A stretch of DNA of 64,000 bases from Gemmatimonadota bacterium (GCA_028287235.1 JAQBQB010000018.1:1-64000), one strand, 5' to 3'. Counted from the first letter of the stretch, positions 1 to 64,000 are shown. The notes: a model not told the origin generated them from the letters alone. Program-made: numbers and translations.

Positions 1-17
1 GACCCGCCGCTCATCCC

Positions 18-845
18 CTACGGCTCTCGATACGCGCGAACATAGTCCACCACCATCCGCTGCGGCACGGTCGTCGTGGAGTCCGGATCGCCCGGCCAGC
101 CGCCGCCCACCGCCACGTTGAGCAACATGAAAAACGGATGATCGAACACCCACTTCCGCCCGGGCGGCAGATCCGCCGGCGTCATGCGATGATATTGGCG
201 GCCGTCCACATACCACCGAATGTCGTTCGGCCGCCACGATACGGCGAAGACGTGAAAGTCGTCCGCGAACGCGCCGTCTGACAGGGTGTCGGCCCGGCCA
301 ATGCCGTCGGCGCCCGAATACCCCGGCCCGTGCAGCGTGCCGTGCACGATGGTCGGCTCACGGCCAATGTTCTCCATCACGTCGATCTCGCCGCCCGCTG
401 GCCATCCGATCGAATCGATGCTCGCGCCCAGCATCCAGAAGGCGGGCCACAGCCCCTGTCCGCGCGGTACGCGAATCCGCGCCTCGAACCGACCGTACGC
501 CTGCGCGAACAGGCCTTTCGTTTTGAGCCGCCCCGAGGTGTAGCGACAGCGGCCGTACCAGCACGCGTACGCGGCCGACGCCGGCGCGGCGCGCGCGGTG
601 ATCACGAGATGGCCGTGGCCATCCAGCGCAATGTTTTCGGCGCGCGTCGTGTAGAACTGCCGCTCTTGGTTCCCGAACCCGCTGCCGCCCGTGTCGGCGA
701 CCCACTTCGTGCGGTCGAACGACACACCCGCCGGTCCGCTGAACTCGTCGTGCCACACAGGACTCGGCCGAGGCGCGGGACCCGCACTCGCGGCGACCAG
801 GAGCAGAAGCAGAAGCAGGAGCCGTGCGACGCGAGTCGGTTGCAT
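18..845 (-). CDS. Secreted glycoside hydrolase family 16 beta-glucanase
   Basis: A 275-residue secreted endo-beta-glucanase of the GH16 (laminarinase/lichenase) fold, which hydrolyses beta-1,3 or mixed beta-1,3/1,4 glucans outside the cytoplasm by a retaining mechanism. Residues 1-21 form a signal peptide with a run of leucines. The catalytic signature GEIDVMEN lies at 152-159, with nucleophile Glu153, Asp155 and acid/base Glu158, and the aromatic motif WPAFWMLG precedes it at 133-140. The length fits a single GH16 domain with no carbohydrate-binding module. It is transcribed alone, divergently from a hybrid histidine kinase, and a CRP-type palindrome and a second perfect palindrome lie upstream, suggesting catabolite or inducer control. 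The exact substrate cannot be told from sequence. Confidence 0.93.
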   Translation of the reverse strand: MQPTRVARLLLLLLLLVAASAGPAPRPSPVWHDEFSGPAGVSFDRTKWVADTGGSGFGNQERQFYTTRAENIALDGHGHLVITARAAPASAAYACWYGRCRYTSGRLKTKGLFAQAYGRFEARIRVPRGQGLWPAFWMLGASIDSIGWPAGGEIDVMENIGREPTIVHGTLHGPGYSGADGIGRADTLSDGAFADDFHVFAVSWRPNDIRWYVDGRQYHRMTPADLPPGRKWVFDHPFFMLLNVAVGGGWPGDPDSTTTVPQRMVVDYVRAYREP

Positions 846-921
846 GTCGGCTGCTCACCACAATTGCAGCAGCGCCGTCGCCATTTCGTTCCGGCGTATG
901 CTGGTAAACAGTTGGCGGAAG

Positions 922-937
922 ATTAGAAGGTTCTAAT
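922..937. promoter_or_regulatory. 16-bp perfect palindrome, candidate operator
   Basis: ATTAGAA-GG-TTCTAAT is a perfect inverted repeat with 7-bp arms, in an AT-rich patch between the GH16 start and the CRP-type site. On the minus strand a weak -10-like hexamer (TATTAG, 938 to 933) overlaps it. A repressor bound here would therefore block GH16 transcription. The binding protein is unknown. Confidence 0.4.
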
Positions 938-956
938 ATTCCGCGTGGGCACCTCA

Positions 957-980
957 CGAGTGTGATTTCGCTCACACTCG
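957..980. promoter_or_regulatory. CRP/FNR-family binding-site-like palindrome
   Basis: The site is a perfect inverted repeat with 9-bp arms and a 6-bp centre. Its core, TGTGA-N6-TCACA at 961-976, is identical to the CRP consensus core. It is centred at 968.5, about 42 bp upstream of the start point expected from the weak -10-like element at 938-933, which is the geometry of class II activation of the GH16 gene. It lies 109 bp from the kinase start on the other side and could serve both. No CRP homologue is encoded in this window. Confidence 0.5.
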
Positions 981-1088
981 CCAGTAGCGTGATACCGCGC
1001 GTTCAAATATCGTTCAACTACGCTCCCGACGCACCATCGCGCGGATCGCACCTCGCCGTTCCCGCCACGAGCCGCGACACATCACGCC

Positions 1089-3728
1089 TTGCCGCTCCCG
1101 GAGCAACCGCACATCCGGATCTTGCTACGACGACGCGTCGCGCAGCCGCTGACTCGACGACTGCCCCTGCTCATCGCCTTCCTGCTCTGCCTCGTAGCGG
1201 GCGGAATCTCGTGGGCCGCGTACATCCAAGTGCGGCGCGCGGTGCTCGAAACCACCGACGCGCATTTGCACAGCGCGTCCGGCGAGATCGCCGACGCGCT
1301 GCAGGCCTCGTTGCGGCGCCTGCCGCACGATCTCGAGCCGCTGGCGCGGGATCCCGCGGTCGCGGCCGTGATGCGGGGGCTTCCGGGGACCGACACCGGC
1401 GCCGCCGCACGAGCGATGGCCGCTTTTCGCGCGCGATCGCCGCAGTACGCGGCGGTGAGCGTCTGGAGCCGAACGGGTGACTTGCGTCTGGTGAGTGGAT
1501 CCCGCCTGTTCGCGGAGGCGATGCGATCCAGCCTCGATCGAGCGGCCGGCACGAGTTTCCAAACGGTCGGACCGTTCGTCGTGGTCCACGATTCCGTGGC
1601 GTTCGGCATCGTCTTCCCGAGCGTCGCACTCTCCGGCGACACCGTCGGTTTCGTCGTCGGCAGCAGGCGGTTCGACGATTCGGGCGGCGCGGCGCTCATG
1701 GGGAAGCTGCTCGGCGAGAATGCGCGACTCGTGCTCGGCAACGTTGGCGGCGACGTGTGGACGAACCTCCTCGCGCCGGTGCCGGCTCCGCCGGCCGTTG
1801 CGCGCGAGCATCCGGGAGCAGCGTACACCGGTGCCGACGGACAACCGCACATCGGCGCCGTCACGCCTCTCGGCGGCACGTCGTGGATCGTCTGGGTCGA
1901 CGCACCGCTCGAAGCCTCGATGGTGACGGCGCGGCGCTTTCTGTTGGACATCGTCGCGATCGGTCTGGTCTTCGTTCTCATCGGCGGAATCGCCGCGTGG
2001 ATCATCGTCCGTCGCGTGCTTCGTCCGCTTCAGGACGTGGAGCGCGCCGCGGAGGAGCTCGCGCTGGGCGAGTTGACGCGCCCGGTCGCGATCCGTACGA
2101 ACGACGAGATCGGCAGTCTTGCGAGCTCGTTCAACACGATGGCGGAGCGCGTCCGAAGCGCCGGCGAGGAGCTGCTGCGTCGCGCACACACCCTCGAGCA
2201 GCGCAACCAGGAGTTGCGCGAGAGTGAGCTGCGGTACCGGCAGCTCGTCGACCAATCGCCCGACGCGATCGTCGTCCATCGCGGTGGGCGGATCGTCTTC
2301 GCGAACGCCGTCACGGCGTCGCTGCTCGGTGCCGCGAATTCGGCGGACCTGGTCGGACGCTCGCTGCTCGACCTGGTGCACAGCGCCGATCGCGAAGAAG
2401 TAAAACGCCGGATCGCCACGATTCTGAAGTCGCGCAAGAGGTCGCCGCTGACCGAAATTCGCCTCCTGACGCTCGACCGGCGCGAGGTGATCGTAGAGGT
2501 CTCCGGTACGGCGGTCGTCTTCGACGGCGAGCCGGCGGTTCAGACCTTCGCGCGCGACGTCACGCAGCGGAAGCTGCTCGAAGACCAGTTCCGTCAGTCA
2601 CAAAAGATGGAAGCGGTGGGGCGCTTGGCCGGCGGGATCGCGCACGACTTCAACAATCTGTTGACGGTCATCACCATGTACACCGAGGTGACGCTCGCCG
2701 GAATGGGACAGCACGATCCGAAGCGTGCGGACATGGAGGGCATCCGGCATGCCGCCACGAGCGCCGGTCATCTCACGCGGCAGATGCTCGCGTTCAGCCG
2801 GAAGCAGGTGCTCGCGCCGCGGAAGCTCGACGTGAACGAGGCGATCGTGGGGGTGACGCGCATGCTCGACAGAGTCCTCGGCGAGGACGTCGAGATCGTC
2901 ACCCAGCTGCGTCCCGAGATCGGGCCGATCTGGGCGGACGGCGGCCAGCTCGAGCAGGTCCTGGTGAACCTCGCCGTGAACGCGCGCGACGCGATGCCCG
3001 ACGGGGGCACGGTCAGAATCGAGACGTCGGAGGTGACGCTCGCCCGCGGATCGGCGAGTCCTCGCGCGGTGGTTCCCGCCGGGAGTTACGTGCTGCTCGT
3101 CGTCGCGGACACGGGAGCCGGGATGACCGACGAGACCAAAGCCAGCATCTTCGAGCCGTTCTTCACCACGAAACAACCCGGCCACGGCACCGGTCTCGGG
3201 CTCTCGACGGTGTATGGAATCGTCAAGCAATCGGGCGGGTACATCTGGGTCTCGAGCGAGTTGGGCCGCGGAACGAGGTTCGAACTGTATTTTCCTCGCT
3301 ACGGTGGGAGTGAGGCCGCGGTCGGGGAGCCGGCGAGTGAGTCCGCGCTCGCGTCGGTCTGTGATGCCAGTATTCTGCTGGTCGAAGACGACGCGATGGT
3401 GCGCTTGGCTCTCCAACGCATTCTGCAGAGCGTCGGCTACTCGGTCATGGAGGCGGCGTCGGCCCCGGAGGCCATCGCGCTGTTCGCCGCCAACGACGGG
3501 AAGTTCGACCTCGTCATCACGGACATGATGATGCCAGTCATGACGGGGGCCGAGCTCGTTCGCGATCTGCGTACGCGGCATCCCGCGTTGCGCACGATCA
3601 TCATGTCCGGGTACTCGGAAGAAGTCACGAGTCGAGAATGGCGGCTGCCCCCGAACTCGGTGTTTCTCGAGAAGCCGATCGCCTCGGGCAACCTGCTTCG
3701 TTGCGTCGGCGACGTGCTGGGCGATTAG
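1089..3728 (+). CDS. Membrane hybrid histidine kinase (HAMP-PAS-HisKA-HATPase-REC)
   Basis: An 879-residue sensor kinase anchored by two membrane helices (about 25-45 and 282-306) that bracket a periplasmic sensing region of about 235 residues. Next come HAMP (about 306-360), a PAS domain (about 380-500), a HisKA dimerisation domain with phospho-acceptor His519 in GGIAHDFNN, an HATPase_c domain with DTGAGM and GTGLGLS boxes, and a C-terminal receiver. The receiver is canonical: acceptor Asp812 in VITDMMMP and the conserved Lys in LEKPI. It starts at a TTG; no better start is visible upstream. The next gene, 37 bp downstream, is a second kinase of the same HisKA subtype, so both may feed one phosphorelay. 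The periplasmic ligand is unknown. Confidence 0.9.
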   Translation: MPLPEQPHIRILLRRRVAQPLTRRLPLLIAFLLCLVAGGISWAAYIQVRRAVLETTDAHLHSASGEIADALQASLRRLPHDLEPLARDPAVAAVMRGLPGTDTGAAARAMAAFRARSPQYAAVSVWSRTGDLRLVSGSRLFAEAMRSSLDRAAGTSFQTVGPFVVVHDSVAFGIVFPSVALSGDTVGFVVGSRRFDDSGGAALMGKLLGENARLVLGNVGGDVWTNLLAPVPAPPAVAREHPGAAYTGADGQPHIGAVTPLGGTSWIVWVDAPLEASMVTARRFLLDIVAIGLVFVLIGGIAAWIIVRRVLRPLQDVERAAEELALGELTRPVAIRTNDEIGSLASSFNTMAERVRSAGEELLRRAHTLEQRNQELRESELRYRQLVDQSPDAIVVHRGGRIVFANAVTASLLGAANSADLVGRSLLDLVHSADREEVKRRIATILKSRKRSPLTEIRLLTLDRREVIVEVSGTAVVFDGEPAVQTFARDVTQRKLLEDQFRQSQKMEAVGRLAGGIAHDFNNLLTVITMYTEVTLAGMGQHDPKRADMEGIRHAATSAGHLTRQMLAFSRKQVLAPRKLDVNEAIVGVTRMLDRVLGEDVEIVTQLRPEIGPIWADGGQLEQVLVNLAVNARDAMPDGGTVRIETSEVTLARGSASPRAVVPAGSYVLLVVADTGAGMTDETKASIFEPFFTTKQPGHGTGLGLSTVYGIVKQSGGYIWVSSELGRGTRFELYFPRYGGSEAAVGEPASESALASVCDASILLVEDDAMVRLALQRILQSVGYSVMEAASAPEAIALFAANDGKFDLVITDMMMPVMTGAELVRDLRTRHPALRTIIMSGYSEEVTSREWRLPPNSVFLEKPIASGNLLRCVGDVLGD

Positions 3729-3765
3729 TGAATTTGAATATCAAAACTCAGATTGGCATCTCGTT

Positions 3766-5358
3766 GTGATCCCGGCTCCCGGCGGCTCAGGCGACCGGGC
3801 TCGCATCCTGATCGTTGACGACGAGCGCGCCAACGCGCAGCTGTTGGAGGCCATGCTCGCCCCCGATGGCTTCCTCCTCGACAGCGCCTCGAGCGGGGAA
3901 GCAGCGCTGGCTATGCTCGCGGCGGTGCGGCCCGATCTCGTGTTGGTCGGCGGGATGACGTCCGGGATGGACGGGTACGAGCTGGTGGCCCGAATCAAGG
4001 GCAATCGCGCCACGAGAAACATTCCGGTCATCATCGTGACGGAACGCGACGATCATGCCGAGCTGTGCGTGCGCGTGCGGAATCTGCTGCGCCGCACGGC
4101 GCACGGAGACTTTCATGACACGTACAGCGGGAGGCTCGTAGGAGACTTGGATCCGGCCACCGCCGATCTGATCGCGAGCGAGCGGCTGTATCGGTCGGCC
4201 TTCGAGGCAGCGCCGGTCGGCATCGGGCACATTGGACTCGACGGGTCATGGTTGCGCGTCAACGAGCGACTGTGCGAGCTGTTGGGTTATTCCCGCGACG
4301 AGCTGCTGGGCATGAACGCCCGCGAATTCGTCGAGCCCGAGGACGTGGCGCGCCAGCGCGCGCCGTTCGGGCGCATGACCGGTGGCGCGCCGGACCGGCA
4401 CGTCGTGGACGAGCAACGCTTTCGGCGGCGCGACGGAACGTTCGTGTGGGCGCGCGTTAACGTCTCCCCACATCACGACGCCCGTGGAGATGCACAGCAC
4501 TACATCGCGGTGATCGACGACATCACCGAGCGGCGCACGCTCGAAGCCCAGGAGCGGCAGTCGAACACGATGGACGCGATCGCGCAGCTCGCGTCAGGAG
4601 TCGCGCACGATTTCAACAATCTGTTGACGGTGATTCTCGGATTCGCCGAGCTCGTTGTGGCCGACGCCGACGTCGCGCGCGGGCACGGCGACGATCTCGG
4701 CGAGATCATCAAGGCTGCCCAGCGCGCGGCGGGGCTCACCAAGCAACTCCTCGCCTTCAGCCGGCAGCAGATGTTGCACGCCACTCCACTCGACCTGAAC
4801 GAGGTGATCACCGAGATGGCGCCCACGCTCGGGCGGTTGATCGGTGAGCACCTGGAGGTATCGCTGGCGCTCGCGCCGAGTCTCCCGCTTGCGCTGGTGG
4901 ACCGGCGGCAACTCGAACAGATCGTGACGAACCTCGTGGTCAACGCTCGCGACGCCATGGCCGGCCGCGGCAAGGTGACGATCGAAACGGGTTGCGTCGA
5001 GCTCGAAAATTCCGCGTTCCACGAGGAGCCGGTCATTGACGGCCACTACGTGATGCTCGCCATCACCGACGCGGGCACCGGCATGACCAAGGAGACGCAG
5101 CGGCGCCTGTTCGAGCCGTTCTATACCACCAAGGAAATCGGACAGGGCACGGGCCTCGGCCTGTCGACGACCTACGGCATCGTGAGGCAGAGCAACGGCT
5201 ACGTCTGGGTGTACAGCGAGCCAGGTCGGGGAACGACGTTCAAGGTGTACTTGCCGCTGGCGGCAGGCGACGTCTCGATGCCGGCGCTCGGCGCCGCGGT
5301 CATCGCACCGGTCCCCCAACTCGTGATTGACGAGAGGCAAGCCTTGACAGCCAATTAA
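3766..5358 (+). CDS. Cytoplasmic histidine kinase with degenerate N-terminal receiver (pseudo-REC-PAS-HisKA-HATPase)
   Basis: A 530-residue soluble kinase from a GTG start. Residues 13-110 resemble a receiver: the acidic pair Asp18-Asp19 is kept, but the phospho-acceptor position in the DLVL..GMDG motif is Gly62, and the alpha4-beta5 segment with the conserved Lys appears deleted (VTERDD runs straight into the last helix). The domain probably cannot be phosphorylated in the normal way. A PAS domain follows at about 140-265, then HisKA with its His in GVAHDFNN and HATPase_c with DAGTGM and GTGLGLS. The catalytic half closely resembles that of the preceding gene, as in a duplicated pair. Its last codons contain the -35 element of the downstream marR-type promoter. 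Confidence 0.88.
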   Translation: MIPAPGGSGDRARILIVDDERANAQLLEAMLAPDGFLLDSASSGEAALAMLAAVRPDLVLVGGMTSGMDGYELVARIKGNRATRNIPVIIVTERDDHAELCVRVRNLLRRTAHGDFHDTYSGRLVGDLDPATADLIASERLYRSAFEAAPVGIGHIGLDGSWLRVNERLCELLGYSRDELLGMNAREFVEPEDVARQRAPFGRMTGGAPDRHVVDEQRFRRRDGTFVWARVNVSPHHDARGDAQHYIAVIDDITERRTLEAQERQSNTMDAIAQLASGVAHDFNNLLTVILGFAELVVADADVARGHGDDLGEIIKAAQRAAGLTKQLLAFSRQQMLHATPLDLNEVITEMAPTLGRLIGEHLEVSLALAPSLPLALVDRRQLEQIVTNLVVNARDAMAGRGKVTIETGCVELENSAFHEEPVIDGHYVMLAITDAGTGMTKETQRRLFEPFYTTKEIGQGTGLGLSTTYGIVRQSNGYVWVYSEPGRGTTFKVYLPLAAGDVSMPALGAAVIAPVPQLVIDERQALTAN

Positions 5359-5376
5359 TAGCATGTATGATTCATA
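5344..5376 (+). promoter_or_regulatory. Consensus sigma-70 promoter overlapping a MarR-type operator
   Basis: TTGACA at 5344-5349 and TATGAT at 5366-5371 are separated by 16 bp. The -10 lies inside the perfect inverted repeat TATGA-T-TCATA (5366-5376). The -35 is within the end of the upstream kinase gene. Transcription should start near 5378, so the ATG at 5379 would give a leaderless mRNA. The overlap of operator and -10 fits autorepression by the MarR protein. Confidence 0.6.
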
Positions 5377-5378
5377 TC

Positions 5379-5834
5379 ATGAACGATCGAGCAACGCCTT
5401 CGGCCAGAACGGAAAGCGAGATCAGCGGGGAAGCCGGAATGCTCGGCTTACTCGAGGTCGCTCGCGTCGTTCAGGAGCAGGTCGAGGCCGCTCTGGACTC
5501 GGTCGGGCTGTCGGGGCCGAAATACATGACGCTCGAGCAGCTCGTTCGGGCCGGTGAGCCGATGTCGCTCAGCTCGTTGGCGGATTGCCGAAAGTGCGTA
5601 CGGTCGAACATCACGCAGTTGGTCGACCGGCTCGAGGCCGATGGGCTGGTGGAGCGGGTGAGCGATCCAGTGGATCGTCGAGCCGTCCGCGCTGCCGTCA
5701 CGCCGCTGGGAGAGGAGCGTTTCGCCGCCGGTACGGACGCGATTCGCGCGGTTCAAGCCGAGCTGGCGTCGCGCGTATCGGCTGAGGACCGTGAGAATTT
5801 TCTTCGCGTGCTGTCGTCGTTTCAAAACCGCTGA
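5379..5834 (+). CDS. MarR-family winged-helix transcriptional regulator
   Basis: A 151-residue DNA-binding regulator. The winged helix is seen from about residue 50: the recognition region SLSSLADCRKCVRSNITQLVDRLEADGLVER is followed by the wing DPVDRRAVRAAVTPLGEE with the family's D-x-R-D/R pattern. Start choice: an in-frame ATG at 5367 falls inside the -10 hexamer and cannot be used from that promoter; ATG 5379 would be leaderless; ATG 5439, preceded by GGGGAAG, is a possible start for a 131-residue form. An identical 11-bp sequence, GTATGATTCAT, occurs before the gene (5365) and just after it (5847), so it probably represses itself and the downstream unit. Three Cys-containing positions near the recognition helix (CRKC) could sense oxidants; that is speculation. 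Confidence 0.88.
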   Translation: MNDRATPSARTESEISGEAGMLGLLEVARVVQEQVEAALDSVGLSGPKYMTLEQLVRAGEPMSLSSLADCRKCVRSNITQLVDRLEADGLVERVSDPVDRRAVRAAVTPLGEERFAAGTDAIRAVQAELASRVSAEDRENFLRVLSSFQNR

Positions 5835-5840
5835 GTTTTT

Positions 5841-5868
5841 TTGTCCGTATGATTCATGCATGTACTAT
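5841..5868 (+). promoter_or_regulatory. Second MarR-type operator in a putative promoter spacer
   Basis: GTATGATTCAT at 5847-5857 repeats exactly the operator core in front of the MarR gene. It sits between TTGTCC (5841-5846) and TACTAT (5863-5868), a weak -35/-10 pair with 16-bp spacing. It could control the small membrane protein gene at 6051, leaving a leader of about 175 nt in which I see no other gene. Confidence 0.4.
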
Positions 5869-6050
5869 CGATGGCATCTACCATCCACGCAATGAAATGG
5901 TCCGATCCGGTTTCTCAGGCTAGAGGCCGCCGAAACTCGAACGAAACGGCTCGCGCTGTCGATTCGGCGAGTGCTCGTTCGACGAAAGAGTGTGACCGAG
6001 TTCACCGCGCAGTACCCGAAGACCGGCGCAGGCCGGAGGAGATCCACCAA

Positions 6051-6188
6051 ATGTCTCGCATCGTATCCACCGCAGCAGTCGCAGTCGACGTTCGCATCAA
6101 CGCGCTTCGCGCCGGACTTGGCTTGGCCATTCTGACCTCGCTGCTCGCGTTCGCCATTCGCGCCGGCTCGCAAGCATTCGGCTTCTAG
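6051..6188 (+). CDS. Small single-pass membrane protein (45 aa), function unknown
   Basis: This 45-codon frame starts at an ATG preceded by a strong Shine-Dalgarno run, GGAGGAGA, about 10 bp upstream. The frame is open further up, but that segment is arginine-rich with no start signal, so the short form is preferred. Residues about 22-38 (AGLGLAILTSLLAFAIRAG) form one hydrophobic helix after a short amphipathic N-terminus. I do not recognise a family. Its position behind the MarR gene and the repeated operator suggests MarR control. Confidence 0.55.
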   Translation: MSRIVSTAAVAVDVRINALRAGLGLAILTSLLAFAIRAGSQAFGF

Positions 6189-6221
6189 TTCGGCTAGTTC
6201 GGCTAGTTAGGCTGGTTCGCT
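6186..6221 (+). repeat. Degenerate 9-bp tandem repeat (about 4 units)
   Basis: The unit TAGTTCGGC occurs twice exactly (6186-6203), followed by TAGTTAGGC and TGGTTCGCT. The first unit contains the stop codon of the small membrane protein gene. This is probably replication slippage; no function is evident. Confidence 0.6.
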
Positions 6222-6276
6222 GGAGAAGTTCGGAAGCGCCGGCATGACGCTTCCGTCCCGCACCTGGTAATCGCAC

Positions 6277-7104
6277 ATGTTCCGCGCACTACGATTTTCA
6301 ACGCGCATCGCGACGCTCGTCGCCGCGGCGCTGTTCATAGAAGTGCCGCTGTACGCGCAGCCGGTGACGCCTGCGCCCGTGGTGGCAGCGCCGGTAGCCG
6401 CGTCGGTGGTGGCTGCGTCGGCGACGACGATGGCGCCGGTTCCCTACGCCGTCGGCGAGGAGCTCGTGTTCCGCGCGACCTTCGGCGTGCTCCCGGCAGG
6501 CTCGGCGCGGATGCGTGTGGAGGGCATCGAGACGGTCCGGGGACGCGCCGCCTACCACGTGGTGTTCGCGGTCGACGGCGGCATTCCGTTCTTTCGCGTG
6601 CATGATCGGTACGAGAGCTGGATCGACGTGCAGACGCTGTCGTCGCTTCGGCACAAGCAGGTGATCTCCGAAGGACGCTACCACCGGAACACGACGTACG
6701 AGATTTTCCCCGAGCGCTCCGAGTATCAGAAGAACGACGAAGCGCCGCAGCCGAGTGTGTCCGATCCGCTCGACGACGGCTCGTTCATCTATGCGGTGCG
6801 CGCCGCGGGCATTCGTGCCGGCGAGACGCGCCGCGACGACCGCTACTTCCAGCCGGATCGGAATCCGGTGGTGCTCACGGGTCTGCGCGAGGACACCGTG
6901 ACCGTGGGCGCCGGCACGTTCGCCACGACCGTCGTGCGCCCCTCGATCAAGACGAGCGGGATCTTTTCGGAGAACGGTGACGCGCAAGTCTGGTTCTCCA
7001 ACGACGGCCAGCGCATTCCCGTGCTCGTGAAGACGCGGTTCGCGAAGTTCTCGTTGACGCTCAACTTGCAATCGGTGACGAGCGGCTCCGTGGCGCTGCG
7101 CTAG
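6277..7104 (+). CDS. Exported DUF3108-family protein
   Basis: A 275-residue protein with a signal peptide (about 1-27, ending in LYAQP) and then an Ala/Val-rich linker to about residue 50. The rest matches the DUF3108 beta-rich fold: it opens with PYAVGEELVFRATFGVLPAGSA, has the R-YESWIDV segment, and ends with QVWFSNDGQRIPVLVKTR. Family members are periplasmic or outer-membrane-associated proteins of unknown role, probably binding lipid-like molecules. The gene stands alone and converges on the transhydrogenase gene with 16 bp between stops. Confidence 0.85.
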   Translation: MFRALRFSTRIATLVAAALFIEVPLYAQPVTPAPVVAAPVAASVVAASATTMAPVPYAVGEELVFRATFGVLPAGSARMRVEGIETVRGRAAYHVVFAVDGGIPFFRVHDRYESWIDVQTLSSLRHKQVISEGRYHRNTTYEIFPERSEYQKNDEAPQPSVSDPLDDGSFIYAVRAAGIRAGETRRDDRYFQPDRNPVVLTGLREDTVTVGAGTFATTVVRPSIKTSGIFSENGDAQVWFSNDGQRIPVLVKTRFAKFSLTLNLQSVTSGSVALR

Positions 7105-7120
7105 GCTCGAGTGCTCGGCT

Positions 7121-8515
7121 CTACATCGCCAGCTTGTTCGCCGCGTTGAGTGCCGCCACCTTGTAGCACTCGGCGAGCGTGGGATAGTTGAAGACGGTGG
7201 AGAGGAAGTAGTCCAATCCGCCGCCCAGCCCCAGCACCGCCTGTCCGATGTGCAGCAACTCCGTGGCGCCGGTGCCGATGATGTGCACGCCGAGCAGGCG
7301 CCGGTCGTCGCGATGGAACAGCAGCTTGAGAAATCCGCTGTCGTCGCCGAGGATCTGGCCGCGTGCGATCTCGCGATAGCGCGCGATGCCGACTTCGTAC
7401 GGCACCTTCGCTTTCGTCAGCGCGTGTTCGGGTGCGCCGACCATCGAGATCTCCGGCACCGCGTAGATGCCGATGGGAAAGTGCTCGGCCATCGGCGCCG
7501 CGGAAACGCCAAGCGCGTGCGCGGCGGCGAGGCGGCCCTGTTCGCTCGACGTCGCGGCGAGGCTCGGATAGCCGATGACGTCGCCCGCGGCGAAGATGTG
7601 CGGAACCGACGTGCGGAACTGCGCGTCCACCACGATGCGTCCGCGGTCGTCCGCGGTGAGTCCCGCGTTGGACAACGCGAGCATGTCGGTGGCGCCGACG
7701 CGTCCCACCGAGAAGAGCGCCATGTCGGCGACGATGCGTTTGCCCGACTCGAGGAGCAACACCGCGCGCGGCGGCGGGCCGTCTTCGACGGTGAGCGATT
7801 CCACGGCTTCGCCGAGACGGAAGTTGACGTTGCGCTTCCGCATCTGGTGGATCAACTCGTCCACGATCTCGGCGTCGAGAAATTCCAGCGGCCGGTCGCG
7901 GCGATCGACGACCGTGACCTGCACGCCCAGCGCGGCGAACATCGACGCGTACTCGATGCCGATCACGCCAGCGCCAACCACGGCGAGCGACTTCGGGAGG
8001 CGTTTGAGATTGCTGATGTCGTCGCTGGAGATCACCGTTTCGCCGTTCGGCTCGCTGCCTGGAGCGGGCACGGCATGCGTCCCGGTGGCGAGGAGGATGT
8101 TGGCCGACGTGATCTCGCGCGCGACGCCGCCGTTCGTGATGCGGATCCGGTGCGGGTCGACGAACGACGCGTCGCCGCACATCACGTCGACGCCGTTGCG
8201 CGAGAGCTGATTGGCGATGACCGATCCCTCGCGCGCCACGACCTCGTCGACGCGGGCGAGGAGCTGTGGCGCGGTGGGGCGCTGAACGGTCTGTGTTGCG
8301 CCGCCGTTCACCTGGTTGTTCCCGGAAAACCAGAGCACCGCTTCGCGGAAGGTCTTGCTCGGGATGGTGCCCGTGGCGAGGCACATGCCGCCCACCGTTC
8401 CGCGTCGCTCCACGAGGGCGACGCGCTTTCCCAACTTCGCGGCCTGCACGGCGCCGCGCTGGCCGGCCGGACCACTTCCGATGCACACGAGGTCGTAGTC
8501 GAACGGGTCGGTCAC
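7121..8515 (-). CDS. sthA: Soluble pyridine nucleotide transhydrogenase (SthA-like flavoprotein)
   Basis: A 464-residue FAD enzyme of the disulfide-reductase fold that passes hydride between NADPH and NAD+. The N-terminal FAD-binding motif is GSGPAGQRGA, and the NAD(P)-binding motif GAGVIGIEYASMFA lies near residue 180. The active-site region reads VGGMC-x4-TIPSK: the first Cys is kept and the second is Thr, as in soluble transhydrogenases and unlike lipoamide dehydrogenase. The frame is open for another 160 codons upstream, but that stretch covers the intergenic hairpin. The GTG at 8515 directly before TDPFDYDLV gives the family's usual length. A non-redox pyridine nucleotide-disulfide oxidoreductase is the alternative. 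Confidence 0.85.
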   Translation of the reverse strand: MTDPFDYDLVCIGSGPAGQRGAVQAAKLGKRVALVERRGTVGGMCLATGTIPSKTFREAVLWFSGNNQVNGGATQTVQRPTAPQLLARVDEVVAREGSVIANQLSRNGVDVMCGDASFVDPHRIRITNGGVAREITSANILLATGTHAVPAPGSEPNGETVISSDDISNLKRLPKSLAVVGAGVIGIEYASMFAALGVQVTVVDRRDRPLEFLDAEIVDELIHQMRKRNVNFRLGEAVESLTVEDGPPPRAVLLLESGKRIVADMALFSVGRVGATDMLALSNAGLTADDRGRIVVDAQFRTSVPHIFAAGDVIGYPSLAATSSEQGRLAAAHALGVSAAPMAEHFPIGIYAVPEISMVGAPEHALTKAKVPYEVGIARYREIARGQILGDDSGFLKLLFHRDDRRLLGVHIIGTGATELLHIGQAVLGLGGGLDYFLSTVFNYPTLAECYKVAALNAANKLAM

Positions 8516-8578
8516 GAGGGCAGCCGGAGTGAGGAGAGTGCGCCAAGTATGCAGGTAAGTGGAGACAGCCGCTAGCGT

Positions 8579-8683
8579 TGCTGCCGGCAACCGTTTTCCG
8601 TTCGGTGTCGTTCGTTTTCCGTTGTCCGCCGTTCGACCGCGCGGACAACGCCACACGGAAAACGGGTAACGGAAAACGGCAGC
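8579..8683. repeat. Long imperfect intergenic hairpin
   Basis: Three nested stems pair in order. GCTGCC (8580-8585) pairs with GGCAGC (8678-8683), and CCGTTTTCCGTT (8591-8602) pairs exactly with 8668-8679. CGTTTTCCG (8613-8621) pairs with 8656-8664, and GTTGTCCGC (8621-8629) pairs with 8641-8649. The element fills most of the 192-bp region between the divergent sthA and decarboxylase genes and looks like a mobile palindromic (REP/MITE-type) element. It lies just upstream of the decarboxylase start and may influence its expression. Confidence 0.6.
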
Positions 8684-8707
8684 CCGCAATCCCTCACAGC
8701 CCTTCAC

Positions 8708-10108
8708 GTGACCACCACAAAACAACTGCTCGCCCGTACCTACGACCTCGCGACGACTTATCTCGACGGGGTGCGAGAGCGCCGGGTAGGATCGCTGGCC
8801 GACTATGAAGCGTTGCTCGGCGCGATGGGCGGTGCGCTGCCGAACGCGCCCGCGGATCCACTTGCGATCATCAACGAGTTGGCGGCGACGGCCGAGCGTG
8901 GACTCGTCGCAACGCCGGGGCCGCGCCACTTCGGCTTCGTGCTCGGCGGCGTGCTGCCCGCGGCACTCGCCGCGGATTGGCTCGCGTCCGCGTGGGACCA
9001 AAACGCGTTCTCATTCGTACTCTCGCCGGCGGCGACAGTCGTGGAGGAGGTAGCGCGCCAGTGGCTCACCGAGCTGCTTGGTCTGTCGCCGGAGATGAGC
9101 CTCGGTATCGTCACCGGGGGCACGATGGGGAACTTCACCGGGCTCGCGGCGGGGCGCCACGCGCTGTTGGCGCGCGCCGGGTGGGACGTGGAAGAGCAGG
9201 GGCTCTTTGGTGCCCCTGAGCTTCCGGTGGTGACGAGCGAGGAATCGCACATCACGATCTTTGCATCGTTGCAAATGCTCGGCATGGGCCGCGCGCGCGT
9301 GACGCGCGTGGCCGCCGATGAGCAAGGGCGAATGCGCGCCGACGCTCTACGCTCGGTACTGAGCGGCTTGTCGTCGCCGGCATTGGTGTGCGCACAGGCG
9401 GGAAACGTGAATAGCGGCGCGTTCGATCCGATTGCCGAGATCGCGCCCATCGTGCACGACGCCGGCGGCTGGCTGCACGTGGACGGTGCGTTCGGCGCGT
9501 GGGCGGCCGCGTCGCCGAGGCTGAAAGGCCTTACGGCCGGACTCGAGCTCGCCGACTCGGTCTCGGTCGACGCACACAAGTGGCTCAACGTGCCGTACGA
9601 CTGCGGGTTCGTGTTCGTGCGCGACGTGGCGGCGCACCGGGCGGCCATGACACTCGAGGCACCGTATTACGCGCCGGCGCCGAGTGTGGCGCGCGCAAAC
9701 CACAACTTCGTGCCGGAGGCGTCGCGGCGCGCGCGTGGCTTCGCCGTGTATGCCGCACTTCGGTCGCTCGGGCGCGACGGGCTCGCCGAGCTGGTGGAGC
9801 GCTGCTCGCGGCTGGCGAAGCGGATGGCCGTTCGATTGGCTGCCGAACCGGGCGTTCGCATTCTGAACGACGTCGTGCTGAACCAAGTGCTCGTGCGCTT
9901 CGACGCGCGCGATGGCTTGGACGAAGACGCAACCACCGCGGCCGTCATTCGCCGCGTGCAGCAAGACGGTACGTGCTGGGTGGGCGGCACGACCTGGAAG
10001 GGGATGCACGTGATGCGCGTCTCCGTCTCCAACTGGTCGACGACGGAGGAGGACATCGATCGGTCGGCGGACGCGATCGTGCGGGCTGCGTCAGCCGTGG
10101 CCGACTAG
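8708..10108 (+). CDS. PLP-dependent group II amino acid decarboxylase
   Basis: A 466-residue enzyme of the aromatic L-amino-acid/glutamate decarboxylase superfamily, which removes CO2 from amino acids to form primary amines. The PLP lysine is in SVDAHKWLNVPYDCGF (about 290-305), the cofactor-phosphate region is GGTMGNFTGLAAGR (about 138-151), and the Asp and Ala of HVDGAFGAW face the pyridine ring. It starts at a GTG just after the hairpin, and no Shine-Dalgarno is seen. Its 3' end overlaps that of qhpE on the other strand by 18 bp. Its product class (primary amines) is the substrate class of the adjacent amine dehydrogenase, so a functional link is possible. The substrate is not determinable from sequence. 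Confidence 0.88.
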   Translation: MTTTKQLLARTYDLATTYLDGVRERRVGSLADYEALLGAMGGALPNAPADPLAIINELAATAERGLVATPGPRHFGFVLGGVLPAALAADWLASAWDQNAFSFVLSPAATVVEEVARQWLTELLGLSPEMSLGIVTGGTMGNFTGLAAGRHALLARAGWDVEEQGLFGAPELPVVTSEESHITIFASLQMLGMGRARVTRVAADEQGRMRADALRSVLSGLSSPALVCAQAGNVNSGAFDPIAEIAPIVHDAGGWLHVDGAFGAWAAASPRLKGLTAGLELADSVSVDAHKWLNVPYDCGFVFVRDVAAHRAAMTLEAPYYAPAPSVARANHNFVPEASRRARGFAVYAALRSLGRDGLAELVERCSRLAKRMAVRLAAEPGVRILNDVVLNQVLVRFDARDGLDEDATTAAVIRRVQQDGTCWVGGTTWKGMHVMRVSVSNWSTTEEDIDRSADAIVRAASAVAD

Positions 10109-10798
10109 CCGCCGCACCGCCTCGAGCGCGGTCACGTCCGTGCCCTCGACGGCACGCGCCAGAAATCCGGTGACGTTCGCCACGGCGAACGACACGCCGG
10201 CGAGGTTTCGCTCGACCGGCACGCCCGGGATGGGGCGCGGGTACGGTGAGGCGTGAAAGATCGGCAGGTCATCCGCGCGGCTCGTCACCTCGAGAGCGTC
10301 GCGCTCACAGGCGGCGTCGGCGACTACTCCGGCAACGCCGGCCAGCGAGCCGGGAAACCACTCGACCTCGCCCGCTTCGCGCGCCGAGACGATGAGCGCG
10401 CCGCGCTGCGCGGCGAAGTCGACGGCGGCTGCAAGTCGTTCGGCGTTCGCCGCGTTCGCGGTGCCAAGGCTCAAGTTGATGATGTGCGCGCCCTGCTCCG
10501 CGGCCCACTCGATCGCGCGGGCGAGAACGTCGACGTTCGTCACGAGGCGCTGGTCGAACACCTTCACCGCGAGGAGGTCGACGTCAGGGCTCTTCTCGCG
10601 AATCGCCGCGGCCACCGCGGTGCCATGACCGATTCGATCGACCGAGTCACCGTCCGCCGCGCCCGCGAAGGACACGCCCCCCTGCACGCCGTTCACGTGC
10701 GGATGGGCGGCGTGAATTCCGCTGTCGAGCACCGCGACGAGAACGCCGTGGCCGGAGCGGCCGGCGAAGGGTGGATCGGTGAGTCGAAAGGGCGTCAT
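10091..10798 (-). CDS. qhpE: QhpE-like subtilisin-type protease (QHNDH gamma-subunit leader protease)
   Basis: A compact 235-residue S8-family protease with no signal peptide or prodomain, as in QhpE, which removes the leader of the gamma subunit inside the cell. The catalytic triad is visible: Asp25 in VAVLDSG, His58 in GHGTAV, Ser203 in GVSFAVANV. The oxyanion-hole Asn, normally in an A-G-N motif, aligns with Glu141 (VSAREAG). The ATG at 10798 and a TTG at 10807 both lie inside the arm of a palindromic repeat that separates the gene from qhpF, and neither has a clear ribosome site. It is the last gene of the qhp operon. Identification rests on family plus context. Confidence 0.85.
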   Translation of the reverse strand: MTPFRLTDPPFAGRSGHGVLVAVLDSGIHAAHPHVNGVQGGVSFAGAADGDSVDRIGHGTAVAAAIREKSPDVDLLAVKVFDQRLVTNVDVLARAIEWAAEQGAHIINLSLGTANAANAERLAAAVDFAAQRGALIVSAREAGEVEWFPGSLAGVAGVVADAACERDALEVTSRADDLPIFHASPYPRPIPGVPVERNLAGVSFAVANVTGFLARAVEGTDVTALEAVRRLVGHG

Positions 10799-10859
10799 CC
10801 TGAGCAACGCGAAGGATCCCTTCCGGGGCGAGGCGATCCTTCGCGACGCTCAGGATGAC
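10794..10859. repeat. REP-like palindrome at the qhpF-qhpE junction
   Basis: Two 25-nt arms (10794-10818 and 10835-10859) pair at 23 of 25 positions around a 16-nt loop. Each arm begins or ends with the motif GTCATCCTGAGC / GCTCAGGATGAC and includes GAAGGATC. The start codon of qhpE lies in one arm. Related copies occur at 13665-13740 and 14089-14129, also in this operon. Confidence 0.85.
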
Positions 10860-10862
10860 ATT

Positions 10863-12590
10863 TCATCGAAAGGCGAAAATCCCGGCGAACGACGACTCGC
10901 CCTGCTCCAGTAGAAGGTCGGCGGTTCCTTCCTCGACGATGTGTCCGCCCTCGAGCACCACCACGCGCTCGGCGCGGCGCGCGAGCTCGAGCCGATGCGT
11001 GATGATGATCGTCGTTCGGCCGCGCATCACCGCTTCGTAGCCCGCGGCGACTTGCGCTTCGGTGGCCGGGTCGAGCGCGCCCGTGGCTTCGTCGAGCACG
11101 AGCACCGCCGGATCGGCGAGAAAGGCGCGGGCGATGGCGACTCGCTGCCGCTCGCCCGCCGAGAGTGCTCGGCCGCGCTCGCCGGCGCTGGTGTGCATGC
11201 CGTTCGGCAGGCGGACGAGCAGCGAGGCGAGACCGGCCGCGTCGGCCGCGGCCGAAACATCGGCGTCGGGCGCATCGGGGCGCGCATACCGAATGTTCTC
11301 GGCGATGGACGCGTTGAAGATGAACGGATCCTGATCGACTACCATCACGTGGCGCCGCACGTCGTGGAGCTTGGCGCGCCGAAGGTCGACCCCGTCGAGC
11401 AGCACGCGTCCGCCGCGCGGGTCGAGCTGTCGAACGAGCAGGTCGGCGATCGTCGACTTGCCTTCGCCGCTGCGGCCGACGACCGCCAGCCGTTCCCCCG
11501 GCGGAATATCGAGCGACACGCCCGACAACACCGGCGTTCCGCGCCCGAACTCGAAAGTCACGTCCTCGAGCGTGACGCGCCCGCGTACCGTCGGAAGGCG
11601 CACGGGCTCGGCGTCTTCGACGACGTCGAGCGGCGCGTCGAGAATCTCGTTCACGCGTCGCAGGGAGACGCGTGCCGACGCCAGGCTGGCGTAGAGACCC
11701 ATCAGCGCCTGGATCGGCCACACGAGGCGCATCTGGTACGCGATGAAGGCGACGAGCGTGCCCATCGTGATCTTGTGGTCGATCACGCGCATGCCGCCCA
11801 CGAGGAACACCGCGCCGCTGCCCGCGGAGAGCAACAAGCCGGGAATGCCGCCGGAGAGATAGGTGAGCCGGCGCATGGACGTGAGTGCACCGATGAATGC
11901 GTCGTTGCGCGCGCGAAAACGATCGGCCTCACGCTTCTGCGCATTGAAGCCGACGATCACCTTCATGCCGAGCAGTGTCTCGATGAGAAAGCTGCCGACG
12001 TCGGCGCTGCGGTCGCGCACGGCGGACACCGCCGCATCGAGACGCGAGCGGTAGCGCACGAGCGCCCACAGCGCGACCGGGAGAATTCCGAAGCTCACGA
12101 GAAACAGCACGCGATCGAGCCGGAACAGGATCACGATGCTGCCGACGAGGAAGATCACGTTGCCCACCCAGGCGAGCGCGATCTCCGCGGCGACGCGTTG
12201 AATCTCGCCGATGTCGGCGTTGAGGCGCGTCGCGATCTGGCCCACCGGCATGTCGGCATAGAAACGCGGCGACAGGCGCTGGAGCTGCTTGAACAGCCCG
12301 AGCCGCATGTCGAACAAAATTTCGGCGGACGTGCGCGTGTAGACGAGCCCACTCACGACGTTCAGCACGAAGCTGCCGGCGGTGAGCGCGGCGAACTGCA
12401 GGATGATGCGCACGAGCACCGACGAATCGCCGCCGATGAGCGCGCGGTCGATCAGCAGCCGCGAGAGGTAGGGGATGTAGAGCGCGAGCACCGTACTGAC
12501 GAGCGACAGCCCGAGCACCAGCGCGAGCCGGCGCCAGTAGGGCGTGACGTACGCCAGCGCGCGCCGAAGATCTCTGTCCAGCAACGGCAC
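10863..12590 (-). CDS. qhpF: QhpF-like ABC exporter (fused membrane and ATPase domains)
   Basis: A 575-residue half-transporter of the peptide/lipid exporter type, with six membrane helices in the first 320 residues followed by an ATPase domain. Walker A is GRSGEGKST, the signature is LSAGERQRVAIARAF, Walker B is AVLVLDEATGALD, and the switch His is in IITHRLE. In characterised QHNDH operons QhpF is needed for gamma-subunit export to the periplasm, and this gene sits in the same neighbourhood. The GTG start at 12590 is 3 bp after the qhpB stop, so translation is probably coupled. It has no N-terminal C39 peptidase domain, which fits a separate leader protease (QhpE). Confidence 0.87.
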   Translation of the reverse strand: MPLLDRDLRRALAYVTPYWRRLALVLGLSLVSTVLALYIPYLSRLLIDRALIGGDSSVLVRIILQFAALTAGSFVLNVVSGLVYTRTSAEILFDMRLGLFKQLQRLSPRFYADMPVGQIATRLNADIGEIQRVAAEIALAWVGNVIFLVGSIVILFRLDRVLFLVSFGILPVALWALVRYRSRLDAAVSAVRDRSADVGSFLIETLLGMKVIVGFNAQKREADRFRARNDAFIGALTSMRRLTYLSGGIPGLLLSAGSGAVFLVGGMRVIDHKITMGTLVAFIAYQMRLVWPIQALMGLYASLASARVSLRRVNEILDAPLDVVEDAEPVRLPTVRGRVTLEDVTFEFGRGTPVLSGVSLDIPPGERLAVVGRSGEGKSTIADLLVRQLDPRGGRVLLDGVDLRRAKLHDVRRHVMVVDQDPFIFNASIAENIRYARPDAPDADVSAAADAAGLASLLVRLPNGMHTSAGERGRALSAGERQRVAIARAFLADPAVLVLDEATGALDPATEAQVAAGYEAVMRGRTTIIITHRLELARRAERVVVLEGGHIVEEGTADLLLEQGESSFAGIFAFR

Positions 12591-12593
12591 GGG

Positions 12594-13757
12594 TTATCTC
12601 TGCGTCGAAGAGCGCGGCAGCAGGATGACGTTGGTCATGTCCGCGCCCAACTGGACCGTGCCAAGGTGCTTGAAGTCCGCCGTCGAGTACCGGTCGATCG
12701 TCGCACCGGCGGTGACGATGTACAGCTGGCTCCCGTTCGAGCCGACCACGAGGCCCATGCGCGGCCGTCCGTCGAATTCCGTTTTGCCGATCACGCGGTG
12801 CGACTCGAGATCGAACGTCCAGAACTGGTAGTTGCCGACCTCGGAGTGCAGCCCGTACGCGCGCTTGTGATCGGGCGCGAGGCGGAAGGAGACCGCGTTG
12901 GTGGGGCCGAGCGGGTAGTAGTCGAGCTGGCGGTTGACGAGGTCCATGCGCGCCACGCCCATGATGCCGCGGTGGTTCACCGGATCGCTCGACCTGAAGA
13001 GCCCAGTGTAGAAGCCCGGCGTCTCGTAGATGTCGTTCTGAAAACCGAAGTTGATTCGGCCCAATCCCTCCTCGAACAACGTCGTGCGCGAGATGTCCCA
13101 GCGGTCGACCTCCTTGAGCGTGCTCGTGTCGTAGATCAACACGTCGTCGGTCGTGAAGAAGTACATCAGGTCGCCGTTCGGCGAGAAGATGATCTGCACG
13201 CCCTCGCGCTCTTCGCCGCGTGGCCAAGGGATGGTGTCGGTGACGGCGCGCTTCGCGAGATCGTACCGGACGAGCGTGGGCCGGCCCACGTCGTAGCGGT
13301 CGCGGTGCTTCGTGGTCACCTTGATCAGGAGCACGGCGAACCGCTCCTTGGGATCGAGGCTGAAGCCCGACATCCGGACTTTCGTCGAATCGTTCGACAG
13401 CGTGTGGACGCCAAGCGACCGCTTCGAGGCGATGTCGATGATCTCGATTTTTTCGCTGGCCGGGTCGCTCAAATAGAAGTGCTTGCGGTCGGACGACAGC
13501 GACAGGCTCGGGATGCCGATCTGCGAGTGGATCGAATCCTTGATGCGCATCGTGGCCTCGTCCAGGACGAGGATGTTCCGCGCGTAGGTGCCCACGTAGA
13601 TGGTGCCGTCGCCGCCGGCCGGGACCTGGGCGCGGGCGGACACGGCGGCGAGCAATCCCACGATTGTCATCCTGAGGGTGCGCAGTGATCGAAGGATCGC
13701 TCTCTTTGCCGGCCGATCCTTCGTTTTGCTCCGAATGACACGCATGGATGTGCTCAT
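12594..13757 (-). CDS. qhpB: Quinohemoprotein amine dehydrogenase beta subunit
   Basis: A 387-residue precursor of the QHNDH beta subunit, a periplasmic seven-bladed propeller that helps shape the active site. Propeller repeats such as GTIYVGTYARNILVLD, SLSSDRKHFYLSDP and IFSPNGDLMYFF run from about residue 48 to the end. The ATG at 13757 overlaps the qhpC stop (ATGA), as expected for coupled genes. Residues about 6-32 are encoded by a palindromic repeat inserted between the start and the hydrophobic core IVGLLAAVSARAQ, giving an unusually long, Arg/Lys-rich n-region. An internal ATG at 13670 would give a minimal 15-residue signal peptide with no positive charge before the core. Annotation as beta subunit comes from fold and position. 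Confidence 0.85.
   Translation of the reverse strand: MSTSMRVIRSKTKDRPAKRAILRSLRTLRMTIVGLLAAVSARAQVPAGGDGTIYVGTYARNILVLDEATMRIKDSIHSQIGIPSLSLSSDRKHFYLSDPASEKIEIIDIASKRSLGVHTLSNDSTKVRMSGFSLDPKERFAVLLIKVTTKHRDRYDVGRPTLVRYDLAKRAVTDTIPWPRGEEREGVQIIFSPNGDLMYFFTTDDVLIYDTSTLKEVDRWDISRTTLFEEGLGRINFGFQNDIYETPGFYTGLFRSSDPVNHRGIMGVARMDLVNRQLDYYPLGPTNAVSFRLAPDHKRAYGLHSEVGNYQFWTFDLESHRVIGKTEFDGRPRMGLVVGSNGSQLYIVTAGATIDRYSTADFKHLGTVQLGADMTNVILLPRSSTQR
13665..13740. repeat. REP-like palindrome inside the 5' end of qhpB
   Basis: The left arm starts TGTCATCCTGAG and contains GAAGGATCG; the right arm contains CGATCCTTCG and ends with AATGACA. The arms pair imperfectly. It belongs to the same family as the elements at 10794 and 14089. 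It is translated in frame as part of the QhpB signal region. Confidence 0.75.
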
Positions 13758-14086
13758 GGAAAGATCAGGTCGATCTTCCGCCAGTCCTTCTGTGCAGACG
13801 CGCACTTCGCGGTCCAATCGGGCGCGTGGTTGTAGAGATCGGGTACCTGCGCCGGCCAGAAGCAGGTGATGTGACAGTCGAACAGGTCGCGCTCCACCGG
13901 TTGGCACAATCCCGACGTGCCGCCGTTGCTGTCCACCTCCCAGCCTGGCGAGAAGACGAACGAGCAGCCGAGTGGAATGTGCGGGCCGGTGCCGGGCGCG
14001 CCGCCTTGCTGCAGCGCGACGACGTCGTTCTGGAGCGTCGCCTCGATGCGCTGGGCTTTCTGGTTGATCGGTTTGAGGTGTTTCAT
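13754..14086 (-). CDS. qhpC: Quinohemoprotein amine dehydrogenase gamma subunit precursor (CTQ-bearing)
   Basis: A 110-residue precursor of the smallest QHNDH subunit, which carries the cysteine tryptophylquinone cofactor and Cys-to-Asp/Glu thioether bridges. In characterised gamma subunits the pairs are Cys7-Glu16, Cys27-Asp33 and Cys41-Asp49, with CTQ from Cys37-Trp43. Here Cys41-Glu50, Cys61-Asp67, Cys75-Asp83 and Cys71-Trp77 reproduce every spacing. By that alignment the mature chain starts near residue 35, after a leader of about 34 residues to be cut by QhpE. It has no Sec signal, in line with export by QhpF. An extra Cys95 lies six residues before Asp101, the same spacing as Cys61-Asp67. 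The gene lies between qhpD and qhpB. Confidence 0.95.
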   Translation of the reverse strand: MKHLKPINQKAQRIEATLQNDVVALQQGGAPGTGPHIPLGCSFVFSPGWEVDSNGGTSGLCQPVERDLFDCHITCFWPAQVPDLYNHAPDWTAKCASAQKDWRKIDLIFP

Positions 14087-14088
14087 AG

Positions 14089-14129
14089 TGTCATCCGGAG
14101 CGTGTCATCCTGAGCGAAGCGAAGGATCT
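14089..14129. repeat. Partial REP-like element at the qhpD-qhpC junction
   Basis: A half element with GTCATCCTGAGC followed by GAAGCGAAGGATCT, plus a tandem GTCATCCGGAGC fragment before it. It fills the 41 bp between the qhpD stop (14128-14130) and the qhpC start (14086). The qhpC ribosome-binding region is therefore made of repeat sequence, and no Shine-Dalgarno is seen. Confidence 0.75.
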
Positions 14130-15546
14130 AGTCGAACTGCGCGAGATATTCCGGCTTCCGCTCGGCAAGCGTGCCGTAGACTTCGAGACAGGTGTTCGTC
14201 CAGGCGCGGATCCACTCGCAGTAATGCAGATTGGGCTCGGCCGTCGATCCGTACCGAGTGTGCGCCTCGTGATAGCACCCGCCGGCGCACAGCGGGCGCG
14301 CCCAGCAGGTGGCGCAATCGGTCTTGGCCGCGATGTGATGCCGGTCGAGATAGCCGTCCTGCTTCGCGCGATCGACGCCTTCGCTCACGCTGCCGAGCTT
14401 GTGCTCGTCGGAGCCCGCGAAGCGGTGGCAGAGCGCGACGTCGCCGTCGGTTGCGACGCCCATGAGCCCGAGGCCGGCGCCGCATGGATACGCTTTGCTC
14501 ATTCCTTTGTGAATCTCTTCGAGCGTGTCACGGACGTTCGAGAAACCGTGGCGCCTGCCTGCGAGCGCGGCGTCGAGGAAATCCTTGGCGAGCGCCTGGA
14601 ATCCGCCGAGCATTTGCTGGAAGCCCTTGTCCTCGATCGCGTATTCGCGCTGCCACGTGGTCGTCACCGGCGCGAAGCCCACCTCCCAGAAGCCGAGCTC
14701 GTGGAAGAGGTGCTTGTAGATCGAGGTGACGTCGAGGTTCTGCCCCGTGAGCGTCACACGCGCGCCAACGGGGCGCCGGTGATGCCGCGCCAACAGCATC
14801 TTGATGTTCGGCACGATGATGTCGTAGCTGCCCATGCCGTTCGCGAAGGTGCGGAACTTGTCCTGCTGCTCGCGCGCGCCGTCGATCGACACCGTGACGC
14901 CGACGTCGTTCTCGACGATCCAGTCGACGATCCCCTCGCGCAGCAGCGTGGCGTTCGTCGTCAGGCTCGCGTTCACGACTTTGCCAAGCGCCTCGGCGCG
15001 CTCCCGCGCGTACGCGAGGGCCGTCTGCAGCATCTTGAAGTTGAGCAGCGTCTCGCCGCCGAAGAACGTGAGGTTCACCGAGGGCGACTCACCCGCCTCG
15101 GTAAAGAGAAAGTCCACGCTCTGCTTGGCGACCGTCTCGTTCATGAAGCGAGGTTTGGTCGAGGCCTCGACGATCTTGTCCTCGCCGTACTCGTAGCAAT
15201 AGCCGCACGACAGATTGCACTTGCTCGTGACGTTGAGCACGAGCGTCTGAAGGGGAATGCGGCGTTTTGGCTTCTCGGCGATCGGCTTGGGCGGCGGTGC
15301 AGCGACGGAGTGAATCGCTCGCATGCCGAGCAGCTCGTCGATGGAGCCGCGCACGTCGTCGGCGCTCCAGCGCGGGCTCAGCGTGTCGGTGAGCTCCAGG
15401 GGCGAGCGATCGCCCTCCGCCAGCGAGTCGAGCACCGCCTGCGACAGGGCGTCGAGCCGCACGACGGCTGCCGAGGGAACGAGATACAGGAAGTGCGCAT
15501 CACCGCCGGTGAAGGCTTGATACTCACCTCGTCTCAGCCGATTCAT
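14128..15546 (-). CDS. qhpD: QhpD-like radical SAM/SPASM thioether cross-linking enzyme
   Basis: A 472-residue radical S-adenosylmethionine enzyme that, in the QHNDH pathway, forms the Cys-to-Asp/Glu thioether bridges of the gamma subunit. A leader-recognition-type N-terminal region (about 1-80) precedes the radical SAM cluster motif at Cys110, Cys114 and Cys117 (CNLSCGYC). The C-terminal SPASM region has the auxiliary-cluster cysteines in ATCWARPLCAGGCYHEA. The length agrees with known QhpD proteins (about 475). The ATG at 15546 overlaps the qhpA stop (ATGA). The substrate gene qhpC follows directly, as usual for this maturase. Confidence 0.95.
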   Translation of the reverse strand: MNRLRRGEYQAFTGGDAHFLYLVPSAAVVRLDALSQAVLDSLAEGDRSPLELTDTLSPRWSADDVRGSIDELLGMRAIHSVAAPPPKPIAEKPKRRIPLQTLVLNVTSKCNLSCGYCYEYGEDKIVEASTKPRFMNETVAKQSVDFLFTEAGESPSVNLTFFGGETLLNFKMLQTALAYARERAEALGKVVNASLTTNATLLREGIVDWIVENDVGVTVSIDGAREQQDKFRTFANGMGSYDIIVPNIKMLLARHHRRPVGARVTLTGQNLDVTSIYKHLFHELGFWEVGFAPVTTTWQREYAIEDKGFQQMLGGFQALAKDFLDAALAGRRHGFSNVRDTLEEIHKGMSKAYPCGAGLGLMGVATDGDVALCHRFAGSDEHKLGSVSEGVDRAKQDGYLDRHHIAAKTDCATCWARPLCAGGCYHEAHTRYGSTAEPNLHYCEWIRAWTNTCLEVYGTLAERKPEYLAQFD

Positions 15547-17285
15547 GGTTGCGCCTGCCACGGTTGAAACTTGACGTAGAGTGGAACGGTGACGATCAGA
15601 AGCGCGCGCGCCTTGATGGGCCGCGCCTTTGGAACCGGCGGCGTGTAGCTCGCGACGACCCACACGTCGCCGATGTTGTTCCGGCTGCGGCGCCGCGCCG
15701 GATTCGGACCGTCGAGATTTGGCGTGAACAGGCCCGTCGGGCTCAACGTGCCGACGAACTTGATGTCGTCGTCGTCGTACGTCGTGGCGTATTCCTCGAG
15801 ACTCCACGTCGCGTTGACGCGGCCGATCTCGAGATCGTCGTCGGTGTCCGCGCGGCCGTCAGGACCGTTGTAGTAGGCGATCGCGTCGAACTGCTGGAGC
15901 TGTTTCGGGAACACCACGCCACCCACGCGCGCCAATCCGGAGACGGGCGACAGCTTGATGCGGTCGATCTTGTCGTAGATCACCGCGGCGTCGCGGAGCG
16001 AGCTGCCCGCGGCGTAGAGATCGCGCTTGCCGATCGCCGCGGCGGAGTCGACGTTCACGCGGACGGTGACGGAATCGGGCGAGGAGCGCACGATGCTCGT
16101 CACCGTGACACCGGGCCCGAAGTCCACCGTGGATGGAGCGATCGTGCGCGGCAGGTTGGCACCGAACAACGTGACGTCCTGTGCGCGCGAGCCGACGTGC
16201 AGCGCGCGCGGCGCCATCGCGACCACTACGGGGCTCGCTCCGAACTTCTTGAGCGAGACGTCCATGCCAAGTTCCTCATAGCCGCCGGTGAACCAGCGGC
16301 CCGACATCTCTTCCCACCCGGGCTCGACGAACATCACTTCGCGGAGGCCCACGGAGTCGCGTGCGCGCGTCGCCGGATCGGTCGACCGGCCGCGCCACTG
16401 GTAGCCGGTGTATACGATCGACTTGCCCGTGCGATGCACGACCGGTCCGCCGTCGGCGTACCGATAGCTCGCCTGCGTCGTGAACTCACCGTCGGCTGCG
16501 CCGCGCGCCACTGTCACGTGCCCGAAGAACGCACCGCGCCCCGGCTCGGAGCCGCTGAGCAGCCAGCTTCCCTCGAGGTGCGGCGCGCGCATCGTCGCGG
16601 ACCATGCGGCCCACTCCGGCGTGCGCAGCGGAAAGGCGCGTGCGAGGTGCGTGATCGCCACGTCCATCGGATGCGGCACCGCGACGCCGCTGTCGGTCAT
16701 CGCCGGCCCGCCGCGCCGGAAAGCCTGGAAGTCGGCGTCCGGATACAGACCGCGATGCGTCGCGACGAGCAGCTCCCACTCGCCGCGCGTGCGTCGCTGC
16801 GTGATGACACGTCCCATGGAGTGGCAGGCGCGGCAGGTCGTCTCGGTCCGTGGGTCGGCGGTGTAGCGATACTCGATCATCCTCCGCTCCACCTCGAACC
16901 GTCCGGGCCGCAGCTCGGCGGGGGCCAGACCCTGGTTGTCGGCGAGATAGCGCACGATGGTGCGGGCCGCCGCGGGATCGAGATCAACTTTGTTCAACGA
17001 GGCCATGCGGCGGATCGACATCTCCCAACCCTCGGGCGTCTTCCGCTCGTAGGAGATGCGCTGCATGTACCCCGCGCTGTCGCGTGTATGACAGTCTCCG
17101 CAGTTCGTGATCACGGTTTTATCGCGGATCACGAATCCGGTGGTCGTGTCCCGCGGCGCGCCGCCCGTTGCCTGACCGGCGGCACCGCGCCCTCCACGTT
17201 GTGCATGCGCGATCTCTGATCCCGACGACAGCAGCGCAGCGACCAGCGGAACGCCCACGCATTTCGCGAACACCGAACGCGCCAT
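15543..17285 (-). CDS. qhpA: Quinohemoprotein amine dehydrogenase alpha subunit (dihaem)
   Basis: A 580-residue precursor of the largest QHNDH subunit, which carries electrons from the quinone cofactor through two c-type haems to a periplasmic acceptor. The signal peptide ends near residue 28 (AHAQ). Two haem attachment motifs are seen: Cys62-Gly-Asp-Cys65-His66 and Cys151-Arg-Ala-Cys154-His155. Beta-barrel and immunoglobulin-like domains typical of this subunit fill about 180-580. An AGGAGA ribosome site lies 12 bp before the ATG. After the signal peptide there is a Gly/Arg/Ala-rich linker of about 20 residues. It is the first structural gene after qhpG and is coupled to qhpD. Confidence 0.93.
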   Translation of the reverse strand: MARSVFAKCVGVPLVAALLSSGSEIAHAQRGGRGAAGQATGGAPRDTTTGFVIRDKTVITNCGDCHTRDSAGYMQRISYERKTPEGWEMSIRRMASLNKVDLDPAAARTIVRYLADNQGLAPAELRPGRFEVERRMIEYRYTADPRTETTCRACHSMGRVITQRRTRGEWELLVATHRGLYPDADFQAFRRGGPAMTDSGVAVPHPMDVAITHLARAFPLRTPEWAAWSATMRAPHLEGSWLLSGSEPGRGAFFGHVTVARGAADGEFTTQASYRYADGGPVVHRTGKSIVYTGYQWRGRSTDPATRARDSVGLREVMFVEPGWEEMSGRWFTGGYEELGMDVSLKKFGASPVVVAMAPRALHVGSRAQDVTLFGANLPRTIAPSTVDFGPGVTVTSIVRSSPDSVTVRVNVDSAAAIGKRDLYAAGSSLRDAAVIYDKIDRIKLSPVSGLARVGGVVFPKQLQQFDAIAYYNGPDGRADTDDDLEIGRVNATWSLEEYATTYDDDDIKFVGTLSPTGLFTPNLDGPNPARRRSRNNIGDVWVVASYTPPVPKARPIKARALLIVTVPLYVKFQPWQAQP

Positions 17286-17364
17286 GACCTCTGCTCTCCT
17301 GGTGGTGAGAGTATCGAAGCCCGCTATTCAACTCCGTACGGGATACGACTTCCACTGCGCGCTG

Positions 17365-18843
17365 TCAAGCGAATGTGAGCATGTCGAGACCGACGAGGGT
17401 GGACAGCGCGCCGAGAAAATCGGGGAGCCCGGCGGGAGGGGCGGCCCGATTGTACGCATCGAACAGGTCGGGAACCTGGTCATACCGGCCCACCAGCGCG
17501 GTGATCAGGACAAGATCGACGTTCCGACAGTACCGAACCGCGCGCTCGAGCTGCGGACCCATGAGATGTTGCTCGAGCACCACGCGATGACCTCGCACCA
17601 TCGCGCGGTCCACGATCTCGAGCGCGTCGCCAGCCTTCAGCGCCAACGCGGGACGCCGCTTGATCTCTTCGAACGCCGACAACACGCGCGGATCGGCGCG
17701 CAGCGCCGCCACGTCCAGTTCATTCGAACGCACCTCCCAATGTGCTTCGCCGCGCCCGCGCCAGAAATCACTCGTGTGTGCGCCGGCCGCTTCACGGGAC
17801 AGAGCGGCCGATTGTCGCTGCAAATGGTCGTACATCTCACGCTCGCGATCGGCGAACAGCTGCATCGCCGGCGCAGTCATCGTGCTGTCGGCAATCGCGG
17901 TATGCACCGCCACCGACGCCAACCAGGCCGACGCCAGCGCCTTCTTGATCCCGAACGACGACAGCGGATCGACGAACGACGCAGCGTCACCGACGAGCAG
18001 GATTCCGTCGTCGCACACCCGTTCGGCGGAATAGGGCGATGCGTCGCAGCCCCATGGTGCCGCCACGAGCGCCGCGTCGGCGACGAGATCGCGGATCATC
18101 GTGGTGCGCGCCAGCTCCGCGCGGTATGCGTCGGCGAGCTCCGCGCGCCCCGGCACGCTGGTGATCGAAGGATCGAGCATGACCGTGACGAACCGCCGCC
18201 CGGCCGACACCGGCACCGACCACGCCCAGCCGCCGTCGTAGCTCTCCACCAGGGTATGGCTGTCGTCTTCAACCGGCCACGGAGCGCGGGTCTCCCACAC
18301 ACCGACGATCGCCGTCGTGCGCGCCGCCGGCTCGGGCCGCCGCCAGCCGCGGCGCGCGACGACGCCCGCTCGTCCGCTACAGTCGAGCACCCATCGCGCG
18401 CGCACGGCGTGGCGACCGGTCGGTGCGTCGTAGGTGACCGACCACTCGTCGCCGGCGCGCGTGACGTCGCGCGCGAGGGTGTTGGCGTACAGGGTGGCCC
18501 CGGCTTCCTCGGCTGCACCCAACAGCAGCGTGTCGAACGCATCGCGCGGCACCTGGTAACCCAAAGCGCCGGCGTCGAACGACTCGGCGCGCCGGTCGCG
18601 ATCCGCCCACTGCACGGTGTTTCCCGTGGCACGTATGAAACCCGCCGAATCGATCGCGGCGCGCACGCCGATCTGCTCGAACAGCTTCGTGCAGCTCGGC
18701 GGCAGCGATTCAGCGAGCGCGTGCCCGGTCGATGCGCGGCCCAAGACCACCACGGAGTGGCCCCACGTCGCGAGCAGTCGAGCCGCGGCGGTGCCAGCCG
18801 GTCCAGCGCCAATGACGACGACATCGATGGGGGAGGGCGCCAT
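17365..18843 (-). CDS. qhpG: QhpG-like FAD-dependent monooxygenase (CTQ biogenesis)
   Basis: A 492-residue flavoprotein related to tryptophan halogenases and aromatic hydroxylases. The FAD dinucleotide fold GAGPAGTAAARLL is at 12-24, and the second FAD motif GDAASFVDPLSSFGIKKAL is near residue 290. In Paracoccus, QhpG hydroxylates the gamma-subunit tryptophan on the way to the quinone; that role is inferred here from placement in a complete qhp set. It lies 79 bp before qhpA and 11 bp after the CPBP protease gene on the same strand. The halogenase motif W-x-W-x-I-P is not seen, which favours a hydroxylase. Confidence 0.87.
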   Translation of the reverse strand: MAPSPIDVVVIGAGPAGTAAARLLATWGHSVVVLGRASTGHALAESLPPSCTKLFEQIGVRAAIDSAGFIRATGNTVQWADRDRRAESFDAGALGYQVPRDAFDTLLLGAAEEAGATLYANTLARDVTRAGDEWSVTYDAPTGRHAVRARWVLDCSGRAGVVARRGWRRPEPAARTTAIVGVWETRAPWPVEDDSHTLVESYDGGWAWSVPVSAGRRFVTVMLDPSITSVPGRAELADAYRAELARTTMIRDLVADAALVAAPWGCDASPYSAERVCDDGILLVGDAASFVDPLSSFGIKKALASAWLASVAVHTAIADSTMTAPAMQLFADREREMYDHLQRQSAALSREAAGAHTSDFWRGRGEAHWEVRSNELDVAALRADPRVLSAFEEIKRRPALALKAGDALEIVDRAMVRGHRVVLEQHLMGPQLERAVRYCRNVDLVLITALVGRYDQVPDLFDAYNRAAPPAGLPDFLGALSTLVGLDMLTFA

Positions 18844-18854
18844 TGGCTTTCATA

Positions 18855-19742
18855 TTATGGTGCGCCGACGAGCGCCGCCATCGTGTCGAGCGAGATGTGA
18901 ACCACCGTCGGCAGCACGAGACTGCGGCTGCGGAGCGCCATGATGCCGAGTGCCATCGCAATCGGCGCGTTGAGCGCGACGACGTTCGCTAGCGCCATCG
19001 CCACGCTGTGGTACTCGTGGATCGTCGACCCGATGTGCGGAACGGCGAACAGGATCGCTTGTATCACCAGCGCCCAGTCGTTCGCCATCCAGGCGCGGAG
19101 CTGGGACAGATTGATGGCGCGGCTCTGAAACTCCTCGCTGAAGCCGTTCGAGAAGAAATTGTAGACGAGCAGCCACAGCAGCGTCACCGGCTTGATGCCG
19201 CCGTTGACGAGCGCGAAGATGCACATCGTGAGCGGCAGCGCGAGGCACACCGTGGCGGCTCGGAGTGTTCCGCGCTCCGGACGGCGCAACCCGAGGTGGC
19301 GCGGCCGCGCGCCCACGGCGAAGAGCAACAGTCCGGGAACGAGCGCCATCCCGGCGAAGTTGAAAAACGATCCCGCGCCGTGCTTCAGCGGTGTGTGGAT
19401 GGTCTGCAGCCAGACAACGGTTGGCGTGACGAACGGAACGAACCGGCCGCCGTACACGAAGCCCGTGAGCACCGCCCAACCGAACGCCAGCATGCCGACG
19501 AGATTCTGCGCCAGCACCGAGCGCCTCGGCCCCTGTGCACGAAAGACGTCGTCGGTGCGCGCGTCGCGCGGGGGCGGAAGAAAGCGGATGACGCCACCCG
19601 CGAGAAGCAGCGCGTACGCAGCGGTCGCGAGTGCGAGCACGGCATTCGCGCGATCCGCTATCAGAAGCGCGACGACGGACCCGCACCAGACCACGCCGAA
19701 TGTGAGATATGCCCGCGAACGCAGCACGCGAGCCACGCTCAT
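18855..19742 (-). CDS. CPBP-family intramembrane metalloprotease-like protein
   Basis: A 295-residue polytopic membrane protein with about eight hydrophobic helices. The CPBP (CAAX/Rce1-type) motifs are present: EEFQSR (motif 1, about 209-214), FAVPH (motif 2, about 232-236) and a C-terminal HISLD. Family members are membrane proteases or act in bacteriocin-like peptide maturation and immunity. The ATG overlaps the TPR gene stop (ATGA), and the gene ends 11 bp before qhpG, so it is probably co-transcribed with the amine dehydrogenase genes. CPBP proteins are not known QHNDH components; a role in handling the gamma-subunit leader is speculation. Confidence 0.85.
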   Translation of the reverse strand: MSVARVLRSRAYLTFGVVWCGSVVALLIADRANAVLALATAAYALLLAGGVIRFLPPPRDARTDDVFRAQGPRRSVLAQNLVGMLAFGWAVLTGFVYGGRFVPFVTPTVVWLQTIHTPLKHGAGSFFNFAGMALVPGLLLFAVGARPRHLGLRRPERGTLRAATVCLALPLTMCIFALVNGGIKPVTLLWLLVYNFFSNGFSEEFQSRAINLSQLRAWMANDWALVIQAILFAVPHIGSTIHEYHSVAMALANVVALNAPIAMALGIMALRSRSLVLPTVVHISLDTMAALVGAP

Positions 19743-20629
19743 GCACCAAGATGGTCGAGCGCCTGCTTCGCCTGCACATTCTTCGGATCGAGGCGCAGCG
19801 CGGTCTCATACTCGTGCCGCGCCGCCGCTGTGTCGCCGAGCCGTTCGCGGATGTTGCCGAGCCGGAAGTGCGCGCCCGAAACGCTTACCCCGGTGGCTGG
19901 GGCGGCGATGATCGATTCCAGTGCGGATTGCCCCTGCGACAGACGCATCCCCGAGATCGCGGCGGCGCGTCCCACGAGGTACAGCAGCGGCTGGACATCG
20001 CCATGATGGGCACGCGCGGCGTCGATCGCGGCCCACGCCTCGTCGAAGCGCCGTTGCTCGAGCCGCGTGTTGACGAAGAGAACCGTGGGCGCCACGCTGT
20101 CGGGATACGCCGCCGCCAGGGCGTGACTTCGGTCGGCCGATTCGGCGAATCGCTTCGAGCGGTAGTCCTGGTTCGCGAAGTACACGCCCGCCTGGTACGG
20201 CCGCAGGCGCAGCATCGCGCTCTGCTCTCGAAGGGTCTTGTCGACGTTGCCGCCCATGATGGCCGGCGCCTCTTTATAGAACTGATACAGGCTTTCGTGC
20301 GCGTCGTAGTGCGTGGAGTCGAGGGAAATCGCCTGCTCCCACTCGTCCCGCATGCGCGAGGCGGCGCGCGCCTTGGCGAAGAGGTTCCCGTCGCGCGCCT
20401 TGAGCGAGTAGGCGGTGCCGAGCTGGAAATGCAGGTCCGCATTTCGGTCGTCGGCCTTCACGGCGGCGGCGAACGCCGCGATCGCTCCGTCGGCGTCGTT
20501 GCGCTGCACCGCGGCCCGGCCCGCGACAACGGGTGGCGTCGCGGGATCTTGCGCCGGTGCGTTGTGAGCGAGCGCGGCGAGCAGCCCGCCGGCGGCGAGC
20601 GTGCGGATGAGACTCGGCATGGGATTCAC
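19739..20629 (-). CDS. Exported TPR-repeat protein
   Basis: A 296-residue protein with a signal peptide (to about residue 26, ALAHNAPAQ) and helical TPR-like repeats, for example at 39-70 and near the C-terminus (GNIRERLGDTAAARHEYETALRLDPKN). It is likely periplasmic and mediates protein contacts. The start is a GTG at 20629 or the ATG three codons on; no Shine-Dalgarno is seen. It lies 21 bp after the response-regulator gene and overlaps the CPBP gene, so it belongs to the long minus-strand operon ending in qhpE. The role is unknown; assembly or scaffolding of the periplasmic dehydrogenase is possible. Confidence 0.8.
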   Translation of the reverse strand: MNPMPSLIRTLAAGGLLAALAHNAPAQDPATPPVVAGRAAVQRNDADGAIAAFAAAVKADDRNADLHFQLGTAYSLKARDGNLFAKARAASRMRDEWEQAISLDSTHYDAHESLYQFYKEAPAIMGGNVDKTLREQSAMLRLRPYQAGVYFANQDYRSKRFAESADRSHALAAAYPDSVAPTVLFVNTRLEQRRFDEAWAAIDAARAHHGDVQPLLYLVGRAAAISGMRLSQGQSALESIIAAPATGVSVSGAHFRLGNIRERLGDTAAARHEYETALRLDPKNVQAKQALDHLGA

Positions 20630-20650
20630 AGGGAGGGAAGAGGGATGGTG

Positions 20651-21253
20651 CTATAGCCAGCCGTTGTCGCGCGCGATCCGCGCGGCGTCGAAACGCGTCG
20701 ACGCGTGCAACTTCGACATCGCCTCGGACAGGTAATTGCGCACGGTGCCGTCGGAGAGCCCGAGCAGCGTGGCGATCTCGGGACTCGTGCGGCCCTCCCC
20801 GGCGAGACGGAGCGTCTGGCGCTCTCTGTCCGTGAGCGGATCGGGCAGCGCCCACGCTTCGGCGGCCAGCCCCTGATCGATCGCGCGCAGGCCGGCATGT
20901 ACTCGGCGAACCGCGTCGGCCAGCGCCTCGGGTGGGCTGTCCTTGAGCAGGTAGCCCGACGCCCCCGCCTCGAGCGCACGCCGCAGATAGCCCGCGCGCG
21001 CGAATGTCGTGAGAATCACTACGCGCGTGGGAAGCGCGAGACGCGAGATTTCCGCCGCCACCTCCAAACCGGTGAGGTGCGGCATCTCGATGTCGGTGAG
21101 CAACACGTCCGGGTGGTGCGCGACGGTGAGCGTCACGGCTTCGCGTCCGTCGCGCGCTCGCGCCACGACCTGGATGTCGCGCGACGTCTCGAGAAGCGCG
21201 GCGAGCGCGCCGAGGATCATCACCTGGTCCTCGGCGACGATGACACGGATCAT
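20651..21253 (-). CDS. LuxR/NarL-type response regulator (DesR-like)
   Basis: A 200-residue regulator. The receiver at 1-120 has acidic Glu8-Asp9, acceptor Asp in VLLTDIEMP (about 54) and the conserved Lys in YLLKDSPPEALADAV. The LuxR-type helix-turn-helix (about 135-195) reads LTDRERQTLRLAGEGRTSPE.. and ends near the C-terminus. The ATG overlaps the kinase stop (ATGA), so the two form a pair. The closest style is DesR-type regulators of the DesK/DesR family. Characterised qhp operons use an AraC-type activator (QhpR), which is absent here, so this pair may be the local regulator; that is inference. Confidence 0.88.
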   Translation of the reverse strand: MIRVIVAEDQVMILGALAALLETSRDIQVVARARDGREAVTLTVAHHPDVLLTDIEMPHLTGLEVAAEISRLALPTRVVILTTFARAGYLRRALEAGASGYLLKDSPPEALADAVRRVHAGLRAIDQGLAAEAWALPDPLTDRERQTLRLAGEGRTSPEIATLLGLSDGTVRNYLSEAMSKLHASTRFDAARIARDNGWL

Positions 21254-22386
21254 ACCGCGCCTCCGGTGTGCAATCGAACGGGAGGCAGCGTCATCCGAAG
21301 GGTGGTGCCGTGGCCGGACTGGCCGGGTTCGATCACGACGGATCCGCCGAGCGCGCTGACACGCTCGCGCATGCCGGTGAGCCCGTTTCCCTCGCGGGTG
21401 CGCGTGCCGACGCCGTCGTCCGATACGACCAGCGTCCGTCCGGCGTCGGACTCCAGCAGACTGACGGTGCACATGCTCGCCCGCGCGTGTCGAGCGACGT
21501 TGGTCACCGCCTCGCGCAATCCGAGCGCCAGCACCGCCTCCTCGGCCGGTGTGAGCGTCGAGTGTTTGACGTCGCCTCGGAGCGCGATGTCGGCCGTCTC
21601 CAGCATCTGGCGCGCGCTGACGAGCTCACGCTGCAGGCCGGCGTCGCGATAGCCCGCCACCGCCGCACGCACCTGACCGAGCGTGTCGCGCGAAATGGCT
21701 TCGACGTCGCGGATCTCGGCGATTGCGCGCGCCGGGTCGTCCTCGGCCACACGCGACGCCAGGGCCGACTTGAGGGTGATGAGCGACAGTGTGTGCCCGA
21801 GCAGATCATGGAGGTCGCGCCCGATGCGCTCGCGTTCGGCGATCACGGCGAAGTGCGCGATCTGCTCGCGCGCCCGGCGCAGCTCCGCGCTCGTCTCCCG
21901 CACGACCGCGAAGTGCGCGTTGACCGCGCCCATCGCGACGATGAAGAACAGCTCCCATGCCCATTGCCGCGATGGGACGCCCGCCAGCCGCGCTTCGACG
22001 ACGACAATCGCGCACAGCGCCGCGATGGTCGTGACGGCGAGCCGCGGAGGCCGAAGCAATCCGGCGAATGCCGCCGCGTACACCACGAACACCGCCGCGG
22101 AGCCGTTGACGGGAATCAGCGCGTAGCCGAGCGCGGCGATCATCGCGATGATCGCGTACATCTCGCGGCGGCCCTGCATGACGTAGCCGTAGTAGTACAG
22201 CGGCAGGAACAACAACGCCGCGCCGATCGTCGGCATCCAGACGGAGGCGCGGGCGTGATCGAGCACCGGCGCGGCGAAGAGTGCCGGAAGGTAGACGAGC
22301 CACAGATACGGCGCCCACCGCATCGTGAGCGGCTCGCGGCCTGCGCCATTGGGCGTCGAACGATGCGGCGGAACGAAGAGAGGCAT
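21250..22386 (-). CDS. DesK-type sensor histidine kinase
   Basis: A 378-residue kinase with about five to six N-terminal membrane helices (about 20-155) and no large periplasmic domain, the DesK layout. The HisKA_3 phospho-acceptor region is RERIGRDLHDLLGHTLSLITLK (about 190-211). A small ATPase domain has DDGVGTR and GNGLTGMRERV and ends by residue 375. It is the first gene of a minus-strand run that continues through DesR-, TPR-, CPBP- and qhp genes with no gap above 80 bp. It is divergent from a serine hydrolase gene. DesK-type sensors often read membrane state; the signal here is unknown. Confidence 0.88.
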   Translation of the reverse strand: MPLFVPPHRSTPNGAGREPLTMRWAPYLWLVYLPALFAAPVLDHARASVWMPTIGAALLFLPLYYYGYVMQGRREMYAIIAMIAALGYALIPVNGSAAVFVVYAAAFAGLLRPPRLAVTTIAALCAIVVVEARLAGVPSRQWAWELFFIVAMGAVNAHFAVVRETSAELRRAREQIAHFAVIAERERIGRDLHDLLGHTLSLITLKSALASRVAEDDPARAIAEIRDVEAISRDTLGQVRAAVAGYRDAGLQRELVSARQMLETADIALRGDVKHSTLTPAEEAVLALGLREAVTNVARHARASMCTVSLLESDAGRTLVVSDDGVGTRTREGNGLTGMRERVSALGGSVVIEPGQSGHGTTLRMTLPPVRLHTGGAV

Positions 22387-22421
22387 GGCTCACGGTACGT
22401 CGCCGGCAGCGCGCCGTGTAG

Positions 22422-22433
22422 TGACAGTTGTCA
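22422..22433. promoter_or_regulatory. Short palindrome in a divergent promoter region
   Basis: TGACA-GT-TGTCA lies in the 155-bp region between the DesK-type kinase gene (minus) and the serine hydrolase gene (plus). It is a candidate operator for either unit, supported only by symmetry and position. Confidence 0.25.
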
Positions 22434-22541
22434 GGTCGGCGCATCTTGCCGGTGCAGCCCTCGCCCGTTCGCGTGAATTCCTCTCAACGATTAGGATGGG
22501 TGCGTAGAGGGAATGCAGGTCTTCTTTCGCGGAGCATCGGT

Positions 22542-23990
22542 ATGTCTGCCATTCGCACGCTCGCTCTCGTCCCGCTCGCGGTATTCGTGGCCGCCGCGCC
22601 GCTCGGCGCCTCGCTCGGGGCCCAGACCACGCTGCCCGACTCGATGGTGCGGCGGATCGACGCCGTCTTTTCGCGCTACTCGTCGCTCGACGCGCCGGGG
22701 TGCGCGCTCGGCGTTTATCAGGACGGCCGAATCGCGATGGCGAAAGGGTACGGCGCGGCCAACATCGAGTACCGGATTCCGCTCTCCGGCACGACGCCGA
22801 TGATCATGGGCTCGGTGTCGAAGCAGTTCACCGCCGCGGCGATCGCCCTGCTCGTGCAGGACGGCCGCATCTCGCTCGACGACGACGTGCGAAAGTATCT
22901 GCCCGAGCTTCCCGACTACGGCAAGCGGATCACGATCAACAACCTCGTGCACCACACCAGCGGGCTCCGCGATTTCTGGGCGCTGGCCGAGGCCGCCGGC
23001 ATGCGGCTCGACGACGGGTACACCGTCTCCGACATGCTCGCGCTCGCGAGCCGGCAGCACCATCTCAACTTCGATCCGGGCGCGGAATACAACTACAGCA
23101 ACACCGGGTACATCGCGCTGGGTGAGATCGTCCACCGCGTGTCGGGGAAGACGTTGCGCGAGTTCGCGGCCGAGCGAATCTTCACGCCACTGGACATGCG
23201 CATCAGCCATTTTCACGACGACCACAACCAGCCGGTGAGCGGCCGGGCGTTCGCGTACAGTCCTGCGGCGGGTGGCGCGTGGAAGATCAACGTGTGGAAC
23301 AACGACATCGTGGGGCAGGGCGGGTTGATGACCACCGTCGAGGATCTAGCGAAGTGGGATGAGAATTTCTATACAGGCACCGTTGGCGGACCGGCCTTCC
23401 TGGCGCGGCAGCTCGAGCGCGGGCGGCTCAACGACGGTACGCTGCTCGCGTACGCCTTCGGGCTCGAGGTCATGGAGTACCGCGGTCTGCCATTGGTGGA
23501 GCACAGCGGCAGCACCGGCGGCTACCGCACGGACATCACCCGCTTTCCCTCGGCGCACACGAGCGTGGTGACGATGTGCAACGTCAGTACGGCGAATTCG
23601 GTTGGGCTGGCGCACCAGGTGGCGGACATCGTGCTGGCCTCGCGCTTCACGAAACCGGTACCAGGCCCGCGCGCCGCGGCGCAGCAAGGTGCCGCGACCG
23701 CGACGGCCGTGACCGTTCCCGTGACGGGTTTCGGCGGGCAGTTCTATTCCGACGAGCTCAATTCGACGTACGACCTGAATCCCGTTGGCGGCACGCTCGT
23801 GTTGCGCCGCGCGCACGCCGGACCGGACACCCTGCGCGCCGTGGACGCGCGCACCTTCCGAGGCGCCGGGCTCACGCTCCATTTCGACGCTGACGGCTCG
23901 GCTTCCGCGCAACGCTTCACTGTCGACAACGGCCGGGCGCGCGGCCTCGAGTTCGTTCGCGCCCCGGCAGGGAAATCCGTGCACGACTAA
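22542..23990 (+). CDS. Exported serine hydrolase (class C beta-lactamase/DD-peptidase fold)
   Basis: A 482-residue protein with a signal peptide (about 1-27, LGASLGAQ). The active-site motifs are SVSK (Ser-x-x-Lys, about residue 88), YSN in YNYSNTGYIALG (about 187) and HSGSTGG (the HxG equivalent, about 325). A beta-sandwich C-terminal domain (about 400-482) follows. Such proteins include esterases, D-aminopeptidases and penicillin-binding-like enzymes; antibiotic hydrolysis cannot be assumed. The ATG at 22542 follows a GGAG; the frame is open further upstream through the promoter region but without a start signal. Its stop overlaps the BON-protein stop on the other strand by 4 bp. Confidence 0.88.
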   Translation: MSAIRTLALVPLAVFVAAAPLGASLGAQTTLPDSMVRRIDAVFSRYSSLDAPGCALGVYQDGRIAMAKGYGAANIEYRIPLSGTTPMIMGSVSKQFTAAAIALLVQDGRISLDDDVRKYLPELPDYGKRITINNLVHHTSGLRDFWALAEAAGMRLDDGYTVSDMLALASRQHHLNFDPGAEYNYSNTGYIALGEIVHRVSGKTLREFAAERIFTPLDMRISHFHDDHNQPVSGRAFAYSPAAGGAWKINVWNNDIVGQGGLMTTVEDLAKWDENFYTGTVGGPAFLARQLERGRLNDGTLLAYAFGLEVMEYRGLPLVEHSGSTGGYRTDITRFPSAHTSVVTMCNVSTANSVGLAHQVADIVLASRFTKPVPGPRAAAQQGAATATAVTVPVTGFGGQFYSDELNSTYDLNPVGGTLVLRRAHAGPDTLRAVDARTFRGAGLTLHFDADGSASAQRFTVDNGRARGLEFVRAPAGKSVHD

Positions 23991-24661
23991 ACCGGTGCCA
24001 CCACGGTGGGGTCGACGACGAGCTTGTTCTCGACCTCGCTCACGCCCGGTGCCTTGCGCGCCGCGCGCTCGGCGTCCTTCGACTCGGCATACGACCGCAC
24101 GATGCCGCGGAGGATCACCTTGTTGCCGTCGAGCTCCACCGTGATGCGATCGGCGTCGAACTCGGCGCCGCGCTCCAGTGCTTCCTGGATTTTTTTCTTG
24201 ACGTCCGAGGCCGTCACGTGCGAGCGCACGGTGATCAGGTTCGAGACGCCGCGCACGCCGGTGAGATTCCGGATCGCGCGTTCGGCTTCCTCCTTCTGGT
24301 AATTCCACTCGACTTCGCCCTCGAGCGTGACCCAGCCCTTCTCGACTTTCACTTTGATGCGGTCGTGGGGCACGAAGATGTTCCAGCGCAGTGCGTCGAC
24401 GGCGGCGTGGGCGATGTCGGGGTCGGGACGGGTCGACGATGACGGCAACTTCACCTCGACGTCGTTGGCGACCGCCTTCACCCCTTTGACGCGGCTCGCG
24501 TCCTGTTCGGCGCGCCATTTCGCCGCATAGCTGTCGGCGAAGCCACTGAGCGTGACGACCCCGTCTCGGACGGCGACGGCGATGTCCTGCTTGCCGATGC
24601 TCGGATCCCACTTGAGCTCTTCGACGATGTCTTTCTGAATATCGGTATCGCTCCGAAACAT
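23987..24661 (-). CDS. Triple BON-domain protein
   Basis: A 224-residue protein made of three BON domains (about 4-73, 78-148 and 149-217), each with the pattern V-V-L-x-G-x-V and a following helix that ends in G-V..V.N. It has no signal peptide, so it may be cytoplasmic, unlike OsmY. BON domains bind phospholipid or membrane surfaces and are common in osmotic or envelope stress proteins. A strong AGGAGGA lies before the ATG. It is divergent from a DUF308 membrane protein, another stress-type gene, across 180 bp in which I see no further gene. Confidence 0.88.
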   Translation of the reverse strand: MFRSDTDIQKDIVEELKWDPSIGKQDIAVAVRDGVVTLSGFADSYAAKWRAEQDASRVKGVKAVANDVEVKLPSSSTRPDPDIAHAAVDALRWNIFVPHDRIKVKVEKGWVTLEGEVEWNYQKEEAERAIRNLTGVRGVSNLITVRSHVTASDVKKKIQEALERGAEFDADRITVELDGNKVILRGIVRSYAESKDAERAARKAPGVSEVENKLVVDPTVVAPV

Positions 24662-24841
24662 GGCGTCCTCCTCAGGGTCGTTGCCAACGGATTAGACGGC
24701 GCGAGGCAGCGTTCCTCGCGGCGTCGGCCGGAGAATCGCCGGACGCTGTCACGGGGGCCATCAGACAACGCGGACGGAACCCTTCCCATTGTCCCGACAG
24801 CGGAGCTATCGCCGCGACGGATAGGCTTCACGTCGAGCGGC

Positions 24842-25417
24842 ATGGTGCCGCGCCAGACCCCGAGGTGCCTGATGGTCGAGAGCTGGAGTGGAAACTGGTG
24901 GGCGCTCGCGTTGCGGGCGGCGGCGGCGATTCTTCTGGGGCTCCTCGCGTTCGCGATTCCTGGAATCACGCTGGCGGCGATCGTCCTGTTGTTCGGGGTC
25001 TACGCCATCGTCGACGGCATCTTCGCGCTCGTGGCGGCGGTGCGCGGGATACGGCGACACGAGCGCTGGGGCGGCATGATGCTCGAAGGAATCGCGGGCC
25101 TGATTGCCGGAGTCATCGTGCTCTTCTGGCCGGCGATCGGTGCGTTGACGCTGGCGTTCATCATCGCCGGCTGGGCGCTGGTCACCGGCGTGCTGGAGAT
25201 CACGGCCGCGGTGCAGCTCCGCAAGGTCATCAAGGGGGAGTGGATGCTCCTGCTCGCCGGCGTGCTGTCGATCGCGCTCGGCATCCTCGTCGCTTTCTTT
25301 CCCGCCGCCGGCGTGGTGTTGCTGGTCTGGCTCGTGGGGGCATACGCACTCGCCGACGGCGTGGTGATGCTGACGCTGGCGACGCGGCTGCGCCGCTGGA
25401 CCAAGGCGCAACCATGA
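24842..25417 (+). CDS. HdeD/DUF308-family membrane protein
   Basis: A 191-residue protein with six predicted membrane helices, arranged as three hairpins, for example ALRAAAAILLGLLAFAIPGI, AAIVLLFGVYAIVDGIFALVAAV and LLLAGVLSIALGILVAFFPAAG. This is the HdeD/DUF308 repeat architecture; E. coli HdeD helps acid resistance at high cell density. An alternative ATG at 24872 (MVESWSGNWW) removes ten residues and may be the true start. Its stop overlaps the MEDS gene start (ATGA), so the two are coupled. Confidence 0.85.
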   Translation: MVPRQTPRCLMVESWSGNWWALALRAAAAILLGLLAFAIPGITLAAIVLLFGVYAIVDGIFALVAAVRGIRRHERWGGMMLEGIAGLIAGVIVLFWPAIGALTLAFIIAGWALVTGVLEITAAVQLRKVIKGEWMLLLAGVLSIALGILVAFFPAAGVVLLVWLVGAYALADGVVMLTLATRLRRWTKAQP

Positions 25418-26106
25418 CACCGTCCGACGCCGCTGTGCATCTCGGTGGCTCCGCGCTTGGCCAGCACAGGCACGTCTGCGCGTTCTTCAATACGCCGGAG
25501 GAGGAGTACAACGTGCTCCTCCCATTCATTCGCGAAGGCATGGACCACGGTGAGCGGGCGTTCCACGTCTACGACGCCGATCGGCGCGGGCGGCATCTGC
25601 GCGAGCTGCGCCGCGCCGGAATCGACGTCGACGCCGCACAGCACGCCGGTCAGCTCGAAGTGCGCAGTCCGGCGGAGACGTACCTCCGTCACGGACGATT
25701 CAACCAGGATGCGATGCTCGCGCTGATTCACGACGTGCTGGAGGAAGGAAACGATCTGGGCTTTCCGAACACGCGTGTGGTGGCCCACGCCGAAACCGTG
25801 TTCGACGATTGGCCGGGAGCGATGGACTTCTTGCAGTACGAAGCGCGGCTGAACTTCGTGCTCCCGCTCAGCCGGCATGCTGTCATCTGCACCTACGATG
25901 CGTCCAAGATCGGCGCCGCGATCGCGCTCGACGCACTGCGGACACACCCCGTGGTGATCATCGGCGGCGTGATGCACGAAAACCCGTTCTTCGCGCCTCC
26001 AGGCGAGTTGTTGCTCGAGTTGGTCGGGCGCACCGCCCGCTTGAATCCGCCTGCGCTGACTCCCGACGACGCCCATGCCACGACCGCGCACCGCACAGCG
26101 AAATGA
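25414..26106 (+). CDS. MEDS-domain sensory protein (DcmR-like)
   Basis: A 230-residue protein filled by one MEDS domain, the sensory domain first seen in DcmR-type regulators. Typical features are HVCAFFNTPEEEYNVLLPFIREGMDHGERAFHVYD near the start, the TYL..G.F central region, R-VVAHAETVFDDW, and the C-terminal CTYDASKIGAA with HPVVIIGGVMHENPFF. It has no DNA-binding or kinase domain of its own, so it likely works with the following kinase, whose start lies 32 bp inside this gene. The ligand is not known. Confidence 0.85.
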   Translation: MTPSDAAVHLGGSALGQHRHVCAFFNTPEEEYNVLLPFIREGMDHGERAFHVYDADRRGRHLRELRRAGIDVDAAQHAGQLEVRSPAETYLRHGRFNQDAMLALIHDVLEEGNDLGFPNTRVVAHAETVFDDWPGAMDFLQYEARLNFVLPLSRHAVICTYDASKIGAAIALDALRTHPVVIIGGVMHENPFFAPPGELLLELVGRTARLNPPALTPDDAHATTAHRTAK

Positions 26107-27820
26107 AGGACGTCTCCGCGCGTGCATTCGAGATCTCGTCGGTCTCACCGCCATGCCGGCGTGGTGGGTGGGACGGTCGCCCGCGGCGATGGCCGAGAGC
26201 CTTCGGGATTTGCTCACCCGAATGTTTCGCGCGGAGATTGCGTACGTCCGCCTGCGCGACCCCGCGACGGGCGGCTTGGTGATCGCCGAATCCGGCGCGA
26301 CCGCGCGCGCCGTCGAGGCCGCGATCAATCTCGCCGGTGGAATCGGCGGTCGTCCCCAGGTCCTGATCGATGGCGAGAAGGCGCCCACGGGACTCGCCGT
26401 CGCCATGATCGGAACACACGGCCAGGTGGGATGCCTCGCCGTGGGCGCGAATCGGCCGTCCTTTCCATCCGATCTCGACACGATGCTCGTGAAGGTGTCG
26501 GCGACGCAGATCGCCGTGGCGCTGCAATACGCGGAAGTGCTCGCGCGGCACGAGAGCGCCGAGCAGCGGCTTCGCGGCCAGGCGCGGCTGCAGAGCACCG
26601 TCGCGGAGTTGGAGCACCGCGCGCTGTCGGGCAACGCAATCGCGACGGTGCTCGACGAGGCCTCGCTCGCCGTGCGCAACAGCTTGCAGTGCGAATTCTC
26701 CGAGGTCCTCGAGCTGTCGCCCGACGGCACCGGGTTGCGCATGCGTGCGGGAGCGGGCTGGCGTCCCGGCAGCCGCAGCCGGACGGATATGCAGGCGGGC
26801 GCCGCGTCGCTCGCGGGCTTCACCCTGACGGTCAAGGAGCCCGTGCTCGTCTTCGACATTCGAGACGAGCGCCGGTTTTCCCAGGCGCCCTTGCACCGCG
26901 AGCACGGCGTCGTGAGCGGTATCAACGTCGTCATTCCGGCAGGGGTCGCCGCGTTCGGGGTCGTTGGTGCGCACGCGCGCGCGCAGCGCACCTTTTCAGC
27001 CGACGACACGAGCTTTATGCAGGGCGTCGCGAACGTGCTGGCTGCCGCGCTCCAGCGCAGCCGCGTCGAGGCAGAACGCGACGAGCTGCTCGCACGGACC
27101 GCGGCCGCGCATGCCGAGTCGCAAAAGATGAGTCAGGCCAAGTCGGATTTCCTGGCGATGATGAGCCACGAGCTGCGAACGCCGTTGAACGCGATCGGGG
27201 GATACGGCGAGCTGCTCGAGATGGAAGTGCACGGCCCGCTGACCGACGGCCAACGGGCCGACGTCACGCGGCTTTTGCGCAGCCAGCGCTATCTGCTCGG
27301 CCTCATCAACAACGTGCTCACGTTCATGAAGCTCGACGCCGGACGCGCCTCGGTGGCGATCACGCGCGTGCTCGTGGACGACACCATCGCGCTGGTCGAA
27401 GACCTCGTGCGCCCGCAGATGGACGCGAAACAGCTGCGCTACGAGTTCAGCTGCGCCGGCTCGCGCATCACGGTGTCCGCCGACTCGGAAAAGCTGCAGC
27501 AGATTCTCGTGAACTTGCTCTCCAACGCCACCAAGTTCACCGAGGCGTCGGGCACCATCCGCGTGGACTGCAGCGTGGCGCCCGAGTCGGTGACGATCCG
27601 CGTGCAAGACTCCGGCTGCGGCATTCCGCGGGAGAGCATCACCCGGGTGTTCGAGCCGTTCGTCCAGATCGACGACGGCCGCGCGCACCGCGGCGAAGGA
27701 ACCGGGTTGGGGCTGACGATCAGCCGCGACCTCGCCCGTGCCATGGGCGGCGACATCACGCTCGAGAGCGAGGTGGGGCACGGATCGACGTTCTCGCTCA
27801 CGCTGCCGCGCGCCCTTTGA
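26075..27820 (+). CDS. Soluble GAF-GAF histidine kinase
   Basis: A 581-residue cytoplasmic kinase. Two GAF-like domains occupy about 40-175 and 190-340. The HisKA has its phospho-acceptor His in FLAMMSHELRTPLNAI (about 370), and HATPase_c follows with N box NLLSNATKFTE, DSGCGIPRE and GTGLGLTISR. The start at 26075 overlaps the MEDS gene and keeps the N-terminal CIRDLVGLTAMPAWW segment, which I judge to be part of the protein; ATG 26153 is an alternative. It converges on the LuxR-type regulator at 27837, 16 bp away, so it may be one of the kinases for that regulator. There is no receiver domain. Confidence 0.88.
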   Translation: MPRPRTAQRNEGRLRACIRDLVGLTAMPAWWVGRSPAAMAESLRDLLTRMFRAEIAYVRLRDPATGGLVIAESGATARAVEAAINLAGGIGGRPQVLIDGEKAPTGLAVAMIGTHGQVGCLAVGANRPSFPSDLDTMLVKVSATQIAVALQYAEVLARHESAEQRLRGQARLQSTVAELEHRALSGNAIATVLDEASLAVRNSLQCEFSEVLELSPDGTGLRMRAGAGWRPGSRSRTDMQAGAASLAGFTLTVKEPVLVFDIRDERRFSQAPLHREHGVVSGINVVIPAGVAAFGVVGAHARAQRTFSADDTSFMQGVANVLAAALQRSRVEAERDELLARTAAAHAESQKMSQAKSDFLAMMSHELRTPLNAIGGYGELLEMEVHGPLTDGQRADVTRLLRSQRYLLGLINNVLTFMKLDAGRASVAITRVLVDDTIALVEDLVRPQMDAKQLRYEFSCAGSRITVSADSEKLQQILVNLLSNATKFTEASGTIRVDCSVAPESVTIRVQDSGCGIPRESITRVFEPFVQIDDGRAHRGEGTGLGLTISRDLARAMGGDITLESEVGHGSTFSLTLPRAL

Positions 27821-27836
27821 CGCGCCACTCCACCGC

Positions 27837-28604
27837 TTACCGGCCGAGGATTCCCGCCTCGATCGCGAACTTCACGTAGTCGGTGCGATGGTGCAAGCCG
27901 AGCTTGTCCTCGATCCGCCGCTTGTACGCGTCCACCGTCTTGTTGCTGATGCCGAGCTGCCTCGCGGTCTCCGCTCCGCTGAATCCCTGCGACAACAGAC
28001 GCACGATCGTTTGTTCGCGAGTGCTCAAGGTCTTGAGGCGGCTCAGCGCCGTTTCCTCGGCGGCGTGCGGTACGATCGCTTGTGCGAGCAGCCGCGCCGC
28101 CGTTGGCCGCACATAGATGTCGCCCGCCGCGACCACGCGTATACCGTCGACCAGCTCGCGCGACGCCGACTCCTTCGTGAGATAGCCGCGCGCACCGGCT
28201 TCGAGTAACGGCAGCAGCTTTTCATGCTCCGCGTGCACGGTGAGGATGAGCACGCGCACGTGCGGAAGACGCTTTCGCAGCTCGAGCACGGAGGAGAGGC
28301 CGTCCCCGCCGGGCATGTCCAGATCCATGACGATGACGTCGGCTTGCGTCTGCTCGGCCTTCGCGACCGCGGCAATTCCGTTCTCCGACTCGCCCACCAC
28401 CGTGATGTCGGGCGCGGAGCGCAGCATCAGGTGTACTCCTTCGCGAAGCAGCGCGTGATCGTCGACCAGCAGCACGCGGATCGCCGTGTCGCTGGGCGCG
28501 ACGCCGCGCCGCGCGTAGGGGCGCGCGGCGAGCTGTGCGCCGATCTCTGCGAGCTGATTGCGGGCGTTGGAGTCCGGGCCCTGCGTTACGCCATGAGTTG
28601 CCAA
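27837..28604 (-). CDS. LuxR/NarL-type response regulator
   Basis: A 255-residue regulator with an N-terminal extension of about 40 residues, a receiver (about 42-160; Asp-Asp in LLVDDH, acceptor Asp in VIVMDLDMPGGDG, Lys in YLTKESASRELVDGI) and a C-terminal LuxR-type helix-turn-helix (LSTREQTIVRLLSQGFSGAETARQLGISNKTVDAY). The TTG at 28604 overlaps the end of the upstream hybrid kinase gene by 19 bp, and no ATG or GTG lies between it and the receiver core. It ends the three-gene signalling operon PAS-kinase, hybrid kinase, regulator. Confidence 0.87.
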   Translation of the reverse strand: MATHGVTQGPDSNARNQLAEIGAQLAARPYARRGVAPSDTAIRVLLVDDHALLREGVHLMLRSAPDITVVGESENGIAAVAKAEQTQADVIVMDLDMPGGDGLSSVLELRKRLPHVRVLILTVHAEHEKLLPLLEAGARGYLTKESASRELVDGIRVVAAGDIYVRPTAARLLAQAIVPHAAEETALSRLKTLSTREQTIVRLLSQGFSGAETARQLGISNKTVDAYKRRIEDKLGLHHRTDYVKFAIEAGILGR

Positions 28605-30262
28605 TGTTCGTCTCCCACAGTTGGTGATCCGCCCGCGATCGGCGCGTGATCTACGACGGGCAGCTCGAACCAGAATGTGCTGCCGGCGCCGGGAGCACTG
28701 TCGACGTGCAGCCGGCTCTGATGTGCTTCTACCAATCCTTTCGCGATCGCGAGGCCCAGGCCGGCCCCGCGCCCGCTTTGGTGCGCCGACCGCCAGAACC
28801 AGTCGAACAGGTGCGGGAGATCGTCGACCGCGATTCCAGAGCCGGTGTCACGCACGGAAAACCGAACGACCGACCGCTCGCTCGCGGGCGCCGAGTCGGC
28901 CGCCGTCTTCCGGCCGCCGGCGATCGAAAGACGCACCATTCCCCCGTTGGGCGTGAACTTGAGCGCGTTGCTGAGCAGATTCGCCAGCACCTGCGCCAGG
29001 CGATGCGGGTCGGCATCGATCGCCGCAAACGCGGCGGACTCGTCGAACGCGAGCTCGATCCCGCGCTCCTTGGCCAGCGGCTCGAATACGACGCGCAACG
29101 GAGGCAGCACGTCGTGAGCGAGAAAGGTTCGCCGATGGAGCGCCAAGTGGCCCGCATCGAGGCTGGCCCGATCCACGAGATCGTAGACGATGTGCTGCAT
29201 CCACCGTGCCGATCGCTCGATGATCTGCGCCATTCCGCGCACGCCCTCCTGCGACGGAGGTTCGGGCTCGAGCAGCGCCGCCGCACACACCAGGATCGCG
29301 CCCAGCGGGTTGCCGAGGTCGTGCGACACGACGCCGAGCGCGCGGTCGCGCGCTTCGACGGAGCGCAGCGTCTCTTGGAGCGCGAGCGTGGCCTCGATGG
29401 CCAACCCCACGCGATCCGCGAGCGAGCGCGCGAACTCGCGGTCGGCCGGGCCGTTCATGCGAGCGATGGAGAACGCGAGTATGAGCACGCCGCGCGTCCG
29501 GTCGCCGGCCACGAGCGGCGTGGGGACGACCGACGCGAGCTCGAGCGCCTCGGCCAGCGCGCCATGGTCGTCGGCGGCTTGGTCGAGCACGGCGCGCGTC
29601 AGGCGCGGGCGAATCCGTCCTACTTCGCCCTCCTCGACGTGAGCGAAGTGAAAGACCGCGGGCAGGTGTTCGTCCTCGGCGATGTCCACCACGAATCCGT
29701 CTGCCGCGCTCGGCACCACGAGCCGCGCCACCTCGGCAAGGCCCGCGGAAAGATTGTGCGACGCCGCGAGCAGGCGGCTCGAATCCGCCAGCACGCGCCA
29801 CCGTTGCGCCACGTCGTCAGACGCCCGCGTCGCCGCGGCCAACCGTCGACTGAGTTGCTGGCGCTCGCGCGCATAGCGAAGGATGCGGAGCAACGTCGGT
29901 CCGCTTGGTGGCGGCTTGACCAGATAGTCCTGCGCGCCGGCCCGAAGAGCCCGCAGCGCCAGCGCTTCGTCGGCCAAACCCGTGAGCACGATGATCGGCG
30001 GATCGGGTGCGGCGCCGCGCACGCGGTCGAGCGCTCCGAGCCAGTGCGCGTCGGGCAGCGACAGATCCAGGATGACGACGTCGACCGCTACGCCGCTCAG
30101 GATCGAGCACGCGTCTGCGACGTTGTCGGCGTGCAGCAAGAACACCGGAGACTCACGCGTGCGGGCCGCGGCCGTCTCCAGCCGCATCGCGATCAACTCC
30201 GCATCGGCGGCGTTGTCTTCGACCAGCAACGCCACGAGTGAATCCGCGGGCAGAAGGCTCAT
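28586..30262 (-). CDS. Hybrid histidine kinase with N-terminal receiver (REC-GAF-HisKA-HATPase)
   Basis: A 558-residue soluble protein. The N-terminal receiver (about 8-130) is canonical, with Glu-Asp in LLVEDN, acceptor Asp in VVILDLSLPD and Lys in YLVKPP. A GAF-like region (about 160-310) is followed by HisKA, in which the His lies in RALGVVSHDLGNPLGAI, and HATPase_c (NLLSNALKFTPNGG, DTGSGIAVDD, GAGLGLAIAKG). The frame runs 320 codons further upstream, but that part overlaps the PAS kinase gene antiphase; the ATG at 30262 overlaps that gene's stop (ATGA). This layout suits a middle element of a phosphorelay between the PAS kinase and the LuxR-type regulator. Confidence 0.88.
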   Translation of the reverse strand: MSLLPADSLVALLVEDNAADAELIAMRLETAAARTRESPVFLLHADNVADACSILSGVAVDVVILDLSLPDAHWLGALDRVRGAAPDPPIIVLTGLADEALALRALRAGAQDYLVKPPPSGPTLLRILRYARERQQLSRRLAAATRASDDVAQRWRVLADSSRLLAASHNLSAGLAEVARLVVPSAADGFVVDIAEDEHLPAVFHFAHVEEGEVGRIRPRLTRAVLDQAADDHGALAEALELASVVPTPLVAGDRTRGVLILAFSIARMNGPADREFARSLADRVGLAIEATLALQETLRSVEARDRALGVVSHDLGNPLGAILVCAAALLEPEPPSQEGVRGMAQIIERSARWMQHIVYDLVDRASLDAGHLALHRRTFLAHDVLPPLRVVFEPLAKERGIELAFDESAAFAAIDADPHRLAQVLANLLSNALKFTPNGGMVRLSIAGGRKTAADSAPASERSVVRFSVRDTGSGIAVDDLPHLFDWFWRSAHQSGRGAGLGLAIAKGLVEAHQSRLHVDSAPGAGSTFWFELPVVDHAPIAGGSPTVGDEHWQLMA

Positions 30263-31827
30263 CGATCGTGCCGGGCGGGAAGACGGAAACGGAACGACGC
30301 GCCGGCGCCGGGACTCGACTCCACCCAGATGCGCCCGCCATGCCGCTGCACGATGCGCTTGCAGATCGCCAACCCGATTCCGGTACCCTCGTACTCGGCT
30401 TCGCGGTGCAGTCGTTGAAAGATCTCGAATACGCGATCCGCGTTCGCCATGTCGAGCCCGATACCGTTGTCGCGGACGCAGAATTCCCACCACAACACGT
30501 CGGCGTTCTCGACCCGGCGCACGGCCGAGACGTGGATGCGGGGCGCGACGCCGGGGCGCCGGTATTTCAACGCGTTGCTGAGCAAGTTGCGCCAGAGCTG
30601 TTCGAGCTGCGCCGGGTCGGCTTCGATCGACGGCAACGCGGCGTAGGTGAGCGCCGGGTGCACGCCCGTCTCCTCCTCGGTGAGCAGGTCCAGCCACGTG
30701 CGCCGCAGCCCCTCCGCGGTATCGGTCTCCACGAACCTGCCGCCGGCGATCTGGACGCGGGAGAACGACAGGAGGTCGTCGATCTGCCTCTTCATGCGCT
30801 CCGCGCCGCGCGTGATGAAGCCGATCCACCGCGCGCCGCGCTCGTCGAGCTGCTCGCCGTACCGCTCGGCCAGCAGCGTTGCGTAGCTGGCCACGGCGCG
30901 CAACGGCTCCTGCAGGTCGTGCGACGCCGCGCGCGCAAACTCTTCCAGGTCCATGTTCGACCGTTCGAGCGCCGCGGCGTAGTCGGCCAGCGAACGCTCC
31001 GCTTCCTTCACCGCCGAAATGTCGGTGATTTGTGTCAGGAGCTGGCCGGGCGCCCCGCGGGCGTCGCGCGTCATCGATGCCGCGAGCATCACCCACACGG
31101 GATAGCCGCGCCGGTGCCGGTACTGCTCCTCGCGTTGAAACGAATCGATCTCGCCGGCGATGAGCTGCCGCCAGAGCGCGTTCGTCGCCGCGGCGTCGCG
31201 CTGATCGACCACCGATTGATAGCTCATTCCGCACAGCTCCGATTCGTCATAGCCGAGCATGGCGGCGAACGCGCGATTCACGGTGCGGTAGCGCCCGTCG
31301 ACGTCGGCGAGCGCGAACCCGATCGCGGCGTCGTGGAAGGCGCGCCAGAATCGGTTTTCACTTTCCACCAGCGCCATCTCGGCGCGCGCCGCGCCCGAGT
31401 CGCGGAGGAGAATGAGCGAGAGCGCGCCTTCATCGTCGCGAGGAATCGTCGAGGTGTGCACGTCGACGGCGAACGGACCGTTTCGCCGGTGACGTCCCTC
31501 GAGCACGAGCATCGTTCGGTTCGCGTGGAGCGCATCGGTCTCGCGGGCATAGCCCGGCATCAGCACGCCGATCTTCGCGCCCGTCACCTCGTCCTTCGTC
31601 ACGCCGAACAATTGCTCGGCGAGCCCGTTGATGACGACGATCCGCTGCGCGCCGTCGATAGCGACGAACGGATCGAACGCCGCCTCACCGAGCGCGCGCA
31701 GTCCGCTCAACGATGACTCGCGGCGATTGACGGCGTGCACAACACCTGTCGTCCGGTCGAGATCCACCGCCCCCCTCCGGTCGGATGCCTGCAGCGTAAT
31801 AGAGAGTTCGCTGCGCATGCGCGCCAT
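30259..31827 (-). CDS. PAS-PAS histidine kinase
   Basis: A 522-residue soluble kinase with two PAS domains (about 35-150 and 155-275), a HisKA with its His in EFARAASHDLQEPLRAV, and HATPase_c (NLLSNALKYRRP, DNGIGLDMANADRVFEIFQRLH, GTGIGLAICKRI), the phytochrome-like kinase subtype. The start is uncertain: ATG 31827 (MARMRSELS) is used here, ATG 31878 (MRTPYPRL) adds 17 residues, and neither has a Shine-Dalgarno. The open frame upstream to 32232 is arginine-rich and looks non-coding. It is the first gene of the three-gene signalling operon and lacks membrane helices. Confidence 0.82.
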   Translation of the reverse strand: MARMRSELSITLQASDRRGAVDLDRTTGVVHAVNRRESSLSGLRALGEAAFDPFVAIDGAQRIVVINGLAEQLFGVTKDEVTGAKIGVLMPGYARETDALHANRTMLVLEGRHRRNGPFAVDVHTSTIPRDDEGALSLILLRDSGAARAEMALVESENRFWRAFHDAAIGFALADVDGRYRTVNRAFAAMLGYDESELCGMSYQSVVDQRDAAATNALWRQLIAGEIDSFQREEQYRHRRGYPVWVMLAASMTRDARGAPGQLLTQITDISAVKEAERSLADYAAALERSNMDLEEFARAASHDLQEPLRAVASYATLLAERYGEQLDERGARWIGFITRGAERMKRQIDDLLSFSRVQIAGGRFVETDTAEGLRRTWLDLLTEEETGVHPALTYAALPSIEADPAQLEQLWRNLLSNALKYRRPGVAPRIHVSAVRRVENADVLWWEFCVRDNGIGLDMANADRVFEIFQRLHREAEYEGTGIGLAICKRIVQRHGGRIWVESSPGAGASFRFRLPARHDR

Positions 31828-32247
31828 TGCCAGATTGAGAAAAGTTTCCGTTGCGAGCCTGGGGTAGGGTGTCCGCATACGGAGTGCCGAACGGCCGACC
31901 CCGCGAATGCTCGGCGGCCGCTGCGAGACTGGCGTTCGCTCGAAGCGATCGCGTGCTGTCTGCTCAACTTCCGTGTGGCAGTGACGCCGTAGAGGACGGT
32001 GCGAGTCAGCTTCGTCTCGCCCCAATCCGACACCCGACCCGCCGAGAGCGCCGCTGCCGGCGCTCGGGCGGGGCGGGGAGATGATTCGAGAACTTTGAAG
32101 ACCGCCCCGGCGGAGCGCGCCCGATAGTCGTCCGAGGCGCGCCGTAGCCATGCGTCGATTTGGTTGGGGAACGCAAGCGTGGGATCTGGCGCCGGGACCG
32201 TGCCGGAGCGTAGGATCAGGAGCCCGACTCACGGCCCTGGAGGTCAG
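31828..32247. other. 420-bp divergent intergenic region
   Basis: The region separates the PAS kinase (minus) and S9 peptidase (plus) genes. Apart from a possible short N-terminal extension of the kinase up to 31878, I see no gene, RNA or clear operator in it. A good ribosome site (GGAGGTCAG) sits at its right end for the peptidase. Confidence 0.5.
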
Positions 32248-34389
32248 ATGCGCCCCGCGTTCCGCTCCCTCGCGTTCCTATCGGTAATGCTGGCCGTCGC
32301 GACGGCGGCGACCGCGGCAATCGCGACGACCGCCGCCGGGCAGTCGCCGCGCGCCCTCGCGATCGAGGACTACTATCGCATCAAGACGGCGGGCGCGCCC
32401 GCGCTCTCGCCCGACGCGCATTGGGTGGCGTTCACCGTCACGGCGAAGATCGAGGATACCAATGGCAACCAGTCGGAGATCTGGCTCGCGCCTGCCGACG
32501 CCTCGTCACCCGCGCGCCGCGTCAGCGCGGCGGGCGCGAACGCCACCGGCGCCGCGTGGACCGACGACGGACATCTGCGCTTCTCGATCGCCGGCACGCC
32601 GTTGGTGGTCGATCCTCGATCGCCCGATCGGCCAGACGCCGCGGTGATGCAGACTGGCGCGCCGGTCGGTCGCGGCCGCGGTGGGCGTGGCGGAGCGGGC
32701 AGCGCCGCGCGCGCCGCCATGCCGTCTCCCGACGGCAAGTGGACCGCGACGATCCGCGACTTTGCGCCCGCGAAAGTCGACGCCGCAGCGCTTTCCGAGT
32801 TCGAGAAGCGACACGAGGACCGGTTCAAAGGCGTGGAGTTCGACTGGATGGACTTTCACCGCGACGGCGGGCCGTTCCCGGTGCCCAACCGCCGCGACGT
32901 GCAATCGAATCCGCCACAGGAGCTCATGGTGGCGCCGGCCGGCGGCGGCGCGGAGCGGAAGCTCACGTCGCTCGGACTTCGGCCCACGGGCGTGCAGTGG
33001 AATCGCGACGGCACCACCCTGCTGTTCACCGCGGATTCGCTGTATCGCGACGAGCGCTCCTACGGCCGGCCCGAGATCTGGACGGTCTCGGTCGACGGAG
33101 CGCTCACTCGCCTCGCGCCGAATCCGGACTACCAGTACGCCGGCGCGACCTACTCACCCGACGGGCGTTGGATTCTCGCGACGCGTCAATTCACCTCCGA
33201 CATGGTGATCGCCAAGCATCTCGATCACGGCGGGCCGGTGGACCTCGTCGCGGTGCCCGCGGCCGGCGGCAAGGAGCTCAACCTCACCGCCGACTGGGAC
33301 TATCTGCCGACGGGCGCCGAGTGGAGTCCCGACGGGAAGTTCGTCTATTTCACCGGCGGCGTCGGCGGCACCACGCATCTCTTTCGTGTATCGCCGGCCG
33401 GCGGGCCGGTGGAGCAGATCACCAAAGGCGAACGTCGGATCGGCGAGTTGAGCTTCGATCGCGAATTCACGCACATCGCCTACACGGTCGGGTTGAACGA
33501 GAAGCCGTCGGAGGTCTCTGTCGCCGACATCGACGGCTCGAACGAGCGGCAGCTGTCGCACGTTCACGATTCTTTTATTAGCGAAGTGGCATTGAGCCAC
33601 ACCGAGCGCCTGCAGTACAGGAGCGGCGACGGCACGCCGATCGAAGGTTGGCTCATGTACCCCTACAACTACCGCCCCAACGGCGGTCCGTACCCGCTCG
33701 TCGTCAGCAACCACGGCGGCCCGCACGCGGCCATCGAGTACGGCTTCAACTTCAAGAACCAGTACCTCGCCGCCAACGGCTATTTCGTGCTCGAGGTGAA
33801 CTTCCGCAGCTCCACGGGCTACGGCGAGAAATTCCTCTGGGGCACGTGGGGCGCGTGGGGTACGAAGGATGGGCAGGACGTGATGTCGGGCATCGACTAC
33901 GCGATCGCGCGCTACCCGATCGACAAGGCGCGCGTGGCCACGATCGGGCACTCGTACGGCGGCTTCATGACGAACTGGTTGATCACCCAGTACCCCGACC
34001 GTTTCGCCGCCGCTATTCCCGGCGCCGGCATCGTGGACTGGCTGAGCGACTACGGCAACGCGGACATCCCGAACACGAAGGAACGCGAGTTCTTCGGCGC
34101 GCCGTGGAACCCCAGGGCGCGCGAGATCATGTTGAAGCAGTCCCCGCTCATCTACGCCGACCGCGTGAAAGCCCCAACCCTGTTCATCAACGGCGAGATC
34201 GACCAGCGCGTGCCGTTCTCGGAAGCCGAGCAGATGTACGTGGCGCTCAAGAAGAACGGCGTCCCAGCCAAGATGATCCGCTACGACAACATGCCGCATT
34301 CGATCAGCGGCTCGTGGAACGTCGTGCACCGCATGTTGAACGAGCGGAAGTGGTTGGATCAGTGGATGAAGGAGAAACCGAAGTCCTAG
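32248..34389 (+). CDS. Exported S9-family (prolyl oligopeptidase) serine peptidase
   Basis: A 713-residue peptidase with a signal peptide (to about residue 34, TTAAGQ). An N-terminal beta-propeller (about 40-440; repeats such as APALSPDAHWVAFTV and WSPDGKFVYFTGG) gates the C-terminal alpha/beta-hydrolase domain. The nucleophile Ser is in GHSYGGFMTNW, the Asp in NGEIDQRVPF and the His in MPHSISG. Family enzymes cleave short peptides, often after proline, or act as acylaminoacyl-peptidases; location is likely periplasmic. A Gly/Arg-rich loop (VGRGRGGRGGAGSAAR) interrupts the propeller. The ATG follows GGAGG. The gene stands alone. Confidence 0.92.
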   Translation: MRPAFRSLAFLSVMLAVATAATAAIATTAAGQSPRALAIEDYYRIKTAGAPALSPDAHWVAFTVTAKIEDTNGNQSEIWLAPADASSPARRVSAAGANATGAAWTDDGHLRFSIAGTPLVVDPRSPDRPDAAVMQTGAPVGRGRGGRGGAGSAARAAMPSPDGKWTATIRDFAPAKVDAAALSEFEKRHEDRFKGVEFDWMDFHRDGGPFPVPNRRDVQSNPPQELMVAPAGGGAERKLTSLGLRPTGVQWNRDGTTLLFTADSLYRDERSYGRPEIWTVSVDGALTRLAPNPDYQYAGATYSPDGRWILATRQFTSDMVIAKHLDHGGPVDLVAVPAAGGKELNLTADWDYLPTGAEWSPDGKFVYFTGGVGGTTHLFRVSPAGGPVEQITKGERRIGELSFDREFTHIAYTVGLNEKPSEVSVADIDGSNERQLSHVHDSFISEVALSHTERLQYRSGDGTPIEGWLMYPYNYRPNGGPYPLVVSNHGGPHAAIEYGFNFKNQYLAANGYFVLEVNFRSSTGYGEKFLWGTWGAWGTKDGQDVMSGIDYAIARYPIDKARVATIGHSYGGFMTNWLITQYPDRFAAAIPGAGIVDWLSDYGNADIPNTKEREFFGAPWNPRAREIMLKQSPLIYADRVKAPTLFINGEIDQRVPFSEAEQMYVALKKNGVPAKMIRYDNMPHSISGSWNVVHRMLNERKWLDQWMKEKPKS

Positions 34390-34450
34390 CTGGCTCGCGG
34401 CCCATCGCTCGAGTCGCGAGCTACCAGCTTCGAGCTAATTAGATTCAAGA

Positions 34451-35284
34451 ATGCCCCCCGACGAAAAAGAGCTTCGCCTCGCCGATTGGCTTCGGGCGCA
34501 ACGATCGCTCGCGATCGGCTACAGTGGCGGCGTCGACTCCGCCTATCTCGCCGCGGTCGCCGTCGACGTGCTCGGCCGCGACCGCGTGCTCGCCATCATC
34601 GGGCGCAGCGCATCGTACCCGGAGAGCCAATGGGCCAACGCGCGTGCCGTCGGCGACACGATCGGCCTGCGCATGGTCGAGATCGACACCGACGAGCTGA
34701 GCGATCCTCGCTACGCCGCCAACCCGACCAACCGTTGCTACTTCTGTAAGACGGAGCTCTGGTCGCGCCTGCTTCCCGTCGCGCGGGAGCACGGCATCGA
34801 GACCGTGGCCGACGGCAGCAACGCCGACGACGTTCACGATCATCGCCCAGGCGCCCAGGCGGCGCGCGAGCACGGCGTGCAGTCGCCCCTCGCCGACATG
34901 GGCCTGAGCAAGCGCGACATCCGGGAACGCTCGCAGGCGCGCGGATTGCCCACCTGGCAGCAGCCGTCGTCGCCCTGTCTCTCATCGCGTCTTCCATATG
35001 GTACGCCGGTCACGGTCGGGCGCCTTCGCCGCGTCGAGCGGGCCGAGGCGGCGCTTCGCGAGCTGGGGATCGCCGGCGACCTGCGCGTTCGCCACTTCGG
35101 GCCCTTGGCCCGCGTCGAGCTGGCCCAGTCGGAGCTGGCCACATGGTCGGAGGCCGAGCGTTCGGCACGGCTGCGCGCCGCAGTGCTCGCGGCCGGGTAT
35201 ACCGACGTGGAAATCGACCCGCGCGGCTTCCGCTCCGGGGGAATGAACGAGCTGGCCGGCATTGCGACTCTTTCTCGCGATTAA
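34451..35284 (+). CDS. larE: LarE-type ATP-dependent sulfur transferase
   Basis: A 277-residue PP-loop enzyme that adenylates and then adds sulfur to the pyridinium dicarboxylate precursor of the nickel-pincer nucleotide. The PP-loop SGGVDS is at 25-30. Cys176 in PCLSSR matches the functional Cys of Lactobacillus LarE. A CxxC pair, Cys96 and Cys99 (NRCYFC), is also present, which together with Cys176 could hold the 4Fe-4S cluster described for some LarE proteins, allowing catalytic rather than sacrificial sulfur transfer. No larA, larB or larC lies in this window. It heads a tight cluster and overlaps the next gene by 23 bp. Confidence 0.9.
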   Translation: MPPDEKELRLADWLRAQRSLAIGYSGGVDSAYLAAVAVDVLGRDRVLAIIGRSASYPESQWANARAVGDTIGLRMVEIDTDELSDPRYAANPTNRCYFCKTELWSRLLPVAREHGIETVADGSNADDVHDHRPGAQAAREHGVQSPLADMGLSKRDIRERSQARGLPTWQQPSSPCLSSRLPYGTPVTVGRLRRVERAEAALRELGIAGDLRVRHFGPLARVELAQSELATWSEAERSARLRAAVLAAGYTDVEIDPRGFRSGGMNELAGIATLSRD

Positions 35285-35825
35285 CCTTCCCACGGAAGTT
35301 CGGCGCGAGGTGCACGCGGCGACGACTTCGCTTCGGGAGTCCGCGCCCGACGCGGCGTGGGTCGTCGAGGAGCGACTGCATCTCACGCTCAAGTTCCTCG
35401 GCAAGCAGCCGGCCGACCGGTTGCCGGCGATCGAGGCGGCGGTGGCGTGCGTGGCGGGACAGCATCGCGAGCTACTGATGACGCTCGGCGGCATCAGCGC
35501 GTTCCCGAACTTTCGACGGGCGCGCGTCGTATGGTTGGGCGTGATGCAGGAGTCGCGGCTCGAGCTACTGCATCACGACGTGGAGGTCGCCTTCGACGAA
35601 CTGGGCTTCGAGCTCGACGGACGGCCCTTTCGTCCGCACGTCACGCTGGCGCGCGTGCAGACGCCGCTGCACGAGGCACGGCTCAAGGAGATGCGCCGCG
35701 TGGCGAAGCAGACGGACTACCGCAGTGAGTTCATCGTTCGGTCGATTGACCTGATGCAGAGCGACCTTTCAACCGCGGGGCCGGCGTACACCACGCTCGT
35801 CGCGGCCGCGCTTCGGAGTGGGTGA
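35262..35825 (+). CDS. thpR: RNA 2',3'-cyclic phosphodiesterase (LigT/ThpR family)
   Basis: A 187-residue 2H-phosphoesterase. The two catalytic H-x-T-x motifs are HLTLKFLG (about 40-47) and HVTLARV (about 128-134). Family members open RNA 2',3'-cyclic phosphates. It starts at a TTG inside larE (23-bp overlap) in front of RLFLAINLP, the typical N-terminus of the family. Its stop is followed at once by the hypothetical gene and the NtrC-type activator, a context reminiscent of RNA-repair operons under sigma-54 control, though no ligase is seen. Confidence 0.9.
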   Translation: MRLFLAINLPTEVRREVHAATTSLRESAPDAAWVVEERLHLTLKFLGKQPADRLPAIEAAVACVAGQHRELLMTLGGISAFPNFRRARVVWLGVMQESRLELLHHDVEVAFDELGFELDGRPFRPHVTLARVQTPLHEARLKEMRRVAKQTDYRSEFIVRSIDLMQSDLSTAGPAYTTLVAAALRSG

Positions 35826-35829
35826 ACGC

Positions 35830-36480
35830 ATGGGCTGTATCGCACGACTCGGATGTCTCGTCGTTCTCGCTGTGCTGGCCATTGCCGGCTGGTTCACGCG
35901 CGACCGCTGGCTGCCGGCGCGCTTCCGCCCGCACGCGGCGGTCGCCGCCAAGGCGCCCGCGTGGGAGCCGTTGACCAGCGGCGGCGCGGACCGAACGCGC
36001 ACCGCGCTCTCGAAGCTCAGTCAGCCGAAGGGGCCTGTCTTCCAGACGCTCAGCGGCGGCGATGTCGCCTCGTTCGCGTTCTACGAGCTGGCGAGACAGC
36101 TCCCGCCGTCGACCGACAGCATCCAGGCGCTGGTGAGTGGCGATCAGGTCGCGATGCGCGCGAACGTGCGGATGGCCGACGTCGGCGGTGTAGGCGCCCT
36201 CGGACCCTTGGCCAGCATGTTCGGCGACCGCGAGCGCGTGCAGCTCACCGGCACCTTCCGCGTGGTGAAGCCGGGCCTTGGCGAGTTCCAGATCAACGAC
36301 GTGAAAGTGCGGCAGCTCAGCGTGCCGCGCGGCATGATCCCTCGCCTCATCCAGCAGCTCGGCAAGGGCGCACGGCCGGCCGGGCTATCGGACAACGCCC
36401 TCCCGTTGCCCATTCCCCCGTACGTGGGCGACATTCGAGTGGCCAACGGCAAGATCACCCTGTACAAGAACGTGCAATGA
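35830..36480 (+). CDS. Membrane-anchored protein of unknown function
   Basis: A 216-residue protein with one N-terminal membrane helix or uncleaved signal (about 5-22, ARLGCLVVLAVLAIAGWF) followed by a soluble domain of about 150 residues. The domain has an FAFYELARQLP segment, then alternating beta strands (GDQVAMRANVRMADV, RVQLTGTFRVVKPGLGEFQINDVKVRQLSVP) and a C-terminal IRVANGKITLYKNV, a pattern reminiscent of lipid-binding or DUF2993-like proteins. I do not recognise a family with certainty. A GTG at 35818 is an alternative start. Its stop overlaps the NtrC-type gene start (ATGA). Confidence 0.7.
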   Translation: MGCIARLGCLVVLAVLAIAGWFTRDRWLPARFRPHAAVAAKAPAWEPLTSGGADRTRTALSKLSQPKGPVFQTLSGGDVASFAFYELARQLPPSTDSIQALVSGDQVAMRANVRMADVGGVGALGPLASMFGDRERVQLTGTFRVVKPGLGEFQINDVKVRQLSVPRGMIPRLIQQLGKGARPAGLSDNALPLPIPPYVGDIRVANGKITLYKNVQ

Positions 36481-37853
36481 CGACGGCGCGCCGAATCCTG
36501 ATCATCGACGACGAACAGGGCATTCGCGCGGCCCTCGGCCAACTTCTCGAGTTCGAGGGCTACGAGGTGCGCGCGGTCGGCAACGCCGTGGACGGCATCT
36601 CCGAGTACGCGAAGCAGCGCCCCGACCTCGTCTTCCTCGACGTCAAGATGGCCGGCATCGACGGCGTCGAGGCGCTCAAGAAGATCAAGGAGGGCGACCC
36701 GAGCGCGATCGTCGTGATGATCAGCGGCCACGCCACGATCCAAACCGCCGTGGAGGCGACGCAACTCGGCGCCTACGACATTCTCGAGAAGCCGCTCGAC
36801 ACCGACCGCATCCTCGTCACGCTGCGCAATGCGCTGCAGCATCTCGATCTCGCCGAAGAAAACAGCCGGCTCAAAGAGACCATTCAGTCGCGCTACGAGA
36901 TCGTCGGCAAGTCGTACGGCATTCGCGCCGTGATCGACAAGATCGACCGGGTGGGGAAGACGCCGGCGCGGGTGCTCATCACCGGCGAGAACGGCACCGG
37001 CAAGGAGCTCGTCGCGCGCGCCCTGCACGCGCAGTCCGCACGCGCATCGGGTCCGTTCGTCGAGGTGAACTGCGCCGCGATTCCGAGTGAGCTCATCGAG
37101 AGCGAGCTGTTCGGCCACATGAAGGGCTCGTTCACCGGCGCGGTGGCCGACCGAGCGGGCAAGTTCGAGCAGGCCGACGGCGGCACGCTGTTCCTCGACG
37201 AGGTGGGCGACATGAGCCTCGCCGCACAGGCCAAGGTGCTGCGCGTGCTCCAGGACAACGTCGTGACGCGCATCGGCGGGCAGAAGCCGGTCAACGTCGA
37301 CGTGCGCGTCCTCGCGGCGACGAACAAGCACCTCGAGGCGGAGATCGCCGAGGGGCGCTTTCGCGAGGATCTGTTCTACCGGTTGAACGTCGTGCCCATC
37401 CACGTGCCGCCGCTCCGCGAGCGCCGCGAGGACATTCCGTCGCTCGTCGCGCACTTCGTGAACGTGCTGACGAACCGCGAGGGCGTGGCTCCGCGCACCA
37501 TGGCGCCCGAGGCCGTCGAGCGGCTCACTCAGCTCGACTGGCCGGGCAACGTCCGCGAATTACGAAACACTATCGAGCGTTTGCTCATTCTGTCATCGGG
37601 TCCGCGTATCGTCGGCGACGACGTGACGCGCCTCGTCGGCGCGCGCGACCCCGAGCAGGCCGGGCTCGGCTCGCTGCTCGACTGCAAGACGTTCGAGGAA
37701 TTCAAGCACGCCGCGGAGCGGGCCTTCCTGCTCGCCAAGCTGCGCGAGTTCGATTGGAACGTGTCCGAAACGGCGCGCGGGCTCGACATGCCGCGGTCGA
37801 ATTTGTACAAGAAGATCGAGCGATACGGGCTGACGCGCGAGAGCGTGGCCTAA
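36477..37853 (+). CDS. NtrC-family sigma-54-dependent response regulator
   Basis: A 458-residue activator. The receiver (1-120) has acceptor Asp in LVFLDVKMAGIDG and Lys in ILEKPLDTD. The AAA+ domain (about 140-375) has Walker A GENGTGKE, the sigma-54 contact loop as GSFTGA in place of GAFTGA, and Walker B GGTLFLDEVGD. A Fis-type helix-turn-helix ends the protein (VSETARGLDMPRSNLYKKIERYG). No cognate kinase lies next to it; it is coupled to the hypothetical gene and, through it, to thpR and larE. Its targets are unknown. Confidence 0.93.
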   Translation: MTTARRILIIDDEQGIRAALGQLLEFEGYEVRAVGNAVDGISEYAKQRPDLVFLDVKMAGIDGVEALKKIKEGDPSAIVVMISGHATIQTAVEATQLGAYDILEKPLDTDRILVTLRNALQHLDLAEENSRLKETIQSRYEIVGKSYGIRAVIDKIDRVGKTPARVLITGENGTGKELVARALHAQSARASGPFVEVNCAAIPSELIESELFGHMKGSFTGAVADRAGKFEQADGGTLFLDEVGDMSLAAQAKVLRVLQDNVVTRIGGQKPVNVDVRVLAATNKHLEAEIAEGRFREDLFYRLNVVPIHVPPLRERREDIPSLVAHFVNVLTNREGVAPRTMAPEAVERLTQLDWPGNVRELRNTIERLLILSSGPRIVGDDVTRLVGARDPEQAGLGSLLDCKTFEEFKHAAERAFLLAKLREFDWNVSETARGLDMPRSNLYKKIERYGLTRESVA

Positions 37854-37910
37854 TACGGGTCGGTGGACCGCGACCCGCAGTGATGCCGTCATCAGCAAGG
37901 AGCCAAAGCA

Positions 37911-38444
37911 GTGCCTGACCGCGATTGGGACAAAGAACTGTCCAAGATCGATAAACAGCTCGCGTCGCTGTCCGACGACGCGCTGCTCGGGCCCACGCCG
38001 GTCCAGCTGCCCGGACGGCCGCCGTCGCCGACGTCGCCGACGTCGTCGCCTCCGGGGCAGAAGAGTGCGCCGCGCGCCGCCGCTAGCCCGCAGGCAAGCG
38101 CATCCGCCGAGCCGAAGGCCACGACGTCGTGGGGCGTCTACGCGCGTCTTACGCTGTCCGTCGCGCTCGGCGTCGGGATGGTCCTGTGGCCGTACCCGGC
38201 GCGCTGCGGTCCCGGGCTCGCCGGCTACCTCGCCGCCGTCGTGGTCGTCGTCACCAGCGGTATCTGGAGCTCCATATGGACCTGGAGACACCGCGCCAGT
38301 CACGCGCACACGCTGTCGTTGCTCATCATTCTTTGGGGCCTGATCCTCGGCTCCATCGAAGTGTTGCCGCGCATCGGATACGCCAAGCCTGATCTGCGGC
38401 ACCCGATAGGATGGGCCTGTCCCAGTGGGCCCGTCGTCCCCTGA
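37911..38444 (+). CDS. Membrane protein of unknown function with Pro/Ser-rich linker
   Basis: A 177-residue protein from a GTG start with a good AAGGAG ribosome site. The N-terminus (DWDKELSKIDKQLASLSDDALLG) is charged and helical. A Pro/Ser/Thr/Ala-rich linker fills about 28-70, followed by three hydrophobic helices (about 78-95, 101-120 and 131-148). I do not recognise a family. In genomes of this style such proteins often lie beside signalling genes; here it follows the NtrC-type regulator by 57 bp. Confidence 0.65.
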   Translation: MPDRDWDKELSKIDKQLASLSDDALLGPTPVQLPGRPPSPTSPTSSPPGQKSAPRAAASPQASASAEPKATTSWGVYARLTLSVALGVGMVLWPYPARCGPGLAGYLAAVVVVVTSGIWSSIWTWRHRASHAHTLSLLIILWGLILGSIEVLPRIGYAKPDLRHPIGWACPSGPVVP

Positions 38445-38614
38445 CGGACACGGCGCTCTACCGGGACGATTCCGTCGGTTTCACCCCGATGATGGTGATG
38501 ACGCGGAAACCGCCGGATCGCTCCATGCGCAGGAAAGATCCCGGCATCGCATGCGTCAGTTCTAAAGAAAATTTCCCCGCTCGTTGCGAGAGGGGTTCTA
38601 TTTAGTCACCGAGC

Positions 38615-38634
38615 GATCCGGATCTTTCCGGATC
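38615..38634. repeat. Small hairpin in a 290-bp intergenic region
   Basis: GATCCGG (38615-38621) pairs perfectly with CCGGATC (38628-38634) around a 6-nt loop. No T-run follows, so it is at best a weak terminator for the preceding unit. Nothing else was found between 38445 and 38735. Confidence 0.3.
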
Positions 38635-38735
38635 CTCCGCGTCATCCGTGAGCAAAATGACGGAGCTGTCCCGATTGCGCACTGTGTCCGTTAGCGTACG
38701 GCCGATCCACACCACCACCAACGCGCGAATCTGTT

Positions 38736-40235
38736 ATGAAGAGTTTCAAGAATTTCATCGGCGGCAACTGGGTTCCGCCAATCGGCGGGGAATATTTCGA
38801 GAACGTGAATCCCGCGGATCTGTCGGACACCATCGGCCGGTTTCCCATGTCCGGCTCGGCCGACGTCGAACTTGCCGTGGCCTCGGCGCAACGTGGTTTC
38901 GAGGTCTGGCGTGCTACGCCGGCGCCGGCGCGCGGTGACGTCATGCGCCGCATCGGCGACCTCATGGTCAAGCGGAAGGACGAGATCGCCGACCTCATGA
39001 CGCGCGAGATGGGGAAGCCCCTCACCGAGACGCGCGGCGACGTGCAGGAAGGCATCGACACCGCGTATTACGCCGCGACCGAAGGCCGCCGGCTCTTCGG
39101 CCATACGGTGCCGAGCGAGATGAAGAACAAGTGGGCGATGAGCTTCCGCCGGCCGATCGGCGTCGCGGGCATCATCACGCCCTTCAACTTCCCGATGGCG
39201 ATTCCCACCTGGAAGATGTTCCCGGCGCTGCTCTGCGGGAACGCGTGCATCTTCAAGCCGGCCGAGGATGTCCCCGAGACGGGGCATGTGCTGGTCGAGA
39301 TCATGCTCGAGGCGGGCCTGCCCCCCGAAGTCATTCAGCTCGTGCACGGCCTCGGCGAGTCGGCCGGCGCGGCAATAGTGAACCATCCGGGCATTCCGGT
39401 CATCTCATTTACGGGATCGACGGAGACCGGACGAATCGTGGGCGAAGTCTGCGGCCGCATGCACAAGCGCTTGTCGCTCGAGATGGGCGGCAAGAATGCA
39501 CAGATCGTCTTCAACGACGCCGATCTCGATCTGGCGCTCGAGGGCGTGCTCTGGGGCGCCTTTGGCACCACGGGACAGCGCTGCACGGCGACCAGCCGGC
39601 TCGTGCTCCAAGATGGCATCCATGACGAGCTCCTCAGCCGGCTCATCGACCGCGCGCGCGCGCTCAAGCTCGGCGACGGCCGCAAGAAAGGAACGGACGT
39701 GGGCCCCATGATCAACGAGGCCGCCGTCAAGAAAGTCGAGCGCTACGTCGACATCGGACAAGGCGAGAACGCCGATCTCGTCTGCGGCGGCCGCCGCCCG
39801 AGTGGAAAGGGGATGGACAATGGCTACTTCTTCGAGCCCACGATCTTTGCGCGCGTCCAGGCCGGCATGCGCCTGGAGCAGGAAGAGATCTTTGGTCCCG
39901 TTCTTTCAGTACTGCGCTTCCGCACGACCGACGAGGCGTTCGCGATCAACAACGACGTGAAGTACGGGCTCTCGTCGTCGGTCTATACGAAAGACGTGAA
40001 CGTGTCCATGCGCGCCATGAATGAGCTGGACAATGGCATCACGTACATCAACGCGCCCACCATCGGGGCGGAGGCACATCTCCCCTTTGGCGGCGTAAAA
40101 CAGACCGGCAATGGGCACCGCGAAGGCGGCTGGGAGGTCTACGACTTCTATTCGGAGACCAAGGTGGGCTACCTCGACTTCTCCGGTGCGCTCCAGCGGG
40201 CACAGATCGACAACTATCTGGGAACGCCGGACTGA
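38736..40235 (+). CDS. NAD(P)-dependent aldehyde dehydrogenase
   Basis: A 499-residue member of the aldehyde dehydrogenase superfamily, oxidising an aldehyde to a carboxylate. The catalytic Cys is in GTTGQRCTATSRLV (near residue 287), the general-base Glu in LEMGGKNAQIV (near 253), and the cofactor loop is FTGSTETGR. The nucleotide-phase motif ITPFNFPMAIPTWKMFPAL is typical of semialdehyde-type enzymes. The substrate cannot be set from sequence; resemblance to 2-oxoglutarate semialdehyde and aminoadipate semialdehyde dehydrogenases is my impression only. The gene stands alone. Confidence 0.92.
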   Translation: MKSFKNFIGGNWVPPIGGEYFENVNPADLSDTIGRFPMSGSADVELAVASAQRGFEVWRATPAPARGDVMRRIGDLMVKRKDEIADLMTREMGKPLTETRGDVQEGIDTAYYAATEGRRLFGHTVPSEMKNKWAMSFRRPIGVAGIITPFNFPMAIPTWKMFPALLCGNACIFKPAEDVPETGHVLVEIMLEAGLPPEVIQLVHGLGESAGAAIVNHPGIPVISFTGSTETGRIVGEVCGRMHKRLSLEMGGKNAQIVFNDADLDLALEGVLWGAFGTTGQRCTATSRLVLQDGIHDELLSRLIDRARALKLGDGRKKGTDVGPMINEAAVKKVERYVDIGQGENADLVCGGRRPSGKGMDNGYFFEPTIFARVQAGMRLEQEEIFGPVLSVLRFRTTDEAFAINNDVKYGLSSSVYTKDVNVSMRAMNELDNGITYINAPTIGAEAHLPFGGVKQTGNGHREGGWEVYDFYSETKVGYLDFSGALQRAQIDNYLGTPD

Positions 40236-40329
40236 CGACAACTTCTAGCGGTCTCTAGCTCTTCCGCTGCACGAAGGTTATCTCCACAATCGATGAATCA
40301 GTCTCCGTGATCGGAGACAAGTGACTTAG

Positions 40330-41151
40330 ATGCTCCCCAACGACTCGGCTCCCTCTCCAATCGACGGTTCCACTCTGGACGACTCCGGCAGCGCGCCGGC
40401 GTCGGGGCGGTCGATCACGCCGGCGCAGCGCATGGATGCGCTGCGCGAGCTGAATCGCGGACGCTCCAGCTTTGCGTTCCTCTCGGAGTGGTCCAAAATA
40501 TTGCTGGTCTCTATCGGACTGTTCGGCGTGATCCGAACCTTTCTCGTGGAGGCGTTCAAGATCCCGAGCGGCAGCATGGAGAACACGCTGCAGGTCGGTG
40601 ATTTCCTGCTCGTCAACAAACTCGTCTACGGCGCCGAAGTCCCGTTCACGCACGCGCGTCTGCCGCGCATTCGCGAGCCGAAGCGCGGCGACGTCATCGT
40701 GTTCGAGTGGCCGGAAGACCGCACGAAGAATTTCGTGAAGCGTCTCGTCGGCGTGCCCGGCGATACGGTCGAGATGCGCGAGGGTACGCTCGTGCGGAAC
40801 GACACGGTCATCAAAGAGGGGTACATCGAGCACACCGAGCCCGACATGGACCCGGCGCCCGAGGATTTCCGCTGGCAGCGCGACTACGTGCCGCGAACGT
40901 CGGCGGCGGCGATCGGATATCATCCTTCGCGAAACAACTGGGGGCCTTTGGTCGTCCCAAAGGGGAACTACTTCGTCCTCGGCGACAATCGGGACAACTC
41001 GCTCGATAGTCGTTACTGGGGCTTCGTACCGGACTCGCTGGTAAAAGGTCGTCCGTTCGTGATCTATTACAGCTACGCGCCGGATACGGTGGACACGTTC
41101 GCCTGGCTCACGCACATTCGCTGGACGCGACTCGGTGAGCGAATTCACTAG
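40330..41151 (+). CDS. lepB: Signal peptidase I
   Basis: A 273-residue membrane serine protease that removes signal peptides of exported proteins. A cytoplasmic N-terminus of about 50 residues precedes one membrane anchor (about 56-75). The catalytic Ser is in IPSGSMENTL, the general-base Lys in KRLVGVPGDTVEMR, and box E reads GDNRDNSLDSRYWG. The presence of one anchor is the short (Gram-positive-like) layout. It lies 88 bp before the sigma factor gene on the same strand. Confidence 0.95.
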   Translation: MLPNDSAPSPIDGSTLDDSGSAPASGRSITPAQRMDALRELNRGRSSFAFLSEWSKILLVSIGLFGVIRTFLVEAFKIPSGSMENTLQVGDFLLVNKLVYGAEVPFTHARLPRIREPKRGDVIVFEWPEDRTKNFVKRLVGVPGDTVEMREGTLVRNDTVIKEGYIEHTEPDMDPAPEDFRWQRDYVPRTSAAAIGYHPSRNNWGPLVVPKGNYFVLGDNRDNSLDSRYWGFVPDSLVKGRPFVIYYSYAPDTVDTFAWLTHIRWTRLGERIH

Positions 41152-41238
41152 CACGCACGATCGGGAAACCGGTCGCTCGAAATAGAACAGCAGCGCAGCA
41201 GATCAGCCGTTCGACGTTTTTTCCCCGCCCCCTGCCGT

Positions 41239-42096
41239 ATGGCCGCCACCGGCAACAAAAAGTCGTCGTACGAAGAAGGCTCGCTCGACCAATACCTCCG
41301 CGACATCAGCGCGTATCCGCTGATTCCGCGCGAGGAAGAGGTGCGGCTTGCCCAACAGATCCGGAAGGGCGACCAGGAGTGCCTCGACAAGCTCGTGCGC
41401 TCCAACCTGCGCTTCGTCGTCTCCGTGGCGAAGAAGTACCAGAATCAGGGCGTCTCGCTTTCCGATCTGATCAACGAGGGCAACCTCGGTCTGATTCGCG
41501 CTGCTCACAAATTTGACGAAACGAAGGGGATCAAGTTCATCTCCTACGCCGTTTGGTGGATCCGCCAGGCCATCCTGCAGGCGCTCGCCGAACAGTCGCG
41601 CATCGTCCGCGTTCCGCTCAACCGCGCCGGCACGCTGCACCGCATCGGCAAGCGGGCCAACATGCTCCTCCAGGAGCTGGGCCGCGACGCGACGCACGCC
41701 GAGATCGCGCACGGCATGGACATCACCGAGGAAGAAGTCGCCAAGACCATGGCGATCTCGCAGACGCATCTCTCGCTCGATGCGCCGCTCACCCCCGGCG
41801 AAGACAACAAGCTCCTCGACTACCTCCCCGACACCGTCAACCCCACGCCCGACGAGCAGACCTTCGAGAAGGCGCTCACCGAGTCGATCGAGGAGGCGCT
41901 CTCGCATCTCAAGGAGCGCGAGTCGAAGATCCTGCGCCTCTACTTCGGTCTCGACGGCAGCGAGCCGATGACGCTCGAGGAGATCGGCGCGCTGCTCGGC
42001 ATCACGCGCGAGCGGGTGCGGCAGATCAAGGAGAAGGCTCTGTCGCGGCTTCGGCACGTGTCGCGGGCGCGAGCGCTGGAGTCGTACCTGGGCTAG
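41239..42096 (+). CDS. Sigma-70-family RNA polymerase sigma factor (group 1/2, RpoD-like)
   Basis: A 285-residue sigma factor with all of regions 1.2 to 4: region 1.2 SLDQYLRDISAYPLIPREEEVRLA, region 2 LVRSNLRFVVSVAKKYQNQGVSLSDLINEGNLGLIRAAHKFDETKGIKFISYAVWWIRQAIL, region 3 to about 210, and region 4 ending in the helix-turn-helix GITRERVRQIKEKALSRLRH. Region 1.1 and the long non-conserved insertion of large RpoD proteins are missing, so this is either a short primary sigma or a group 2 paralogue. Its stop overlaps that of the AAA ATPase on the other strand: both stop codons lie in the same CTAG. Confidence 0.93.
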   Translation: MAATGNKKSSYEEGSLDQYLRDISAYPLIPREEEVRLAQQIRKGDQECLDKLVRSNLRFVVSVAKKYQNQGVSLSDLINEGNLGLIRAAHKFDETKGIKFISYAVWWIRQAILQALAEQSRIVRVPLNRAGTLHRIGKRANMLLQELGRDATHAEIAHGMDITEEEVAKTMAISQTHLSLDAPLTPGEDNKLLDYLPDTVNPTPDEQTFEKALTESIEEALSHLKERESKILRLYFGLDGSEPMTLEEIGALLGITRERVRQIKEKALSRLRHVSRARALESYLG

Positions 42097-43289
42097 TAGG
42101 GCACGTGGGTGACGGGCAGCGCCAGCCCCACGTCGGCCAGCGCATTGGCGATCACCCACCCGCGCATGTACGGGCTGTCGAAGCGATACTCCCGCTCGGC
42201 TTTCACCAACACGTCGCGCGACACGAGCGTCTGCGCCGCCTTCGTCGCCGGCCCCGTGTCGCCGAGCCCGAACTGGCGGCGCGCGAGTCTCGTGGTGAGG
42301 CCGGAGCTCTTCACCGCGACAGCACGCAACACCTTCTGTTGCAGCGGCGATAGCGCGTCCCAGAGCGCCCGAATCGGCGCGTCCTCCGACAGCACGACCT
42401 GACGGAACCCTTCCTCGACCTCGGCCTCCGTTGCGCGGCCAAAGCGTCGCGCCACGTCGAAGGTGGAACGGGCGAGCTGCACCACGTCGCGCGTTCGCGG
42501 CTCGGCGAGTGTGACGATGCGGGCGCCGATTCCATCCGCTCGCGCGCCGGCCGCGCCCATACGCTCCTCGATCCAGCGGGCCAGGTGGTCGGGGTCCATC
42601 GCGCCAAACGCCAGCGGCTCGAGCAGCTTGTAGAACGGGCGGCGCGGTCCGGTCATCGCACCGATCAGCCGCTCGTCGGATCCGGCCAACACGTAGCTCA
42701 CGTGCTTGTGATGCTGCACGATGCCGCGCAGATGCGCCTCGGCCTGTTCGCCGCCGAACCGGTGAATCTCCTGAAACTCGTCGAGAATCACGCCGATTCT
42801 CGCGCGCTTGCTCGCGGCGAGATGCTCGATCGCATCGAGCGCGCCCGCGAGCGTGGCACGCTGTTCGTCGATCCCGGCGTCGCGCATCGCGACGTCGAGG
42901 CTCGGCAGCAGGATGCCCGACGGATCGGGAGCGAGGCCCACCTTCACCGACAATCGCTGAATGAGCTTGGGCAGCGCATCCTGCCAGCGGCGACCCAGCT
43001 CTCGGACGGCGGCCTGCAGAATGCGGTTCGTCATGTCCGACAGCGCCGAGGCGGTCGACAGGTCGGCCATGATCACATGGCGCCCTTTGTTCGCGAGGTC
43101 CTCCTGCACGACGCGCAGCGTCGACGTCTTGCCCATGCGGCGCGGTCCAAAGACGATCAGATGCGCCTGCGGAGTGGTGAGGGCGCGCTCGATCCGGCGC
43201 CGCTCGTCGACGCGGTCGGTGAAGTGGCGGCCGCTCACGGCGCCGCCGATGCGGAAGGGATTTTCGGATTCGGCGACCCGGCGCACCAT
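42093..43289 (-). CDS. STAND-like AAA ATPase with C-terminal winged-helix-like region
   Basis: A 398-residue ATPase. Walker A is FGPRRMGKTS (about 40-49) and Walker B is IGVILDEFQEIHRFGG, as in the archaeal-type ATPase family; YVLAGSDERLI is a sensor-1-like strand. The C-terminal region (about 300-390) looks like a winged helix (ALSPLQQKVLRAVAVKSSGLTTRLARRQFGLGDTGPATKAAQTLVSRDVLVK). Family members are often linked to toxin-antitoxin-like or mobile loci; the role is unknown. An AT-rich palindrome overlapping a likely -10 lies 12 bp upstream, suggesting tight control, possibly by itself. Confidence 0.82.
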   Translation of the reverse strand: MVRRVAESENPFRIGGAVSGRHFTDRVDERRRIERALTTPQAHLIVFGPRRMGKTSTLRVVQEDLANKGRHVIMADLSTASALSDMTNRILQAAVRELGRRWQDALPKLIQRLSVKVGLAPDPSGILLPSLDVAMRDAGIDEQRATLAGALDAIEHLAASKRARIGVILDEFQEIHRFGGEQAEAHLRGIVQHHKHVSYVLAGSDERLIGAMTGPRRPFYKLLEPLAFGAMDPDHLARWIEERMGAAGARADGIGARIVTLAEPRTRDVVQLARSTFDVARRFGRATEAEVEEGFRQVVLSEDAPIRALWDALSPLQQKVLRAVAVKSSGLTTRLARRQFGLGDTGPATKAAQTLVSRDVLVKAEREYRFDSPYMRGWVIANALADVGLALPVTHVPY

Positions 43290-43300
43290 TCGTCGCTCGT

Positions 43301-43339
43301 AGTATATGTTTAGATAGTTCCCAAATAGATACTAAACAT
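43301..43339 (-). promoter_or_regulatory. AT-rich palindrome and -10 upstream of the AAA ATPase gene
   Basis: ATGTTTAG (43306-43313) and CTAAACAT (43332-43339) form an exact 8-bp inverted repeat with 18 bp between the arms. On the minus strand TATACT (43306 to 43301) matches the -10 consensus at five of six bases and touches one arm. Transcription would begin only about 5 nt before the ATG. The patch is strikingly AT-rich for this genome. Confidence 0.5.
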
Positions 43340-43449
43340 CGGCGCCGGGCCGGTCAAGCTGCGTCCCGCGCGCCCGCCTACCTCACCCGAGCACCGGGCG
43401 GTAGCTTGGTACCAGCACGGTTCCCACACCCGCTTCGACCGAGCGCCCC

Positions 43450-45753
43450 ATGACACGATTCTCCGTTCGCCCGCGCCGCCGGCTTTCGCTCGCGGCCATC
43501 TGCGTCCTCATTGGATCCGCCGGAACCGGTGCGCAGGCGCCAACGCAACAGGCCTCGCGCGCGCCCGTGTCGTCGCCGCTCTTCTCGGCCGAAGACGCCA
43601 TCGACGTGAACACCTACGCCATTGCCGACATGACCGATGACGGCCGGTGGCTCGCGCTCACCCAGGCCGTGCGGCGCGACGGGTTCGGCATCGAGTACCG
43701 GCACGACGGCGATCCGACGTACGTCCATCCCGCGCTCGTTCGCCTCTGGGCCGTGGACGCGCGCACCGGACAGCGTCAACCGATCTTTGCCGACAAGCGC
43801 TCCGCGCGCGGCATGCGCTGGTCGCCGGACGGCAGCCAGCTCGCGATGCTCCTCTGGAACGGCGACACCTACGAGCCCGCGGTTTGGACGCGCGCCACCG
43901 GGAAGATCGCCACGCTCAAGCTTCCCGCCGGAAAGTACGCCGCCGAGGCGAGCGACCTCCGCTGGAACGGCGCGGGATCGCAGCTCGTCGTCGCCGTGCA
44001 CACGGCCGAGTGGCGAAAGAAGGCGCGCGACACCTTCGCGGCGATCACCAACGGGCCGGTGTTCGTACAGAGCAGCAAGGATCCGTTCCTCGCCTGGGAC
44101 GACCTGCGCCGCATGGGGAACCGCCGCAGCGTCGCCGCGGTCGACGTGAAGACGGGCGCGTACCACGAGCTCGTGCCCGAGACGATGCTCGGCGCGTACA
44201 CGGTCGCGGAGGACGGCAGCACGGTTGCCTACACCGAAGATCAGACCAAGAAGACGGACTACGACGGCGGCGGCAATGACGGCCGCCTCTTAGCCCGCTC
44301 GCTCACCGGCGGCGCGACGCGAACACTGCTCGCCTCGACCAAGGGCACGAACGTCGTGTGGTCGGAAGACGGAAAGCGATATGCATACTCGAAAGACGGA
44401 CGCGTGTACGTCGCGTCGTTGGCCGACTCCGCGGTGCGGCTCATCGCCGGTCCCGCCGAAGCGGTGAAGGGCGCGCCGGTCACGCCGCCCGATACGTCGA
44501 CGGCCGGACGCGCGAAGGCGCGCCTCGAGCGGTTCACCGCGAGCCGCTTCAGCCCCCACGGCGATGCGCTGCTCGTCTCGAACGGCGAAGGGCAGTGGAT
44601 CGTCGACCTCGGCACCAACGCGCGCGAGCTCGCGATCGCCGCGAACGACTCGAACCCGACCATGCCGCGCGTGGCCTACGCGGCGTGGAGCGACGACGGA
44701 TCGAAGGTCTATTTCACCAGCGCTTCGCGAACGAAGTGGGAGCGTGGCGTCGTGCGCTACGATCGCGCGACCAAGCGGCTCGATCAGCTTGTGAAAGACG
44801 GCCGCACGTACGGCGGCCTGCGCCTGTCGAAGGACGGCAGCGCCGCGTTTCTCACCGTGACCGAGGGGAATCGGCCGGGCGACCTCTATGCGGCGAATGG
44901 CGACCTATCCAACCTGCATCGCATCGTCGAGTCGAATCCGCAGCTCGCCTCGAAGCGCTTTGGTCCCACGGAGCTGATGTCCTACCTCGACGCCGACGGC
45001 CATTCGAAGTACGCCGTGATGCACTATCCGGCGAACTACGAGAAGGGCAAGGCGTATCCCACGGTGTTCATCGTGTACGAGGATTTCTTCGACGACACCT
45101 TCGACGTTGCCGCGAACGTGCTCGCGGCGAACGGCTATCTCGTCGTGAAGCCGTCGGTCGACTTCGAGACGGGCTTTCCAGGCGAGGCGTGGCTCAAGGG
45201 TGTGACGGGCGCGGCGAACAAGCTGATCGAGATGGGCGTTGCCGACTCGGCGAAGCTGGGGGTGCAGGGCACGAGCTACGGCGGCTACGCCACGAACCTG
45301 TTGATTACCCAGACCAACCGCTTCAAGGCGGCCATCAACATTTCCGGTAAGGTCGATCTGATCAGCTTCTACACCGACAGCCCGCGGCTCGGCGTGCGCA
45401 ACATCACCGCGGCGGAGCGGCAGCAGGATCGCATCGGCTCCACGATGTGGCAGCAGCCGCAGAAGTACGAGGCGCACTCGGCGATCCTCTACGCCGACCG
45501 CATCACCACGCCGCTCTTGCTGATCACCGGCCAGCAGGACTCCAACGTGCCGGAGATCAATAGCCGCGAGATGTACTACGCGCTACGCCGGCTCGGAAAG
45601 GAAGTGGTGTGGGTGAGCTACGCCAACGGCGGTCACGGCGGCGGCGTGGCCAGCGCCGAAGATTTCCTCGACGAGTACAAGCGGATGGTCGAGTGGTACG
45701 ACGCGAAGTTGAAGAAGAAGGCGGCCGACAAGACGGCGACGGACGATCGATAA
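43450..45753 (+). CDS. Exported S9-family serine peptidase
   Basis: A 767-residue peptidase with a signal peptide (to about residue 28, GSAGTGAQA), a propeller (about 50-510; repeats such as MRWSPDGSQLAMLLWNG and VVWSEDGKRYAYSKDG) and a C-terminal alpha/beta-hydrolase domain. The nucleophile Ser is in GTSYGGYATNLL, the Asp in GQQDSNVP and the His in NGGHGGG. It resembles acylaminoacyl-peptidase/dipeptidyl-peptidase-type members more than the enzyme at 32248. It is followed by yajQ at 16 bp, perhaps in one transcript. Confidence 0.92.
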   Translation: MTRFSVRPRRRLSLAAICVLIGSAGTGAQAPTQQASRAPVSSPLFSAEDAIDVNTYAIADMTDDGRWLALTQAVRRDGFGIEYRHDGDPTYVHPALVRLWAVDARTGQRQPIFADKRSARGMRWSPDGSQLAMLLWNGDTYEPAVWTRATGKIATLKLPAGKYAAEASDLRWNGAGSQLVVAVHTAEWRKKARDTFAAITNGPVFVQSSKDPFLAWDDLRRMGNRRSVAAVDVKTGAYHELVPETMLGAYTVAEDGSTVAYTEDQTKKTDYDGGGNDGRLLARSLTGGATRTLLASTKGTNVVWSEDGKRYAYSKDGRVYVASLADSAVRLIAGPAEAVKGAPVTPPDTSTAGRAKARLERFTASRFSPHGDALLVSNGEGQWIVDLGTNARELAIAANDSNPTMPRVAYAAWSDDGSKVYFTSASRTKWERGVVRYDRATKRLDQLVKDGRTYGGLRLSKDGSAAFLTVTEGNRPGDLYAANGDLSNLHRIVESNPQLASKRFGPTELMSYLDADGHSKYAVMHYPANYEKGKAYPTVFIVYEDFFDDTFDVAANVLAANGYLVVKPSVDFETGFPGEAWLKGVTGAANKLIEMGVADSAKLGVQGTSYGGYATNLLITQTNRFKAAINISGKVDLISFYTDSPRLGVRNITAAERQQDRIGSTMWQQPQKYEAHSAILYADRITTPLLLITGQQDSNVPEINSREMYYALRRLGKEVVWVSYANGGHGGGVASAEDFLDEYKRMVEWYDAKLKKKAADKTATDDR

Positions 45754-45769
45754 CTCTCATACCTAAGTC

Positions 45770-46270
45770 ATGGCCCAGAACGCATCCTTCGACGTCACCA
45801 CCGGCGTCGACCTTCAAGAAGTCGACAACGCGATCAACCAGGCGCAGAAGGAGATCGCGCAGCGGTACGACTTCAAAGGCTCCAACTCGAGCATCGAGTT
45901 CAAGCGCGCCGAGGAGCTCATCGCGCTCGTCGCCGACAGCGACTTTCAGATGCGCGCGCTGTTCGACGTGGTGCAGGCCAAGCTGATCAAGCGCGGCGTG
46001 CCGGTGAAGAACCTCGACGTCGGCGAGATCAAGCAGGCCGGGGGCGATACCGTGCGCCGCGAGGTGAAGCTCAAGACGGCGCTCGACGGCGACACGGCAA
46101 AAAAAGTTGCCGCGGCGATCAAGGACGCCAAGCTCAAGAAGGTGCAGGCGTCGATTCAGGGCGATCAGGTCCGCGTGAGCTCGCCGTCGAAGGACGACTT
46201 GCAGGAGGCGATGGCGTTGCTTCGCAAAGGCGACTACGGGGTGGAGCTGAAGTTCGGCAACTATCGGTGA
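45770..46270 (+). CDS. yajQ: YajQ-family nucleotide-binding protein
   Basis: A 166-residue protein with two ferredoxin-like halves. It shows the family hallmarks SFDVTTGVDLQEVDNAINQAQKEI at the start, RYDFKGSNSSIEF, and QVRVSSPSKDDLQEAMALLRKGDYGVELKFGNYR at the end. YajQ proteins bind cyclic di-GMP in Xanthomonas and other nucleotides elsewhere, acting as effectors. It is cytoplasmic. Confidence 0.95.
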   Translation: MAQNASFDVTTGVDLQEVDNAINQAQKEIAQRYDFKGSNSSIEFKRAEELIALVADSDFQMRALFDVVQAKLIKRGVPVKNLDVGEIKQAGGDTVRREVKLKTALDGDTAKKVAAAIKDAKLKKVQASIQGDQVRVSSPSKDDLQEAMALLRKGDYGVELKFGNYR

Positions 46271-46352
46271 CAGCTGTCGTGTTCGACGTGGCGTAGCGCA
46301 TGGAGCACGGGCTCGGTGCGGGCCGGTAAGGGGGATCGCCCAAGAAAATGAA

Positions 46353-46373
46353 GTACTTTATGATGCAAAGTTC
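46353..46373. promoter_or_regulatory. Inverted repeat, candidate operator upstream of rimO
   Basis: ACTTT (46355-46359) and AAAGT (46367-46371) are separated by 7 bp. Extending the arms to GTACTTT/AAAGTTC adds one mismatch. The form resembles PadR-type operators (ACTTTG-like half-sites), but no PadR gene is in the window. It is in an AT-rich patch of the 214-bp region between yajQ and rimO, which otherwise holds only a pyrimidine-rich stretch before rimO. Confidence 0.3.
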
Positions 46374-46484
46374 ACGAGCGCGCGCTCTGATCCTCCGGCA
46401 CCCCGCGACGGCCATCCCCACCGTATCCGTCGCTTAGATTTCACGGCTCGCGCCCGCCGTCCTCCTCTCTCGTCTCCACCTCCC

Positions 46485-47873
46485 TTGAAGTTCAGCCTCA
46501 TCACCCTCGGTTGCGACAAGAACACCGTCGACAGCGAGCGCTACCTCGCGCAGCTCGCCGACCGCGGCGCCGAGTACACCGAGAACATGAGTGACGCGGA
46601 CGTCATCGTCGTGAACACGTGCGGCTTCATCGACGCGGCGAAGAAGGAGTCGATCGACGCCCTCGTGGAAGCGGGACGACTGAAGGAGGACGGGAGCTGC
46701 AAGGCCGTCGTGGGTGTGGGATGCATGGTGCAGCGGCACAAGGATGAGCTGCTAGACGCGCTCCCCGAGGTCGACCTCTTCCTCGGATCGTCGGAGATGG
46801 ACCGGCTCATTCCCGAGCTCGAGGAGCGCGGGCTGATCGGCGGCGACGACGTGCCCGCGGTGCATCCGGGCATCCGCATGTTCACCGGGGGCTTGGCGCA
46901 CGTGCGCTACCTCAAGATCAGCGAGGGGTGCGACCACGGTTGTGCCTTCTGCGCCATTCCGCTCATGCGCGGCAAGCATCGGTCGTTCGCGCTGAACGAG
47001 ATCGTTCACGAAGCGCAGCTCCTCGAGGCGCAGGGCGTGCGCGAGCTCAATCTCGTGGCCCAGGACCTCGCGCATTACGGCCGCGATCGCCGCGACGAAA
47101 AGCTCGGCCTGTCCGACGTGCTCGAGGCGCTGGTGCGCGAGACTACGGTGCCGTGGATCCGGATGCTCTATCTCTACTCCACGGGCCTCACGCCGCGCGT
47201 GCTCGAGCTCATGGCCACCGAGTCGCGCATCCTGCCCTACCTCGACATGCCCATCCAGCACGGATCCGACGCGGTGCTGGCGCGCATGCGGCGCCCCGAG
47301 CGGCAGAAGTCGATTCGCGAACGCGTACAGCGCGTCCGAGCGATGGTGCCCGACGTCGCGATCCGCACCACGTGCATCGTGGGCTTTCCCGGCGAGACGG
47401 AAGAAGATTTCGAGACGCTGCTCGCCTTTCTCGAAGAGATCCAGTTCGAGCGCGTCGGCGCGTTCACCTACTCGCCGCAGGAAGGCACGCGCGCCGCGGA
47501 GATGGAGGACGACGTGCCGGAGGCGGTGAAGCGCACGCGTCTCGAGCGGCTCAACGAGACGCAACGGCTGATCACCGCCGAGCGCTACGAGGCGCGACTT
47601 GGCCGCACGGTCCGCGCGCTCGTCGATCGCGTGGATGACGGCGTCGTGCAGGCGCGCACCATGTGGCAGGCCGACGACATCGACGGCGTCACCTATGTCG
47701 CCGGGGCCGAGCACGTCGCGCCGGGTGCGTTCATCGACGTGCGGCTCGACGACGTGCTGGAGGACGTCGACTTCGCCGCCACATTGGTCAACGTCGTATC
47801 GGCGCCGCTCGCGCCGCCGCGCGCGACACGCGCGCTTCCCATGTTCAAGTCCATCGGCAGCTTCGGCCGGTGA
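46485..47873 (+). CDS. rimO: Ribosomal protein S12 methylthiotransferase
   Basis: A 462-residue radical SAM enzyme that methylthiolates the conserved Asp of ribosomal protein S12. The N-terminal MTTase domain has its three cluster cysteines in LGCDKN, NTCGF and GCMVQ. The radical SAM cluster is CDHGCAFC, and a TRAM domain closes the protein (about 365-430). It starts at a TTG immediately before [12 protein letters not shown], the usual N-terminus, with no ribosome site. Its stop overlaps the GTG start of hemL. The C-terminus carries about 30 extra Ala/Arg/Pro-rich residues. Confidence 0.95.
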
Positions 47874-49144
47874 CGACACGCTCGCATGAGATCATGGAAC
47901 GCGCCCGGACGCTCTTCCCCGGCGGCGTGAGCTCTCCGGTGCGCGCCTTCCGCGGCGTGGGCGGCGAGCCGTTCGTCGTCGACCGCGGCAAGGGCTCGCG
48001 TATTTGGGACGCTGACGGGCGCGAGTACATCGACTACGTGCTGTCCTGGGGCCCGCTCGTGCTCGGACACGCGCCCGACAGGGTACTCGAGGCAGTCGAG
48101 CGTGCGATGCGGAAAGGAACGAGCTTCGGCATCCCCACCGAGCTCGAAGTCGAGCTGGGTGAGCGGATCGTCGAGCGGATGCCGCACGTCGAGATGATGC
48201 GCTTTGTCTCGAGCGGCACCGAGGCGACGATGAGCGCCGTGCGCGTGGCGCGCGCCGCCACGCAGCGCGACGTCATTCTCAAGTTCGACGGCTGCTATCA
48301 CGGCCACGCCGACTCCTTCCTCGTGCGCGCCGGCTCCGGCGTCGCCACGCTCGGGCTTCCGAACTCGCCGGGGGTGCCCGACGCGCTCGCGGCGCTCACC
48401 GTCGTTGCGCCGTTCAACGATCTCGCGTCGGTGGAGTCGCTGCTTCGCTCGTACAGCGTCGCGGCGATCATCGTCGAGCCCATCGTGGGGAACAGCGGAT
48501 TCATTCCGCCCGATCCTGCATTTCTCCCGGGCCTTCGCGCGCTCGCCGACGCGCACGGCGCGCTGCTCATCTTCGACGAAGTGATGACCGGCTTTCGCAT
48601 CGCCTACGGCGGCGCACGCGAGCGATTCGGTGTCACGGCCGATCTCACGACGCTCGGCAAGGTAATCGGCGGTGGCCTTCCGGTGGCGGTGTACGGTGGT
48701 CGTCGCGACCTGATGGAGCGGGTCGCGCCCGCGGGCAACGTCTATCAGGCGGGCACGCTGTCGGGCAATCCGCTGGCGATGGCAGCAGGATTGGCGACGC
48801 TCGAGCTGCTCACGCCGGACGTACAGAGCCGCATGACCCGTCGCACTGAGCGGCTAGTGCAGGGGCTCCGTGAGATCGCCGCTCGTCGCCGCGTGCCGTT
48901 CACCGCCGACTCCGCGGGCTCGATGTGGGGATTCTTCTTTCGCGCCGAGCCTGTGCGGTCGTTCTCCGACGCGAAGACGGCGGACGTGGAGCGGTTCAAG
49001 CGCTTCTTCCACGCGGCGCTCGAGCGCGGCGTCTATCTCGCGCCGTCGGCGTTCGAGGCGGGGTTCACCTCGGATGCGCACAGCGACGCGGACATCGAGG
49101 AGACGCTGGGTCGGTTGGACGATGCCATGGCGGCGGCGGGGTGA
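47870..49144 (+). CDS. hemL: Glutamate-1-semialdehyde 2,1-aminomutase
   Basis: A 424-residue PLP enzyme that converts glutamate-1-semialdehyde to 5-aminolevulinate in the C5 haem pathway. The PLP lysine is in [18 protein letters not shown] (near residue 265). Other family marks are [37 protein letters not shown] and the N-terminal [12 protein letters not shown]. The GTG start at 47870 is 3 bp inside rimO (GTGA), and its stop overlaps the next GTG in the same way. Haem supply suits a genome with c-type cytochrome genes, but no direct link is implied. Confidence 0.95.
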
Positions 49145-50487
49145 GGAGGCGCCTGCTGCTCGGCGCAGCATCCCTTCTCGCGTGTAGCTCCGCGGTTCCC
49201 GCCCCGGAGCCGACAGTCGTGGCGACGCCGGTTGCGGCACCACCGAGATCATCCGCGCCGCGCGCTGCCGACCCGTCCGCGCCGCCCAACACGCGCCGCG
49301 CCGCGCTGCCCGGCGCCTCCGTTCGCAACGTGGGCGACACCACGATTCGCGTGCTGCTGTCGTCGACGTCCCAAGCCGCGCGCGTGGCCTCGCCCAACGG
49401 TGTGACGCTCACCAACCGCGACGGTTCGCTGATCGCTCGCGCGGCGCGCGACGAAGTGTGGCACTTCGAGCGCGAGGGCCGGCGCGTTCGCGCCGTGCGA
49501 CCCGACGGTGTCCCCACCGTCTGGACAGATGCGCCGATCGTGGCGCGCGCGGTGGGCGCGGCGCTGCTCAACATCGGCGGGAAGCCGTATCGCGGCGACG
49601 CGGCCTTTTACGCGGGCGACACGAGCGTCCTCGTCGTGAACGTGGTCAAGATCGATGACTACCTGCGAGGCGTCGTACCGCTCGAGATCGGAACCAAGTC
49701 GATGTCGGATTCCGCGGCGGTGCAGGCGCAGGCCGTGACAGCACGGAGCTACGCGTACATCCACCTTGGCGGCGACGCGCGGCGCGTGTACGACGTGACG
49801 GGCGGCGTGCTCGATCAGGTGTACGGCGGCGTCGCCGCCGAAACGCCGGTGTCGTCGGAGGCCGTGGAGAGCACGCGCACTCTGGTGCTCAAGTACGACG
49901 GCCGGGTCGTGAATGCGCCGTATTCATCCACCTGCGGCGGCGCGACCGCGGCGGCGTCGGAGATCTGGCGTTCGAACGACGAGCCGTATCTGCAGTCGGT
50001 GAGCGATCGGATTCCCGGAACGGAGCGCTTCTACTGCGACGGCGCGCCCCGCTTCCGGTGGACGCGCACCATGGATGGCGCGACCGTCAACGCGGCGCTC
50101 GCGCAGTATCTCGCGGCGTACACCGCGGTTCCCGGGCGAAAGCCTGGTGTTGCCCGCGCCATTGCCGTTGCTTCGCACACCGAGTCGGGGCGGGTGGGCA
50201 CGCTCGCCATCAGCACCGACCGCGGCAACTTCACGCTGCGTGGCAACGACATTCGCTACGTGCTCCGCCCACCCGGTGGCGAGATTCTCAACAGCACGTA
50301 TTTTTCCGTCGAAGCCGTGCCGGCGGCCGACGGCTCGATCGGTCGGTTGACGATACACGGAAACGGTTACGGCCATGGCGTGGGCATGTGCCAGTCGGGA
50401 GCGATCGGCCGTGCGCGCGCCGGACAGGATTTCCGAACGATTCTCCACACCTACTATCCCGGAACGACCGTTGGACCAGCCGAGTAG
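49141..50487 (+). CDS. SpoIID/LytB-domain lipoprotein
   Basis: A 448-residue protein whose N-terminus, [17 protein letters not shown], ends in a lipobox with Cys15, so it is probably a lipoprotein. A Pro/Ala linker (about 20-60) leads to a SpoIID/LytB domain (about 165-440), with [40 protein letters not shown] and the C-terminal [22 protein letters not shown] typical of the family. SpoIID-type enzymes are peptidoglycan lytic transglycosylases acting on denuded glycans. It is coupled to hemL by a GTGA overlap and overlaps the next gene by 17 bp. Confidence 0.88.
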
Positions 50488-51190
50488 ACACTCGGCCGGA
50501 GCCCTCTGCTGGCTCGTCGCGCTCCTCGTGGCCGTTCCGAGTCGCGTTCACGCGCAGGGCGGTGGCAACGGGCCCGGTGGATCGCTCGTCGACCACCTGG
50601 GGCTCGACAAGCTGCAGATCGTGTCGTTGGGGGGCGCCTTCGGATGGATCGTTCCGTCACAGGTCGAGCCGGCGAAGCTCGTGGCCGTGTCGGCGGACTA
50701 CGGCGAGTTCGCACCGAACTGGCGGGTGGTGGTGAACGCGAGCTTCTGGAGATCGCAATACCGTTCGTCCGTGGTGCAGATCTTCGTGGACTCCCTCAAC
50801 AAGAGCCTGTCCGGATCGGGCACGAACCGCGTGACGCCGTCACGCATCGCGCTCTACGACGTGACGTTCGGGGCCGACGCGCGGTACGTGCCGAGCTACA
50901 GCGGCGAGCTCAAGCCCTTCTTCGGCGTGGGGCTCGCCATGCACGTGATCAACGCCGAGGGCGCGCTCATCAAGGGGACGTTCGTGGAGCGCGCCCTCGA
51001 CCAGATCGCCACGGGCGCGTACGTCACGACCGGCGTATCATTCAAGATCGTGAAACACTTTGGGCTCGAGGGCAGCGTGCGCGGCGACTTGCTGAGCGGG
51101 TTCCGCTCGGTGCAGGCGCGGGCCGGCGCGACGTACTATTTCGGGCATGTCCGCGGTCTGACGCCGGTCGGCGGCGGTTCGCCGGAGTAG
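50471..51190 (+). CDS. Predicted outer-membrane beta-barrel protein
   Basis: A 239-residue protein with a signal peptide (to about residue 30, SRVHAQ). The mature part is rich in alternating beta strands: KLQIVSLGGAFGWIVP, WRVVVNASFWRSQYR, ELKPFFGVGLAMHVI and a C-terminal ARAGATYYFGHV, as in small outer-membrane barrels. The start at TTG 50471 overlaps the SpoIID-like gene; the frame is open further up but would run deep into that gene. Specific function is unknown; its place behind a peptidoglycan enzyme suggests envelope work. Confidence 0.7.
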   Translation: MDQPSRHSAGALCWLVALLVAVPSRVHAQGGGNGPGGSLVDHLGLDKLQIVSLGGAFGWIVPSQVEPAKLVAVSADYGEFAPNWRVVVNASFWRSQYRSSVVQIFVDSLNKSLSGSGTNRVTPSRIALYDVTFGADARYVPSYSGELKPFFGVGLAMHVINAEGALIKGTFVERALDQIATGAYVTTGVSFKIVKHFGLEGSVRGDLLSGFRSVQARAGATYYFGHVRGLTPVGGGSPE

Positions 51191-51208
51191 ACTCATGAAG
51201 GCCATTGG

Positions 51209-52213
51209 ATGAAAGACACCGTACGAATTGGAGTGGTGGGTGCGGGCGCGATCGCGCAGCTCGCCCACCTGCCGGTGCTGGCGAAGATGCGCGGCGTGCA
51301 GCTCGTCGCGATCTGCGACAACGACCGGCCCAAGGCCCGGGCGCTCGCCGACCGGTTCGGCATCCCCGACGTGGTCACCGACATCGAGGATCTGCTCGAG
51401 CTCGACGAGCTCGAGGCGGTCGTCATCGCGACGCCCAACCACCTGCACGAGCCCCACGTCCTCAGCGCGCTCGCCTCGAAGCGCCACGTACTCTGCGAGC
51501 GGCCGCTCTCGCTGACGTCGCGGGGCGTGGAGCGGATCCTCGCCGCCGCGGCGCGCGCCGATCGAGTCGTGTCGGTGGCGAACAACCATCGTTACCGCAC
51601 CGACGTCCAGACGCTCTCGCGCTTCATGCACGGCGGCGAGCTCGGGAAGATCGAGGGCATGCGCGCGGGCTCGTACCACTTCAAGCGCCCCGCCGAAGGG
51701 TGGCGCCAGCGCCGCGCCGAATCGGGCGGCGGCGCCTTCCTCGATCACGGCGTTCCGCTGCTCGATCTCGCCCTGTGGCTCGCCGACTATCCCGACCCCG
51801 TACGTGTGAGCGCGCACATGGACCGCCCTCGCGGCGCGAGCGTCGTGGAGGAGGCGATGGTGGTGCACCTCGAGTGCGTGGGCAGCGCATCCTTTCTCTT
51901 CGACGTGTCCTCGGCGTACGTGGGCGAGGAAGAGCGCTGGTGGTTCGAGGTGCTCGCCGCTCGCGGGAGCGCGCGCCTCGCTCCGTTGCGCGTCGTCAAA
52001 GAGCTGAACGGCCGCGCCACCGACGTGTCACCGTCCGGCGCCGCTGGCCGCGAGAGTGCCTTCACACAATCCTATCGGGCGGAGCTGGCGCACTTCCTGA
52101 CAACAGTCCGCGGCGAGACTTCGTACGATCCGCCCACGGATCAAGTGAAGCTGCACAAGATCATCGAAGGGATCTACAAGTCCGCGGAGGAGAGCAAAGA
52201 AATTCGGTTCTAG
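51209..52213 (+). CDS. Gfo/Idh/MocA-family oxidoreductase
   Basis: A 334-residue NAD(P)-dependent oxidoreductase with an N-terminal Rossmann fold (GVVGAGAIAQLAHLPVL, 9-25) and a C-terminal alpha/beta domain (about 125-330). The family's E-K-P motif reads ERP here (VLCERPLSL), replacing the usual catalytic Lys by Arg. A GGGAFLDHGVPLLDLALWL segment carries the Asp/His-type motif 2. Substrates of the family are sugars, inositols or related carbonyls; the substrate here is not clear. It lies 18 bp after the barrel gene and converges on pxpA. Confidence 0.88.
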   Translation: MKDTVRIGVVGAGAIAQLAHLPVLAKMRGVQLVAICDNDRPKARALADRFGIPDVVTDIEDLLELDELEAVVIATPNHLHEPHVLSALASKRHVLCERPLSLTSRGVERILAAAARADRVVSVANNHRYRTDVQTLSRFMHGGELGKIEGMRAGSYHFKRPAEGWRQRRAESGGGAFLDHGVPLLDLALWLADYPDPVRVSAHMDRPRGASVVEEAMVVHLECVGSASFLFDVSSAYVGEEERWWFEVLAARGSARLAPLRVVKELNGRATDVSPSGAAGRESAFTQSYRAELAHFLTTVRGETSYDPPTDQVKLHKIIEGIYKSAEESKEIRF

Positions 52214-52231
52214 GTGATGCTCGCGTCGGGC

Positions 52232-53002
52232 TCACTTTCCGCGACCGACCGCCCGTACCGCGATACCGGCTTCCTCAAACCCTTCCCGAATTTTCTCCGC
52301 AAACTCGACCGCGTGCGGCCCATCTCCATGAATGCAAATGGTGTCCGCCCGAATCGAGATCTCCTCGCCGTCGACCGATCGTATTTTCCCTTCGCGCACC
52401 ATGCGGATGGCGCGGGTCACGGCTTCGTCGGCGTCGTGGATCTGCGCATCGGGGCGGCGGCGTGAGACCAGAGAGCCGTCGTTCATGTAATTCCGGTCGG
52501 CGAACGCCTCGCATGCCGTCGTGAGCCCCACCGACTCGGCTTCGCTGATCAGGTGACTTCCCGGCAGTCCGAACAGCACGAGGCCCGGATCGACGTCGCG
52601 CACGGCGCGGGCGATTGCGGCAGCCAAATCCTGCTTGACGGCGGCCATGTTGTACAGCGCGCCGTGTGCCTTCACGTGTTGCAGCTCGACCTTCGCCGCG
52701 TTGGCGAAGCCGAGCAGGGCACCAACCTGGTACACCACCATGTCGTAGGCGTCTTCCGGCGTGACATCCATGGCACGGCGGCCGAAGCCGATCAGGTCGG
52801 GCAGACCGGGATGCGCGCCGACGGCCACGCCGCGCTGGCGCGCGCGCGCGATCGTCGAGCGCATCACCGACGGATCGCCGCCGTGATACCCGCAGGCGAC
52901 GTTGGCGGAGGTGATGAAGGGGAAGACCGCCTCGTCGGCGCCGATGCGATACGCGCCGAAGCTTTCTCCCATGTCGCAGTTCAAGTCGACTTTGTCGGTC
53001 AT
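52232..53002 (-). CDS. pxpA: 5-oxoprolinase subunit A (LamB/YcsF family)
   Basis: A 256-residue protein of the PxpABC ATP-dependent 5-oxoprolinase, which opens the waste metabolite 5-oxoproline to glutamate. Family hallmarks are DLNCDMGESFGAYRIG at the start, NVACGYHGGDP, GAHPGLPDLIGFGRR, VKAHGALYN and the C-terminal TICIHGDGPHAVEFA. It is the last gene of the minus-strand pxpB-pxpC-pxpA set, 11 bp after pxpC, and converges on the oxidoreductase with an 18-bp gap. Confidence 0.95.
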   Translation of the reverse strand: MTDKVDLNCDMGESFGAYRIGADEAVFPFITSANVACGYHGGDPSVMRSTIARARQRGVAVGAHPGLPDLIGFGRRAMDVTPEDAYDMVVYQVGALLGFANAAKVELQHVKAHGALYNMAAVKQDLAAAIARAVRDVDPGLVLFGLPGSHLISEAESVGLTTACEAFADRNYMNDGSLVSRRRPDAQIHDADEAVTRAIRMVREGKIRSVDGEEISIRADTICIHGDGPHAVEFAEKIREGFEEAGIAVRAVGRGK

Positions 53003-53013
53003 GGCCTCTCTCG

Positions 53014-54021
53014 TCAGTGGCGCAGGGTGATCGCGATGCGTGCCTGCGCCAGGTCCTGTTCCTGATCAAGGTACATCTGCTGCGCGTCGTCGAGCGAGAC
53101 GAACCGAAAGCGAACGCGGTCCGCGGGCTTGAGCTGCGCGATCAGCGGTAGGTCGACGCTCGCCACTTCGCCGATGCGCGGATAGCCGCCTGTCGTCTGA
53201 CGATCCGCCATCAATACGATCGGCGCGCCGCCGGGCGGCAGCTGCACCGTACCGAACGCCACCGCCTCGGACAACAGCTCGAGCGGCTCGCGAAGCGCGA
53301 GCTCGGTGCCCTCGAGCCGGTAGCCCATGCGGTCGGAGCTGGCCGACACGCGGAACGCAGCGGTCGTGAGCTGGCGGCGCGCCTCGGCGGTTAGCGCATC
53401 GGTGTGCGCGCCGGCGACCAGACGCACGATCGGGTCCTCGCTGTAGCGCGGACGCAGCGAGGCACCGATGCTCCATCGTGCGACGGCGGGCCGCGATATC
53501 GCGTCGCCGATCGATTGCGCAAAGGATTGCGCGATCGCCCGCCCCTGTCGTGACGGTTCGCCCACCCGCACGGCGTCGCCGGCCCGGAGCGCACGCCCCT
53601 CGTACCCGCCGAATTGCGCGCGCAGATACGTGCTGCGGCTTCCAAACACTGGCGGAACGTCGATACCACCGGCAACGGCGACGTACGTTCGGCAACCCAC
53701 GCGCGGCCGGCCGAAGCGTAGCGTTGCGCCGGCGCGCACGACGACCGGATGCCACACGGGAATCCCGACGCCATCCACGCTCGCGTCGAGATCGCCGCCG
53801 GTGAGTGCGAGAAGCGTCGTGGCGTCGAAGCCAATCGCCGGTCCGATCAACGCGGCCTCGAGCGCGGCGCACGATTCGTCGTTGCCCACGAGCAGGTTGC
53901 CGATCCGCAGTGCGATGCGATCCATTGCGCCGCCCACCGGAATCGCGCTCCCTTGATGGCCCATGCGGCCGAGATCCTGAACGGTTGTCTGTAGACCCCC
54001 CGTGACGATGCGCAGGGTCAC
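53014..54021 (-). CDS. pxpC: 5-oxoprolinase subunit C (biotin-dependent carboxyltransferase/KipA family)
   Basis: A 335-residue subunit that with PxpB forms the ATP-dependent part of 5-oxoprolinase. It opens with RIVTGGLQTTVQDLGRMGHQGSAIPVGGAMD, typical of the family, and has NDESCAALEAALIGPAI and MADRQTTGGYPRIGEVASVDLPLIAQLKPADRVRF near the end. The GTG start overlaps the pxpB stop. In older annotations it is called an antagonist of KipI or an allophanate-hydrolase subunit 2-like protein. Confidence 0.93.
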   Translation of the reverse strand: MTLRIVTGGLQTTVQDLGRMGHQGSAIPVGGAMDRIALRIGNLLVGNDESCAALEAALIGPAIGFDATTLLALTGGDLDASVDGVGIPVWHPVVVRAGATLRFGRPRVGCRTYVAVAGGIDVPPVFGSRSTYLRAQFGGYEGRALRAGDAVRVGEPSRQGRAIAQSFAQSIGDAISRPAVARWSIGASLRPRYSEDPIVRLVAGAHTDALTAEARRQLTTAAFRVSASSDRMGYRLEGTELALREPLELLSEAVAFGTVQLPPGGAPIVLMADRQTTGGYPRIGEVASVDLPLIAQLKPADRVRFRFVSLDDAQQMYLDQEQDLAQARIAITLRH

Positions 54022-54719
54022 GGCGCGCCCGACGCGCGATATTCATCCAGGGTGACCGGCCGGAAGCGCACGCGATCGCCGGTGGCGAGCAGCGACGGCT
54101 CGTCGCGCGCGATGTCGAAGATGCGCAGCGGCGTACGGCCGATCAGATTCCATCCGCCCGGCGATTCCATCGGATAGACGCCCGTCTGCTGGCCGCCAAT
54201 CCCCACCGCACCGGCCGGCACCGCCGTGCGCGGCGACGGCCGGCGCGGCGTCGCGATGCGGTCGGAGAGTCCGCCGAGGTACGCGAAGCCGGGCATGAAG
54301 CCGACCATGTAGACGAGATAGTCGCCGGCCGCATGGATTCGCACGACCTCCTCGGCGGCGAGTCCATGCTGGCGCGCGACATCGTCGAGGTCGGGCCCGA
54401 GATCGCCTCCATAACAGACCGGAATCTCGACCGTGCGGGGCGGGGGCAGCTCGTCCGCGCGAATCGTCGCGAGCGACGCCTCGAGCATGGCGACCATTCG
54501 ATGGTGCGGTGACGCCGTGGCGCTCCCGGGCACGCGTGCCGGATCGTAGTGCACCGCGACGCTGGCGAAGGCCGGCACGAGATCCACCATCCCCCCGGGC
54601 GGGTGAGCGTCGAGATGCGCCGAGACCGCCCGCACCAACCGATGCGTCGCCTCGTCGATCGAGTCGCCGAGGGTGATCGTGACTGCGTGGTCGCCCAGAG
54701 GGGTGAAATGCATCGGCAT
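54018..54719 (-). CDS. pxpB: 5-oxoprolinase subunit B (KipI family)
   Basis: A 233-residue cyclophilin-like-fold subunit. Signature segments are the N-terminal PLGDHAVTITLGDSIDEATHRLV, IPVCYGGDLGPDLDDVA and the highly conserved YLVYMVGFMPGFAYLGGL, then AVPAGAVGIGGQQTGVYPMESPGGWNLIGRTPL. It is first in the pxpBCA operon. Either of two ATGs (54719 and 54713) may be used. Upstream lies a pair of 13-bp direct repeats (54754-54780) shared with a divergent gene. Confidence 0.94.
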   Translation of the reverse strand: MPMHFTPLGDHAVTITLGDSIDEATHRLVRAVSAHLDAHPPGGMVDLVPAFASVAVHYDPARVPGSATASPHHRMVAMLEASLATIRADELPPPRTVEIPVCYGGDLGPDLDDVARQHGLAAEEVVRIHAAGDYLVYMVGFMPGFAYLGGLSDRIATPRRPSPRTAVPAGAVGIGGQQTGVYPMESPGGWNLIGRTPLRIFDIARDEPSLLATGDRVRFRPVTLDEYRASGAP

Positions 54720-54753
54720 ACAAGACTATCGCCACGGGACGACGGCGTACAGC

Positions 54754-54780
54754 GGCGAATGTGCTTTGGCGAATTTGCTT
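54754..54780. repeat. Two direct repeats with 14-bp period in a divergent promoter region
   Basis: GGCGAATGTGCTT (54754-54766) and GGCGAATTTGCTT (54768-54780) match at 12 of 13 positions. They lie between the pxpB start and the divergent gene at 54845. Such tandem half-sites can bind an activator or regulator dimer; the protein is unknown. Confidence 0.4.
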
Positions 54781-54844
54781 GACCGGGGGCGTGCGTGATT
54801 CACACTATTCAGAAGTCCGCCCATCATTCTTTGCGAGGTGCAGC

Positions 54845-55690
54845 GTGCGAGCTCGATCTGTCATCGCCCAGGCCATCGCGTCGTTCGTCGGGATCGCGCT
54901 CCTCGGGCCTGCCATGCGCGCGCAAACGCCCCCGGCGCCGAGCACCCCGGCCGCGCGCGTCAACTACGCCTACCGCTATCGCCTGCTCGGCGTCTACGAC
55001 GAGGCGAGCGGCGACCCGATCGAGGGCGTCGAGGTCTCCGACGTGCTGGGCGGCAACAAGTCGCTGACCACGTCCACGGGCACGCTCAGTCTGGTCTTTC
55101 TGCCCGAAGGCGCCACGCTCGTGCGCCTGCGGAAGGTCGGCTTCGAAGTCCAGACCATGACCATCGCGATCTCGCCGGCCGACACGGCGCCGCTGACGAT
55201 CATCATGAGGAAGTCGACCCAGCTGGCCACGGTCGTCGTCACCGATTCCGCGACGAAGCATTTGTCGCCTTCGCTCCGAGCGTTCGAGGAGCACAAGAAG
55301 ACCGGGCTTGGCCAGTACGTCGAAGAGAGCTATCTCCGGAAGAACGACGATCGGTCGCTCGCGCAGTCGCTGGCGCCGAAGCTCGCCGGCGTGCGCACCG
55401 TCACCGATCCGTCGGGCGCGACCTATCTCGTCTCGAGTCGCAAGGAGTGCTCGGGACCGGTGCTGGGAAAACGGTGCAATGCGCCGAACTGCTACGTGCG
55501 GGTCTTTCTCGACGGGGTCCAGACGACCGACAACTCGACGCCGGGGCGGACCGGCATCGACCTGAACCACCTCAACACGCTCGACTACGCGGCGGCCGAA
55601 TTCTACCCCGGCGGCATGGCGCTCCCCAATGGCGTCAGCGCGCTGAACTCGGACTGCGGAACCCTGCTGCTGTACACGCGGATGCGATGA
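54845..55690 (+). CDS. Exported carboxypeptidase-regulatory-like protein with TonB-plug-like region
   Basis: A 281-residue protein from a GTG preceded by GAGGTG. The signal peptide ends near residue 26 (GPAMRAQ). A carboxypeptidase-regulatory-like beta-sandwich (about 45-125) has GVYDEASGDPIEGVEVSDVLG and LRKVGFEVQTM. The second half resembles a TonB-receptor plug (LAPKLAGVRTVTDPSGATYLVSS and YVRVFLDGVQ), with four Cys (about 214-281) that could form disulfides. No barrel follows, so it is not a receptor by itself. Its function is unknown; such stand-alone proteins recur in genomes of this style. Confidence 0.75.
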   Translation: MRARSVIAQAIASFVGIALLGPAMRAQTPPAPSTPAARVNYAYRYRLLGVYDEASGDPIEGVEVSDVLGGNKSLTTSTGTLSLVFLPEGATLVRLRKVGFEVQTMTIAISPADTAPLTIIMRKSTQLATVVVTDSATKHLSPSLRAFEEHKKTGLGQYVEESYLRKNDDRSLAQSLAPKLAGVRTVTDPSGATYLVSSRKECSGPVLGKRCNAPNCYVRVFLDGVQTTDNSTPGRTGIDLNHLNTLDYAAAEFYPGGMALPNGVSALNSDCGTLLLYTRMR

Positions 55691-55699
55691 CGCCCGCGG

Positions 55700-57652
55700 T
55701 CACAGCGCCGAGCCGAGCACGCTGTCGAACACGCGCGCCTCGATGAAGCTCTTGAGCAAATCCTCATCGAGCATCCCGTCCCTCGCCTCCATCCGCAGGA
55801 TGTCGAGCGCGCGCTCCCAGGGCACCGCCCGCTTATAGGGGCGGTCGGTCGCGGTGAGCGCGTCGAAGATGTCCGAGATCGTCATCATGCGCGTCTGCAC
55901 GGGAATCGCGTCGGCCGTGACGGCGCGCGGGTAGCCGCGGCCATTGAGCTTCTCGTGATGGCCGTAGGCGATGTTCGGAATCCCGCGCAGCTCCCGGGTC
56001 CACGGGATCTGTTCGAGGAAGCGGAACGTGTGCGTGACGTGCGACTCGATCTCGCGGCGCTCGTCGTCGTCGAGGTTTCCCTTGCGGATCATCAGGAACT
56101 GGAGCTCGTCGTCGCCCAGCAGGAGCTTGGTGCTTCCGTCGAAATCGAGGTAGGTGCGGCCGTTGATGTCGCGTAGCTCCTCGAAGGTGCCTTCGGGAAG
56201 GATCGTAGGCTCGTTCGCCTTGACGATGGCCTCGAGATAGCGGTGCAGCTCGTCGCGCGTCGATGCGCGCGCGCGCTCGAGCTGTTCGAGCGCCGCGTCG
56301 TACGCGGCTTTGCCCCGCGTGAGCAGCAGGTCGGCCCGCGCCCGCTCGAAGCTCAAGTCCGCCGACTGCATCAGATACGCGAAGCGATTGCGGATGATCT
56401 CGAGGTCCGGCGGATACAGCTTCTTCTGCTTGACGAGCACCTGCTCGCGCACGCCCACCTTGCCGAAGTCGTGCAGCAGACCTGCGTAGCGCAGCTCGCG
56501 GAGCTGCTCGCGCGTAAAGCGGGTCGCGCGGTACGGACCGTCGCCCCCGCGGTCCACGGCCTCGGCCAGCGCCACGGTGAGTGCCGCGACACGGCTCGAG
56601 TGGCCCGACGTGGCGGGGTCGCGCGACTCGATCGCCGTCACCGCCGCGGTGACAAACCCCTCGAACAAGCGCTCGATGTCCTCGTACAACCGGCTGTTCT
56701 CGATTGCCACCGCCGCCTGCGAGGCGAGGGCGCTCACCAGCTCCACGGCGCGCTGGTCGAAGGAGACCACCTCGCGCTCCACGATCTCCGCGGATGTCAA
56801 CCGCACATCCGGATCGCGCTTGCGGTTGATGAGCTGCAGAACGCCGATGATCTCGTCGCGATGCGTCTTCATCGGAATGACGAGCATCGACTTGGTGTGA
56901 TAGTTGAACTTCTCGTCGAAGCTGCGGTTCTGCTTGTAGCTGACGTCGTCGGGGAGCAGATAGACGTCGGCGATGACGAGCGGCTCCCCGGTCGCGGCGG
57001 CATAGCCCGCGAGGCTGGCGTGGTCGATCGCGACGCTGAACTCGTTGAAGGGCAGGGCGGGGAGGGTGTTGTTCTGGGAGAGCTTGAACCGAAGCGTGTT
57101 GGCAGGCTCCATTCCGGACGGGCGCTCGGTGAGATAGAGCGACCCGGCGTCGCTCGTCGTGATTCGGCGCGCCTGGCTGAGGATCATCTCCAGCAGCGTG
57201 AGCAGGTCGCGCTCCGTGGAAAGCGCGACGCCCACGTTCGTGAGCTCGCGCAGCTCGCGTTGCCGCTCCTCCTGCTCGGCGACCGCGTGCCGCTCGCCGA
57301 CGAGCGACGCCGCGTGGCGGAACGCGCCGCGCAGCATGGCGATGATCGCGCCTACCGGCGCGTCGGCGGAGACGTAGCTCGTGAGCAATTCCAGCGGAAA
57401 GTCCGCCGGCGGCTCGGGTTCTCCCGGCTCACCCAACCCCACGAGCGCCGCGAAGCGCGCGAGCTCCTTGAGCTGCTCGCCGTCGCCGGCGCTGGCGAGC
57501 AGCCCCCGATCGAGCACGATCACGGTTGGCCGCGCGCCGTCGACAGCGCGCGGAAGCACCGGCACACGCCGCACCTCCACGTCATCTTCCCGGCGGCCAA
57601 GCGGCGCCGACGAGATCGTGCGGCCCAGCGCGGTGATCAACAACGGCTTCAT
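55700..57652 (-). CDS. GAF and HD-GYP-type phosphodiesterase with an inserted segment
   Basis: A 650-residue protein with an N-terminal region of about 130 residues, a GAF domain (about 135-320) and an HD-GYP-like domain that should hydrolyse cyclic di-GMP. HD motifs are GHSSRVAAL (350-358), LLHDFGKVG (392-400) and HHEKLNGRGYP (565-575), with IFDALTATDRPYK after it. Between the HD and GYP parts, residues about 413-527 form an insertion of about 115 residues that is absent in standard HD-GYP domains and includes a helical, charged stretch. The gene lies 31 bp downstream of the tricorn-like protease gene on the same strand. Confidence 0.88.
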   Translation of the reverse strand: MKPLLITALGRTISSAPLGRREDDVEVRRVPVLPRAVDGARPTVIVLDRGLLASAGDGEQLKELARFAALVGLGEPGEPEPPADFPLELLTSYVSADAPVGAIIAMLRGAFRHAASLVGERHAVAEQEERQRELRELTNVGVALSTERDLLTLLEMILSQARRITTSDAGSLYLTERPSGMEPANTLRFKLSQNNTLPALPFNEFSVAIDHASLAGYAAATGEPLVIADVYLLPDDVSYKQNRSFDEKFNYHTKSMLVIPMKTHRDEIIGVLQLINRKRDPDVRLTSAEIVEREVVSFDQRAVELVSALASQAAVAIENSRLYEDIERLFEGFVTAAVTAIESRDPATSGHSSRVAALTVALAEAVDRGGDGPYRATRFTREQLRELRYAGLLHDFGKVGVREQVLVKQKKLYPPDLEIIRNRFAYLMQSADLSFERARADLLLTRGKAAYDAALEQLERARASTRDELHRYLEAIVKANEPTILPEGTFEELRDINGRTYLDFDGSTKLLLGDDELQFLMIRKGNLDDDERREIESHVTHTFRFLEQIPWTRELRGIPNIAYGHHEKLNGRGYPRAVTADAIPVQTRMMTISDIFDALTATDRPYKRAVPWERALDILRMEARDGMLDEDLLKSFIEARVFDSVLGSAL

Positions 57653-57683
57653 GTGCTGGCGCGTCGCCTTGCTTCCCGCACCG

Positions 57684-60600
57684 TCACTGCTTGCCGTCCG
57701 TCGCCGGCAGCTTTGGTCCAGCTTTGAGCAGGCGCATCGCCTCGTCGATCGCCACCTTGAGCTCGCGGTCCATTCCCTTCGCGTCGTCGGCGACGGAGTT
57801 CTTCACCCAGACGTCGGGCGGCACGCCGAAGTTCTCGAGGTCCGTGCCGTAGTTGTTCGGCTTCGACGGATCCCACGTCACGACGAGCGAGCCCGGAGTG
57901 CGAATCGCCCCGCCGTTGATCAACGCGTAGCTGCCGGTCGCGATGACCTGGGCCGACGTCGGGTTGCCGACGAGCCGTCCGAGCCCGAGCTGCCGGAAGC
58001 CGGCGGGAGTGACCTCGGCATCGGACACCGAGCGGTAATTGATCATCATGACTTTCGGTCCGACGATCGCCTGCCGCGGACGGCGGCCCCACGTGCGCGA
58101 TCCGTTGCGGTTATTCCAGAACTGGTATGGCTGCCGCTCGAGAATGTCGAGCAGCTCCTGGTCGATGTTGCCGCCGCCGTTGTTCCGGATGTCGACGATG
58201 ATGCCTTTCTTCTGCCAGAAGCGGTCGATCTCGTTCTGGAAGCGCTCGAGCGACGGCTGGTCCATGGCGCGAATGTGGACGTACGCGATCTGGCCGTTCG
58301 TCGCCTTGTCCACGGAGTCGCGGTTGTTGGCGACCCACTCCTCGTACTTGATGTTCGTGAGGTTGTTGACCGAAGCGATGCGGTAGGACTTCGCGTTCGC
58401 CCCGTCCGGCGTCTTCGCGATCTTCACGGTCACGTAGTCGTTCGGGGTCGTGCTCAGGAGCTTCCAGTAGTCGTCGCCCGCCTTGATCTCCTGGCCTTCG
58501 ATCGACGTCACGTAGTCGCCGGTCTTGATGTCGATCCATTCCTTGTCGGCCGGCCCGTCGCGATAGACGTGGCTCACGCGGTAGCGGCCGTTCTCCGGCT
58601 CCATCTCCAATCCGATGTACTTCGTCGTGTAGACACGCGGTACGGTGATGCTCGCCGGCCCGGTGACGCCGGTATGCGACGAGCTCAGCTCGCCGATCAT
58701 CGCGTTCGCGATGTCGTAGACGTCCTCGTTGGTGCCCGCGTACTTGAGCAGCGGCTGGTACTTGGCGTAGAGCGCCGTCCAGTCTTTGCCGTGCATCTTG
58801 GGATCGTAGTACCGGTACTTCATGACGCGATACGACTCGTCGAACAGCTGCTTCCACTCGTCGCGCCGGTCGACACGAACCTCGAACGAAAAGTTGACCT
58901 GCTCTCCGGGCGCAGCCGTCGGCGATGTGGCCGCGGCGCCACGACCGGCTGTCGCCGCGCCGCCCGCGGGAATCGCGAGTCGCTCGACAGGGAAGCCCAC
59001 CTCGGCGCGCCCGGCCGCGACGTCGTCGGCCGACGGCGTGCGCACCGGGCCGCGGAAATAGATCGTGCGACGATCCGCCGTGGGCTGCATACCGGCAAAG
59101 GTGCCGGCGGCGACGCGACGCCCGTCGCGGCCGTCGATGCCGATGGAGTACAGACCATTCTGAGAATTATCTGTACCCGCCCCGCCGCGACCACCCCGTC
59201 CGCCGCCGCCGCCAAATCCGCCACCGCCCACGGCGTAGTACACGGTGCGTCCGTCGCGCGACAGGAAGTACGCGCCAACGCCGGCCGTGCCGCGCGTGAG
59301 CTGCATGGCGCGCCGGTCGATGCCGTTCAGGTCGACGCGGACGCCCGTCGCATCCACCGCGGTGCTGTCGCCGCCGCGCCCGCGACCGCCGGTCGCTGCG
59401 CGACGCAGCCGCTCCCGGACGAGCGGATCGTTCGGATCTTCCGTGAGACGCGTCAACGGCACCGCGAACAACTGGTTCACCCCGCCGTCGCGGTTCGACG
59501 TGAACACGAGCGTCTTGCCGTCGGCAGTCAGCTGACCGCTCGTCTCGTTCCACGGGCTCTGCGAGACGTTGTACTCCTTCTTCGCGCGGATGTCGTAGAG
59601 ATAGACGTCGGCGTTCTGCTCGTCGTCGCGGCGGCTGTAGACGAGCCAGTTGCCGTCGCCGGAATACTGCGACAGGGTGAACCCGCCGGCGCCGTTGTGC
59701 GACAGCTCGCGCGGCTCGCCGCCGGCAACGTCCACTTCATACAGCTTGTTGTCCGCCGTGAAAGCGATCTTCTGCGAGTTGTTCGCCCACGTGAGATTCT
59801 CCTTCTCCGCCGGCATTTTCGTCAGCTTTTTCTTCGCGCCGGTACCGAGGTCGAAGACCCACAGCTCCTGCTCGCCGCCTTCGTCCGATACGAACGCGAT
59901 CTTGCGACCGTCGGGCGCGTACAGCTCGTTGCGGTCGCGCCACGGCGAGTTGGTCACCGGAACCTTCTCACCCACGCCCTGCTCGGTGGGCACCACGACG
60001 ATCTCGCCGTGGAAGTCCACGGCCATGTAGTCGCCGCTCGGCGCGATGCTGAATCCTTCGGCGCGATTCTGCGTGGGCACGACGACGATGTCCGCTTCCT
60101 TCGGGTCGAACGCCATGGCGATGTCGACCTTCCTCGGCTTTCCATTCGGCACGTCGACGGTGTACAGGTCGAAGTCGTGCTGAAAGACGATCTTCCTGCC
60201 GTCGGGGGAGATGGACGGGAAGAAGACGCCGCCGCTCTTGAAGGTCGTCACCTGCTGCAGCGCGCCGCCCTTGGGCGCCATGCGCCAGAGGTTGAACGTG
60301 CCGTCGCGCTCCGACGCGAAGTAGATCATGCCGTCAGCGCCCCACATGGGGAACACGTTGTTCGCGAAGGCGCGGAACTGCTGCTGGTCGGTGTTGGTGA
60401 TCTCTTGCACGTCGCCGTTCTTCACGTTCATCACGGCGATGTTGGCCGCGGCATTGCCGCGGTACTCCTTGCGCCAGGTGGACGGCAGGTTGCGGTTGAA
60501 CGCGATCTGCGAACCGTCCTGGCTGATCATGCCGGCGCGGGCGATTCCCATGCCGAGTGGACGAGCCGCCCCCCCGTCGATCGGCTGCACGTAGAGCGGC

Positions 60601-61055
60601 GAGCCCCAGGCATTCGCTCCGCGCTGCGTCGAGATCACGACTCCCTTTCCGTCGGGCGTCCAATAGAGGGCCTCGTCGGCGCCGGAGAACCAGGTGAGCT
60701 GCTTCGGCTCGCCGCCGGCCGACGGCATGATGAAGACGTCGTTGTTGCCCGTGCGCGCGCTCGTGAACGCGATCCACTTGCCGTCGGGCGAAAAGCGCGG
60801 CGAGAAATCGCGCGCCACGTTCACCGTGAGCCGGCGCGGATTCGAGCCGTCGGCCTCGACGAGCCAGATGTCGTCCTGATAGGTGAACGCCACGCGTCCG
60901 TCGCTGGCCACGCCCGCGTTGCGCGCGAAGTGCACCGGTTCGGCGGTTTGGGCCGCGGCGATTCGCGGCGCGGCCAGCAGGGACAGTGCGAGGGATAGTG
61001 CGAGGGATAGCGCGGCCGAGAGCGACGCGGCGGCACGTGCGGAGAGAGTGATCAT
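57684..61055 (-). CDS. Exported tricorn-like S41 peptidase (propeller-PDZ-protease)
   Basis: A 1123-residue protease related to tricorn. The signal peptide carries a repeated LALS motif and ends near residue 36 (RIAAAQ). A WD40-like propeller (about 50-420) has FSPRFSPDGKWIAFTSARTG and VFFPSISPDGRKIVF. A second repeat region and a Gly/Arg-rich loop (about 615-650) follow. A PDZ domain (about 835-915; IDIKTGDYVTSIEGQEI) precedes the S41 core, with KKGIIVDIRNNGGGNIDQELL and the nucleophile-bearing GRLVGNPTSAQVIATGSY. Start: ATG 61055 has a GGAG; the frame extends 18 codons upstream. It likely degrades peptides in the periplasm. Confidence 0.9.
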   Translation of the reverse strand: MITLSARAAASLSAALSLALSLALSLLAAPRIAAAQTAEPVHFARNAGVASDGRVAFTYQDDIWLVEADGSNPRRLTVNVARDFSPRFSPDGKWIAFTSARTGNNDVFIMPSAGGEPKQLTWFSGADEALYWTPDGKGVVISTQRGANAWGSPLYVQPIDGGAARPLGMGIARAGMISQDGSQIAFNRNLPSTWRKEYRGNAAANIAVMNVKNGDVQEITNTDQQQFRAFANNVFPMWGADGMIYFASERDGTFNLWRMAPKGGALQQVTTFKSGGVFFPSISPDGRKIVFQHDFDLYTVDVPNGKPRKVDIAMAFDPKEADIVVVPTQNRAEGFSIAPSGDYMAVDFHGEIVVVPTEQGVGEKVPVTNSPWRDRNELYAPDGRKIAFVSDEGGEQELWVFDLGTGAKKKLTKMPAEKENLTWANNSQKIAFTADNKLYEVDVAGGEPRELSHNGAGGFTLSQYSGDGNWLVYSRRDDEQNADVYLYDIRAKKEYNVSQSPWNETSGQLTADGKTLVFTSNRDGGVNQLFAVPLTRLTEDPNDPLVRERLRRAATGGRGRGGDSTAVDATGVRVDLNGIDRRAMQLTRGTAGVGAYFLSRDGRTVYYAVGGGGFGGGGGRGGRGGAGTDNSQNGLYSIGIDGRDGRRVAAGTFAGMQPTADRRTIYFRGPVRTPSADDVAAGRAEVGFPVERLAIPAGGAATAGRGAAATSPTAAPGEQVNFSFEVRVDRRDEWKQLFDESYRVMKYRYYDPKMHGKDWTALYAKYQPLLKYAGTNEDVYDIANAMIGELSSSHTGVTGPASITVPRVYTTKYIGLEMEPENGRYRVSHVYRDGPADKEWIDIKTGDYVTSIEGQEIKAGDDYWKLLSTTPNDYVTVKIAKTPDGANAKSYRIASVNNLTNIKYEEWVANNRDSVDKATNGQIAYVHIRAMDQPSLERFQNEIDRFWQKKGIIVDIRNNGGGNIDQELLDILERQPYQFWNNRNGSRTWGRRPRQAIVGPKVMMINYRSVSDAEVTPAGFRQLGLGRLVGNPTSAQVIATGSYALINGGAIRTPGSLVVTWDPSKPNNYGTDLENFGVPPDVWVKNSVADDAKGMDRELKVAIDEAMRLLKAGPKLPATDGKQ
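60985..61008 (-). repeat. 12-bp tandem repeat in a signal-peptide region
   Basis: AGTGCGAGGGAT occurs twice in tandem, with a degenerate third copy before it. Each unit encodes four residues of the hydrophobic core (LALS). Unit gain or loss would change the signal-peptide length without a frameshift. Confidence 0.6.
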
Positions 61056-61233
61056 CGGGACTCCGACGGTGAGGAGGGCCCTACGCTTCGGATCGAGACG
61101 GGCCAACACGCGGTCTAACGTACCCGTGCATTACGGCCGCGGCCAGCCTTCCATCCGGGCGGTTGGTGATCCATGCTACAGGTGTGATCAGCTGTGATCG
61201 TCCGCACACTCACCCCATACTCTCACCGGTCCG

Positions 61234-62121
61234 ATGCGCCTCGCTGAGCTGTTCAAGACACCGCCGTCGGCGGAGCGCGGGCCCAAGCCGAGCGACAACG
61301 AGCTCGATCTCTTCGGCATGACGCATCCGGGCAAGGTGCGGACGGAGAACCAGGACCACTTTCTCCTCTGCACGGTGCACCCGCAGGTCGTGGTGCACGC
61401 CACGAGCCTGCCGATGCCCGACGAGTTGCCGTTGCGCGGCCAACGTCTCGCCACGATCCTGCTCGTGGCCGACGGCGTGGGCGGTACGTCGGCCGGTGCC
61501 GACGCCAGCCGCCTCGCCACGGAGACGATCACGAGGTACGTGAGCTCGTCGCTCCGCTGCTACCACACCGTCGGGTCGGCGAACGAGAACGAATTTCTCG
61601 AATCGCTGCGCACCGCGGCGCTCGAGGCGCACGAAGCGGTGCGCACGGACTCCGTGACGCGCCTGCAGGGCCAGAGCACGGCCACGACGCTCACGCTGGG
61701 CATTGTCGTGTGGCCCTGGCTCTACGTAGTGCAGGTGGGCGACAGCCGGTGCTACTACTACGCCGAGGGGAAGCTGCGGCAGGTGTCGCGCGATCAAACG
61801 GTGGCGCAGGATCTAATCGATCAGGGACTGCTGCAGCCGGAGCGCGCACTCGCGTCGCACCTCACCAACGTGCTGTCGAGCGCCATCGGGGCGTCGGAGG
61901 CGCGGCCCGAGGTGACGCGCGTCGACGTCCACAAGCGGGGAAGCGTCATCCTCGTTTGCAGCGACGGGCTCACGAAGCACGTCACCGACGACGAGATCGC
62001 CGAGCAGCTGCGCACGATGGAGAGCGCGGAGCAGGTGTGCCGGGCACTCGTCGACCGCGCCCTCGAGCGCGGCGGGTCCGACAACATCACGGTCGTCGTG
62101 GGACGGGCGCGGAAGGCGTAG
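61234..62121 (+). CDS. PP2C-family protein serine/threonine phosphatase
   Basis: A 295-residue metal-dependent phosphatase. Motifs in order are GKVRTENQDHF, ILLVADGVGGTSAGADAS (metal-binding Asp and Gly), GQSTATTLTLG, VQVGDSRCYYY, LVCSDGLTKHV and GGSDNITVVVG at the C-terminus, matching bacterial PP2C (Stp-like) enzymes that oppose serine/threonine kinases. It is soluble and has no added domain. No Hanks-type kinase gene is in the window. It converges on the CsgG-like gene with a 4-bp gap. Confidence 0.95.
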   Translation: MRLAELFKTPPSAERGPKPSDNELDLFGMTHPGKVRTENQDHFLLCTVHPQVVVHATSLPMPDELPLRGQRLATILLVADGVGGTSAGADASRLATETITRYVSSSLRCYHTVGSANENEFLESLRTAALEAHEAVRTDSVTRLQGQSTATTLTLGIVVWPWLYVVQVGDSRCYYYAEGKLRQVSRDQTVAQDLIDQGLLQPERALASHLTNVLSSAIGASEARPEVTRVDVHKRGSVILVCSDGLTKHVTDDEIAEQLRTMESAEQVCRALVDRALERGGSDNITVVVGRARKA

Positions 62122-62125
62122 CGGT

Positions 62126-63010
62126 TCAATTCCCCGCGTTCTTCAGCCGGTCGAGATGCTGCTGCGCGGGCTCGAAGTCGGGAAACTTGGCGACGACCTG
62201 CTTGAACAGCTCGGCGGCCTTGGCGTGGTTCTTCTTGTCCATCTCGTCGAGCGCGTTCGAGTAGACCTTCATCGTCGAGATGTCGAGCTTCGTCTTCGAG
62301 AGCTTCTGCGACACGGGCTTCGCGTACGTCTCAGCCTGCGCCACTCTGGTCGCGGGCGCCGGCGTGTGAACGGCAGCCGGAGCCGCCGCCGGCGCTGCCG
62401 CCGGTGCGCCGGCCGGCGCGATGGCCGGCGCGGGCCCGATCTTCGGTGCAGCCTCGCCGGCGTCTCCCACGCGACGGCCCGGCTTGGCGTCGAGCTTCAT
62501 GTTGGCGCCGAGCTTCGACGAGAGCTGGCCGATCATGCCGAGCACGTCGTCGGACTTGCCGGTGATCTTCTCGGGGTTCGCGATCTGCGTCGTCTCCATG
62601 TCGACGGTGCGCCCCGTGAGCACCGCGTTGCCCTTGCCGTCCGACATGAAGCCGCCGATCACGGCGTACTGGGCGCCCATGATCTTGCCGAGGCGCACGG
62701 CGGTGGCCGCGTCGATCTGGTTGGCCTTGACCATGTTCTGCTCGCGGAGCACCGCGTCGATGTTGCTCCGGTCCACGAGCCGGATCTTCGCGTTCGACGC
62801 CATGTCGGTGATCAGCAGGTCCTGCACGCCGGTGGCGATGCCGTCGAACTCGGCGTGGCCGGTTCCGATCGAGCTGTTGGTGAACGTGAACACGACCACC
62901 ACGGGACGGGTGTCCTGGGCGCGGAGCGCGGCCGGTCGCGCAGCGGACAACGCGAGCACGGCAGCGGCGGCGGCGGCGAAGCGAACAGCGTACGACGGCG
63001 TACGGAACAT
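62126..63010 (-). CDS. CsgG/HfaB-family exported protein with C-terminal TPR-like segment
   Basis: A 294-residue protein from an ATG with AGGAGA upstream. The signal peptide ends near residue 32 (ALRAQD). The CsgG-type domain (about 35-160) shows VVVVFTFTNSSIG, GVQDLLITDMASNAKIRLVDRSNIDAVLREQ and GAQYAVIGGFM. A Pro/Ala-rich linker (about 180-220) joins it to a helical end with one TPR-like unit (AAELFKQVVAKFPDFEPAQQHLDRL). CsgG-like proteins act at the outer membrane in secretion; the linker-TPR form probably has another envelope task. The lipobox Cys of curli CsgG is absent. Confidence 0.85.
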   Translation of the reverse strand: MFRTPSYAVRFAAAAAAVLALSAARPAALRAQDTRPVVVVFTFTNSSIGTGHAEFDGIATGVQDLLITDMASNAKIRLVDRSNIDAVLREQNMVKANQIDAATAVRLGKIMGAQYAVIGGFMSDGKGNAVLTGRTVDMETTQIANPEKITGKSDDVLGMIGQLSSKLGANMKLDAKPGRRVGDAGEAAPKIGPAPAIAPAGAPAAAPAAAPAAVHTPAPATRVAQAETYAKPVSQKLSKTKLDISTMKVYSNALDEMDKKNHAKAAELFKQVVAKFPDFEPAQQHLDRLKNAGN

Positions 63011-63060
63011 GGTGGTCTCCTGAGGTGCTGTAGCGAACACGAATTATCGAATACTCGTTA

Positions 63061-63966
63061 CTAAACGCTCAACGTCATTCCCTCGGCGGCGGCCCGGACT
63101 CGGAGCGTGCTCCCGTGCGCCGCCGCCTGCGCCTGGCAGTCGGCCACGCAGCGGTCCATCTCGTCGTCCGACCGCTCGGGCTTGTGGTGAAAGAGCAGCA
63201 GCTCCTGCACCTGTGCCTCGAGCGCCAGCGCCAGCGCCTCGTCCATCGTCGAATGTCCCCACCCGCGGTGCCGCTCGTACTCTCGCGGCGTGTACGTCGC
63301 GTCGTGCACCAGCAGCGTAGCCCCGCGCACGAACTCGATCAGCTCCTCCCTCCACCCGGCGTGGGCCGGATAGCCGTCCGCTGGACCGCCCCCGAGCTCG
63401 TTGTCCGAGATGTAGACGAACGAGCCCCCCTGCGCGGTTCGCCCGGCGAATCGGTAGCCCAGCGCCCCCCCCGGGTGCTGGACCCCGAATGCCGTCACCG
63501 CGTAACCATCCCCCTCGCGCCGCTCCCGCTCCCCGATCTCCGAAAAGTCGATCTGCGCCTTGAGCTCGCTGAACGACACTGGAAACACGGCCGGTCCCAT
63601 CTGATCGCGAATCACGTCGCCGATGCTCGTTCCGCCGCCCGCCGTTGTCGGCGCCGAGATCGTGAAGCGGTTGCCCGCCTGGAAGATCGGCGCGAAGAAG
63701 GGAATGCCTTGTACGTGATCCCAGTGCGCGTGCGTCAAAAAAATGTCGGCGGCAATGCCCCCCGTTGCACCGCCGCCATGCACTCTCCGTTCAGCAAGCA
63801 GCGAGCGGCCCAACTCGCGAATGCCCGTGCCCGCATCGAGAATCACCAGCCCGTTGCTCTCGGTTCGTACCTCCACGCACGGGGTGTTGCCGCCGTACCG
63901 AACCGTGTGAGGGCCTGGGCTTGGAATCGAGCCGCGCGTTCCCCAGAACCGCAGTCGCATAGTCAT
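63061..63966 (-). CDS. MBL-fold metallo-hydrolase
   Basis: A 301-residue cytoplasmic enzyme of the metallo-beta-lactamase fold. The metal motif LTHAHWDHVQG (H-x-H-x-D-H) is near residue 77, LDAGTGIRELG near 43, GVQHPGGALGYR near 160, ISDNE near 185 and the last ligand His in FHHKPERSDDEMD. The N-terminal GTRGSIPSPGPHTVRYGGNTPC is characteristic of a subfamily that includes phosphodiesterase-like members. It may start at either of two ATGs two codons apart. Substrate unknown. Confidence 0.9.
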   Translation of the reverse strand: MTMRLRFWGTRGSIPSPGPHTVRYGGNTPCVEVRTESNGLVILDAGTGIRELGRSLLAERRVHGGGATGGIAADIFLTHAHWDHVQGIPFFAPIFQAGNRFTISAPTTAGGGTSIGDVIRDQMGPAVFPVSFSELKAQIDFSEIGERERREGDGYAVTAFGVQHPGGALGYRFAGRTAQGGSFVYISDNELGGGPADGYPAHAGWREELIEFVRGATLLVHDATYTPREYERHRGWGHSTMDEALALALEAQVQELLLFHHKPERSDDEMDRCVADCQAQAAAHGSTLRVRAAAEGMTLSV

Positions 63967-64000
63967 GAACCAGGCGCCTCGGCGCGCTCAGGGGCAATCT

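Follow-up and report, generated by a model that had tools for sequence, protein, structure and literature searches.

The quinohemoprotein amine dehydrogenase (QHNDH) regulator QhpR is a protein of the AraC type. In Paracoccus and Pseudomonas, the QHNDH genes are described as qhpABCDEFG(R), with an operon arrangement that varies among organisms, and amine-induced expression requires all qhp genes (PMC7876137). During maturation, QhpE removes the leader of the cross-linked QhpC, which is then exported via QhpF (PMC7876137). In full-text searches, the name qhpR turned up in unrelated senses, one methylotroph paper aside, and papers carrying QHNDH and Gemmatimonad terms together contain, judged by term counts, passing mentions. 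The locus described here lies in a window of 64,000 nucleotides, the whole stretch of DNA that was analysed (Gemmatimonadota bacterium, GCA_028287235.1 JAQBQB010000018.1:1-64000). As in Paracoccus and Pseudomonas, the seven structural and maturation genes are all found in one run; the gamma subunit carries every cross-link residue, and QhpD scores above and QhpG just under the curated cut-offs. In contrast to these organisms, the window holds no AraC-type QhpR, QhpB is divergent, the gene order is qhpG-A-D-C-B-F-E as in other Gemmatimonadota, and four foreign genes stand ahead of it. Two of the four, desK and desR, resemble ABC-2 exporter-linked DesK/DesR systems of the NarL class, with an adjacent kinase and LuxR-type regulator and the common promoter palindrome. 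However, TPR and CPBP genes take the place of exporter and amidohydrolase, and the operator lacks a third half-site. Similarly, the CPBP protein shares the EExxxR, FxxxH and HxxxD motifs and the multi-pass character of CPBP (Rce1-like, PF02517) proteases, but has no close relative in the phylum sample, the genome contigs or plasmids.

The run extends on the minus strand from 22386 to 10091 and comprises 11 genes in the order desK, desR, TPR, CPBP, qhpG, A, D, C, B, F and E (Table 1). From desK to qhpE, the intergenic gaps are -4, 21, -4, 11, 79, -4, 41, -4, 3 and 64 bp. The maximum of 79 bp separates qhpG from qhpA, the CPBP/qhpG gap measures 11 bp, and ATGA overlaps occur four times (desK/desR, TPR/CPBP, qhpA/qhpD and qhpC/qhpB). 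This confirms the layout given in the original prediction, which had counted eleven same-strand genes with no gap over 80 bp and several ATGA overlaps. The boundaries are formed by plus-strand genes, a divergent beta-lactamase-like gene upstream and a convergent PLP-decarboxylase-like gene downstream. The window belongs to a 5.73-Mb Gemmatimonadaceae genome, and the nearest named qhpD relatives are those of Gemmatimonadaceae metagenome-assembled genomes. Composition is continuous, with a GC content of 0.63-0.71 throughout. From desK to CPBP, GC and tetranucleotides resemble the remaining window, and composition gave no sign either way of recent transfer. No Rfam matches were observed in the window, and a consensus promoter and terminator scan of it returned counts at chance level.

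Table 1. Genes and predicted regulatory elements of the desK-qhpE run, with window coordinates and the basis of each assignment.
Feature	Position	Strand	Basis
Palindrome TGACAGTTGTCA, predicted DesR operator	22422..22433	.	36-47 bp upstream of desK
desK, DesK/NarL-class membrane histidine kinase	21250..22386	-	PF07730 (HisKA_3) + PF02518 (HATPase)
desR, DesR-type response regulator, LuxR/NarL HTH	20651..21253	-	PF00072 + PF00196
TPR protein, Sec-type signal-like N terminus, alternative ATG at 20620	19739..20629	-	TPR families
CPBP (Rce1-like) predicted intramembrane protease	18855..19742	-	PF02517, motifs, hydropathy
qhpG, flavin monooxygenase	17365..18843	-	NF049967, conserved gene order
Conserved predicted promoter TTGACA-N17-TATCCC ahead of qhpA	17340..17368	-	-35 at 17368-17363, -10-like at 17345-17340
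qhpA, QHNDH alpha subunit (di-haem)	15543..17285	-	TIGR03908 (QH_alpha), 482.6 bits
qhpD, radical SAM thioether-forming enzyme	14128..15546	-	TIGR03906 (quino_hemo_SAM), 529 bits, cut-off 453
qhpC, gamma subunit with leader	13754..14086	-	NF037958 (QH_gamma), alignment to 1jmx chain G
qhpB, divergent beta subunit	12594..13757	-	TIGR03907 41 bits (cut-off 223), position in relatives
qhpF, ABC exporter	10863..12590	-	PF00664 + PF00005
qhpE, subtilisin-like leader protease	10091..10798	-	NF049966 155.5 bits (cut-off 165), alignment

The genes for the alpha, beta and gamma subunits and for QhpD, QhpE, QhpF and QhpG are all present in the run, qhpB being assigned by position and by its relatives. 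Curated cut-offs are missed by QhpB (41 versus 223 bits), QhpG (230 versus 240 bits) and QhpE (155 versus 165 bits), so the identity of these three leans also on the gene order kept in relatives. Relatives of qhpB in the equivalent position are 38-74% identical. In the alignment of QhpC with 1jmx chain G, all eight positions that we take to carry the cross-links are kept, namely the CTQ Cys and Trp and three thioether Cys-Asp/Glu pairs. QhpE aligns with retention of the subtilisin triad of Asp, His and Ser, and the role of leader protease therefore appears to be filled already. Every step of the published QHNDH maturation pathway has its predicted gene here.

Across the phylum, QhpD was detected above cut-off in 73 of 395 genomes. 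Two overlapping sets of loci were examined, one of 60 qhp regions (59 above the QhpD cut-off plus the partial one of genome G378) and one of 80 qhpD loci drawn more widely, with Acidobacteriota and a few other groups among them. The 140 loci of both sets contain 99 distinct qhpD, of which 64 have qhpG and at least 1 kb of upstream sequence and 57 have at least 3 kb. The usual order was qhpG-A-D-C-B-F-E, and by gene order the qhp genes of Gemmatimonadota form a conserved unit, qhpGADCBFE. A survey of this kind had been suggested as a way of finding conserved TPR and CPBP genes next to qhpD homologues. It returned no TPR or CPBP relative beside qhp at any of the 99 distinct loci, which cover this phylum and others and include two from the same genus. 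No credible DesK was observed at these loci either, the sole kinase match being marginal (38 bits, 28% identity), and the DesR matches near surveyed qhp loci were generic (28-34% identity). In the two qhp carriers of the same genus (genomes G312 and G375, loci L034 and L035), QhpD is 82% and 78% identical, and qhpG heads the operon with no same-strand gene close upstream. Genome-wide, both lack relatives of TPR, CPBP and DesK at the cut-offs used. Clustering the neighbours of the 60 qhp loci yielded no accessory family exceeding nine loci, and no gene beyond qhp is syntenic between the window and the loci of the family. The arrangement desK-desR-TPR-CPBP ahead of qhpG was seen in this genome only.

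No AraC-type gene (PF12833) was detected in the window, and the nearest matches on the contig lie at 192 kb and 208 kb, in agreement with the original observation that QhpR is missing. A rough AraC profile matched in just two distinct loci of the other surveyed qhp neighbourhoods, a near absence that is weak evidence, as the profile was a poor one built from nine automatically picked ORFs of which at least three were apparently wrong. With AraC-type genes nearly absent beside other qhp operons, the missing QhpR would not be specific to this locus and calls for no replacement by DesKR. The absence looks general among these bacteria and would leave no gap for DesKR to fill.

Relatives of DesK occur in 11 of 390 genomes, the nearest being 43-55% identical. 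DesR is 70-82% identical (tblastn) to close relatives linked to ABC and amidohydrolase genes, and in the alignment with ABC-linked relatives its recognition helix is nearly invariant. The common operon form of these relatives is amidohydrolase, ABC ATPase, ABC permease, desK and desR; in two relatives the ABC genes are missing, and in one another gene comes first. A desKR paralogue on contig C15 of the same genome has the amidohydrolase/ABC genes. Adjoining the desKR pair of the window, no amidohydrolase or ABC-2 exporter gene was found, the upstream neighbour being the divergent beta-lactamase-like gene.

A palindrome, TGACAACTGTCA, was seen first, upstream of desK, and was then tested elsewhere. 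The motif TGACANNTGTCA has one exact copy in the window, at the desK promoter, and three in the 5.73-Mb genome, the others being at the promoter of the paralogous operon on C15 and at a toxin-antitoxin-like locus. This third copy (C22:4341) was set aside, as it lies at an apparent HigBA-like toxin-antitoxin operon. All nine relative DesKR operons with the promoter on the contig carry TGACANNTGTCA ahead of the first gene (five exactly, four with one mismatch), while a background of 171,641 nt yielded no copy. At locus L127, the automatic ORF call covers the operator site, but the ABC ATPase match starts downstream. In all nine relatives, a third half-site, TGA(C/T), follows exactly 11 nt downstream of the palindrome; at this position the window has GCTG, and the half-site is missing. 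No exact TGACANNTGTCA site lies at qhpG, qhpA or any other qhp gene. Since the predicted operator is located at the desK promoter and none at qhpG or qhpA, the most likely target of DesR is its own operon, with read-through as its only possible route to qhp. The proposal that DesKR replaces QhpR fits poorly with an operator predicted solely at the desK promoter and with a DesKR family tied to amidohydrolase/ABC-exporter genes.

Homologues of the TPR protein were found in 24 of 98 relatives at 28-39% identity, mostly in genomes without qhpD, and a paralogue is present on contig C30 of the same genome. The ORF adjoining the TPR homologue looks like RsgA in two inspected loci, that of the C30 paralogue included. 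The CPBP motifs, read from the sequence, are EEFQSR (EExxxR), FAVPH (FxxxH) and HISLD (HxxxD), and hydropathy points to a multi-pass protein. At 1e-8, no CPBP relative was observed in the 389 other genomes of the phylum, which leaves the present genome alone among 390, and none was found in plasmids. A scan of wider genome contigs gave 62 CPBP pattern matches, which were rejected, as no relative was among them. Both proteins had been put forward as QHNDH assembly or leader-processing factors. Against this stand, for both, their absence from the 99 qhp loci and from the same-genus qhp carriers, for TPR, homologues mostly without qhpD, and, for CPBP, the lack of a relative elsewhere in the phylum sample and the intact catalytic residues of QhpE. 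Neither TPR nor CPBP is likely to be a QHNDH maturation factor; under DesKR, both may instead serve in quality control of the envelope or of membrane proteins.

At the qhpG-qhpA junction, TTGAC(A/T) with a 17-nt spacing and an A/T-leaning -10-like hexamer was present in eight of nine Gemmatimonadaceae loci (L034-L038, L040, L041 and L167; absent in L163). As background, 3% of random segments of 250 nt hold TTGACW at all. In several loci, the motif and the stop codon of qhpG overlap, but the two are apart in L034 and L040, so conservation of the stop codon does not explain conservation of the motif. The -10 before qhpA is weak (TATCCC). Given the conserved TTGACA-N17 element, qhpADCBFE probably has its own start at this predicted promoter, independent of desKR. 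Directly ahead of qhpG, the TTGACW pattern revealed no promoter in the family loci. The CPBP-qhpG junction contains no predicted terminator. Because the genes are tightly packed and no convincing terminator separates them, co-transcription from desK through qhpG is plausible, and transcripts from the desK promoter could possibly read through into qhpG. Packing and the lack of a convincing terminator thus favour the part of the original prediction that placed the four genes in the qhp transcription unit, whereas their functional membership finds no support in the 99 loci.

Taken together, we consider it likely that the run consists of two functional units arranged head to tail, a lineage-specific, autoregulated desKR-TPR-CPBP operon lying 11 bp ahead of an ordinary qhpGADCBFE operon. 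The upstream unit would be led by desKR, a two-component pair with relatives that are normally the first or last genes of amidohydrolase/ABC-exporter operons and apparently autoregulate these, and DesR would bind the palindrome at 22422-22433 and thereby control its own operon. The downstream unit would be an ordinary seven-gene QHNDH operon, in which transcription from qhpA onward begins at the conserved TTGACA-N17 element where qhpG ends, and it would function independently. The four-gene block would have arrived before qhpG in this lineage only. Several points speak against this reading. With an 11-bp junction and no predicted terminator, transcription probably continues into qhpG; the block may have pushed aside the promoter that qhpG had ancestrally, leaving qhpG dependent on the upstream genes; and lack of conservation does not preclude function in a gene of recent acquisition. 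Furthermore, the operator of the window is without the third half-site of its nine relatives, and the -10 before qhpA is weak.

An alternative that we regard as unlikely is one in which read-through from the DesR-controlled desK promoter has become the main promoter of qhpG, and perhaps of all qhp genes. QHNDH maturation would then answer to a membrane-stress-type sensor, and the four genes would not be maturation factors. The short gap, the ATGA overlaps and the absence of a convincing terminator are consistent with it, as are the predicted DesR operator at the desK end and the two same-genus loci, where the operon starts with qhpG, so that CPBP has here taken the place of the old qhpG promoter region. 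On the other hand, qhpADCBFE has its own conserved predicted promoter, no DesR site lies at any qhp gene, the operator is incomplete, and the arrangement was seen in this genome only. Somewhat more doubtful still is a wider form of this capture by a membrane-sensing DesKR operon, in which maturation, at least through QhpG, would depend on DesR-controlled read-through and the exported TPR protein and CPBP would act on a common envelope process. That DesKR replaces QhpR and that TPR and CPBP are new assembly or leader-processing factors is very improbable: one-strand contiguity, an apparently exported TPR protein, intact CPBP protease motifs and a neighbourhood free of AraC genes would suit it, but the genes co-occur with qhp at none of the 99 loci, same-genus qhp carriers do without them, QhpE is intact, and AraC genes are, by the rough profile, nearly absent at other qhp loci too. 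Hardly credible is an assembly artefact fusing two unrelated regions at the CPBP-qhpG junction. That junction is peculiar to the present 31-contig genome, and the related genomes of the collection are largely metagenome-assembled, but composition is continuous, the window lies inside one contig, and DesKR, TPR and qhp each have Gemmatimonadaceae relatives.

The favoured reading of two adjoining units guards against recording TPR and CPBP as QHNDH maturation factors from adjacency alone. For a family of DesKR systems, it leads us to propose a specific operator, TGACANNTGTCA-N11-TGAC. Read-through into qhpG, if true, would be the one interesting consequence of the arrangement. For the qhp operons of Gemmatimonadota, our data point to a family-conserved predicted promoter between qhpG and qhpA, with little sign of an AraC regulator.

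Copies of the inverted-repeat element GTCATCCTGAGCnnnGCGAAGGATC were found within the qhp operon (see table), and the window's own genome carries 118 exact copies. In the stretch from desK to the CPBP gene, no copy of this element was seen.

Copies of the inverted-repeat element within the qhp operon
Element	Position	Location
GTCATCCTGAGCnnnGCGAAGGATC	10794-10859	qhpF/qhpE
GTCATCCTGAGCnnnGCGAAGGATC	13690-13740	qhpB start
GTCATCCTGAGCnnnGCGAAGGATC	14104-14128	qhpD/qhpC

QhpB (12594-13757) reached 41 bits against TIGR03907, the curated beta-subunit model with a cut-off of 223. Despite the sub-cut-off score, the position of qhpB is kept throughout the phylum. This QhpB branch is missed by the curated model.

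The palindrome TGACATATGTCA was also observed on another contig of the same genome (C22:4341; ~1500 in locus L150), upstream of a RelE/HigB-like and HTH gene pair, where it is probably an unrelated toxin-antitoxin operator.

One family of DesKR operons in Gemmatimonadota usually comprises genes for an amidohydrolase, an ABC ATPase and a permease, followed by desK and desR. One surveyed genome (G378; loci L129 and L042) carries, on separate contigs, an ABC-linked DesKR and a diverged, contig-truncated qhpA-qhpD pair. The promoter element TGACANNTGTCA-N11-TGA(C/T) is common to the DesKR operons of this family (loci L127, L128, L129, L250, L251 and L253-L256), and we strongly predict that it is a DesR binding site.
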